From Tubulanus polymorphus (lineage: Eukaryota > Nemertea > Palaeonemertea > Tubulaniformes > Tubulanidae): a stretch of 64,000 nucleotides of DNA. A program made the position numbers and the translations under genes. The number at the start of each line of letters is the position of its first letter. Within the stretch, counting starts at the first letter, position 1. Of the stretch, positions 1 through 64,000 are shown one piece after another. Under the pieces are notes generated by a model. It was not told the origin of the DNA, made no database searches, and saw only the letters and a program-made list of their open reading frames with translations. The stretch is from assembly GCF_964204645.1 (NCBI RefSeq), contig NC_134027.1, forward strand, positions 6,374,485-6,438,484, read 5' to 3'.

Positions 1-821
1 ATTAATATATCATGTCACGTATTATATCATAACATTTCATGTATTGCTAAGAAAAGTTATTAGTTCGCTAAAAATCTGATTTCTCAACTTCATCGGTGAA
101 GTAGACCAGATAAAGACGTCGGCAAATTGGAGGGCCATCTTCAGCGCGAGTTGAATATGATTTATTTGGACAGGATCTTCGGCACCTTGGAAATCTGAAT
201 TTAAGGTTTCCTTCCTGGCAAATATTCCAGCATTCTTGAATAGCGTGAAAAAAGCGAAAATCGCGACCCAGTGAGTAGCACAAGTGATGCTGAGTGGACA
301 ATATACGTAGACAAAATGTCATGTCGTGGCACAACTATGTTAAGTATGTGCTTATGAAGTCAAATCACGCAGTCCTAACACGCAGTGGTCAGTTTACAAA
401 CCACATTCTCGGTCATTACACATTCTAAGTGGACGAGCTGAGAATCCACGACTGACCACTTGAAAATGGAGATTCGCCGATGGCATAACACCCAGCCGGA
501 CGTCACTAAACAAAGAAACCGTCGCTGAAAACGCCTCAAAAAACTACAAAGACCGCCAACTCTCTCTCCGTCTCTCGGCTTGTCTAATTGATCAAAGGAA
601 TAAGAAGTCGTCATATATACACGATGATGACCGATGATGACCGGCGTAATTGACCACTTGCACATACTTCTGTAAACACAAATCGTAGGAATCATGACAC
701 TCGACGCAACGCACTGTCAACACAATGCAGAGGCAATATTGCGAAAAATGATGCTTGAATTGCGACCAGAAAGAGAAACTTTATTCTTTGTTCATCGACT
801 TTATGACCTCACTGTATACAG

Positions 822-1022
822 AAAGAGTTTGCTGAAGTGCGACTTCACGACTATCATCAGTACATAAAACGCCTGTTGTCTTTACTATTGCCTAACAGAC
901 AGTTACTGTCATATACAGATGGCAAAATCTTAAATGCGATTCAAAAGATCATACAGTCAGAACTACCGTTTCTGAGTGACTTAGAGATGTATTTATTACC
1001 TGGTAATGAATCGAAGATATAA
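822..1022 (+). CDS. Possible terminal coding exon, product not recognised
   Basis: A 67-codon open stretch starts right after a plausible acceptor (ctcactgtatacag) and ends in TAA at 1020-1022. The translation begins KEFAEVRLHDYHQY and ends LEMYLLPGNESKI; it is leucine-rich and looks helical. Codon use and composition look more protein-like than most open frames nearby. An AATAAA lies at 1341-1346, so a plus-strand gene could end here with most of its body to the left of the window. The frame just upstream (about 694-820) is also open in another phase, so a frameshifted remnant is an alternative. I cannot name a family. The length alone is not significant in AT-rich DNA, so this stays a candidate. 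Confidence 0.3.
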   Translation, partial: KEFAEVRLHDYHQYIKRLLSLLLPNRQLLSYTDGKILNAIQKIIQSELPFLSDLEMYLLPGNESKI

Positions 1023-4000
1023 ACTGCAGAATATATAACATCAGAGAAGACCTAGGGCTTGGTTCACTGAATGACTCAGTTTTGTCAGTCATTAACAAAA
1101 ATTAAATGTTAGGCCATTCTATAAAATGGACCAATAATAACTAATTTACACAATCCATAGCAGTATTTCAAATCCCCCTTATCTTGAGAATTTCCTTATT
1201 TCGTATGACTAGTACGAAAAACAGGAAGATTGGATAATTCTACAATCCCGAGACAATCAACACCTTATTTAAAAGGAAGTCTTATTTTCAGCATAGCGTA
1301 TTCTCAACCAGATTTAAGTCGGAAAACTCATAATTTATCAAATAAACACTTCACAGGTTTATAAGGTACTGTTCATATTGTTAAGGACACTAAATTTCTA
1401 AGTTTCAATATTGGTATTTACGATTCTGCAGTATTGTGCAGAGAAGGCTTAGATCAGCCTAAGCCAAAGGTTTATGTCTAAGTTAACCTCTGGCCCGGTT
1501 TCGATAACCGATCTAATAGTTTTTGGCAAAAGCGCATTTGGCGTCAACTTGATGTTTACAAATCGCACAGGAGTCATGAGATAACACTATTACAAAAATC
1601 CTAAGCATGGACCAATGGGATATAAACAATCTCGTTACCTTCCTAATAAATCATTTTCCATTTAAAGGCAACAGCAGCGATTAAAAAGCAGTTTGTTTCA
1701 TAATTATCTCAATGAGAATGATTTTCAAATTAAAATCAAATGCCTTTCACCGCGTCGTAGATTTTCGCATTAAACTCAGTTCCACTTACCAGTCAAATGT
1801 CTTAATCAAATTTGTCATTGAGAAATTGAAACCCCGCGGTAAAATAACCCACCAGAGAATTGAGTAACGCTTTAATCAGCCTCACTGCGAGAAGAATTTC
1901 AAATGGCGATCAAAACCTGAGAAATGGGATTCACAGTACAGCACTAGAATAAGATCGCGACAGTGCAAATATATCAATAGAATATCGTTGAGGTAAGACT
2001 TTCGTCTTTCTAAAATAGGAAAACACCATCAAAGACTATATAAATATAATCTTTTTAAAGTTTTGTCCCGTGAATGTCTGTCTAACAAACCATGTACATT
2101 GTATATTTGTCAATAAGATCAATGAGATTTAAAAACTAGGCACTATTTAACTAGACGCAAAAAAACTAAGCCGAGCTTTGTAACATATTAAATGTAAAAC
2201 TGTTAATAAACTTGAATTTGAAATAGAATACTTCGCTTTCACGGTTGGTCCCGATTCGCAGTGTATTTATAAAACTTGAACTAACCGAAGTATCATTTCG
2301 TCACCTAAGTTATAAGAACAAGATGAACCTACCTCAACTCAACACTTGGTTTGTAAGATGACTAAAAGCGTGCGCTATACAGCATATTAGGGGTTGAAGA
2401 AATTAAATATTTGTCCTTTGCTACTGATAGTATTTATCGCAGGAGGCTATGCAGGTGAAATTACATTCGGTGTTTTTTATCGGCGCCTGAGATAGCGGCT
2501 TTCTAGCACGAAATGCCGGCAGCGTGGCTTTCAATAAATTTCATCTGTCTCGCACTTTCTTCATACGCTCATGAAAAGTGTCACATGAAAAATGCTTTTC
2601 CATATACTACTGCATGTATTCAAACGGTGTTCAAGCCAAAAAGGCGATGTTGCAATGACTCTTGTCCACAGGAAACACCATCCAATTTATCCATTTTATA
2701 TTTATAAAGGCATTCATTTAACTGTAAGTAACACTTCGACATATTACTTCACTATCTACTGTTTATAAAACTAATATTAGGAATGGTTTCATTGGATTAA
2801 TCGTAAAATATGAGAGTTGTGACTGTAAGATTCTTCAACGACTAAATAGAATTAATATCCAACACCGAGGCACTACTGAGGAATATTAGTTTTTGAACTT
2901 TCGCCGGGAAACGTACACGCCAAAGTGATACACGTCAGAAAAAAACCAACCAGATCTTCAACACGCAAAGTACAATTTACTTAATTTAACTAATTGACGT
3001 GTATTTGCAAGCCCGCGAGCTGTCAAAGTTTGCAGCGTTCGTGACGTTCCGTCACTTTGATGTGCTGAAAACGTAAGAGGCATTAAGGTGGCGATATCCA
3101 CAGCCCGAAGACGTACAACACCACCGGACACAACGCTATCAAACACACACGAGTGCGTACTTAAGTACAAATACAAGATGAGGCATATTTAAGGCTATAT
3201 TTGTATCGAAATGATCTTGTTGCCGGCTGCAAGGCTTCCTCAACCCGTATTATAGATCTGTTTTGATGGACGCTCGACGCGCTTCAATAAAAAACAAGGT
3301 TCAAACACGCCGATGACATGAAATGGCCATTTCTGAAGCCTCTAGAGTCGTTAGAAAACCTTTTAGGCTCATCATTCTTCTTGCCTGATCTAAATGAAAC
3401 GCATTATCAAATAAAGCATGTACGTTTTTATTCATGGTATTTTTTGTTTTGAATATCATATCGTACATGTATAATGAATTTACCGTGGTAGATGTGACAT
3501 ATCTACACTACATCCACCACGCATTCGATGGGTAAAATATTCATGCTTTATGATGAATTTTAGTCGCCCGCCGAATGTCAGCAAATGGACGCGCAATCTA
3601 ATTATCGGCACATTTATATTCGATCACGGCTGAATTCGATGCACTGATATTATTCAAAAAAACGAAAAGAGAAAACTTACAAGATAACTCGACTTTTTTT
3701 ATAGCTGTCTGATGCAGTTTAATTTTATAGATGGGTTTAAATACCATTAACCCGATTTAGTTCTGAAAACTCTCTAAGCGTTAGTTTTTTCATGAAATGT
3801 GACCATTTAAAACTCAGTGTATTCTAGCTGCGTGCGTTTGGGAGAAACACTCTTGTTAGGTAACTAGGTAAACCCAGTCATGCCCGAGTGAACTGTCAAT
3901 TCCGTCAATTGAATATGGCGTCATCCATATCAGAGAAACCTGCTAGCAGAGTAAGAAAGATTCAGAATGTAGCAGAAATGGGGAGCTGCAACACCAGCTA

Positions 4001-7000
4001 TCCCACCAGATGGCGTGACCAGCACTCAGCCTTATGTTGTCAAAATTAGTTCATTTTCAATCAACTTTGAACTAAATTTTTAGGCTCCCATATCACAGAA
4101 CACTCCAAATACACACTGAATTTATTTTTCTACCTAGTAATTGGTATATTTTTTTATCTATAACTGATTTATCAAGAGAAAAGTTCGTTCAATTTTCACT
4201 GAGATGTAGAAGAAACTGAACTCGGAAGACCGAGTAACTACTAGCGAACCTGGTGGATCCTCACTTGCCATAAGTGGAATACTCAATTGCCACAGTAGTA
4301 TTGGCAGCTCCCCAATGATTTTGACAGTTTTTGGGCTGACCTGAAGTATCAGTTGCCTAAGTCTGCCAAATGAACATGGCTTGTAATAGAGATGGTGAAA
4401 GAGGCTCCACTATAAGCAACATGACTATTGCAGGTCATTAACTTTCTATTTTGCCGTGAAAACGACCAACAACTTATTTGGTCTTCAATCAAATCGCCTG
4501 AAAGTGACTCAAATGAGCTCAAATCCAGTACGTACACATCTGTTCGAATGAATGTCTAGAGACGAGATAAAGTGTCTGTATCGCGATTATTCTGCTTGTA
4601 CAACCGATCGTCACCAGTCCCCTACGAGACGCGTATAACTGTGACAAAAGCATAAATCCGACTTATTATTCCCGTCGGGCCGAACCATGACTGATATAAT
4701 GATGTGCGTAGATCGCGGGACTCCCGGGACGAGTAAAACTTACGTAAACTTTCAAATTAACGGCACTATCACTTCAGATTCCCATACGGCGAAGTATAAT
4801 AATCATACAAACACTCTTTACTCCGAGTTCATCTTTTCTCATAAGTCTTGACAGTTTTCAAATACAAACGCATAACTTTCAATGCATAACAAATTCAAAG
4901 CTTCTTCTCACATCTCTAGACTGAAGTACGATGATTTCTTATGAAAGGAATGCACCAGGTGAGATCGATGACAATCAATGCCTGGCTTCAAAATCTCTGC
5001 CATTGGGTGATTGTCTACATGTCTTTCCACGTGGATATGTAAATTACTGGCAATTCATCTAAACTTCAACTAATCAACAATTCATCTAAACTCTGGAGAA
5101 GAAATGAAAAGAATCATTTCCAAAATTAGCCAGAAATGGCCATCTCTCGATCTGTCTAATTTTGCGCGTTTGCCAGATACGGAATTTCCAGTACAATGGT
5201 ATCAATCCTACGAGGGTATTTCATGGTGACGAAACTGAAAAAAGGCATTACTTCAGCTACGCATAAACGTCTCAGCTATTCCGTCCACTTGGCCAGATTT
5301 CATTAAGTAATCTCCGTCATCGGCGGGGATATTTTTATTCAAATCTAATTAAGTCGACGTAGTTGATGGTTTCGTCCCTGCAAGGCGACGGACATCAGCC
5401 CAGTGTTGTGTTAATGAAATTTTCATTTTATTACTTGATGTCGTTTGATGTAAAAGAAAATACAACCGAGCAATGATGAGCGTCATTTGTAAAGCAAATA
5501 TGACCCAAGTAATGGACATCATTCCCCTTTAAGTCTATACATGGTAAACGTAGCGTAAAAAGTAGCTTTTTTCTTAATAACGAAGCTTACAATGGTAGCA
5601 ACCCCACAGCTAACCAGAGCTTTCCGCAAAAAAAACATGCGATGATTTTTTAACACAAAAAAGGTCATCAACATAGGTTTTATATCTCGACGCCTTATAA
5701 AGGTAGGAGTCAAACGAAGCTTTTGTTTATTTCACTATTCAAATCGGAAATGCTCGGAAGGTCATCGTTTATAAAGTTCCGAACTCAAATGGATCATCGA
5801 AGACAAGTCACCATTTCCAGACTAAGCTGTCGCCGAGGAAAGAACAAATCACTGGGTACTACAACAGTTACGGAAATCTCTACGCGGTCGTCTGTAGTTA
5901 ATTGACCAGTTTAAGATGGTCATTTCTGGTCAGTAATGGTAGATCGTGTTAAACGAATGTGTAGTTCAGTCTAATCGGACTGGTTCCGGTATCGCAGTCA
6001 TTTATGGTCAGTAATTGTGGCATCCATACGTAGACTGGTTCCTCAAGGCGGTAATAGACTTGAATAGCGACAAGTGACACTATTGAAATAGATGCATTTG
6101 AAAACGCATTTTTTCCATGAAATATCTATTTCCTCATATGGCTGCTCGGTTCTATGTCTTTGTGTTAAACGTTTTGTTACATAGCATATTAGACACCATT
6201 TAAATTCAAAAATTGCTGGTTATGATGTAACAGCAAGTTCAAACTGCTCAGAATAGGAGCGGAGTTACATTTCTGATGAACTTATCAGAGTCGACATGCT
6301 ATCTTTCGGAGAAATAAATTAGGATCTTGTGTAGGGTTCATTTTCAAATAATGAAAAAACCAGATCTGATGAATTTTTCAGGTGTATTTTGCGTAAGCGT
6401 AATACGCGAATCATGTAAGATCTTCGGCTTCGATCGGAAATCTAATGATTTGCCGTCAGTAAATGGCACGATCGAAGAGGCAAAGTGCCCGGACTTATCC
6501 GTGACCATGTTCATAACTGCGTTTGAGAGGATTATATCGAATATTCAAACATGTTCCACCATCATTCAGAAATAACACGCCACGCGCATTTTTACGCTGA
6601 GAAATTTTGAAGATGTTCATTAGGGGCGTGTCGGGGGATCGACGACGAACGAACGGTAATGGATGAATTTGACATTTTTCACGACGAAATCCTTTAATCC
6701 TTTGTTTTTCGAAGCAGTGTCCTCAGTAGTAAGAAAGGTTTCTCATGTTTCTCGTTTCCACTTTACAAAAGGTCCGAAGAATCGCGTATGTTGTCATTAT
6801 GCGACGAAGCAAAATTTCCCAAAATCACTCAAAAGAACTGATGGAAAGTATCCCTTGCAGCAATACACACATCGACCAAAGGCCAAGAAAATGTCCATTG
6901 TTCGGTTTACAATCCACGCCATAGTTCATAAAAAGTCTCATTGTTTCAGAAATATAACGAAGAATATCGTATCGATTTCAGAATGCATTCAACTGGTGGC

Positions 7001-10000
7001 AAAGGTTTTAAAGTCGATATAACTATATTTTTCATTATCGTGGACACAATTTTCACTAGAGATTTAATAATATCAATCCAAAAGGCTACTTATATGATGA
7101 TCTTGGTTACTTCCAGCATCGGATATTTCATTTTGTTGGTCTTTTTCTCGAACTGACATTTCGTAATATTCTATGACAAGCACCAAGTTGGTGATTCTTG
7201 GTAAATTAAGAAAGAGCAGATATGTATTTGACAAAATGAACTATGACTTAGAAATAATAAATCGCGGAAATATAGAAATGACAAGAACAAAGCCTGATAA
7301 CGGCACATTCCATTCAAAGACACGCCAAACATGAATGTTACGACATGAAAAAATCAGTTCAATGTAAAAAGAACTAGAACAGTCTTTTTAAATTTTCAAG
7401 TATTTTTCATATTTTTGAGAAATGATTGAGATCTCAGATAAGAGTAAAAACTACTCCTGTACTAGAACTAGGCCATTATCAATCGCACTTCATAAAACAA
7501 GAATTGACAGTTTCTATACAGGTGCTTGAACAACTTGACCAAAATATACAATCATTTTTTTTCTCTCCATCCATTCACCTTACAAATCCGGAGTATATGT
7601 CCCTTTTTGAAGTCAATTATTTCAAGCTAAAACAGTCAATGTAGTATTCACTGAGCCAAACATATCAACATCGAAAATCAACGTGAAAATTGTACGCATT
7701 ACAACATTGACGTTGCTACATCAGTCGTATAAACTACGCACCCGAAAGAAACCTTGTCAATACAAGTTCAGCCTTTTGATCATTTTTTTGCCCGGCATCA
7801 AACTGATTTTCGTAAGCTTCATTAAACCGCGGGGACGGGCTTCGAAGCGGCGCTGTAACCGTGCGCTTGACTAGACAGCCGAGTGGACAAAACTATACAC
7901 CACGAGCCACCACGCCATGAAGAACCCTTACAACCGTGCACCGTTCAATGGACGAGGGCTACTAACAACGAACATCAGAAGTCAACCTGCCCGCTCGAAA
8001 TGATCTATTACCCACAATGCTCTTAACGGCTCGTAAACATCGATGGAAGTCAGATGTAAGTAGACGCAGGAGCACGGCTTCAGCCATCGAAGCACTCGAT
8101 TCACACGTCCATAGGCGAAATGTATTTCATAGTTTCGTTTGATCTAGTGAAATATAGCTGCGAAACACAGCGACATTTTCAAGAATCCGACAAAACCTTC
8201 GAGGAGTTATATACTCTTCCTCGACGATGCTGTGGCCAAAAATTCTTTTCTAAACTTCACTTGAGTTTGTCTTTTAGTTCATGTACATGGCCGAAGTCAG
8301 AATTTGCTTTGCATGCATCAAAAATGCATTACCTCTTTATGTATTTTTGATAGCGCGTATACAACAATATCAGTACCCTCAGCAATGGGACAGTGAAACT
8401 GGTGAAGACACTGGGCTGTCGGATTTATGAGTTACAAACTGGTAAATAATTTGCGTTTGAACATCTAGGCTTGAAACATATGTTATTTCATATTCTGAAG
8501 TAATGAATTCATCACATTTATTGCAAGGGATTACGCACCAGACTACCTCATATCACAAATTGTAGTAGTTTTCACAAAAAATCAGAGTAATTTGACTTCG
8601 AGAGTAGTGGTCTAATTGAAAATGAACTAGAAATGATTCTGATTATGAGAATATCTCAATATTTTTTGGAGTAGTTGAGCTTTTAAAGAGTATAGACTAC
8701 TCTTAGATAGTAGTTGTAGTCAGGTTTCGATACAGAGGAATAGGGGCGGGAGTTGGTGAGACTAGTCATGATTCTATACCAGTCAATACGTGCGAATGAC
8801 AGGTACTTGTTTATTATCGCCACCGATGAATGACAATAGACAATCGTATCCACATTATCCCCGATTACCTGCAGCGACAACAAATTGGGTTACAGTGGAC
8901 ATAATTACCGGACCCGTAGATATCTACCCGGCGTTACGCTATATTACAACTGACCATGCATTGAATACATCAAAACCATACCTCACGTCATAATTTACTG
9001 GCTTAGATAATGAGGACATCGGAGTAAAAAACTGCAACCAAAAATTCTCTCTTCCAAGATAATGGATGGGGAAATAGGTATTCCGGTCATGAATACCTCG
9101 GGCGATGCTCGCACGCTATCACTGAGATATCTGTCACACAAATACATGTTTAATACAACGAATACAATATCAATTGTAAACAGCACTAATACCAAAACAT
9201 CATTATCAATGACAAAACTCTCTAGTCGTAGTTCCAATCAATTGGTTACATATTCCAAGACTGCCCAATCTTGTTCCAAAATATGCACGTAAAGAGACAT
9301 TCATCGCGTACGATGATGAGTTTGGAGATCTGGTATCAGCATAGTATAGACACTTCGCTCTATAAGTGTGAAGGGCATGTGGACACTAATTGATGTATTT
9401 CTATACTTTGGTCATCCGTTTTGGGCAGAACTTCGGCCCAAAATGTGCGATACATGGTAATCGTATGGCAACAGGACAATAACCATTTACCGGTGGTATG
9501 CGAGATATTCTGATTTATCTTACTAGATGGACCAATAAAAAGAACGGTGGCTACTCCACTCGGCTATTAAATATGGCCAGCTGTCAAGCTTAACGGGGTT
9601 TGGGAGAAAATGGCCTGTGCATGCGCAAATATGATCGACCACAAATGGACATACGCCATCGTCTATACGCATGAGACTAACTTCCCTAAACTCTATCATA
9701 ACAACCATCATGATAGAATGGTTTGGCGCGTGGATCATTACCAATAGCTCTGACTTCAACCTTGTTCTGAATAGGTCTACATACAAACCACTTGATCAGT
9801 TGAGCCATTTTTTAGATTTTTAGTTTGGGCGGACTCGTGTCATCCTATACCACAAACGCACCATGAGTGACTAGTCGTGGAGCACTCAAGTCGCCTATAG
9901 GGTATTATCAGTTGCAGAGGTACTCAGGTCGACTCCAAGCGACCAGCTGTAGGTCACCAGTGACGGTCGTTGGTGGTTGGTAGAAATGCTAAGGTCATCA

Positions 10001-11056
10001 CAATGGGCATCTAATTGGCCATTGCACTAGTAGCTCAAAATCCAGCTGCTTGTGGTTGCGTTGACCTTTAATGATGTGACACTATCTATGGAAAAGTTCA
10101 GTATAATAGAAATCAGTATTCTAGATTTAAGACATACAAAATGGAGTCTGTTTCTTTTTGGGTATTAACTCTTAAAACAAATATGCATTCCATATCGCCT
10201 TATGTAGCATTGATGACGAAATGAGAGCCAAGTTAAATTAATGGTCATCTCACCACAAAACTTATATGTACGAAATAAACATTGTGGGATCTTCGTCATT
10301 TGGCAAACTTAGGACTAATCATTATCTGCAACAAGTGTGTACACAAATGTTACCCGAAAAACCATTAGTTAGGAAAGTTCTCTTGATGGCAGACAGAATT
10401 GATTCAATGTCCACGCTGACCACATGTTCACATGTTCACGCATCATATGCTGCTGAAACATTATACACCATATAAAATTGCTTTTCCAATATGTCGACAA
10501 AATTGGCTTCAAATTGGAAAACTTACTGATATGGGGCTTACCAGACCAAAGTAACCAGTAAATAGATCAATGTATCTGAAGAAATGCCAGCAATACTTAT
10601 TGACGAGTAGCATCTGCACTAGTTTTTCTCACTTTTCAATTAAAGGACCAGAGCCGAGATCGTTTTCTGAATAAGAATGAATGTTTCTTAGTCTGAATTT
10701 ACGTCAGCAATCAATTCTTAGCAATCAACTGGAGATGCATAAACAATAATTACTGAACAATTTCGGCATTACATAAAAGTGTCAGATTCATAATCAAACA
10801 GTCGTGAAGGGTCTGCACATACGGCATGTACTGGTCAGTGCACAACGCCGGTCATTCCCAATCAAGTTAAATCGCAGTTACTATCGGTAACGAACGCTGT
10901 CAAAATTCGGCCATCAGTCATGTGATTGATCGCGTAGTTTCACTTTCGATCGGCGTTATTTATCAATATCGGTTTTGACATCAACGTGCCCGACATGACG
11001 CAAACGATTGTTAAACCACTACGCAGCGTTTCAAATATGAGTGACCGATTTTATGA

Positions 11057-11103
11057 CTAACTAACTGCGTGGCGCAATGATAGATGCGCGCCGTTAGTTA
11101 CAG
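11057..11103. repeat. CpG-rich imperfect inverted repeat
   Basis: The left arm is ctaactaactgcgtggcgca. The right arm, read on the opposite strand, gives ctgtaactaacggcgcgca. The two share TAACTAAC and a GCGCA end around a loop of about 8 bases. It lies inside the CpG-richer patch at 10880-11400. It could be a structured RNA, a remnant of a transposable element or a palindromic protein-binding site. Confidence 0.4.
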
Positions 11104-13394
11104 CCGCGCAAATCCGCACAAAAAATGCGTAGCTGTCAACAATGATGAATGTCGCGGACATTGTGGCGAGTTTGTTCCATTGTTGGAATAACAAGATGAG
11201 CGTTTACAATCACCACTGTCCAGACGTGCAACTAACGGCTCAAACAACCGAGCCGGATGTCAGCAATGAAGCGTGCTCCGTGCAGTCACAAGATTCTAGC
11301 GCCAAATGTGTGACAGCATTTTCATCATTCATCATTCTATACTATGGAGTAGCAATCAAAAACCAATTTGCTCCATTGGCCCCTGTTCGATAATCTACCA
11401 GTTGAAAAGACGTGTCACTCGTGAGAAAAACGTTCAATTTCAGGGATCAGTCTTTCATACACAATCAGAGACTTAAGATGATTATTGGACAAATTGGCCT
11501 CTCATCAGTTATCGGGAGCCTGGGTACACAGACAGACATAACTCCCAGGAATCTAGGTCAAAATCTTTCTGTTTGATATTCCACTTTTTGGCGTTACCTG
11601 TTGTAAAACTTTTTAAAAGTTTTTACAAGTTATCTAAAGTTGCCTTCAGGATGTGTGATTTCTCGGGACATTAAGTTAGCAAACGCAAAGTTGCTTACAG
11701 TTCACCAAACAGAAAAGGTACAACATAAGAAGCCAAACATATTCCACCATATGTGCAACATGTTACTTACACCCTTTAGACTATAGTTTATATACTTAGT
11801 TCATGCCTAGTAACTTGTCACTTGTGAATTTCAGGAAAATTCTACGCAATTTTTTTACAATTAACTGCATCACTGGTTTGGCTTACTACCAAACAAACAA
11901 AGTAAATATGGCTAAGCCTAGGCAGTTTTTTAATGCTACCATTTGTTCGAAATTGTTAATTTGACGGCAGCTCGGCAAGAATATTCACAACTTCGCCGAG
12001 CCAAATTCCAATGATGCGATAGAAAACATAGAAAAATATATGAACACGAAGTTATGTCTCATTCGAAGGTATGTGAAAAATGAATCAACGATATGAATTC
12101 GCCTCCGCGTGTTACATCGATAAGTACAATTCACAATGAAGATGATAATAACTATCCACAGGCTCGCTCAAGGACTGTTCATTAGAACAAAGATAACTCG
12201 TTATAATTCAGTGCTTAATTAGGTCGAAGAAAACTTTTCATCGCCTACATTTACTGATTACTTCAGAAACATTTAATGAGTATCACATAATCCCCCAAGG
12301 TGAAAAATGTTGCCTGTGGTGTTTTTACAAAGTTCTTCTTCGGAACATCAACTTCTATTTCACAAAAGATCTCTGATTCTACCTGCTTTTTATACGGACA
12401 ACACCGCAGAAATATTCTGTTCATCATTTTTTTACGTCTAACGTGATACTCCCTCTCATTTCTGTACCAACCTGTAAAGTGGGCCCCCGTTTTAAATATC
12501 TCCTTAGAAGAGATATCACCGATGCCTTTGTACACGAGTGTATCAAAATAGCGCGCTGTCGAACACTCTTGAGCGGGAATGGCCTCGATGTGTTATTAAC
12601 GGGAAAACAATTCCATTTTCGTACTTCCGATTGTGCATGCGGAGAGCCGGAGTAAATAACGAAGACTTTGCATACAGTAATTGAGTTAGGTTACCAGTCC
12701 GTCGTTTATCTTCTTGATCCCGTTACCCACGCCGAACAATGGCAACATTGAGCCGTAACGAAGTCTGAAACGAAGCCGGTTTAATCCGACCCGTGTGGTC
12801 ACTACGAACCTCAATTGATGCGTTGTGTCAGCGACAAGGATTTACTATTGACATCTCAGACACTTTCATTATCACGACACTTAATACACCCTTTCGAGCT
12901 ACGAAAAAAAACGCGATCGAGCCCTGGAATAGTACGCGAAAATTCATTACCCAACGTTTTATGATATTTTTTAAATACTCGAATGACTGGTAATGTGGAT
13001 AAATTGGCCATAACTAATCAATATTTGAGTACTACGTATAAGACAATGGGATCAAGCAGATTAGTTGACAACGAATTAACTATCAATAACATGCGGCGCT
13101 GGTCAATCCTGTCAATTGGTGAAACTAAGCCATAGTCGACATCCACTGCTAGACCAATCTGTCAACTCTATTCATCCAAATAAATGACCATTTCGAAAAT
13201 GCCTCTTTGCACAATTTGGACGACGATTAGGACAGTATATCGCTTGAACTAAGCACGTATCATTGATAAAAGCCTCGCTGAAGAGACTCCGATTTACAAT
13301 CTGTCACAATTTCTATTTGCCACATTGCTAAATTGCTAATAAAAGAAAAACATATATTTCATTCGAGTAAAAATATTTCATCGCCGCACAGTAT

Positions 13395-13830
13395 TTGACA
13401 CTCGTTGAGCCACAGCCATTATTTAGTTCTTCGAGGGTAGAACAAACTTTTGTCCTGAGACAATTGAAATATTACCATCGGCGCGTAATTGAGCAAACGG
13501 CAGAAAATTCGGCGTATCACGACGCGCGCCGCGAGGGGATTTCAACCGACCGCAGTCGGCGTCGGGTAATTTTTACACGAAATCTTTATGAGATTTTTTG
13601 TTGACATGACTCATATATGAGGCAGCAGCCGCTATTATCAACACACTCTGTGTTAATTAGATTCCAGTAAAACAATGGATGCGTTTTATAGTTGACACTC
13701 GGCGACGTCCAGCTGGGAAATCATGAAATGGACGCACCATATTTCGACACCCACCAGATCGCGGCGATGATGATGCCATTTCTTAATTCATAAGCGTCCA
13801 GAATCTTGGCAAGTGTGTGCGTGCACCGAT
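13395..13830. promoter_or_regulatory. Candidate cis-regulatory patch
   Basis: A CpG-richer block in AT-rich surroundings. It contains several short matches to developmental factor sites: an AACAATGG Sox-type site near 13672, a TTAATTAG homeodomain-type core near 13653, a CAGCTG E-box near 13710 and TTTATAG/TTTATGAG Hox/Cdx-like words. No convincing open frame explains the composition. Such short motifs occur often by chance, so only clustering plus base composition supports the call. Confidence 0.15.
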
Positions 13831-16800
13831 AACGCGGGAGTAAAAAAACAAATGAAGCTCACAATTAATTGCCATGAATGAAAAAATGATACAGAATCAC
13901 AATAAAATAGAAATTGGTAACTTACAAACAATACCTCGTGAACTGCAATGTCAAGATATTCTGTAAATAATGGGGCTACAGTTGCTCAAATGATAGTTAC
14001 AGTTAACCAAAGGATAGTTGACATAGTGACGATTAAGAGTTCATCGCTTACTATGGTATCTATCTGCTGGTTATCTTTAACCAACTTTTTGAGCAATTGA
14101 CCCCAGATTAGAAAGATATCAGGAATCAACTGATCCAGATTAAGCAGGTTTAAAACTGTGTATATCGTTTTTGTGCAAGAGACCAGCAAAAAAGGATGCT
14201 ATATTATTCATATAACACTGACTAATATCTGTACGAGGTCCACATAAAGGGTACCTTCTAATTGCCAATAACTCACTGATTCTATTAGAAGTCCCTGACT
14301 GCAATAAGAATCCAGCGTTTCCGATATCAGCTACTTACTTGTAATCGTTGAAGGTTGGGTTTTTTGATGCCCATGCAGCGAAAAATTACAGTATGAAATT
14401 CAAGACATACGAATATAACATATATCATAATATCAAAATGTAACTGCGGATTGACGAAACAATTCACAAGTTTTTTTTCATCATACATAAAGGATTCCTG
14501 TTACTCTATACGTTCTCCTCTCTTTCAACATCTACTAAGAATAGCGGCACTTGTCATAACATACTTAATAAACGAACAGGATACTCGCTTTTGTCAAGAC
14601 ACTCATTTATAAATTCATGATACGTATATCTTAAAACCACATCTTTTTTCTCGATCACGCGCGTGTGCGGACGCCGCGCAAAAACTATCGCTCGACATAC
14701 AAAATGAAACGGCTTAGCTCCGATTTCTGTCATATTCCGCACCTCATGACAATCACATACGAGAAAAACGCCGCGACGTGGACAAAGTTTGCCGTCGAAG
14801 AATCACAGCGGCCATTCGCCTAAAACATCACGATCTTCGCAACGCACAAAATATTCATGTTTCCGGTCATTTGGAAAAAATGAAATGAAGTACACTCGTG
14901 TTCTGAGAATATATAATGTTGAGGGCAATCGAAGAACCTGAAGATGTAGATTGGAAAATGCTGCGTATAAGAGAAATTCATGTTTTGTAAAAGAATATGG
15001 TATGGTAAGTATAAGAAATGTTGGTCCATTTTGTATCAGGAAATATGAACTACTGGCAAAGAACACGTCCATGTACGTATTTGAGTTGGTAAAGGAAAAG
15101 GCTTTTGTGAAGATTTTTGTTGGAGGATATCAATTATCGAGAAACATCAATTATCCACTAGCGGACAGCAAGTGGCTTAAACAGATATAGAGAAAAAACA
15201 GTTATGGTTTGATTACATATTTTTCATGAACTATTAGTTGATCGTGCTCCTGTGAAAGTCCAGTTGGATAATAACTTTCAGTTGGAATCACCCGATGATG
15301 TCTTTATACAACAACATGTATTTTGGAGGTGAAAGCGTCCACACACATCACACCTCTACAGTAGAACATCATCCATGGATCAACAGCGTCGCCTGCAGCT
15401 TCCTGTCAGTCAAAGTGGTTAAATGCCGTGAAATTTCAAATCAATTTATTTGTAAATTGTCCAACAAGCCTTAAGAGGATTCAAATTCTAATGGCTTTAA
15501 AATGGATGCATGAAAGTGCTTCAGATGACATGTTCATCAACAACATCAAGACACTCGCGTGTGGATTCACGCTCAGTAATTGAGAGGGGAGCCACTAGCA
15601 AAATGATTTCGGATCCAATTTTTCATCGCCACATTTCTAAGTTGAACCGTCACATTACTCCAACTGTCGGAAAAAATATTCCTAACCTACGCATATCATG
15701 GGAGAAGAGATAGATACATGAATGCCGAGGAGTTTTAGGCCGGTCTTATTTCGCAACAACGTGATGTGGATATTTATGGGGGCTTGAATGGTGTCGATGG
15801 ATGTATGGGATAATCCAGTGAAGGCGAGATGAGCTGACATGAGATAATCTTGTCAGGTCGTAGCAGACTGAAACAGTTAATCGCGCTACGGGCTCCGCAC
15901 GAGACCTGTTGGAAATACTGGATCGCGTGCCATGTGACCCGAATCTTTCAACCAGTAATTGTAAGAAAACAATGACTTTATGATTTTGATGGACCACTCT
16001 TCAATTGATCTCAAGGTAATCAGCTTCTTTAGCGAGTCTCAAGTTCATGGACAGTGTTTTCATTTTATCGCCAGAATTGACCACCACTGCTGCTAACAGT
16101 GCTCAATCATTGAAGTAGCCATGGTTATCTAACCGATCTAACCATCATTCTCATGCACAATGGTCAACACATCAACTTGGCTCATCAATACCGAGGCAAC
16201 AATCCAAATATATGAGGTTAAAGTTAACTAGTGGCATATAACTCCGGCTAATGGCAATGATTTTACCAACACTCTAATATCGTCTTATAATATTGGACCA
16301 TAATGTATCAGTTCTACCAAAAATTGAATCCCATGAGCTTCGACCATTCCGTTGTCTCTCAAATAAGAAGTTCCAATTCCCGGATTTTGTACGATTGCTG
16401 CGATTACTATACCTGGATCCACGACGCTAGAAACACAGGTTGCCCATCCACAGTATGAGTAGATCAGGTGACGATTGACCGAATCCTTGACCGCTGAATC
16501 GTTATGGATTTTTTGATCAATAACGCACTCACAATTGACACTTGACAGTCAGGAATAGCCACTAGTCGTCCATTCGTCAGCCAATACACCACACAAACCA
16601 CATGACACTTTACTAAATTTAATGAATCGCTGAATGGCTATCTCAGATGACACTGATTAGTGCACAAAGTTCATGATGCAATTATGGAGGAGAGATAAAA
16701 CAATTCTATTCTACTTGAACTGTGTGATATTTTCAGTCAGGGTTTGCCTCAGGGCCACCCTCTACCACAGGTTATATCATTACCCCATTCCATAAATCGA

Positions 16801-16866
16801 TGGGTTAACATTAGTCTTCAGAAATCATGAATAAAAGCTAACTAATCCTTTTTACCACAAAAGCCT

Positions 16867-16926
16867 GCTAAAATACTAGTTTCAACCCCTGTGGTTGCTA
16901 AAATACTAGTTTCAACCCCTGTGGTT
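16867..16926. repeat. 30-bp tandem duplication, two identical copies
   Basis: Two perfect consecutive copies of a 30-bp unit that begins gctaaaatactagtttcaac and ends ccctgtggtt. The copies are identical, so the duplication is recent or maintained. No coding frame is involved. Confidence 0.9.
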
Positions 16927-17429
16927 ATTAATTAAACTATCAGCCAATTAAAACCAGTGTTATACAACAAGGCCAAAGAGTCTGTGAAAAACAGACACAA
17001 AGCCAAATATGAATTGTTCTGCAATCAAAACCTATAAGAAATATTATTTGCTTTTCTTCTTCCAGCAAGAAATTGAAATACAATTTGCAGAAGTAGATAT
17101 ACAACAATGATGTGTAATGTGACTGACTCATGAGATCTTTTGTTTAGAACGATGCTGGAGAAGCATCCTCGATCCTCAAAGCAACCAGTTTACAGTAGTC
17201 AGCTGAAGCTGGGGAGCCATCTTTCAAACCGAACAGAAACTATGAACGATAAACCACATTCTACACGAGCAATATCACCTTCATACGAAATGGTAAATCA
17301 GGAGATATTTTCAATTCATGAAAATCTTTTTGAATTGATTCGTGTTGCTGCTTTTTTTAATTGCATTTTGTGAGATGGAGACTGGAATCAACAATTGCTA
17401 GCAATAGGCAGAAATAGTAAATTCAAATT

Positions 17430-17900
17430 GAGCCAAGTCGTGAGATGTTTTAATGTTTATTAGATTGGCAAAGAATTAATGGTCGATTTTATCATCGATC
17501 TGGCTGAATGATCGGGAGTTATTGGCGAGAATCGCTTTGATCTAATCCAGATCACTATAAAACACATATAAAGACGAGGCAATAAATTGTCTGAACGACC
17601 ATAGCGTTTTGTAGATCAAGGCCAGTGACCCTCGTAAAATACAGACGCGCAGAGCAACCAGTAGCAAGCATCGTAGGTTATCACAAACGAACTCTCAGAA
17701 TCAGCTGGTTGTGTCCCCCGTGATGGCCGGTTGAGACTTGGCAATTAACCCATATCATCGTCATTTCATGTCGGTAATAAAATTGTCTCAAGAGTCAATG
17801 TCAGAAATTTGATGACGACAGGAGCAGCAATCCAGGGAGCGTATTAGAAAGAAATTGTGTTGATACACTGTCTGAGTTGCTAATTGATTCTGATGAAAAG
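17430..17900. promoter_or_regulatory. Candidate cis-regulatory patch with TCF-like site
   Basis: Another CpG-richer non-coding block. It contains CTTTGATC (TCF/LEF-like) immediately followed by TAATCC (Otx-like) near 17535-17550, plus several ATCGAT-like words. Purely a motif-clustering impression; no open frame of note lies here. Confidence 0.12.
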
Positions 17901-20732
17901 GCTACTAGAACGAAGCCGACCTGTGACGGGAATGACAAACATAACGAAAATGTCAGTACAGAATGTAGATATCATTCATTTCCATTAATAAAACCATTAT
18001 TCGTCAGTGAAAGAAGTAACAACTGACAGAGAAACCGACGTTTTAGTCTCGATTACGATTCAAGAAAAGACCTTGAGATCTGTTGGTTTTGAGTCAGCTA
18101 TCTATACGCAGCATCCACCCACGCCTCACACTTGAGTCATTCAGTCACATCTAGAATGGCTCCCGTGAGTAACGACGACACCACAAAAATTCAGTAACAT
18201 GTTCAATTTCCATCAGTTCAGTCTCAAAAACTGAATATTGGGGTTATCAACTTACATAACCTCCACCCACGCCTGATGTTCGGTACCTATGAGTCGGATA
18301 ACCTCATGAAAACAAATATGATATATCACCAAAAATCTATACCCGAGAATAACATCTTCATAAAAAATAGAAACTTTTCTCAGTTCCGATGAGCAGCCTA
18401 GCCCTGGGAGATAAGAGAACACTCCCCCATCGACACACATGAACTATTTCTGAATGATCGTGAATAGTAAATAGAGTACTCACACCCCGAGATTAAGAGT
18501 GAGTAATCATCTTTTAGTCGTAAGACTCACGCATGAATCTTGTTAGCTGAGTTCATTCATAACCTTTACACATGAGTTCACCAGCAGCTACAAATCAGCA
18601 ACGCATCACAGTTCGTTCATCTAGAAATTCACAGGTCAACTGTTTTAGTACTTCAGTGAAATACTACGATCCCCATGAATTTCAGTCTTTCACATGCCCC
18701 TCTAGCTCATGCGTTCATCTTTTGTCGAGTGTTGTAATCTGGAAAATCACATACATGGATGACTGTCTAGGAGATTTGGTCATTACCAAAACCCTTCTAG
18801 CCCTACATTCATGCCAAAGCGGATGATCATAATCAATTCTGGGATGGGCATGGAGAATACTTATTCCCATGAAATGGTCAGATCACCGACAGTCACAGGT
18901 AATGAATTGATGACCCACCAACGGTATAAGACAAAAGAAATGAAAGCAATTAAAAAACCAGTATAATACCATTATCGGTATATCTGCATATTGATGTCTC
19001 AAAAATTGAATAGAAATTAGGTGAAACATTTGCTGCATAATTTTAACAAAGGTTTACTTCTGTTTTATGTCTAGTTTAGAGTCGTATATGGCGATCCTTC
19101 AATGTCATAAAGCGCTGTTTGCTAATTACAATCTCAACAATGATTGTTTACAAAAGGAGGACGATTATCATTAATGTTTAGGGAATTTTCTTGTAAATTT
19201 CCAAGGTTAATCAAATGAGTCCATCAATCAATATAAAATTTGGACACAAATTTGATTTATTTGTATATCAAGCCATTCCGGCAACCATTAAAAACTTTAT
19301 ATGGAAAATCCAGAAAATATAAAACCCATTTATTTGAAGCTACAGAAAAAAATAGAATTTTGGTTTTGGGAGCATGAATCATTCTTTCAACAATTTCCAT
19401 GACTTTGGAGCAAATGCTGGAAAAAACTACATCAACATGCATACCCAGACATGACAGAAGTATCTTGTAATGGGTAGAGTTTAAAGAATTGAATGAAGAA
19501 GAAAAGTACAAACAAAAGTTTACAGACACCTGGGAATTAAGGTGTAAACTAAGTAAGAAGCCGTTGGGATGTAGTATTTGTAGTAGTATTACTTGTAGTT
19601 TGAATAAACTAAGGTAACTCCATCGGACAGGTACACCAGACGTGAGTTACCCATTCTAACAAGCCTGTAACATCAAACTAAACAGTAGTTCATGTAACTA
19701 GTAATAATACACTTAAAAAGAAGCGAATATTGTGTATGAGGTGTAAATTTACCATCAGTCGTTCTATAAATAAAAAAAAAACCAACAAATACCGCGAATG
19801 AGATTGTGGTTGCGTTTGTTTTTTCTCATGAGTAAGAAATATCACTTGACACAGAAGTCCAATGACTCAAATCGATTGGCCATACGATAATACTCGACCT
19901 TTATCAAACAGTACGAAAAAAACCTTACCTGCTTCTTGGAAGCCGTGGTGATAATTTTCATAGCAGTGTTTCTGTGAATAGCCACTGGCCATTTGCGTAA
20001 GTAGCGATAACATGACTACTGAACAGTTTTCACATCATTCACGTGATGACCGGCAGTGGTATATGGTAGGGTATACGATGCCAATGATGCCGCCGTACGT
20101 TTATAAGAAAAATATTTATTCCCTCCAAAACAGGTGGTTAGCTGTGCGATAAATTATCAACTACTCGCGGAGAAAGGTGTTCGAAAGATGCCGGAGAAGT
20201 TCATTGAAGAAGGCATGGGAAAAACGGCTCATGAGTATTAAACTGAAGCGCATCTCCACGTGGGAAATGTAAAAATATGTTATCATCGAAACAACTAGTG
20301 ATATAGTAAACATTACTGACTTAGATGTTATCGGAGATATTTTTCTTGATCTGAACTAACGATTTTCTCATCCAATAGCTGTAAGATTATATCCTAGATC
20401 TTACAACTGTTTACTGTATCAACTACTGGGCATTAGAACCTATACAGGGTTGCATATGGCAGTAGTTCAGTACCCTCACCCTTAAAGAAATATCTAAGAA
20501 AATTCACATGTTCTTCCCATGTATACATTATCTTTCACTTGTATAGGTATCTTTCATACATTCATCTTTGTTTACTTTGTTGTTCTTTCCTTTCATAGAT
20601 GTCTTTTCTATATACACGTATACACAAACAAACATGAAACTCAAGAGCCTTCAGTATTTATACTGCATTTTCTAATGTCTGTCTAACATCTTTTTACATT
20701 AAGCTAAGTCCAAATACTGAAAAACTACAGAT

Positions 20733-20855
20733 ATGAACAATACAGACTACCTTCATTTCTTCAGTAGAGAAACTAGAGAAAGTAATTGTAACTCGAACTT
20801 TGAAGGTGCCATTGATAGCAACTTTGAAGATGTCATTGATTTTGGCGAATTTTGA
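20733..20855 (+). CDS. Small acidic ORF or C-terminal exon, unassigned
   Basis: A 40-residue frame begins MNNTDYLHFF and ends FEDVIDFGEF, with acidic/aromatic periodicity. A hexamer AATAAA at 20858-20863 follows the TGA stop by two bases, which fits a gene end with almost no 3' UTR. A possible acceptor (aaaactacag) lies directly upstream of the ATG. The next open frame, 20891-21088, is also protein-like (ends RAMLPTPSVI). The cluster may be a decayed transposon or the last exons of a plus-strand gene. No family recognised. Confidence 0.2.
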   Translation: MNNTDYLHFFSRETRESNCNSNFEGAIDSNFEDVIDFGEF

Positions 20856-21307
20856 AAAATAAATTTAAGATCCAATGTCAATGATAGTTCATGAGGTGCA
20901 GAGGATATATTCTGTTCTTAATACTGTTTGACAACAAGAGTTTTCTAAACACTGTTCCAAGAAAAACTGAAGGATCCACTAGTGAAGAACTTGCAATGGA
21001 ATTTGTTTCTGCGGTGCAAGATGGTGGCATGGATCCAATTTTCCTCTGCCAAATTCGCGCCATGCTTCCCACACCAAGCGTTATCTAGTGGTAACAGTTA
21101 ATACGTAAACAATCGTTCTATTTTTTTGAACGACTCAAAGATCAGTTCAATGAGATGAAGATTAATGACCAAATGTTATTGAGGCCAGAAGGCAACATAA
21201 CTTAATTGCAGGATGGAAACATGTTCTTATTAATATTTCACTTCTCAGAACATACAGTACAGGTCTCTCGAGGGTGCAAGAAAAACCTCAATTATTGTTT
21301 ACTTCAG

Positions 21308-21432
21308 TATTCAGTATTCAAAGTCATTCTCATCGTTCCGCTACTTTTGAGATGAACTCCGAACATACTTCTATGATTGGTGCAAGTGGTAACGATCGCA
21401 TTGTTTCCTCGTACAGAGCTGCCGATCAATGA
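21308..21432 (+). CDS. Possible terminal exon, unassigned
   Basis: A good acceptor (attgtttacttcag) precedes a frame that reads FSIQSHSHRSATFEMN and ends SSYRAADQ before a TGA. The serine-rich, polar ending resembles the cytoplasmic tail of a membrane protein, but no family is recognised. Its plus-strand orientation matches the frames at 20.7-21.1 kb. The donor-side exon was not found, so this could be chance. Confidence 0.2.
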
Positions 21433-24400
21433 CAAAAAGGGCTCCGAGGTAAAACCCATACCACAAATAATCAGCATACCAAACTGAAGTCAGGTTTTCA
21501 ACCATTTATATCATTGGAGAAGCTTCAGCTGCCATTTTTTACGCATTAAACTCACCTACGAAAGACAAGCTAGCTAAGATTTATGAGGGTACGCAGCGTG
21601 AGAAAATGGCAAAGTCTGCCCCCAATGAGCCATGCGCAATTGGTTGAAAGTGCGCAACATTTTTCTATGTGTTTTTACATGAATTAAGAGATAATGTAGA
21701 CACCTGATAGCAAAACGAGATTGCCGAGAGCTCACAGCTGCCTTGATCTGTAGTGAAGCAACAAGTTGCCGATGAAACGATCTCGGCAGTTTCCCACGCT
21801 AAAAACGCTGAAAACGAGACTAAAAAACCTGCAGCATCGAGGACAACGTTGTTGTAAACCTCTCTACCTGACCCTGCCAATAATACGAGCTACAGAATCG
21901 CATTTCTGAATGAACGAACGTGTATTTTCTCTCATATTTTTTCTGTGTCTGAAGCATGTCTTGGAACTACTATGATGCATATATTTGTAACGTAATTTGT
22001 ATTCGTAAGTTTGTAGTAAGTAAATGTTGTTCAAGCGAATAAATATATCTTCGTCCACCACTCCTTCTACAGACGAAGACTTGTCCATGAAATATTACTC
22101 AGTAGTAGATAGGTAACTTCTGCAGTGAATTCCGAGTACAATATGGCTGATACAGATAGTGCTTAAAATGTCCTCAGAGAGATATTATACGAGACAGACG
22201 ACTAGCTGATAAGATGACTTAACTGCAACACTAATGAGGCTACTAAAAGACAAAGCTGAACGACGTACAGATTTCGGAAGATTGGAAGAGCTTAACATCA
22301 AGTACAAGTTCCAATCAGTCTCTGCAACGTTTAATAGAGGCCTAAGTGCAAAATGTCGACCAGCGATCAAGATCTGAAGGACTAATATTTTTGGTACCTT
22401 CTAAAAGCAACAAACCAAATTTGATAAGCTTCTGTGCCGGTATGCAGTATATGATCTCGTCTATAAAAATTTTTTCGTTGATATTTAGAAACTTTTCTAA
22501 CTGAACAAGGTCATTAACATGTTCACGATGATAATGAACGGTTGCAAAGTCATCAAATGAATCATCCGAATTTTGAACGAATCTGAAGATTCATCTTAAG
22601 AAGCCTCGATTCTAATAAGCAGTTGATAAATGATGCAGCGGTCCATCGGTGCAAGCCGATCAATTAAAGAAAAACCGTTCAATTATCGATTATTTCTAGT
22701 TCTACACCGTTTTCGACTGTGAGAAAGTAACCTGCTTGCTTTTCCCAGGTACATATTTATAGCCACGCACAGACAGGTCAAGTCGAGTTTTACACGAATG
22801 CTGCGCTGATAGTACATTCGCAGACAAGATCTCAACTCCCTCGCAAAACTCGACGGGCAAAAATAAAATCAACCACCTATCAACCATAAAAACAATCATC
22901 TAGTAATTTCAGCAGTTCATTGAGCGCACGCATGCGTACCGTGCCCATGTTCGACTATTTTGAACAAGATTAAGTATGCTTCAAAAAATATTCACGATTT
23001 ACGATATAATTTTTGTGCCATTCATACACAAGCAAAAAGAGAGCCCCGGCAGGCACGTAATATGACGCCACATGTACGTAAAACCTGTTTGAAGTGGTGC
23101 GCGCCAGTTCGCTCTTGAGCCCAGTGATATAGTCACTGAGTAATGCAGTCACTGATAGTACCTGTTACAAGTGTAATGATATTTCTAACTATATCGATAA
23201 ATGTCTATCATTATAAAAAATACTTCTTCTGATGCCAAACATCTTTTTGATTACAAGTTGTTGTCAGTGATAAAAAAGCTCTCGGTAGTGGTGATATACG
23301 CATTGCTTATTAAGATAGTGTCAATAACAATGATCCAGGGATTATCTCTCATTCCAGGAAATGTTTATTTTCGTCTTTCTTCAGTTGGAAATAAATCATG
23401 ACTTGGTTAAAAGAAGATAAATGAATTTTTAGCAAAAATTCTTCGAAATATCAAGACCGAATTTGACTAGAGTTTAAATTGAAAAGAACCTTTATATTTT
23501 CCAAGAACAAATATGAAAAAACTTGAGTCAAATTGTGATATTTCGATTAAAAAAGAACTTGGATGCTGAAGTTTTCCAATAATTCTAGGCAAAAATATCG
23601 TTTGGCCTCTCTCTTGCGCAAATGGAGGAAAAGAAAACCCAAATTCACTAATAATGCCGTGAGTAATACTTTTTATTACAATGTTGAACAACAAAGATTA
23701 TTTTCAAGAAAAATCTATCTTCGTCTGAACCTAACCCCTGTAGGCCTGATCTTATAGACTGCAAATTTTGATACGAAATATCGGACAAAATTCTAAAACG
23801 CTATATATGTACCCAAATACATGTCTGAATCAAACAATCATTGAAAATGAATAAACTGATAGTTAAAAAGAACATAAAAAGCAGTACTTACAATTGTTTT
23901 CGATGATAATCAGTAAGTGGTATCCAATCAAATTGTAAATATTCTCGTGTAGATCGTTTTTACGAATACGTAATTAGATTATGAAAATATTGCGTAACAT
24001 TTACATCAGCCTCACCATCATGAAAATCATATTCAAATGTGATGACATAATTTCCAAATATATCCACCAATCAGATGCGAGAATTTGCAAAACTTAATAC
24101 CCGATGAATCCTAATTTGCCAGGCAATTGTTGTGCAACTTTTTCCAAATGAGTTATTCATGAATATGTTCTTTTTTGCGAAGTTTTTTTCCGTAAAACAG
24201 CGACATGGATGATTTTTACTGCCCCTCCTCGCACATCATCATAACCCCCGTATTTATCCGAGACTGTCTGAACAGTTCCGAGGTCACATGACCCCACTGG
24301 TATCAAGTATGTGTATTCTCGCTACAATAATAATAGATACTTACCTTCACTTACCTACGTACATATCAAACATTTAGAAACAAGATATCATCGTGTACCA

Positions 24401-27400
24401 TAATACTAACAAAGCTCTAGACTGTACCTGACTCCAGTCAACCAATGCCATAGAGCGATAGTTCAACAAGACACATGCCCAATAGGGGCTTAACGGAACC
24501 CTAGTGCCAAGAAATCTTCTTTGTATTGTAGTTTTAGTTTGAAAAGCAAAATTCCATCATAATTCAAGCCCAAATCGATTAAATTTTGGGACAACTTTAT
24601 AAAGTGTAGTTCATAGTTGAAGTTGCGTAATTGACATTAGGCATAGATTTACAATTTAGCTAGCAATTACCACGCCAAAGAATTCTAAAATGTAGATTAT
24701 TCAGAAATATGACAGATATCTATAAACTCCTGAAACAATGTGGGGGGTATAGCCCGAGAAGAAAAACGTTCTCTTCAAAAGATCTCATAGCACCCATTCA
24801 CCCACCCTCCCACTCCATCAAAAAGAAACAAACCATAATATCTTCATTTCGTATCATCGCTGTCATATTTCATAAGTATATCGCATAATTTGCTTTTAAT
24901 AAATCATCGAGTCTCTTACTACCTCATAAATTTCTCTCTCTTCTCTCCAACGCCGCAGAAAACCAACAGATAAACACTGAATAGAAATAACACTCATAAA
25001 ACTGACCAAAATATCTCCGCTGTAGTGAAACGGTTTCGAAGAAACAGTAGCCAAGCAAATACGTCGGTAAATAATTCAGTAGTTATGAGACCTCTTTAGA
25101 GAAATAAAACTCTAATAACTTGAAATAATTCATAGCCGCAAGAATTAATGGGCTCAACGTTAGACTCTAATGGGAATCTGCCTAGTGGGATATTAAACCG
25201 GCTAATGTCATGGGGTGAAGTAAAACTTGTTGTAACGGTTAATTTTAGTTTCTTCTTTCATCAAACTGACCAAATGAACCATGTAGAATCGAAGGCGGAA
25301 ATATTTTGCCCGATTCCTCAACTCTCTCTCACTAACACAAGCATATATTCATCAACTTCAGGTCTATATATGCTTATTCTAAGGATAAGAGCCCGGACTC
25401 ATAGCAAACCGTTTATACCACCTGTACCTACGAGTCAATTCTAAAACATCATATCGAAAATACTATATCCGCGATCACACGGAGGCGATTTGGCCCGGAT
25501 CAGGCCCAAGTCAAATTTGACCCGTGCCTAATAAAACTTGCTCATTCGATACTTAACAATGCTCAAACAAAGCAAAGTGCTAAAATTTGGCTCCATTTTT
25601 TTGGTCTGGTCAAACAGGCCCATTGGCACCTGTGTGAACGGTTGTTCCAGGCCTAATTTGGCTTAGGCCAAAAAACACTCGCATGATTTCAGCTTATGTA
25701 TTTTCTATATGTGAATGAAGAATTGTTAGTACTGATGATCACTGAAAAGATCAAACCTTTAGCAAGTGATCTATGAGCCAAAAAATTGCAATACTTTTTC
25801 TTAGATTTAAAACATCGATTTTCAATTCGATATACCTGCGTATAAATTTGCAGATTTCTGAGAGGATACATACTTCACGATAATGATGTCGTTTTGAACG
25901 AATACAAATTTGTGATTAATACTTAATAATAGAATCTAATAAACCGATCTGTATTTTACACCTGCGTAAAGTTATCCGCATCTGAAAACTGAAACGGCAA
26001 CTGTAAGGAAAATCTTGCGGCAATGAATGAATATTATTCGTGCAATAACACGACAGGGGCAAACAATGTTTACGTATGAAAACCTTACAAATTTTCCCAG
26101 GCTTCAGGAATTTTACAGGTAGTCGTGGGGTGTGCACGGCGCGCGAGTAGTGTATGCCGAGAAACGTGGGAACAACGCGAGATCATCAACTAAACAGATT
26201 ATCAGCGTTAAAACAATCATTTCCGACGGTAAGAAAGAGAGATTCTATCATCGTTTCTTTTAAGAGAAACACTAATTCCGCGACTATGTTGTGCCTAGTA
26301 AGCAACGATCAAGATTCAAAGCTTTTGTATTGTAGTTTCTGGGCCACACCTCTCGAGGCGGCGTATTATTTTACGGCAATGACGGTACACCCACGAGATG
26401 GATTAAAAAGAATCCCATCAAGAAGCTGCCGATACCAAAAATAACTACATAAACTGGGAATTTCAAATAATATGAAACAATGCTCTTTCCAACTTCATTC
26501 TTGCGAAATTTAACTCATTTTAATATAACGTTGCTAAATTTCGAATCAATTTCCCTAATCTAAAAATAACCATTTCCTCATTAGTAAAATATTGGGTTTG
26601 TCTTGAAGTTACTGAATATCTTATTTTCAAAAATTTTTTCTAAGATGGTTTTAATAGCCTAAAGCCTAGCCACCTGTGACTAGCATCTGTTTACTTTACC
26701 ACCTTCTAAGTTGGTAAGCGCAGTTCTTTTCACAGGTATCAAACGAAAAGGTGCTTCACCCCATAAAGAAGTATATCACCCCGTGCTGGCAAATGCAACA
26801 AAACCAATCACAGTTTTACTTCGATTAAAATACCCTTTAATATTACCAGTTTATCTTTCTTTCATTGTTCAAAAATACATATTTGCAATGAACTTCGGAC
26901 ACATATTCTATTTAAACCTAATCTGGAAATCGATATGTATGTATGTAGACTTTAAATCTAGGTTTATAAAAAAAGAATGAATTTCATCAGGTCTCAATTC
27001 ATCCAGATTATTTAACTATACTCTTCCACAAACCGCTAGTAAAGTTTAGATTCATCATCATTTATTCATTAGTGATAGAGGGAAGATTTTGTGGATTAAT
27101 TGTAATTTATAAACGCTCCAAGGGGTGATAGAGTATTTGGTAGTAAACGTGAGGCATGGGGTACCATAATATCCGTTGATGTATGAGGTTTGTATGTAAA
27201 AATCTACGTAATTTCCAACCAGAGTATAGATTTGTAATGCATTTTACACACCTGGGAGCTTAACCTGATTTCACCACTCGTGTCAGCGGTAGCGCTACCG
27301 TTTGTTACATTACATAACTAATAGCAGGGGTTAGATACGTTTTTCTCATTTTCAACATTTTTAGTACAAAAAATCTTCTTGGAATTTTCAAACCAGAAAA

Positions 27401-29430
27401 AATTTTCAATCACATGATCGTATCAGAGGAAATGTCGCAAGGTAAATGCTCAGTGAAATTACTGAAAGAAGCTTCCTCCCAATTTATCATCAAGTTTCAG
27501 GTTTTTATTTTCGGGCTTTAATTGTAATTTGACGTGTAAGAGAGACGCCTGATCCACTCAAACTGCAAGCGCGCCAAATATTCATTTAGCTAAATGCGAA
27601 TAGAAAATAGAGATGATCGTCGCCATGATTGAGTTTTTATGCGAGAGTTCCGCGAGTGACGACGATGCGATAAACGACGTTTGAATTGAAACCAGGAAAT
27701 AACTGATTTAAACGTGGTGGGTGAGAGAGATAGACGACTAACTATCGGGTACGTAGCACGCTTCACGTTCACGTACCTAATCATCAAGCATTTTAGGTAG
27801 AATATTGAAAATCGATCGACGCACGCAACGCAATCTTTTACCCTGGAAAATAATCGGCAGGCGCACACGTGAATGAAATACTTGAATTAAATGGTATAGT
27901 TTTTTTTCACAATACGCGCAGCTTAATGAAACAGCAGATTCTGAGTGCAATAACCCTCGATTCTAATAGCCCTTGATAATCTACTGTAAAACAAATACCT
28001 AGAAAACTGATGTACGGTGTACGATTAAAAAGACATGTAGACTCATCTAGTCAAATCATTTGCTCAAGAACCAAAATATATTATTTCTCGTTTCATTTTA
28101 TGCAAAATCTCTGGAATAGACCGATCTATCCACACATATAAGTTGAAATTCTTAAATGGAATATGAAAGAAAATGTTCAGTCAGTAATTGAGAGTAAGAC
28201 CCTCAGTAACAACTTTCACATTTCTTCGTGAATTCAACCAACTAAATTGGTATTTCACAGGAAAATAATACAAAAGAGTATGTAATATATTTAGAATATT
28301 ATGAACAATCATCAGAGGTCAGAACATGCAGTTTCTGGATGACACTAAATATGGTTAAGTTACTGAAAGTGAAGCAATAACACAGATACGAACCCAAAAT
28401 TATCAAATAAAGTCCACTTCAACATTTTCTTTTTTAATAAGGAAGCAATTGTCCGAGGAAAATCCATCCGACTGGGGATGCACCAGTAGTATATATATCC
28501 ACAGAATAAATGAGGTCTGACACCGTACTATAAACCGGTGTATCGTAGCGATACGTAGCACTATTATACAGCAGATACACTCAAAACAGCCGATAGCAAT
28601 CACCAATCATCAAACTATTCCTACCTGCGTACTGTTAATTACACTAAATTACCCCGATACACATTTGGAACCATCAACTGCCTGCAATATTTACTGCTCA
28701 GTTCATTCGATACGAAAGATAACTTCAAATAAAATTCATTTCCGAATGGATTTTTGCTAAATTTTTAATGCATTCATTCAGTAAGAATGTCAGTACACCC
28801 CGATGAGTGTAGGATAGCTGATTCACCTGTGCAAATGCACAACAGGTGGACTAGGATAGGTTTAAGTCTGAATTAGTGCAGCTTTACTACTACTAAACCA
28901 TTTTTATCATTAATACAGTGCAGGCAAGTAACCCAGTCTGACACCAGACTAGTCAATAAAATCGTGGTTTAAAATTCTAAAAAAAAACAAAACATGATTT
29001 ACAGCTAGTGATTAACTCTTATTAAACCACAGCTTATAAATGGTTTTTTTTTCAGAATACTCATCAGCGTCTTACCCTACCTAATGCCATTGCCAGTAGT
29101 ACATACCGGTATTAGCGACAACTCAAAATGCTCCCAAGTCCCATCATCAAAAACAGACACATAAGAACTCGTTCTTTGCTACTGGAACAACTTCGAAGAC
29201 ACTGTCATACTCGCCTCGCGAGTGAGGCTCCTTTGTTACTAACCCTGTACAGCAACCCTCTCTTACCGACCGACCACACACCAGAATTGGTTACTGTCGG
29301 CGTACTATACCCAGATCCAGACTTACTCTCTGCAGGGATTTAAACCTGATTATCCCTGTCTTTATTGGCATTCCCTACCACAGCATTCAGAACCATTATC
29401 AACATTTAAAAAAATAAAATCTAACAATAC
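21433..29430. other. Gene-poor stretch, no supported gene
   Basis: Eight kilobases without a supported gene. A minus-strand TATA-like word (ctataaata) occurs near 22755-22765, and a 48-codon plus-strand frame (begins MRLLKDKAERRTDF) lies near 22234-22377. Neither has supporting splice structure. If the first exon at 29431-29530 is real, much of this could be its intron. Confidence 0.4.
25471..25641. mobile_element. Possible MITE-like element
   Basis: The left end (gcgatcacacggaggcgat) and the reverse complement of the right end (accgttcacacaggtgcc) share an imperfect terminal match around TCACAC. The interior and right flank hold GGCC-rich palindromic words such as ggcctaatttggcttaggcc. GC content differs from the surrounding sequence. 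No target-site duplication was confirmed. Confidence 0.2.
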
Positions 29431-29530
29431 CTTTATCATCAATGTATTCAGGGTCGACTGAATGTTTCACATCATCTTTATCATCATCTGAACTCAATTT
29501 GCTACTCGCAGTTTTCTCATACGAAGACAT
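29431..29530 (-). CDS. Candidate first coding exon of a minus-strand gene
   Basis: An ATG at 29530 opens 33 codons (MSSYEKTASSKLSSDDDKDD, then a DPEYIDDK ending) and stops in phase 1 at a donor-like AAAG|GTATTG. The acidic, serine-rich start is typical of many intracellular N-termini but does not identify a family. The exon lies about 2.3 kb downstream of the BBS4 poly(A) signal on the same strand, a reasonable place for the next gene to begin. I could not find exon 2; later exons would lie at lower coordinates, perhaps across large introns. Confidence 0.35.
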
Positions 29531-31829
29531 AATCGTCCACTTCTATATAGAGCATCTACAAAGCACAAATCAGTTAATTTTTGTCAACATCAACCTTAGA
29601 TAGAATTAAATTTGTGTTATACATCAAATTGCATTCAAAGCACCTTATCGTGAGATAACAATGCAATCCAAAACAAAAACTACTCAAAAGCATCCAAACA
29701 AATCAGGGAGGCAGGGTAAAATGTGGTTACATTATTTTCAAATTTCTATATTCATGATTAATAGATACCCTGCAACCATTAGAAAAAAAATGAACTTACC
29801 AATTCCTTACTTATCACTTCACTTCAGTGAACTCGGATCAGATACTGAGGCAGTTCGATAATCTATGAATACATATATTCTTTTTAAAAATCTATCTGAT
29901 AAATCAGCTGTTTTCACAATTCATTCATCGATACAATAGGCCTATAGTACGGCATATTTTCTCGCATGGTCTAGACATATACATGAATATAGTACACATA
30001 TGCACACATTAGAAAAGTCATGCACTCGAATAAATACCTGAAAACCAGTACTAGGTTTCTCGCAGTACCAGGGCCCATTCATTGTGGACAATACCAGGTT
30101 AAATAAGTATGGTACATCGTAAATAAATGAATCATTATCATGAGCTATAATTCAGTTCAAACATTTTTTCCCATTGATAGCTAGGCTGGCTATATATTTT
30201 GATGGAAGATTTCGCAATCAATTTGCTCAGTATTGAGCAATCTTATCTACCTGGTAGACCTAATTAATGAGCTTTCTATATCTATTTCGGCTATATACAT
30301 AATGTGCAAATGAAGAAAAGCACAATCACTTCTGCGACAAAAAAATATTGAGAGCAAATTCCTAAATCATTGGAATACTTATAACCAGCTATCACTTGAA
30401 ATCTCCCTATGACAATGAGTTGAAGAGAAAAAGGTCAATGAACATTTTTTAAGTTTGCCAGATTCATAAGACATAAGAAATATAACTATTATAAGCCTAT
30501 CTAGTATTAGCAGCCTAGGGCATCTGTTGTATCTAGCCTATGTATCAATTGTAGAATTTCCAATTTGTGCAAAGGGTTCAGAAATCAGTGTTGGTCAGCT
30601 GGGCCTATGGTAAAGTAGGGCTTATTCTATAGTGACACCCTCATATATAACTATTTAAGAGAGATACTTTAAGTACGGTACCTACATAACAAAGGACACT
30701 AAATATCTCAAGTAAGAGACTGTCTGTACATAGGCCTATGGCCTTTATTTCTTTAAGGCAGCAAAACTTCATTTTGTGAAGATTCTGTGGACGTGGACGA
30801 CTAGACCACCTCAATTACTGTTTTTTTAGATAAATAAATATCTTTGATGAATAAATGATCAATTAGTATCCATGGTGAACAGGTCACTTAGGTAATTGTA
30901 CAATACTTTTCTGCTGTAGAGAAATAGGGCAGGCATTGAAGCTAGAACAAAATAAATGGGGGCGCTTCATTACAATCCAAAATAATTGGAAAGTGATCAG
31001 GCAAAAAATCTAGTTTTTCCAAGATTAGATCCAGTACTTTAAAATTCAAATACAGTGTGCTAACCCCACGTCATCGAGGTATGGTTAAGTTTGCCTTCTA
31101 TGGCATTAAAAGTGGTCAGTGTTGTTGCCAACTTTTAGCTAGGCCTATGACCTGTAACAGGTCATGCGTGTCAACCAGCCAAGCTTGGCTGTCAAATGCT
31201 CCTTTAAGCCATAGCCTAACACTTACAGGCGGGACATTTTGAAGGGCAGTTCTAGGGCAAACCAGTCACCTTTATTTTAAGTCTTATTTCGGGCAACGCA
31301 ATACCCGGAAACTAGGCCTGCTGAAGTCAGTTCTATGGATCAAGTTTCACTTTAAATCTAATATAGTATCTAAAAACAACGGCTGCTGGGGACCGTATTC
31401 AGATTATGTCTGGAGAGTAGCTGAAAGCCGGCAAAAGGCCACCACGGCACGGGCTAAGTGGTAGGTAGGAGTAGGAAGGAAGGAAGAGGAGGGAAGAAAG
31501 TCAAAATTCAGAGGGTTAGCACTACTCTACACCTCAAACCAACAAATCAGCGCATGCATTCGCCCAAGCACTTCTGTAGATATGGGTCCGAGTATGCGAT
31601 GATTAACTAGATATTACCGAAAACATTGTTTAATTGGCGCCTGACTTGAAGTAAGAGAACCGAGAAGGAAATACGGGGAATCCCCATTGCAACGGCGTCA
31701 TACTACAATGTAGGTCAGCATCACGCATCCCGCAGTAGGCTACTCTATGAATGGGTTCGAATCCTACATTTAAAGCCATTCTTTTCATAAGAAAAAGCAA
31801 ACTTAAGACGAACATTGAATATATTTCTT
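29531..31829. other. Intergenic, no gene seen
   Basis: About 2.3 kb between the candidate first exon and the BBS4 poly(A) signal. It holds many short words containing TAGGCCTA and a purine-rich stretch near 31460-31500. The 14-base word ccggcaaaaggcca near 31428 recurs near 39118. No supported coding region. Confidence 0.5.
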
Positions 31830-31835
31830 TTTATT
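31830..31835 (-). terminator. Likely BBS4 poly(A) signal
   Basis: AATAAA on the minus strand (tttatt on plus), about 405 bases downstream of the BBS4 stop codon. It is the first canonical hexamer I noticed on this strand after the stop, but this was not confirmed exhaustively. Confidence 0.35.
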
Positions 31836-32102
31836 TCTATCAAGGGACGGAATAAGAAAGTAACGTGCGCATACACAAATCATGTACCAACAATAAAGTG
31901 ATCGACAAGAAGCTCATTACAGTTTATAAATATTCTAATAATTAATATAATCACACACGTACACACTTATCGTATGATACCGAAAACATCAAACAAAAGT
32001 TTAACAAACTTCATAAGATACATAGCAGTATGTTGGTGTCAATACATTCAGTCTAGTCGGCACGAAAGTGGAGTATCACCAAGTGTGTTCACTCCACTGC
32101 CA

Positions 32103-32196
32103 AGACCCAGTTCCACATTTGACTTTGGAGTAGAATAAAATGAACCGAATTTAATTCAGACTTAGTCTTTGACTTAGATTGTGGAACTGGGTCCAG
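32103..32196. repeat. Inverted repeat in BBS4 3' UTR
   Basis: The left arm begins agacccagttccacatttga. The right arm, read in reverse complement, begins ggacccagttccacaatcta. Both continue into similar CTTTGACTT-type words, leaving a central AT-rich spacer. It lies just downstream of the BBS4 stop, so the mRNA could fold here. A related word (tgtggaactggatcc) occurs near 55930, suggesting a dispersed element. Confidence 0.6.
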
Positions 32197-32240
32197 GATT
32201 GACGAAGTTTACTATCGAAACAAAAATGAAATTAGTCTGA

Positions 32241-35200
32241 TCACAATGGGGGTAACATTTCCCTTGGTTTCTTTTTCAAATGACTAGAACTCGCTTCATC
32301 TTGTTGAATGCCATCGGCAAATGGATCATGGGTCGGCGGTGTGGGAAGGGTTTCACTTAATTCGTCCGCTGGGAGTTCCATTTCAGGAGGGATCACTGGC
32401 TTCGGATGTTCTTGGACATCAGCTACATTAACATAATAATATGTGATTAACAAAAATATCCCCCGAGAGATTTCGTAAAAAGGTTTGACCGTACATAAGA
32501 GAAACCGAAATAACAGTTGTTTGAATGATATTGTGGGTTTCTCTAAATGATCATATTCATCAAGACTGTGAATAGTCTCAACTATTTTTTCCATTTGCAT
32601 CCACTAAATTATTCATCGGTTTTAAACACATACCGGTACCTGGTGGCTGAGGCAGGACAGCAGGAGGTGGATGAATCACATGGTCAGATGGAACATCAGG
32701 AATGGGAGGCAGATTCTTTCCCGAGGCTTCCTCTGTAGGTTTCCATACTAAACTTTCACCAACGTGTAATGCTGGACCAAGTTTAAAACTCAATTCCATT
32801 ATCTGAACAACATATCGAATAAAATTTTTTTACAATAATTGATCTCATTGCGATATTTCTAAAATCATCAAGACACCGAATATACCTCAGGATCAACATC
32901 TTTACTATTTTCAGTCTTCAGTTTCTGTTCAAATAATGCGTATTGTTTCGTAGCTGCAGATCGTTCACCTTGATTGTACAGAAACACACTGTAGTTCAAA
33001 TGTATAGCAGCTGAGTTCTTCTTACTGAAAGAACATGGAGAAGATTTTATACATGAGAGTTGAACATACAGGAAAAGATTGCGCAACAACTGGGATATGC
33101 AAGTAAACTTACTCATCTAATACTAAAGCTTGCTCATATGCTTGTCTGGCATTTTCTGGATCTTCAAGATGTGTCAAAGCAACTGTAAAAATAGATACAT
33201 AATATTATTCCGAATATAATTAACATAATAAGAATAAAGTTGTAAGAAACAGAGGAGATTGTGTCAGAAATTACCTGCTAATAACATGAAAAGTTGAGCC
33301 ATTTTGGGACGGAGATTGATTGCTGCACTGAGAAAATGGAAAGCGGATGCGTACTGCTGCATGGTGAGATGTAATAGTCCGAGGTTGTATAATATCTTCC
33401 AGTCAAAAGGAGCTAAATAGTTGGCCCTTTTTAAACAGCTTATTGCCTAAATTTTCAAATGAAAAGGAATATCACAGTACATGATACAACAAACTACAAC
33501 AATGTTACCGCTAAATACTTACGGCTACATATTTCTTTTTACCGAAGAAGCACATTCCTATGTTGTTCCACAGAGGAGGACTTTCAGGTGTAGCCTGCGC
33601 AGCTATTCTGTATTTAGTCAAAGCGACATCGAAATCTCCGTGATTCTGCATCATACTCCCAGCAGCGAGGATCGCCTTTACGTGAGTCGGATCGAAGGTG
33701 AGAGCGTTTCCCAAGTTCTCAAATGCTTTTTGAAACTGACCAACCTGAAAGATTTGTCACGAAATCACTCGATGATTGGACTGATATCGAAAACCTAAAT
33801 ATACTTGAAATGAAAACGTAAATGTCAGATGTTGGCTGTTTGTGAATAGAAGAGTGATCTAAGAACATATCTACTGGTACCTGCATGTAGAGCAATCCTA
33901 ATGTTGATAACAGATCTGGATTTTCGGGAGAATATCTATGAATAAAGAAATATTGATAAGTTACAGCTCGGATGAAATCCAATCGCGTAATGATATATTT
34001 ACGATGAAGAATACATACTCAACTGCCCGCCTATAGATATCAATCGCACCGGTTATATCACCTTCATGTAGCAAAATCTTCCCTAACATCATATAAGAAA
34101 GATCGTGCGGATGAAATGATATCGCTTGTGTCAGACATTCTTTAGCCTGAAAGTGATAAATTGAGTGCCATAAAATAGAACATGCAATCACTCAGAATCT
34201 AGAAAAAATATTCATAACGTTACCTTATCTAATTGATTCAAATACATGAAACATACACCTTGATTGTGAGAGATCTCCTGAAAATGTATAAATATATCCA
34301 CTAAAGTCGAACAAAAGCCTACCCGTACTTACAATAAGATATAATAGAACCTGGCACATACCAGAAGGTATGTGAAACTTACCCAATCCTTTTCTGACAT
34401 TTTATTAGCCTCATTGTAAACATCTATTGCTGCTTTATGTCGCGCTAAAAGAAACCTGTAAAATTATAACCACAATTAGAATTATCGATTGATACACGTA
34501 ACCACTGACATTGATACTACTGCTGCTTCACTTACAATGATCTTGCAACTTGTTTTAGATTCTGAGCACTGTTCGGATTCAATAGCGCACATGTTTGGAA
34601 CAACTCGAGAGATTCCTGGATTTTGCCTTCTTGTCGACAGATGAGTGCTGTAAATCAATGAGAGTTTCTATTGAGACATCTTAGTATTGGCCCGTTTACA
34701 GACAGATTTTAACATTCTATTGAACTGGCTCCAGTGTATCCTATTCCTAGATAATGATTTTTCCTGCCTACCTTTGATAAATACAGCATATTCACACATC
34801 CCGTGAGTTTCAGCAATCTGATCTTCAATTATATTTTTACAAGTGCCATATTCTTTTCGGATGAAGTGAAGATGAATGAGCCAATTTCTGCGTTCAAAGA
34901 TTGGAATATCGGGAGCTGAAGGAAATACACCAAAAAATATCATTCAAGCATACAACATTAAGTTGGGCCTTTCCCTTTACGAAAACCTACAAACCTTTTC
35001 CACGCTTCGGTTTTGGTGGGGCAATAACTGGTATAAGTGGGGCAGCCTGAGGAGGTAATCCCACGCTCTCAGCGTCCTTAATCATCTCCATTTTCTATAA
35101 TGAAAAAATAATAAGGCCTAAGTCAATTCTTCAATCCAATCATCAATCACAGATGAAAAGGCAGAAAGAAAAACAAACTGTGTGTGACGTGAGATCATAG

Positions 35201-35824
35201 GCTCCTGCTCGTATTAGAGTTGTAGATTAATGTAAAAACGATAATCTATCAATCCAATGTCTATCAGAGTTGTAGATTAATGTAAAAACGATAATCTATC
35301 AATCCAATGTCTCTTAGTATGTATAGACATTAGATTGATAGATTATCGTTTTTACATTAATCTACAACACTGATGATAGACATTTGGTCTGGATTGATAA
35401 ATTGTCGTTTTTACATTAATCTACAAATACAACTCTGATGCGAGCCCCTGTGCGTGAGACGTATGAAGTAGAGTAAGGACGAACGACTGGTAGGACGGAC
35501 CTGGATAGTCTAGTACCTAGCCGTCGTTCCATAAACAACGGTTGTAGGGAACCGGTGTAACAACGACTGGTTGGTATTATTCAGACACTGCCACTGGCAC
35601 TGCCACCGACGTCGTTGGCTGACACTGACACTGACAGTGGACAAACGAAAACAAGTTACAAATTCAATCGCTACGTTAAACTAATGAATATCAGCGTGGT
35701 TCTAATGAAACTCATTAGTATACTTTACGCAATGGCATTGTAAAATCTCCAACATAAGAATTCACGGCGATTTTCACGTAACAAGTTGAATATTTACCTC
35801 TTCTTTTTTGGAATCCGACGCCAT
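32241..35824 (-). CDS. BBS4: Bardet-Biedl syndrome 4 protein, TPR subunit of the BBSome
   Basis: BBS4 is a subunit of the BBSome, the coat-like complex that moves membrane proteins in and out of cilia; in vertebrates it also links to centriolar satellites. Fourteen coding exons join in frame to 548 aa (human about 519): 35798-35824, 34995-35094, 34772-34915, 34536-34647, 34383-34455, 34224-34277, 34019-34146, 33881-33935, 33523-33744, 33275-33446, 33113-33182, 32886-33024, 32634-32802, 32241-32422. Diagnostic stretches are [17 protein letters not shown] near residue 45, [20 protein letters not shown] and [20 protein letters not shown]-type helices run from about residue 70 to 430; the tail is proline-rich and poorly conserved. 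I start at the ATG in the short first exon (MASDSKKEE), which splices in phase to exon 2; an internal ATG lies at 35091. The exon 13 donor could lie 6 bases earlier. Intron 1 carries a large foldback repeat. Confidence 0.93.
35206..35446. repeat. Foldback repeat: two direct plus two inverted copies
   Basis: Two direct copies of a 50-bp unit start at 35216 and 35266 (agagttgtagattaatgtaa, then aaacgataatctatcaatcc). Two inverted copies follow at about 35328-35388 and 35389-35436, slightly diverged. A short central spacer near 35316-35327 allows a hairpin with arms of about 100 bp. The outermost bases (ctcgtattagagttg against ctcgcatcagagttg) also pair. It lies wholly inside BBS4 intron 1, so the pre-mRNA would contain a long double-stranded stem. 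It may derive from a terminal-inverted-repeat transposon. Confidence 0.92.
35508..35587 (+). repeat. Dispersed short repeat, copy A
   Basis: Shares a region beginning gtctagtacctagccgt and containing ggttgtagggaacc with a second copy at 40157-40225. Both contain a small GGTTCC/GGAACC-type stem or its degenerate form. A weaker relative near 31375-31410 has caacggctgctggggaccgt. Probably a small non-autonomous element of unknown class. Confidence 0.7.
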
Positions 35825-35999
35825 GTTGTTTATTGATGGTGGCGCCACGGGCCGGTTCAGTCATTTATATGAACCTTCCGAGGTCTGCGGAGGGCCCTGG
35901 TATAACTTAACTACGAAGTTCGATATGACTTACGTATCAAAATTAATCCCCATGTATTCTTGATGAAAGCGATTAAGTCAGTCCTCCTAAATGTGTAAC

Positions 36000-36005
36000 T
36001 TTATT
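36000..36005 (-). terminator. Possible PRELID3B poly(A) signal
   Basis: Minus-strand AATAAA. Another sits at 36069-36074. Both lie about 0.7-0.8 kb downstream of the PRELID3B stop and upstream of the BBS4 start. Confidence 0.3.
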
Positions 36006-36791
36006 TTTGTGAACCTGGCCCTAGGACAATAAATAGACTCAAAACAGTGGTTCAGTTTCTAGAGTGTTTTTATTTGGTCGGTTAACAACATAATGTTAAG
36101 AAATAAGTTGCATAGGTCAAATGTTATTCTTTTGCAATTGCTGGAATAAATTCACTAAAACCTTGATGATGCATGCATATTAAGTAGCATAGAGTGCAAT
36201 TCATATAAATCTAAAGATTTGATTTTCAAATTAAGTTTAAGGTTGAATCCAATAACGACCAAACGATTGATTTTGAATCCTTTTGAAATCTTTTAATATA
36301 TTATGCGTTAAAAAATGTTCAATTAAAAGGTGAATCATAAGCATTATTGGAATATCATTAATTAATTCTAAAACCTGGCAACTATCTATATGCTATTTAA
36401 GACTATCCAAATAATAATCCACATATAAAATTTCGTATGTAAAATACCCTGAACAACTCTATCTTACTGACGACCATATTACATTTTTTGTTATATGAGA
36501 TTTTACCATTTTTTTTATAAGGCTTTTCTTATTTTTTGTGTAACTAACATTTTTCTCACTACCTAATTTCCACGGCATAGACTTGTCTTCAGATAAGTTG
36601 GGTGACAGTTCAGAGTTTCCAACATGTGAGATGGCAAGTTCATAACTAAATGGTGAAAACAAAACTCTTTTAAATATAACCTTACAACCAGTAAAGTCTG
36701 AAAGTTTGTTTTCGAGATCACAAAAAGAACAACATCGAAGATTTCTAAATTTTGTAAAATGTCTTTAAATTTGGTCTAATCCAGAGTTTCG

Positions 36792-38830
<2,039 letters not shown>

Positions 38831-38925
38831 CGCTAGTCGCTGTTATTCGGTTGTTACGAGGGCGACAACTACGCGAACTGCTCCGACGGCGGCTATCCCA
38901 AGTTACGTAAAGAAAGGGAGACCGA

Positions 38926-38933
38926 TGACGTCA
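38926..38933. promoter_or_regulatory. Palindromic CRE-type site
   Basis: Perfect TGACGTCA, 96 bases upstream of the PRELID3B start codon, in a CpG-rich stretch. A half-site (GACGTCAC) lies near 38980. Consistent with a CREB/ATF-type site in a housekeeping promoter. Confidence 0.5.
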
Positions 38934-40156
38934 TTGTGTGTGCGTCATTCCGTCGCCGGTCGATAATTCGCGAAAAACCTCGACGTCACATTGAGATTTT
39001 ACACGATGTGAAATATCCTCCACTATTTATCAACCTATAGGCGGCGCCACCATAGAACTAGGCTCCACAATCTGAAAAAGATTCCGAGTCCTGACAGAGG
39101 TTTTGACAGCACTCCGTCCGGCAAAAGGCCAGTACTACTAAAGTATAGGCTATCTGTGAATAGTAAAAGGCAAGTAGCATTTAATCCGTTTATCGTTTGA
39201 TTCATTGGAACCTGCCCTTTGTTGTTGGCGTTGTTAATTAATTTACAAAACTTAAGAAAAAAATACCCGAAGTACCGTATGTATGATTTATGGTCTGTCA
39301 GGAACACTACTACCACTCTAAAACAGTCTCACACTCACAGAGCAGCAGCAGCCAGGCTTTGTGGGAAATTTCACATCTTCGACTGGAACCACATGGACGA
39401 ACAACAGACAATCCAGTTTCAGCATAGGCGATCAATTAGCACTTGTACTTGTAACCCAGCGCTCTCCTCCCCTTGCTCTGCGAGGCCAGGAAACAGCGAT
39501 AACGTATTCTCGTGATTTGCCATATGAATTAACTCTCAGATCCAAAATCATCATCATCACTTATATCACGGATGTATGGAGGCCTGCTAGTAGAGGTCAG
39601 CTCATTTGTTGAAGATTGATATCGGTTTAGGTGACAGGGTTTCTACTCGCACTCAGATTGATATTGATTGCATTACGAATGATTGGTACTTTTTTATCTA
39701 ACTAAAAGATTAAATTGTTCATAGTTTTAATAAGTTGAAATTCTATAGTAAAAATCTGATCAGTAATAGTTTGAATTTACTGTTTTAGGCCGTTATACAT
39801 GTTTTGATTAAGGTTGATAGTGTACAATTACAGTTATACTACAATTACTGTTAATAACAGTATTTGTATAGCATTTTAGAATAATGCCGTAATGGCAAAA
39901 TATGCCTAGGTGGCCCTTTCATGAATCAAAGTTAGCCTAGTTTAGTCATCTAGAAAACTACTGCTAATAGTCCTAACTGTAGATGACAGAAAATCCTGAA
40001 CCATGTGATAATAGTCAGTGACTCCATGACCGACACTGAAATGCATAAGATCTAACTATAATGCATTCGACTATGTTTGTTTCAGCCACTGGTCAACTAC
40101 TTACAAAAACTGAATTTTCGCCCTTATGACTGATTAAGCCAGGCCTATTCAACTGT

Positions 40157-40225
40157 GGTCTAGTACCTAGCCGTGGTTCCTCAAACAGGTTGTAGGGAAC
40201 CGTAAAAATGACTGGTATTCAGACT
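40157..40225 (+). repeat. Dispersed short repeat, copy B
   Basis: Second copy of the repeat at 35508-35587: gtctagtacctagccgtg, then ggttgtagggaacc, then actggtattcag. The internal hairpin (ggttcc ... ggaacc) is clearest in this copy. Confidence 0.7.
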
Positions 40226-41251
40226 AATTCACCTGGTAATGCTTACAGTTTAGGCCTACAGCATATAGGCACAGGCATATGTTTGAATATAGTAACTTAT
40301 TTTACTGAAAGCTCATCCAATCAGAGTTTCAGCCTCAGGCTCTCAACAAGCCTTCATCGTGATATTTTGTATAGAAATTATATGTGTAAGTTAAATCTAA
40401 CAAAAGGGTAGCGTTCTTTTAAAAGGTATGGCCTATTGATTTTATGATCAGTATTTTGGGAATTACACTAAATGAGCCTAGTCAGCACGCATGTCTTAGT
40501 TCTAATTGCCATTTTAATGGGTAAATCTCTGCTGTAAGTGAAAAAGGCATTGCACTGACTGTGATGATTATAAATTGGGTTCTACTGATATGAACAGAGA
40601 CCATCAGGATATTTTACATAGGCCTAGATGGAATAATTATATGGAAGGATTTTTAATAATGTGTGACATATGGTGACTGCTGTTATTTGGATATTGAAAA
40701 TGATCAAAATTTATTTGCGCACTTGGATTTATCAAAAATGGTTAAAACATATATGTGCATGCATTAAACCTTGCTAGAGCTGAGGATTTATGCTGGCTTT
40801 TGATGATATAAGTTTTTAGAAAAAAAACCGAATATTTTATAGGGCCTATAAGAATACAGTTAGAATGTAGTGTTGTAAGAAGTTAGACTTCATAGTGAAA
40901 TTGAGAATTCGTTTATTCTTCCCTTTAAAACAACCCATTCAAAGATACTATCCGGTATGTCATATAGGAAGCTACTCTGAATATGTTTTGTACATAATGA
41001 GAAACCAGGCAGTCGCATTGAAGTAGCATGTAGCCCGTTACTGACAATAAATCAATACACTTATTTCCAGGTACATCTAGACTGTAATAATTACATACAG
41101 TCGCTCCGATGAAATGATCTATTATTAATATACATCTTCACAATTGATCTTTCATATATTTCAGAGGGTGCAACAATTATCATATTTGTTGGATCGTAGT
41201 TGTCAGTGGTAACAAGCCTGGTAGACGGACGGCTGTATTTCTAGATGCGCG

Positions 41252-41740
41252 ATGGGCCAATCAAGTATGACGCAATCGAAACTGTCCCCGCTGCCGTTGT
41301 GGATTCGATTCTATTTCTACGGCATGCACGGATTTCTCGACGAAGTGATCTTTACATCGATTTTCGAATTTGTACAAAACGGCGACTGGAGCCTGAAAGG
41401 TCACTCATCCTTGTATTCGTTTCTCATATACGGCAGTTGTAGCTGTTTTACCGAACAGCTCTACCTACTTTTGTGGTTTAGATATCGAATACCAGCTTTC
41501 GTACGAGCATTCATTTACGTTTTAATCGCGTATTGCTGGGAGTTCAGTTTTGGCTCGGTTTTGAGAATTTTCGACGCATGTCCGTGGGATTACAGCCACT
41601 ACACCTTCAACTTCATGGGATTGATTTGCTTGGAGTATGCACCGGCGTGGTATCTGCTCGGACTTTATCAGGATGTTCTGGCAAATTACCTGTTGAGTTT
41701 GCGCATTAATTTTGACTGTCTTAAATTCAAGTCAAAATAA
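41252..41740 (+). CDS. TMEM229-family multi-pass membrane protein
   Basis: Single coding exon of 162 codons. Its function is unknown, as for the human family (TMEM229A/B). Recognisable stretches are FYFYGMHGFLDEVIFTSIFE near residue 20, FLIYGSCSCFTEQLYL near residue 52, and the signature RIFDACPWDYSHYTFNFMGL followed by ICLEYAPAW near residues 108-136. About four hydrophobic segments are visible, with a short hydrophilic C-terminus. The length fits TMEM229B better than 229A, but orthology to one vertebrate copy cannot be decided. An upstream ATG at 41245, seven bases before the chosen start and out of frame, has a weaker context (T at -3) than the main ATG (G at -3 and +4) and opens 65 codons. 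An acceptor at about 41162 ends the 5' UTR intron. Confidence 0.85.
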   Translation: MGQSSMTQSKLSPLPLWIRFYFYGMHGFLDEVIFTSIFEFVQNGDWSLKGHSSLYSFLIYGSCSCFTEQLYLLLWFRYRIPAFVRAFIYVLIAYCWEFSFGSVLRIFDACPWDYSHYTFNFMGLICLEYAPAWYLLGLYQDVLANYLLSLRINFDCLKFKSK

Positions 41741-42610
41741 AAAACGTGGAGCGATGTTTTTTATAGCAATAAGAAACTATGGAAGCACTAATCAGCACCA
41801 TACTTCACATTTTAAGCATATCCTCTCTATTAGCTCATTTACGTATCTTATTATACTACAAACATTCCTGAGTATGTATCGGTGTATGTATATTGGATAT
41901 TGACTGATCTCGTGTATCTTCAGATAATTGAATCTCCTGAATAATTGAACGCGTTTCACAGGGTAGATCAAGTGAGCGACATAGCCAATAGGAAGATGAT
42001 CATCGTGCTACTGTTAATTGATATGACTGATTCTGCTGAAGGTTTGAAAGAGAGACTTTGCTGGTTTCAACACAAAAACAAATTGTTCGTATATTGTCTG
42101 TTCTTCAGTACAAAATTCGTTTGCACCTTGATGATCCTGCCATAGTACCATAACTTTAGACCAATTACGAATGTCTTCCTTTAGCGAACTAGGCTGCTTT
42201 CCTTAATGTTGATTTGTGTATTAGTATTATTACTACAAAATAATGTTTTGCTCTCTTTGCTCTGTGATACCTTTTTACATTATGATTTTATGTAATGAAA
42301 ATTATTATATTTATGCTTAATTGATTTATAGAATCAGCCTGCTTCTTTCAGTTGCTTGTTTCTTAAGAAACAGACATCTAGCGAAATAGGTACCAGGTAT
42401 TGAAATTACTTTCTCAGTTAATGACAATAGTTGAGATGTTAATTATAGTTGAAATGCAATTATATGCTTGAATTGCAAAAACACATCCAGTATGTGTTTC
42501 TATTTATGATGTTACCATGTAAAATTATAGTTTGGTCTGTTTTCAGGCAAGTTTCTAGGCTAAGACTCTAGATGTGTGAATTTGTTAGTTGTTTGGATAT
42601 AGAAAGATGT

Positions 42611-42804
42611 CAGGGTGCGATCTAAGCACTTGTCCGATTTGCCAGGACAACTTGGAAAAGTATTAGGGCAAGTGGTTGGTTATCATTTTCACTTGTCCGT
42701 CAAGCTAGTGCACTTTTATGTCATCAACGGATGATCATACGGTGTAAGAGGGCAAGTAGATTTTTGAGGGGGCGAGTGGCTTTCATTCCTTAGATAGGAC
42801 CCTG
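42611..42804. mobile_element. MITE-like element with CAGGG terminal inverted repeats
   Basis: The left end is cagggtgcgatctaagca; the right end, in reverse complement, is cagggtcctatctaagga, matching 14 of 18. The 194-bp interior lacks coding capacity and has repeated CACTTGTCC and GGGCAAGTGG words in both orientations. Size, termini and lack of an ORF fit a non-autonomous DNA transposon. The flanks (agatgt left, tatgta right) give no clear target-site duplication, so the superfamily is undecided. Confidence 0.65.
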
Positions 42805-44311
42805 TATGTACAGTAAAACTTGCGCAAGTGGGAAAAGTTGGGACGGGCTAAATATGTGTGACCTAGAAAAATCTAAGAGCACCGCTTAAAGTCGGATTTA
42901 GGGACATTTACTGAAAAATTCTGACTGTTGAAATGAAAATACTTATAAAACCTAGTTACTACATGTGGCAACTATGTGACAGTGTCAAACCTTTCACAAA
43001 TATTTCAAACTTCTAATAGGTCTGAGTTATTAATCTTTTCAAACAATAATTAAAAATCACCGCCGTAGATGAATGTAATTTCCTTTATTTGAGGCTTTTG
43101 GGGATAAAACTAGTCCGACTTTGTGTATATTCGATTTATAAGATCTGGCTTAGAGAGAGATTTTAGTAGGAAAGAAATTAAAGGCCTGAGAAATTCGAAT
43201 TATTATTCGAATTTGAATTATCACTAAGACTACTGTTACTTTAAATCTAACCAGGGGATAACCAGGCAGCCCATAACATTTTTGGTAAAAGAGTAGACAG
43301 AGGAATGGACCATGGTCGTTACATCCATATATGGACTTACATGGCCGGGATTGGGCAACCAAAGCCGGGCAAAAGTGAGGATGAGTGATCAAATTTCAAA
43401 TTGTAGTAACAAGTAGAATACCAATCTCTACATGATCATCCCTGTCTTGATGACCAGTAGAGCATCTATATTTCATTATTTAACGTTTTATAGATCATAG
43501 ATACCAGCACTAAAAATACCAGTATGTTATAACAAAGGTTTTGAAATCATAGATACCAGTACTAGCAATGAAGATAATGTTTTATGGTTTGTTTTCATTG
43601 TAAACTTTTATTCAAATTTTAATATCGTTGATACTATCAACTGAAATAATTGTTTTATGGTTTGTTGTGAAGTTTTGAAATCATAGATTCTACCATTTGA
43701 AATTAATCTCCACTGAAAATTATTGAACATATCGATATATTACAGGGATACATTCAATGTATTTGATGAATGGATTGAAAGAACATTTCTACATTTTTCC
43801 ATTTATAATTGATTTATATCAGCTCTGGTTTATCTCTCAAGATGGCCTAAACCTGGCTAACTGATTTCAGAGGGTTAGTCAGGGTCTGTCGTGAAACGTT
43901 TTGAGTTTCCTTTTACAAAACCTAACGTTTATCTGTATAAAAACCGGTATGATGTACAAAATGTCAAATCTTTTTCCAATCTCAAAATGATACAATGAAG
44001 TAGAGTAGAAGTAGCAACTAGTAATCTCAAACGACTGTACAAGTTATTCATACATGTAGATCTCAAAATGCTTCCTGTTCTTCTGGTGTAACTTCAGCTC
44101 AAATGTAAATTTTGAAATCTCAAGCGACTCTAAGTACAAGTATATATTAGGGATGGCTATGATGCTTTGAGGTCTTCTTTCAGGTCACTATGTCCACCTT
44201 TTGTGAATCTCAGGTAGCTAAAATGTTGACGAGACTTTATTTGCTGGATATATGTTGGCGCACAGCAGGCACATGGTAAATTTGTAAAATTTCTACATTT
44301 TCTACTTTTTA

Positions 44312-44399
44312 ATCCGGATCAGTTAAGACAAGCCCGTTCAGTTACCTATACACATTTGTAACGGTGGACCATAAATAATTGGATTGTACTGATCCGGAT
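44312..44399. repeat. 88-bp segment bounded by 12-bp perfect inverted repeats
   Basis: ATCCGGATCAGT at the left edge is matched by ACTGATCCGGAT at the right edge. The interior is AT-rich and non-coding. A small MITE or a structured 3' UTR element are both possible. Confidence 0.7.
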
Positions 44400-45266
44400 C
44401 AAGTTGGTTCGGCTGTAGTAATGCATTTTATCATGAGAGAAGAACTTCGATCATTCTGTCTCGATAGTGTAATTATACTGAAGCAATATAAACACTATGA
44501 ATTTGAAATCTTTTGTTTCTTATCATTTGATGGATAACAGTGTTGGAACTCTACCAGATGGGTATACGAAGAATCCATAAAGTACATTCACATCTTCAAG
44601 GGAACAGTGAATACATGTATGCAAAAAAATACCACAGTAAATCGATACATAACATTAGGACATGTAGGTGAACTACTTTATGGATTATGCCCAGGCAGAA
44701 CTATGATCTTTTATCTATTACTCTGAATAGATCGCTGTAGGTACTAATGGGTATCAAGCAGTACACCATGGAAAATGTTGCACAACATCGATCTGTGGAT
44801 TAATGAAATCAGCTGTCAGGAGATTACAGTCTACAACTAGCATGTATGGAATCAGATACATGTATATATGCCGAACAAAGAAGAGAGGTTGCTGCGATGT
44901 CCTCAAGTGGATGTAGTCCTTAATGAAATAATATTTCCTCAAACTGTCAGTAGAAAAGAGACATAAAATGTACAGAAGAAATGTAATACAATATATTTTT
45001 CAACAGTGTTTTCAAAACATTATTTGAGAACAGATGAAAAATCTCTGTCGGCGTTCATTTTACGAAAAATCCTCACACAATTACTGTTAACACATGAACT
45101 GTGAGTAGAAGCTTATCATGGCCCAGATTTCTTTTTCGAATTATACACCAAGCTTTAATTTATAATTGATAAACGTTTGTCACGTGCATTGTTGTTCTTA
45201 ATGTTTCAGCTAGGAATAATGAATACAAATACAAAAACACTTTCAAACGCAAGATTAGATGCTCCT

Positions 45267-47489
45267 TCATATGTTAATGACTCGACTCAATTTCTGAATT
45301 CTGTTCAGTAAAATGTCTCCTTGTTTTATAGTTGCCTGAAATACACAAGAGAGTTCATACATGAAAACTAATAATTCCTTGATAGCTAAACATTTGAATC
45401 TAGTCACTGAAATACTTTAATCTACTTGAAAATTCAGTTCTCGATAATGATTACCGTACCTGATATTGGTAATTTTTACTATCTGGTCGATTAGTTTCTA
45501 CGATTCCTCCAACTTTATCTATTTTACAATGAAGCCTGCCGGCAGCGATGAACCGTGATAATTCTCTACAATTCATAATACAAAATGATTACTCTGGAGA
45601 AAACTCAATGCAAAGATATTGCTTTAAGATATTCGCTTTATCAGATTTAATTACAAATTTTCAGTATGAAGAATGAAGTACAGCAATACTTACTGGTCTA
45701 TGAATTTGATTGACACACCAAATGCATTAGCCATGTACTGTAGAGTAAGACTACTGTATGATTCTAGTAGCTGGGTATAGGCCAAGATTCTCATTTCGCG
45801 AATGTAATATCGATAGTGCAGATGTAACACTCGATCATGCTTCAGTAGACTCTCGATATGACCTAAAACATAAACACAACGATAGGATTGGAAGAGGATT
45901 GTGTAGCCATTCATAAAATCGATTGACTTCATGTATCTTAAAAGAAAGTTTCTGAAGTGGTTTTTGGACCCTTACTTAAACTTTTGAAGAATTCTGCATA
46001 TTGACAGTTGTACAGAGAAAATAGATACGTTCTGATTTCTGGCAAACTGTGCAAAACCTCAAGAATCTCTGATCCTTTCACAACCTGAATGAAAGAAGAG
46101 TTCATCATTTTTAAGCGGAGAAGGTAAAACTTTGACTGTAAATACCTTAATTCAACATGATTTGTGCAACATTTATGAATTTGGACTTACCCTTTCTCGT
46201 AAATCATTCCTGTCTAATGATATCATACTACATAGAACTGTATATGTGACGAAATCTGTATATTCCATTAATTCGTATGATGTGAAGGTTGCCACTGTAT
46301 CCAGAAACAGGTTCGCTGCTGTTTTAAAGTCTCTGTTAGCCATGCAGTATACTCCGCGGTATACTTTCAATCGGTTCCTTCGATCCCAGTCACCACCTTC
46401 ATCGATCAAACTGTAAAAACAGACAAAAAATATGCCTCAAACTACTGCTAAACAGGGGTCGAGGATGCACACAGGAATTTTTCCTATTCCTAGATTCCTA
46501 GATGGAAGATTTATGCAGATTCTTAATCTATCTTCAGAATGAATCTAGAGTCTATTTAGTAAATTTCAAAATAAATTTGGCAAAACATCTATGATGGATT
46601 GCAGGTAAGAGGGGAAATGGAGATATCAGTTACTAGGCATACCATTGCCCTAAAGCAAACTGACCTCTGAGCTTTTTCCAGGTTCCTGTTGATCAAATCT
46701 TTGTCCATGTAAAATAAACCCATTCGTATTTGATGGAATACCATATCCAGGCGATATCCTAGAGTCGTCGTTTTTTCACCGGTCTTTCGGAATTGTGACA
46801 ATGCTCCTTCCTAAAAATCCAAGCGATAACCCCTAAATTGTATCGAATTTTGTTGAATATAAATCTGTTTTGACTCACTCAGAAAATCCCTTACTCTCCT
46901 CTAAATGCTGTCGTCAACTTACCTTATCCCCAATCTTACACAAATATTCGCCTTTCTTCAACATGAAATCGCGAACTTCCGTTTCACCCATGTTTTTCTC
47001 AGCGTCTTCTTGTTGTTCATCAATTTTTTTCAGTTCTTCCTCGTTTGCCTTCTGCATCGACGCCAACAGTTTCTCATCGAGTTTCCAGCTGAGATCTTTA
47101 CATACCTCAGTGTAGAATGGCGCCATATCTACAGAAGAAAGGATGTACCGGTATATGTACACATTGTTTGTTGGCTATGAATAATCCTGCCAAGTTCAGT
47201 ATTTTTGTTTAAAAAAAATATCAACTATTGGTCATTCGAACAGTAATTAGGTAATTAGGCCTGACACAGTCAGTGTGCCCAAGTCGATGACAATGCAAAT
47301 TTGACAAACACTTCTCAGAATCAGAGGTGATACTTTTTACTTACTGTCCGTTTTCATCGCTTCGAGTAAGTCATTTTTAATCTGTTTATCATTTCTAAAT
47401 TTGTCTGTGGTTAACAACCATTTCCAGGTAGCAAGCTGTAAGTTGGGATTCTTCTCCAAGCCTTGCTCTTCGAGGTTTTCAACCGGCAT
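45267..47489 (-). CDS. PSMD6: 26S proteasome non-ATPase regulatory subunit 6 (Rpn7)
   Basis: Lid subunit of the 19S regulatory particle, helping to position the deubiquitinase module over the ATPase ring. Eight coding exons join in frame to 389 aa, the same length as human: 47345-47489, 46923-47128, 46665-46810, 46191-46410, 45976-46084, 45694-45862, 45460-45565, 45267-45335. Start [20 protein letters not shown] is diagnostic. An N-terminal helical RPN7 region holds [20 protein letters not shown], and the C-terminal PCI region holds [20 protein letters not shown] and [20 protein letters not shown], ending KLSRVINI. All splice junctions are GT-AG and phase-consistent. The gene is tail-to-tail with the TMEM229-like gene. 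Nothing looks damaged. Confidence 0.96.
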
Positions 47490-47697
47490 TTTGTGATAAT
47501 CTTGATCGGAATATACAGAACTTACAGCGGTTACGAAGAGACTTCCTGTTCTGTGTGGAGTACCAGAATAATGGGTAGCTCCGAGAATATCCAAGTGTAT
47601 GGACGCGCTGTAGTGTTTCGGACCCATACCGCGCTGGAGGGGACATGCCAGTTGCAGTTGACAGTTGCTAAATCATATTCTCTTAATGTCACATAGT

Positions 47698-47748
47698 GCC
47701 TGGGAATTGTATGAAAAATGTTCTGAAATTTTTCAAAAAATCCCAGGC
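47698..47748. repeat. Hairpin-forming inverted repeat
   Basis: The left arm begins gcctgggaattgtatgaaaa. The right arm is tttttcaaaaaatcccaggc, giving 8 perfect outer pairs (GCCTGGGA/TCCCAGGC) and further inner A/T pairing. It lies about 210 bases upstream of the PSMD6 start. Confidence 0.6.
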
Positions 47749-48679
47749 CCTTCGGTATCGATTTGCCCACCGCGACCTATTTCTTTGGTACATGCCGATG
47801 ATAGCTACGATCCTTACCCACTTTTCGGGGCCCTGTTAAGATCTTTATCATTTTACCCATACGAGTTTATTCGAATAAATAATATCATTTATTCGTAGAA
47901 AACTCATGGTAGAAACAACGATAAAATAAACAAAGCAGAGCCACAAAATAAAATGATTAAGCTGACCACCTGGCCTGAAATGCTCAGAAGTCAAAAGTTG
48001 AAATAGACAGTACCGTACCGCCGGGCTGCATACGCGAAGAACGCCTCAAGTTTATCAATCATCTTCATTTTCCCCCAAAAAATCAATCATACAATAATCG
48101 GGTTTTTTTCTTATGGATGTTACGGGGCACTCGATGTAATTCATCCAGTATTTGAAATCAGAAAGGTTATCCTTTCTCGCATCGAATTTTAACTATACTA
48201 TGTATTGTTTTGAAATCGAAGCCGTTCGGTCAAAAGGACGGCCTACATCGACTGGCCCGCAGTACCAGGGGGAATCCTAACTAATAGTACCTATATTGGG
48301 GTCAAAAACTTATTATGTCGGGCCCCTGTGAGCTCAAGAAAACATTTTCGGACTTAACGTTATTTTCTCGTTATTATTGTGGGATTTTCTACATATGGCC
48401 ACAACATGGGACGAGAAATTAATCGTCGAGAAAAAGTCTCCTCAAAATCTGATCACCCGACGCGGCCGCGATCAATGATTTTGATATAGTCCTGCTTTTT
48501 TGTATTTGTTGATGATACATCTTTAATTGTCTCGAGACTCAATAAAGTATCGTATATTGTATCTTAGGGACTAAATTACGTAACACATTTTTTGGGAAAT
48601 TTAGACGCCCCTCCCCCTTGTAACAGCTTGTAACAAATGTTGTCAAACCCCCCTAAATATTATGTAAGAAAATGAAATA

Positions 48680-48691
48680 CCCCCCCCCCCC
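48680..48691. repeat. C12 homopolymer
   Basis: Twelve consecutive C residues in an AT-rich neighbourhood; likely length-variable and error-prone in sequencing. Confidence 0.95.
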
Positions 48692-48798
48692 ATATAGGCC
48701 TAATTATTCATTTAAAGTTCATGTTGCCCTCAGTGGTCAAGACTCTGTGTTGTTGAAAATAAGTTATTGTCAGAAAGTTTAAGTTCAATATAGTTCAG

Positions 48799-49106
48799 CT
48801 AGTCCTGTCGTCTCCGCCCCTGACGGCCCCTCAGATCGCCAAAATTGGGACAGCCAACACGATGGGAGCAAAAGCAACGTGGGTGGGTCCATATCATTCC
48901 TGTTGAACACTGTTCATGATGGCTCAGTTTGAACGCTAACTCGTGGTAGAATTTTGTCCAGGCTTCCAGTTCATTGGGACTGACAGTCACCGGTTACAAT
49001 GAGGAAATCTGGATTTGAAGTCATATTCTTGTCTATGTTAATGAACTTCAACAAATGGACTCCAAATATGTTCGACGTATCAGCCCAAAATCCGAATTGA
49101 GCCGAT
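48799..49106 (-). pseudogene. Frameshifted metallophosphoesterase-like fragment
   Basis: One frame, opening after an acceptor-like ATAATCCAG at about 49107-49115, reads QFGFWADTSNIFGVHLL and continues to NPDFLIVTGDC before a stop at 48971. The NPDFxxxTGD block preceded by FG and about 25-30 residues is characteristic of calcineurin-like phosphoesterases of the acid-sphingomyelinase-like/endopolyphosphatase type. The protein-like sequence resumes in another frame as SPNELEAWTKFYHELAFKLS, which suits the region after that motif (an AW..F...L pattern). The frame change near 48985 and the lack of other exons suggest a decayed copy; an assembly indel in a real exon is the alternative. The metal-binding motifs expected upstream are not visible. 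Confidence 0.35.
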
Positions 49107-49366
49107 CTGGATTATGTTTGCAGTACGTATGCAGCACATCGGCTTCGCGGAAACGAGTGATACTTTCGACGGCAAATTTTTCATCGCGCGTGGCACCATG
49201 CCGGCATTACGACGTACAACGAACTGGCAATTTCCCCGAAAAATGATTTTTGGAATTCTACAAACACGGCTATTAAACGTAACATACACATTTACTATCA
49301 AATCGGAATTACAAACTAGAAAATTATATGATTATAACATTATTAATCAAATTACCGAAAAAAAAT

Positions 49367-51177
49367 TCAATCATCCGCAACTTGCTCCTGCTGCTGATGA
49401 GATGGTTGCCACAGTGGCATCTGCTCAAGGTCATTTCTCAAAATTGTCCTCTTCTCGTCAATTCGCTGCTTTGTCTTAGTTAAAGCTTCATTTTCGTATG
49501 TCAATATTTCGCTGAGATGTAGAAAACGAAACAATTCGATTTTGAGCTTACTCATCTTTCGCAGTGGTTAGTATACCGGCAAAGGTTATTATTCATTTTT
49601 ATAGAATAGGAATAAGAAATCAATATTCAAGATGATTTCATGACTTACAGAACAAGATGCTGTAACTGAGGCGGTAACGCGTGTACTCGATATTTTGCAG
49701 ACTCCTCCAGTTTGATTTGTCCAAGTAGACTTTCAAGTTGGACAATTTGATTCCCGTTCATCATATCTAGAAAATTTAATCATTCTCATACAAACTATTT
49801 TGTTTGTAAATGATTGTACCGAATGGATTACAAATTTACCTTCGCCATCAAAGTTTTGTGAGATTGTTTCAACCTTGTCCAGTTCATTTTCTAAACATTC
49901 ATTTGTCTGCATAAAGAATGAAATATGAATAAGATATAGACCCAAAACTAGATATCAGAGGTTCTAATTCAGCAGCAATTATTTACTTACATAGAATTGT
50001 TTAGCTTCTAATAACTGCATTGCCATTTTGTCGCATCCTTTCTCGAATTCTTTCCTGCAGATAAATGCAAAACACGATTAAACAATAATGATACCTTATT
50101 TGTTTCTCTTCAGCCGGGTAAATTTGGTAAACTTTAATGAAATTTGTTGTAATACTACCGGGTAATGTTAAAAGCTTGATCATGATTTTAAAAGGGTAAT
50201 GCAGTATATAGATGACCGTAGTAAACGTAACAGCTCAGCAGAAATGAGAAACTAGGTACAGTATGAATTTGTTACCCTAACTACCTAGGTAGTCTATTCA
50301 CATGAATTATTTCACAATCTTACAAACCGAGATTGTTCTTTGCGGATCCGCTCTTCTTCGATTTGAGTGTTCAAACTCTCAACTGCATTCCTCTTTTGTT
50401 GAATTGTCTCTTCTGCACTAAAAATCAAGAATTGAACTGAAATTCTACATTCAGCATTTCACAATGGAATGTCTCAAAATAAGCATCATATTAACGATTT
50501 AAAGCATTTACTTTGTGATTTGCTTTTGAATCTGGTCTACTTTATGGTGAGCAACTTTCAACATCTCTGAAAAATTTAATTGCGTTCAAATTTTAATTTC
50601 CTAGTATTACGAATTATTCCTATTAATATCAAACATTAATTCTCTTTATTTGAATAGAAAGAACTAAGATTAAAACCTTCTAACTTTGTATTGATGTCAC
50701 TACTTTGTTGAAACTTCGCTAGGGCTGTAAAATATAATAGACCTATTTTTTGTAATCCGCATACGTATACATTATAGCTTTCAAATTGATGTATTGTTAA
50801 AAAGATTCTCACCGTGCTCATTTTCACTTTCTAGGTCCCTTCTCTTTTGACGAACACTATTCAATTTTTGTTCTAAAGAAGACCTCTCTGGAAAGAAATT
50901 AAGATAAATGGCGAAAAAAATGTGACGCCCGGTATGGGACTCGAACCCAGGACCCTCAGGTTAAAAGCCTGATGCTCTACCGACTGAGCTAACCGGGCAA
51001 CTGAATTTTTATGCCTTAAATATATTACTTCAACCACGATTGTAACACCAGACACCATTATAGCAGATTTGGTGATGCAGACGGGAAAATACCAAGCAAA
51101 CGTACGTAAAACTCACCGTTTTGTAATTCTTTCACGCTATTGAAAATAACATCAACTTTAAAGCTGTTTGGGTCCAT
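49367..51177 (-). CDS. Unassigned coiled-coil protein, 253 aa
   Basis: Nine coding exons join cleanly: 51117-51177, 50813-50887, 50677-50724, 50512-50566, 50328-50417, 49991-50054, 49840-49906, 49649-49766, 49367-49550. The protein starts MDPNSFKVDVIFNSVKELQ. It is mostly charged heptad-like sequence (for example RRDLESENEH, IQQKRNAVESLNTQIEEERI, RKEFEKGCDK) from about residue 20 to 145. A less coiled part (QLESLLGQIKLEESAKYRVH) and a second charged helix near the C-terminus follow. It is similar in size to small coiled-coil proteins such as CCDC172, but I cannot assign it. The last acceptor is unusual: a perfect TACTAAC branch-point word, no pyrimidine tract, and an AG (GATGAG) that keeps the frame; the nearer AG would give an immediate stop. 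Intron 1 contains a tRNA gene. The promoter is shared with APPL, head-to-head. Confidence 0.8.
50914..50920 (-). terminator. Pol III T-run terminator of the tRNA gene
   Basis: Seven T residues on the minus strand, six bases past the 3' end of the tRNA, the usual RNA polymerase III stop. It supports independent transcription of the tRNA within its host intron. Confidence 0.8.
50927..50998 (-). tRNA. tRNA-Lys (anticodon UUU)
   Basis: Seventy-two bases fold as a complete cloverleaf. The acceptor GCCCGGT pairs perfectly with ACCGGGC; the D stem is GCTC/GAGC; the anticodon stem TCAGG/CCTGA surrounds the loop CTTTTAA with anticodon TTT. The T arm has loop TTCGAGT and one mismatched outer pair (C.T) in its stem. 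The A box (TAGCTCAGTCGG) and B box (GGTTCGAGTCC) are good. There is no intron and no encoded CCA. It lies in intron 1 of the coiled-coil gene, on the same strand. Confidence 0.96.
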
Positions 51178-51762
51178 TCTACCTAACTATATAAATAATA
51201 CTACAATATACGACGAAACGATTAATGGAACAAATGTTGGCGACTCATTCAGTGAGTGATAGATATTCTCGTTCATCTTTCTTACAAATTTATTTCGCCC
51301 TATCCAGAGTGGAATGAATGAGCTTGGTCTCTGATGTGCTTTATCAGCTTTATCAGAATAAAAACAGAAGCTGGAAGACGATGAACATCGATTATCAGTT
51401 TGAATTTTTCGCGCGGCTGCAGTCTCCCTCCGCTCCGGGCCTGAGCTGAGTTGAGACCATGGGTTGTGGACCGAAAAACGTAACTGAAACATATACAAAT
51501 TTTATGAAACACCAAAATAAGATTGCGTTACGATCAAATATATTTGTAAAATTACTCGTGAACTTTATTCATTTATGTGAAATCATTTTCGAATAATGGG
51601 ATTCGAACTGTGACATGATGCACAACCTAACTATACCGGCTATGATCTATTCCCCACCCCCTACCAGTTTGACAGCTTCCTGAAAATCATAATAAATAGT
51701 CAGATTTTCAGCGTTAATTAGTGTCATAGCTGCCTATTTGCAGCTGGTCGTAATTGGTCATA
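51178..51762. promoter_or_regulatory. Head-to-head promoter region
   Basis: Only 585 bases separate the start codons of the minus-strand coiled-coil gene and plus-strand APPL. The part near 51370-51450 is the most GC-rich. No TATA box is obvious on either side. This spacing is typical of a bidirectional promoter. Confidence 0.5.
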
Positions 51763-54420
51763 ATGCCAGGAATAGAAAGGTTACACCTGGAAGAGGCTCT
51801 GGAGGACAGTCCGCAGGTGAGAAGAAAATAATAGAATTGTACACAAGTCAACACACCCTACTAGTTTTAGTAACCTAACCTAGTCCTACTAATCGTTGGT
51901 GGTAAGCTTTTTATAATCGGATGAGTTTGTGAAAATATCCGATCGTGAAACTAAGCCACAGACAGGTTACTGACTAAACACACCCCACCCCTTATCTCCT
52001 GCCCCACCTACCACCACCACCAAAAAAACAAAAATCTGTAATCATTTCAATTAAATTTGAATCGAATCATCACACATTTTTTATATTTTATGGTAATTGT
52101 CTTTTCTACCAGACAAGAAGTCTGCTTGGGGTCTTTGAAAATGATGCTGATATTCTGGGCAAATACGCAAAAAGCTTTCATCAGTGTTGTGATAGGATAC
52201 ATCGAGCTCAGGTTAGTTAGGTCCAACTCAACAATGGAAATGCTACTGCAGCGATGCTATAAGCCTGAATCCTCCAGGTTTGCTAGTGTACAGGTCAACG
52301 CTGATTTTTCTTCTAGGCTTTAGCTCTATTTAAAATCTAACGATGTTTTTTTTCAAATTCTATGTAAGCTTATGATCATATGAAACATGCAAAATAATAT
52401 GAACTCTTAACTTCAACTTAATGCATAATTTGCCTGATTTTTTGATTGAAACGTTAATTGAAACATTAATTGAAAATGAACCAATTGGAGGATCAAGTGG
52501 TGCCATCTGAATGGATAGTGGTATGCCATTGTACCTGAAACTTTTATAAGATAAATGTTAAAAATCCATTCCAAATAGAAATTGTATTTATGGTATTATT
52601 TGATATTTTGTTATAGAGTGAATTAAGTGCTGCTACTCAAGCACTCTCACAGTTGTTAAAAAATTATGAAAAACAGGTAAGTTACTTACAGTCAAAATCA
52701 GTGGGCTTTTGAAAGGCATCGTTTCTTCCTATGTTTAGTTGTTTGGTATTAAAATTTCAGAGATTTCCACTGGAATCCGACGATAGCATTCTAACATCCA
52801 CCATCATGCAGTTCTCAACATACTTAGATGAGGTGAGTAGCATGTTTGGTGGAAAATTAGAAATTGAATAATTATTTCACTTCATGCATATATTTTCAGA
52901 TAAGTTCTATGCAGCAAGTTTTAGCGACACAGTTAGCGGACAGTATGATGTACCCCGTTACCCGATTTCTACACGCGGATCTGGATGGTATGAATGACAC
53001 CGCCGTTTAAACCTTACGTGTTCAAATATAACTTTGCCTTTAAATCTTCGGATACTTTTCAGAAATACAAACCATGGGAGAAATGTTTCAGGTTTCTACA
53101 CAAGGTAAAAATGAATCTTTGGCTAGGCCATATAAGGTCTTAATTAAAAATGTGAGCAAATTCAGACAATGCCACTGATGGTGGGAATGACTGGTCATTG
53201 ATTGCGTTCGTATTTACAGAACACGAACAAGCAGTCGCTAAATATATGAAAATACCAAGAAAACGTGACAATGAAAAACAGAGATTCGAAGGAAATGAGG
53301 AACTGTATGTAATGAAGAAGAAATTTCATCAGGTGCAGTTTTGAAAATACATGTAATGCTGAAAATCTTTTTCATGTATGACACTTAATTGATTGTAATC
53401 TTTGTTACTTCTACTTATAGACAGCGCTGCATTATTACTCATCACTCAACGCAATCCAGTATAAACGGAAATATGCATTCCTCGAACCATTGTTAGGATA
53501 CATGCATGCGCATCGTTCATTTTTCCAGTTGTGCAATGAGGCGATCGTGCGACCTGAGACTGAAGAAATGTTAAGCAATATTAGTGCTAGTGTACAAGGG
53601 TAAGTCGATTTTAAGCCATCTCATTTCATACCTGACACCGTTCTGACGTTCATCGTTACTGTCGTAGTTATCTATTGAATGTATTTATTCAGTGTACATC
53701 AAGAAATGAATCAAGAAATTGAACGTTCTGTCGAGTTTATGAACACTTTAGAGCACCAATGCAATCATCTTTATTATGCTGAACCAGTCGGAGATATGCC
53801 ATATATTCCACCTAACTTGAATTTAACACAGAAAGCTGGATATTTGTTCATGAGAAGGTAATCGTATTATAACATACTTTAGTCTATGTTAATAGATGAA
53901 TCCCATATAACAATCTTTCCTAACATTTTTTCACAGTAAAACTGCCTTGTTTGCCAGTAGCTGGGATCGGTCATATTTTTTCATACAAGGTGGCAATCTT
54001 ATGAGTCAGAGCAAGGCTGAGGTATTCGTATTCCTCGTTTGTGATATGTGAAATAAAATGGCTTTTTTGGAGAGAACTGAACCTTAAGACATGCTTTAAG
54101 TGTAATATGGAGCCTAGCCTATGTAGCCTGGTGTCAATTGCTTAGTCATCTACTTTATCTACTTAATATTCAGTTCATCTTATTATCTTTTCATCCGTTT
54201 AACAGGTAGCTGGTGGGCTAGTGTTGGATTTAAATGAAGAAGGTTTACACGCGGAACCTGCTGATGCAGATGATAGAAGATTCATCTTTCATATTGTAGC
54301 CCCGTCTACGAAAAAGTGAGTGAACCACATTTAAACAATCAGGTTTAAGGTGAAATTTGATAAAGAACCGCAGAACTGGATGCTTATGTACCGCTCTAAC
54401 ACAGGGATGGGGGCTAAGAC

Positions 54421-54451
<31 letters not shown>

Positions 54452-57400
54452 TTTACAAACATACTTTTCAGGACTGTGATATTACAAGCTGAAAATGAGA
54501 GAGAACGTGATGAGGTAACGTGGATACAAATTTGTCATTAGCTTTTCTCTTCCATACATTCGAAGTTCCTGATAAAAATGACTTACCGATATATCGCTTG
54601 ATTCAAATTTGTTTTCTTGCAATTTTTTCTATGTCAGTGGATAGCCACGGTGAACAATATTGTTAAAGAGGGAGGATATGTGAAGGATAAAGTTTTGCAG
54701 CCGGTAAAGAAAAGAGTGGCTAGTGTGTCGTCAAAACCAAAACATGACTCGCCAAACGAGGCATCTAGAAGACGTCCACATTCTATTACGTAAGTGGAGA
54801 TTATGAATTGAATAATGATCTGTATGGAAAATCAGAATGGCAATAATATTATGAATTTGTTTAATTTCAGTGGAATTCAGCAATCACATTCTAGTCCCAC
54901 TTCTCCAGACCGGTCACCTGTTGATAATTTTCTATACGGCACTCCGATACAGTTTGATATGATATCACCGAGCGACGAAGGAAAGTCTCTAAATCCTAAG
55001 GAGGGTCCACCTAGGTATGTAACTCGACTTTATAACTCATGTTTTAATGGCAAAACTAATCCAACACAGCTCGAAAGGTTGAAAGGTCAATAATCTGCTA
55101 ATAACTGAATCTACTTCACTGTACATTTTAGCAAGTTTTGATCACGGTTAAATTATTCCCTAAATCTATTTCAATGTACATTAAGCAAGTTAATGATCAT
55201 GATTTAATTATTCCATAGAAGAATTAACCCATTTGATCAGTCGTCCGATGCACTGGCAGAAGAAGGGTCGGAAGAAAAAGAAGCTGCATACTGCCAGACA
55301 TATGTAGTCCGATTTTTGGGTTCAATGGAAGTGGCGGGTGACCGGGGTAAGTATCAGTTAAGTTTCAATATTGAAATAGGTTTCAACATTACGATGTCTT
55401 TATTTGCCATGTCGTACTTTGCAGGTGAAGCACTTGTACACGAGACGATTAGACAGATAATGGCTGCTCGAGCGATTCATAATATATTCAAAATGATGGA
55501 GTCGCATTTGGTTATTACCAATAAGAGTCTAAAACTGTTGGATCCAGCTAATAAGAATGTACGTACAGAATTTGCTTTGGAGGATATTTCTTACTGGTGC
55601 GCTCATAATGAGAACAAGAGGTTTGTAAAGCAAATTTTTGTTTTCATTTGATTCCCTCAGAAGTTCCTGTATATGGAATTCTGTTTGCATGACAACAATA
55701 TTTTGCAGGTTATTTGCCTTCATCACGAGGAACAAAGCAGGTGGTGGAGAACAACCAACTTTTGCGTGTCACGTGTTTGAATGTAATGCAACTGGTGAAG
55801 AGGTCAGTTGTTCTCACATTATTCAAATAGAGATAAATTTGCACCCAGTTTCACAGTTCTGATGAGTTCACATTTGCCTCATTGAAAAATGAACTGATTT
55901 TAACCCGAAGTTTACTGTAATTTACATCTGTGGAACTGGATCCTCGATATAACAAGCTATCGATAAAAACAGATGTATTTACTCGGACACAAGCCCAATC
56001 TATACATATTTTTTCTATATTTTAGATTTGTCAGTCAATAAGTGGCGCTACTAAAGTTGCTTTCCATTCATTAATGGTGAGTACCATAATGATTTTATCA
56101 TCACTTCAGCAACTTTGTGTTATTGCCATTAAGATATGATAGATATCCAATACCACTACTTACATGCACTTCTCTCTCTTTTGCTGTTTTTTAAAAGCCT
56201 AAATTCAACTGCATTTTTACTATTTTTAATTTTTTTTTCATACTTGAATTCTAGCAAACATTACAAGTTTCAGGTACTAAACACGTTTTCATTGTATACT
56301 TCAATACTCATTCTATGTCTTCGGGGACTCTCTTCCTTAATGTATATTGTAATTTGGATGGAGAAATTATTACTTACCGGTAGTTGCCAAATGTGCAGTG
56401 GACTATTTTTATTTTTGACACGGTGTTGGCTGCAGCCTATTGCTTTTATTTGTTCATTATTTCATGCACCAAGTTACTTCACAAAGTAAGCAAGGTGGAG
56501 GAAAGCTGGACTATTAAGTAATATTTTGTCATGAAGGGACAGCTTCAAATGAATTAAGATACTACACTAAAATATCATGTGACTGGCTCCCACTTATTTT
56601 CACTGTACATTCAGTTTTCTATCTAAATAATTGCGCGCTATTTGAAACCTTATGGGAAAAGGTTTTGACTCCCGCTTAATGTGATCACCATCATATTCAC
56701 ATATTTATATCGTTAATATTGAGAAATAAAACCCGAAACTATTTACAATGTATATTCATTTAAAACATATACAGATAACACTACGCTGTTTATCTAATCA
56801 ATTTGCTTTTGATTTGATAATTCGCATATAACTCGTACATATGTGCATGAGTAACTAATAATGGGGTAGAAATTATTCATTTATAGAAATATTTCTTACT
56901 GTATATGTCTTTCTGGATGGAATTTTCAGTCAATTATTCTTTGCATCCAGTATCATTGTTTGTGTTTTGGTAAAGTTTGTTACATCAATAACAATGCTGG
57001 TCTTTACATGATACATACATTAACTTTCTACATATCTTTGTAATGTAAAATCACCATAGTTTCCATTCAATCCTGTTGTCCGTGCCGTGATGCAGGATAA
57101 CAGCAAAGCTCATTCTTCTTTGCATGTTTTCAGTTCATAAACTAGTCTTTCTATAGAATGAATCGTTTTAGGTTGAAGTTCATTTCAGTTTTTACCAAGG
57201 GTTTATTTCAAATTTCAAACAGTCCAACCGCCGCAATTATATTTTGAATGAAAATGTTAAGGCCTTATCTGATCTGAACTAAGTGGAATGGAAGAAAGTA
57301 TATCCATATATATTGACTACAATGCATGCAATATCGTTTTCTGCCAACATGCAAAAAATGAAAATTATCTCACTTTTAGTTCTCTAATGAAGTTATGAAT

Positions 57401-57918
57401 GTTGTTTTGTTTGTAAAAGCATGCGATAGATTGCATTTTTGATGATGTTTTCAATTGTGTTAATGTATGTATTTCAGGAGAGAAGGTCAAAGCAAAAGAT
57501 GAAGGTACAGGAGAAGGTAGGTGTCTATAGATTTATGAAATATACATTCCGTCTTGATAACTTTCCTTTTACACCACAGCTATGCTTATTTAGATGTGAT
57601 TGTGAGTAATTACTTTTTATAAATATTTCAAAAAGGAAACAATGTTTCCGTGAGACTCGGTATCTAGTACTGAAAACAACAACAGAAATTGTGTAACTTC
57701 CAATGATTACGTTTTCCTATATTGTAATCTTGTAGGAGCTACTTCTAGCTAATATCAACAGTCTCGAGGACCGACTTGATGAGGAGGATGAAGCGTCTTC
57801 TTTACAGCTGAGCCCAGATGGGAAATTCCTAGTTCTAGATGATAAAGTTGATTCAACTACTGAGGATGAACTGCTTGACAATACCAATGGGCGTTTGCGT
57901 TGTGAATCTGAAGCTTGA
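51763..57918 (+). CDS. APPL1: APPL endosomal adaptor (BAR-PH-PTB)
   Basis: Rab5 effector on early endosomes linking receptors, Akt signalling and trafficking. Twenty exons join in frame to 698 aa (human APPL1 709): 51763-51816, 52113-52211, 52617-52676, 52761-52832, 52900-52987, 53063-53104, 53220-53332, 53421-53599, 53693-53857, 53937-54021, 54206-54315, 54472-54514, 54638-54789, 54871-55014, 55219-55346, 55425-55620, 55709-55802, 56026-56076, 57478-57516, 57736-57918. Start MPGIERLHLEEALEDSPQ is nearly that of human. BAR spans about residues 5-235 (KYAFLEPLLGYMHAH). PH spans about 283-378 (LTQKAGYLFMR, SSWDRSYFFIQGGNLMSQ, WIATVNNI). The linker motif TPIQFDMISP is near 445. PTB spans about 495-622 (YVVRFLGSMEV, IMAARAIHNIFKMMESHL). 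A charged helix and GKFLVLDD tail follow. It probably represents the single invertebrate APPL, ancestral to vertebrate APPL1 and APPL2. Intron 18 is 1.4 kb and holds nothing recognisable. Confidence 0.95.
54421..54450. repeat. (TGA)10 microsatellite
   Basis: Ten perfect TGA repeats in APPL intron 11, 21 bases upstream of the exon 12 acceptor, so length variation could affect branch-point spacing. Confidence 0.95.
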
Positions 57919-59516
57919 TAATATATAGCATTGATTTTAGTTTACTCATTCGCTACTAAGCTTGAGACATCCCATTCTTTTTGAATATTACAAAGGCCCC
58001 TCCTCACTAGTTACAGCATGTATTGTGTACTCATATTTACTGCTATGCCTAAAGTAAACTTGGCTGATATTGTACCTGAGTGCACTGACCACTAAGTTAT
58101 GGCTAACACTTGAGATTGTGTAGCTCCCTATATCAAGATAAGCGCCAATATCTACAACAATTTATACATTTCGTAATTGTTTTTCACGGAAATATGAACA
58201 TACCAAAATCTTGTTATATCAAATTTTAAAACGTGAAATTTAACTGATAGTCAGTTCATCTCTGTATGATGTTTTATGAAATTTTATATATGTATTGAGT
58301 AACGAGTCGTTGAACAGTAATGATTTGTAGTATTGCAGGTTCATTTATCCGCTCAACTCAAAAGCATTCTTTTGAGGTGAAAAAGTCAAATAAAATACCT
58401 ACTTGTAGTGGTGTTTGATACTGGATTTGACTCATTTCAGCCTTAAACCATTAATGTCGATGACTGTCAGTGATGCAATTTTGTGGGGATATTGGTTGGA
58501 TATTTTATGGCCTCTAAGGGCTTTGTAAGAAGTGTAAATAAGATCGTGTCAAAACCATGTGTAACGTTGGTTTTTCTATATTACATCTAAAACCATATAT
58601 ACCAGTAGTATTTATTGAATTTCTATGAAATGTTTGTAAAATAAATTAGATTAAAAACCTCAAATAAACAATATGCTAATTTACCAAACAATCGATGTTG
58701 TCAGGAGTAGCAGTGTAGCACCTGTGTAGACTATTTATATATGATAATTTGTATAATACAAGACAGGAATAGTAACTAACTGAATTTGTCAGGTCTTGCA
58801 CCAACAGTTCTTAGGGGCTTCAATGGCTTGAATAGCAGGGTTGAGGAAAGGTTTATAGAAATGGATATAATGAATGTGTATGCTTTTTCTATCATTTAGC
58901 TTTTGGGTCGTATGTCGTATGTACATGAAAGCTTAGACTATTCAACTCAAAGGGATTTGGTGAATGCTGTGGATACCATTGCTACGAAATGCTACGAATC
59001 CTCACTTGAAATGATTCGAGGGCCGGGTTGCGAACAGCTATTCGCTGTCAATTATTAGCAAAAGTTAAATAGGCAAATGGTGAAAGATTATTTTTTTGTT
59101 AATGTGCTTTATTTTAAACTGTAAAGATATCTAATATAATATATATATTATATAATCATGTACTAAAAACAACTGTAAGATTTGATATTAGTGTACAGTA
59201 TAATAGTTCTGTTATTTGGTTATTTTTGTTTTTCAATTTTCTGCATGTTTATATTTACAGCTATCATTATGATTTATTTACTATACATGTATTTATCGTA
59301 ATGTGCAAGTGTGGAATTAAAATATTGTCAAATTCACACGTTACATAACTTTTATGTTTACAATTGTACTATATACTAGTGGATAAGAAAAAGAGAATGA
59401 ATTCACATAAATGTTTTCTTGAGTTCTCGTTTCTCAATTCATGGTCATGGATATTCTCAAAATATTGGTTGAACATTGGATCCCTTGTATGACTGTCACA
59501 ATCATTGGAGCACTCA

Positions 59517-59522
59517 AATAAA
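59517..59522 (+). terminator. Candidate distal APPL poly(A) signal
   Basis: AATAAA about 1.6 kb past the APPL stop, the last plus-strand hexamer before the TPRKB 3' end. Earlier hexamers may be used instead. Confidence 0.35.
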
Positions 59523-59565
59523 ACAACTTAAACAACATAAGGTTAATCTTTACGAATATTGGTTT

Positions 59566-59571
59566 TTTATT
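59566..59571 (-). terminator. Likely TPRKB poly(A) signal
   Basis: Minus-strand AATAAA (ttttttattttt on plus), about 34 bases beyond the TPRKB stop, implying a very short 3' UTR. Confidence 0.55.
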
Positions 59572-59604
59572 TTTGACCATTAACAAAATATACGCAACAT
59601 ACGT

Positions 59605-60668
59605 TCATAATGAAACGATGTCCTTGCTCGCAGATCTGCCAATAACAGCCTCTAAAAGACTTCCCACTTCTAGTTCCTTTTCTTTTATTTTACACATCTG
59701 AATTAAGTAAAATGTAAGGCATAATGATTAAGTCAAGATATGAAAAATGTAAGCCAGAAAACTGGCACAGGAAACCACAGGAGGGACAATATTCCTGGCG
59801 TGCTAATGTCAAGCAGTGTTTACTTCTTATACTTTTTATAGGTTAAACACATTCATTGAGGTGACTGATATAATCTTACTAGATCATAAAACAAACCTTT
59901 TTAATTGCAGTTTCATCAGTGAATTGATTAACCAGATCGGTTCCAATTCTAATACCATCAACGGAACTGAGAAATGTTGAAATTTCATCCATCGATGTAT
60001 TTACCTTACAGATCTGAACGAACATTATGGATGTGTCTTTATCTGAGCTGCCATACTTTTTGAAAGCGTCTGATATCTGCAACGTAAATAGAATATTAAT
60101 CAATACAAATCCTCTCAGCTTCCATTGACCTGGAGTATCACAAGCTAATAGTAATAAAAATAATTCTAATACATGATGATGATTCTTCAATGTTATCCAT
60201 ATCATACAATATAACAGAATGAAACTAAACTTTAAATTTGTATTTTTATAGTCAATTCTAATAGCTCATGTCTAATTAAACACTTACATTTTTACTCGGT
60301 GACATGTTGTAAATGATCTCTGAATGTAAATTGCGTGTAACCATTTTACCATTCACGGATAGGTGCAGTGCTTTTGTAGCAGCACATAAGACTTGGAATC
60401 TGTCAATTATCTACAGATACATTAAATATATTCAGTTAGCTACAGCCAAACACTACAGTGTGTAATAAAAGAATGTGATAAAAAACTACTGTTCAATTTC
60501 TACGTCATATCATCATACCATTTTTGGATTTAGTAGAGCCACCTCGATCTCTCCATTCATCACCCTACTTTTTATAGTTGAACAGTTCTTTACATCTTTA
60601 AATAAGGATAAATTTATAGAAAAATCTTCAATAATCGAACAAGGAAACGATTCCATGGGCGCAGCCAT
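59605..60668 (-). CDS. TPRKB: TPRKB / Cgi121, KEOPS complex subunit
   Basis: Binds the PRPK/Bud32 kinase within KEOPS, which makes the t6A base at position 37 of ANN-decoding tRNAs. Four phase-0 exons: 60519-60668, 60288-60410, 59897-60076, 59605-59697, giving 181 aa (human 175). The order of family stretches is SLFKDVKNCSTIKSRVMNGE, ALLNPKMIIDRFQVLCAATK, LHLSVNGKMVTRNLHSEIIY with NMSPSKNISDAFKKYG, then DKDTSIMFVQI and a final LLEAVIGRSASKDIV. The start is the first ATG; an in-frame second ATG lies four codons on. The start codon sits in AAGATGGCTGC, a YY1-like word common at housekeeping starts. Head-to-head with the WIF1-like gene. Confidence 0.94.
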
Positions 60669-61297
60669 CTTGTACAAGTCACATGACCAACAATCACTCA
60701 AATTCAAATGTTACCTTCTTGAGCAAATAAAACCGATAGCGGAGCGGCAGTCTCGTAGACTTTAATTTTTTCCTAGGCGAAAAACAGCCACAACTAGTCG
60801 TTCCGTGGTAGGATTTCTATATGTACTAACGCCAGATTTCACCTCAACAAATGTCACTCAATCTTAATAACACCGGAGCTTCTAAGATCTCATTCGAAAA
60901 ATGAACAATTTATTAGACAGAAAAGAAAAAACGACCAAGAAAAAGGTAACCCGGTAACTCCGCGCCGGCCGAGAGGAATGAAGCCTAAGGAATATGATAA
61001 GAAATAAGGCTACAATATTTGCTAGTTCATTATTATGCTCAGTAACAATTTCTAGTGGCTCGAATCTCGAAGGTAAAATGAGAAAGCGTGCACCTCATTG
61101 CGGCGCGCCGCGTTCATATTCGTTCTCTTGCTATCGACACATCATAACACAAGATTTAGTCAGCATTATTAGTGTGTAACTTCAGACGAAATCGAAAACA
61201 CTGGATTTACGAACGCTGAAATCAACATGACTATTATCAACGTTTGGAAGTTAACATCAGTAGCTCTGACCCATCATCAGCACGAGGAACCAGTCTG
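60669..61297. promoter_or_regulatory. Head-to-head promoter region of TPRKB and WIF1-like gene
   Basis: 629 bases separate the two start codons. The interval is CpG-bearing (for example ccgcgccggccgag near 60960) with no clear TATA box. It contains at least the TPRKB core promoter; the WIF1-like gene may have additional upstream exons or enhancers. Confidence 0.4.
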
Positions 61298-63707
61298 ATG
61301 AGAATGCATTGTTCGCTCTATGTTGTTTTTGTGGCCCTCGTCGGAGGGGTCAACTCCCTGGGGTTATACCACAATCATCACAAACTTGCTATGTGGATCG
61401 ATGAAAACGTTATACAACAATTTTTTGGTGAGTTATGGAATTTTCCAACATATGATTTACATTTAGGCAATAGGAAATTCCAAACTGTATGTGTGAAATA
61501 TATTTCAAGTTTTCTAGAAACAGTTAACAACTCTTTATTGAATATCGCATTTTGTTAGCATGCCACATGCTTCCACTTTTGAGAGCTACGCAAAAAGCGA
61601 AAAACAAAAATCTACAAAACCGCATAACTATAATCGATTCTCTTGCAGCTAAACGGGGTGATATCTTTTCTCTTCGCACAGTTCATCAGGAAACAATAAA
61701 CATATAATATTTCTATGTTTAATATATACTTAATATCGGGTAAATTCTTTCAGTATCGAGTTTAACCTCATAACACAGATCAGTGTTTCCTATATCTATC
61801 GTCTGTTATTGACTATACTCGCGTGTCCGTCTAGTATCAAGCATTTTTTATAACACGCTTGCATATGTCATGTGGTTTCTCGTAGTTTTCATTACGATAA
61901 ATGACCATCTGCGTTTTCATGACATGAATATCGTAAAATTAAACACGTTGTTCTTTTCCATCCAATTTGGAAAATCATTTAGTACTCTTTCTTTTTTTGT
62001 ATATCGGTATCAGATCAGGAAACGAATATATCATTTGCTCATCATTTGCTCCATTAGGATTGGTGACCACACATCTAAGAAATTATTTTTGGCAACGGAC
62101 ACGTTATAGAGGATGGCATCATAAATCGACAAATTAGTCTCCTATTGATATGCGGACGCTATTTCTTAGCGACCATAGGGCGACGGAACGAACGTCTATA
62201 AAAGTGCACTTGAAATTGGCTATTTTTCGGAAGAAATGGAAGCCTTTAAAGACATCGACGCTCACCTACAAAATTGCGCGCTAAATATCATAATCTTGGC
62301 AGACAAACCCATGAATATATGTTCCACTATTGACAGGTGATTGTCGCACTATATTGGCGCTATTGAACACGCTCTCGACAGTTTGGATAAGTTTGACAAA
62401 TATACTTAACTTTATCACGGCTCTAGGTTTTAACTTTCAGCCGATTCATTTGTTTGTTGTTCCCGCCGGAGAAAGCAATGAACTAAAAATTCCAATATAT
62501 TGTATCGCGTGTTGGTTTAGAAATATATTTAAAATTGGACAATGGTTTTGTTGTTTAATTTGTGAGTCGCGGTGCCAACACGTTATGACTATTGGCGCTT
62601 ATACGTCGACGCACGCGGTGGAATAAATATTTCAATCGAATAAAAAAAGAAACCGGTGAAATCAGACTTTAGAAAATTTGTAATTTTGAAAACTTGTTAA
62701 ACTTCGAAGATTAGGAGAAATATTCTAGATATTTTGGCAACAACTTGATAACTTGATGGCTATTCTTATTCCGAAAACTCTTTGCGGTCTATAACTGCGC
62801 ATTAAACTTAACCACAGTTAATAAACATATTGACAATATCAAGTACTTAGCACCATATAAAAATATCTAATTGTATCCTGTGTTATGAGTTTAGATGGAC
62901 CAAATCGAACATACATATTTGTTTTATCAAAGATCAGAAGAATTTGATGTTGTTATTATTGTCTAGCAACAAAATCTATGGTCCGATTTCATTTTCACAA
63001 ACTATAATAAACATAACAAACAAACAAGCTACGATGTTGCGGTTTTGCTTTGCTGCTTCATTACATCATAAGTGGTCGAGAGTTTTTGTCGATAAGACAA
63101 GGCTGTAATGATTAATTGGCTTTCTGGCGAAGTGCCCTATGTAGAAAATGGAAACCCATAAATACCATAGTTAATGCATACTGGATACCGTTCACGTGTC
63201 AGTCATAACTTAAAAGCATTTTAAACGCTAATGGATCTTTTAATTATTACCTCACCTGCAAGGAAAGGTAACTAGTGTCTGTCAAGGGGTGCGGTGGGCA
63301 GATGGCAACGCCAAAGCGAAGACATTCGGTAGGTCAGCAGCATGTCGATATATTTCAACAATAACCAAGATCAACAATGTTTGATGATTAAGACTAGAAT
63401 TCCTAGAAATTTTAATTAGGATTTTGAACTTCACATCGTCATTTCTCAGTAATGCCCAGGAACACTGAACACGTGAAACTGATTTGTTTACTGTTTTTTA
63501 CGCATTTTCACGAAAATCCATGTATTCTCTCGAAACTGGCCTTAAACACGCCTTTTATTTACAGGTGTACCTTACGAGATATACATCATTAAAGATGGTG
63601 CTGTGATACCGTATCTTAAGACACCTCGATTTTTTGAACGTCTACCTCCGATACCTAGTAACGTGTATCTTATAAAGTTGACGTGGCAAGCCGGAAAACA
63701 GTCAACA
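61298..63707 (+). CDS. WIF1: WIF1-like secreted Wnt-binding protein, 5' part only
   Basis: Two coding exons, 61298-61427 and 63565-63707, join in phase 1 and end in phase 0 at ACA|GTAAG; the rest lies beyond the window. WIF domains bind Wnt ligands outside the cell (in Drosophila, Shifted acts on Hedgehog). The start is an ATG giving a signal peptide (MRMHCSLYVVFVALVGGVNS). The WIF domain begins near HKLAMWIDENVIQQFFG and continues YEIYIIKDGAVIPY and RLPPIPSNVYLIKLTWQAGK. The PPIPSNV...LTWQAGK pattern is closer to WIF1 than to the WIF domain of the RYK receptor kinase, but the expected EGF repeats are out of view, so RYK is not formally excluded. Intron 1 is 2.1 kb. Confidence 0.8.
61428..63564 (+). 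other. Intron 1 of the WIF1-like gene
   Basis: 2.1 kb with no host exon. It contains a strong TATA-like word (ctataaaag) at about 62196-62204 and a short frame (MEAFKDIDAHLQNCALNIII...) opening at about 62236 that stops near 62337. Other open frames (61870-62109, 62330-62626) have no recognisable product. Confidence 0.5.
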
Positions 63708-64000
63708 GTAAGTATTCAGGCTATGACCTGAGATGTTGTGTGAACTTTCATCACGTATCTGTTGGATATACGCTTGAAAATTATGAATAAACACAAAATG
63801 AATCATCGAGTTAAAAGAGGAATAATTGCTCGATATTCAATTTTAAATCTAGGACCCCTTTATAAGACTAGTCTTCCGAAGAAACTGATTTCTAGATCAA
63901 CAGCTTCTGTAAATTATCATTTATCTGACGAGAGAGGTTAACTAATAAATTCGAATCATTTTCCAAAAATTATCACTACGAGTTACATAATTCTTATCGA
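63708..64000 (+). other. Start of intron 2 of the WIF1-like gene
   Basis: Begins with a good donor (GTAAGTATT) and runs to the window edge; nothing else is seen. Confidence 0.7.

Follow-up and report, generated by a model that had tools for sequence, protein, structure and literature searches.

Origin of a four-unit foldback in intron 1 of Tubulanus polymorphus BBS4: probable duplication of an arm segment within a palindromic mini-transposon

In intron 1 of a BBS4 gene in the nemertean Tubulanus polymorphus, a ~50-bp unit occurs four times, twice in direct and twice in inverted orientation. The locus raises the question of how a single small repeat came to be present four times in this symmetrical order, and whether the resulting hairpin does anything for its host. 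We addressed both parts using a 64-kb stretch of genomic DNA (hereafter the window, to which all unprefixed coordinates refer) together with searches of the genome. The foldback is very probably a palindromic DNA transposon of the non-autonomous, cut-and-paste kind that inserted long ago, i.e. a miniature inverted-repeat transposable element (MITE) with foldback structure, in which half of each arm has been duplicated within the element itself.

The foldback and its host gene

The assignment of the host gene to BBS4 holds, as a minus-strand ORF/exon at 33264-33446 matches human BBS4 in PDB 6xt9 (E = 2.4e-37). Exons 1 to 3 splice in frame into a BBS4-like N-terminal part, with the methionine-bearing coding sequence of exon 1 at 35798-35824 (minus strand), exon 2 at 34995-35094 (minus strand), and exon 3 just below it. 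This in-frame splice delimits intron 1, which spans 703 bp with GT...AG borders on the minus strand (35095-35797). The element is separated from the acceptor by 101 bp and from the donor by 345 bp; because both splice sites were spared, it would have been retained in the intron.

The earlier note described a foldback of four ~50-bp units at 35206-35446. Such a structure is present, and these limits capture its core but stop short at both ends; the whole element, with family termini, a target-site duplication (TSD), and dispersed relatives, occupies 257 bp at 35196-35452. Its left terminus (35196-35211, plus strand) is degraded, reading CATAGGCTCCTGCTCG against the consensus CACAGGGGCTCG. This is followed by unit L1 (35212-35261, plus strand), corresponding to arm positions 13-62, and by its tandem duplicate L2 (35262-35311, plus strand), joined to it at a TAT microhomology. 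The two direct copies are 98% identical (1 difference per 50), and Tandem Repeats Finder reported an array of 50 bp x 2.0 there. A hairpin loop (35312-35322; 11-12 nt between the direct and inverted copies) leads into the inner inverted unit R2 (about 35323-35375, minus strand) and then the outer inverted unit R1 (35376-35440, minus strand). The right terminus (35441-35452) is intact, and its minus strand reads CACAGGGGCTCG. The element is flanked by CGTGAGAT on the left (35188-35195) and CGTGAGAC on the right (35453-35460), which are identical at 7/8 positions.

Among inverted repeats with arms of at least 24 nt and spacing of at most 1.5 kb, the foldback stands alone within the window. The window also contains an exact 30 bp x 2.0 tandem duplication (16866-16926), whose end is CCCCTGTGGT and for which no other likeness to the MITE family was noted, and a small tandem duplication of 55 bp x 1.9 (55108-55214).

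For the minus-strand RNA, which corresponds to the transcribed strand, the predicted structure is a single long hairpin. Its energy was -136 kcal/mol, against -49 +/- 4.5 kcal/mol for shuffled sequences (z = -19), so the stability computed for this RNA is far in excess of chance. No known structured RNA in Rfam matched the foldback site; the sole Rfam match in the window was a tRNA gene (50926-50998, minus strand).

A dispersed transposon family

A search of the genome (268 Mb, 77 contigs) found matches in at least 86 places on at least 11 contigs, a figure that is a lower bound. The relatives are near-perfect palindromes of ~120-190 bp starting CACAGGGGCTCGTATCAGAGTTGTA. This 25-bp terminus occurs exactly 136 times genome-wide (79 + 57) and 250 times when up to one mismatch is allowed, compared with 0 for a reversed control pattern. 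The termini of the window copy belong to this CACAGGGGCTCGTATCAGAG family. Paired ends were present in 35 complete relatives, and 20 of the 35 were flanked by an 8-bp TSD with 0-1 mismatch, for which the chance expectation is ~0.04% per copy; examples include CACGCAGT, CCCGGTAC, GTTTCAGC, and GTTGGAAA. The suggestion that the foldback is the remnant of a transposon with terminal inverted repeats (TIRs) was thus right, given the termini, the 8-bp TSD, and the relatives found by the hundred across the genome.

The family has the features by which MITEs are recognized: common TIRs, a TSD fixed at 8 bp, short length, and no coding capacity. At 257 bp, the window copy is longer than typical members (120-190 bp). 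The family is an ordinary dispersed repeat, and it is the four-unit architecture, not the family, that is local. The family may already carry a name. The element would have no function of its own and would have depended on a transposase supplied in trans.

Longer members of ~0.5-1.2 kb have their first ~80 arm bases in common with the short ones, and their arms reach up to ~515 bp. Four members of ~1.2 kb carry the family ends (L089, L090, L097, and L046). The first three of these consist of ~515-bp arms around a short centre and are thus true foldbacks within the family, and L089 has no ORF longer than 76 aa. L071 and L073 carry a ~154-bp repeat (CAACGCCCCCTGGTGACCATAT...) in tandem arrays from ~1535 onward, inserted inside the arm after arm position ~35. 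Three further members (L065, L080, and L088) have similar flanks and occupy the same spot within another repeat, which was probably amplified after the insertion.

Genome searches found no autonomous partner with the family ends. The exact terminus was absent within 9.9 kb of the listed transposase hits (79 with a hAT-dimerisation domain and 20 with a P-type RNaseH domain), a comparison made by script for contigs C1-C7 and by eye against the lists for the remaining contigs. The family terminus was likewise absent from the 3' flanks of four hAT-domain hits and from the flanks read around one P-type transposase hit. The 8-bp TSD fits the hAT and P superfamilies alike, so the family may belong to either. 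P elements have TIRs matching CANRG.

One candidate for an autonomous element, with ~9.2 kb between matching ends (C4:10820461-10829714), was rejected; it is a ~1.2-kb family member split by an unrelated transposon of ~8 kb, which has TAGGTAT ends of its own and a duplication of 7 bp, CCCTCGA. This nested transposon (L091:1024-9034, contig C4) has several near-identical and many distant copies and contains ORFs of 560, 381, and 105 aa. No convincing match to the three was found in Pfam, none to the 560- and 381-aa ORFs in NCBIfam, and none to the 560-aa ORF among PDB sequences. It may hold an uncharacterised transposase.

Given that the hairpin lies in a transcribed intron, its strong predicted fold (z = -19) and the hundreds of near-identical targets in the genome would fit a different account of its persistence: the hairpin would be retained because dsRNA from the BBS4 intron serves as a substrate for ADAR editing, or yields on dicing siRNAs that act on the family. 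The dsRNA idea is structurally plausible. However, the divergence of the copy from the consensus, the degradation of its left terminus, and the indels in its right arm are what neutral decay predicts, and we regard retention for such a role as very unlikely. Nothing in our results supports a role for the element, whose arms are decaying separately, or points to editing, siRNA production, or fragility of the site. What looks remarkable in a ciliary gene, a long hairpin, is explained as ordinary transposon debris, and it would gain greater importance only if RNA data showed dsRNA to come from intronic copies of this kind.

Growth of the arms from one unit to two

We surveyed the architecture of 61 distinct loci and found that one unit per arm is standard (26 complete copies of form [ab]). 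Extra units were present in the window copy and L003 alone, and the four-unit form was found at no other surveyed locus. The window copy carries arm positions 13-62 twice in tandem on each side, and both tandem pairs are joined at the same point. On the left, arm positions 8-65 run straight into 13-75 with a 3-nt TAT overlap, TAT being present at arm positions 13-15 and 63-65. The right junction is the mirror image of the left, plus 3 bp.

The units also have a substitution history in common. All four contain a TATTAA to TATCAA substitution atop the change from TGTTAA to TATTAA that is seen in a minor subfamily, and the only exact matches in the assembly to a 22-mer with TATCAATCC lie in the window element, other genomic matches being without one of the two changes. 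Since this private substitution is common to the four units, and since the arms of most relatives diverged independently, the units derive from one arm of this element. In the alignment, L1 has one private substitution and L2 none, R2 has two and a 3-bp indel (an insertion at the junction), and R1 has three and two 6-bp insertions. Between units, the left arm differs by ~1 substitution and the right arm by 5 substitutions and 3 indels, which are too few differences for a firm ordering of the duplication steps. The earlier note had proposed stepwise growth of the array; duplication is supported by the private substitution and the common junction, while the stepwise part is not established by so few differences.

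The inner pair of units by itself looks like a normal palindrome, and two family members lie side by side at L018, so another member of the family might have landed in the loop of an existing one. Such an insertion should have brought its own ends, but the inner pair begins at arm position 13 without the 12 terminal bases CACAGGGGCTCG on either side, no 8-bp TSD surrounds it, and a 3-bp microhomology marks the junction instead. The private substitution common to all four units also speaks against a separate arrival. We rejected MITE-in-MITE nesting, which is highly improbable, on the lack of termini and TSD.

Palindromes are difficult for assembly, and reads collapsed or duplicated at this one could in principle have generated extra units. 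The units are nevertheless distinct by substitutions and indels, and a proper TSD flanks the element, which makes an assembly artefact extremely improbable. A purely local duplication of unique intron DNA with no transposon link has practically no probability, as the unit and both termini are dispersed genome-wide with TSDs at unrelated sites, even though the four-unit order is seen only here.

Duplication within a single element is the best account. We infer that a tandem unit would have arisen in one arm in one duplication event, with the 3-bp TAT microhomology as the site of either replication slippage or a template switch, and that the duplicated segment would next have been copied into the opposite arm. 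This copying probably occurred either in a hairpin formed by the folded palindrome or through gap repair that used the other arm as template. A general homogenisation of arms after insertion was considered and is unsupported, as in 28 of 35 copies an arm of another element was closer than the partner arm.

Other members of the family show rearrangements of their own. L003:1494-1676 starts with one full arm, continues with a short piece in reverse and then part of a second arm, and finishes with the opposite arm, an order that template switching within the palindrome could produce. In L077, 24 bp of an arm are duplicated separately. At L066:1500-1678, the arms are at least 9 changes from all other sampled copies and only 1 from each other, a pattern that suggests that one arm was copied from the other.

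A broader proposal is that palindromic mini-transposons lengthen themselves in discrete steps, by a slip followed by hairpin-templated repair. The four-unit window copy (A A A' A') could then be a snapshot of the process, as could L003 (with an extra partial central pair) and L077, and a longer hairpin in an expressed intron could feed dsRNA directed at the entire family. We consider this generalization unlikely and put it forward as a speculation.

Comparison with known elements

The family resembles MITEs of the superfamilies with 8-bp TSDs, which are likewise short and non-coding, have inverted arms, reach high copy number, and lie in or near genes. The window copy differs from typical MITEs in having one extra tandem unit per arm. 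It is a small, clean case of foldback arms growing together, for which the precedent lies in much longer Drosophila elements.

The first of these is Galileo, a Drosophila element of the P superfamily with long foldback arms and TSDs of 7-8 bp, whose TIRs have grown longer through direct tandem repeats within them, in some cases on both sides, and for which sequence exchange between arms has been proposed (PMC4168063, PMC3573991). The window copy has this trait in the form of a 50-bp tandem duplicate with a mirrored junction in both arms; the likeness is one of architecture only, and we claim no sequence kinship. Galileo differs in that its arms measure hundreds to thousands of bp, its repeats are 140-210 bp, and transposase-bearing copies are known (PMC4168063, PMC3573991).

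The second is Tetris of Drosophila virilis, a foldback element whose arms contain tandem repeats and whose ends are shared with the short MITE DAIBAM; an autonomous copy was not found there either (PMC4079207). The present family is similar to the Tetris/DAIBAM pair in that its 120-190-bp and ~1.2-kb members have common ends. Tetris differs in its TSD of 8-10 bp, its placement with Mutator, and its ~220-bp repeats, which have grown into a satellite (PMC4079207).
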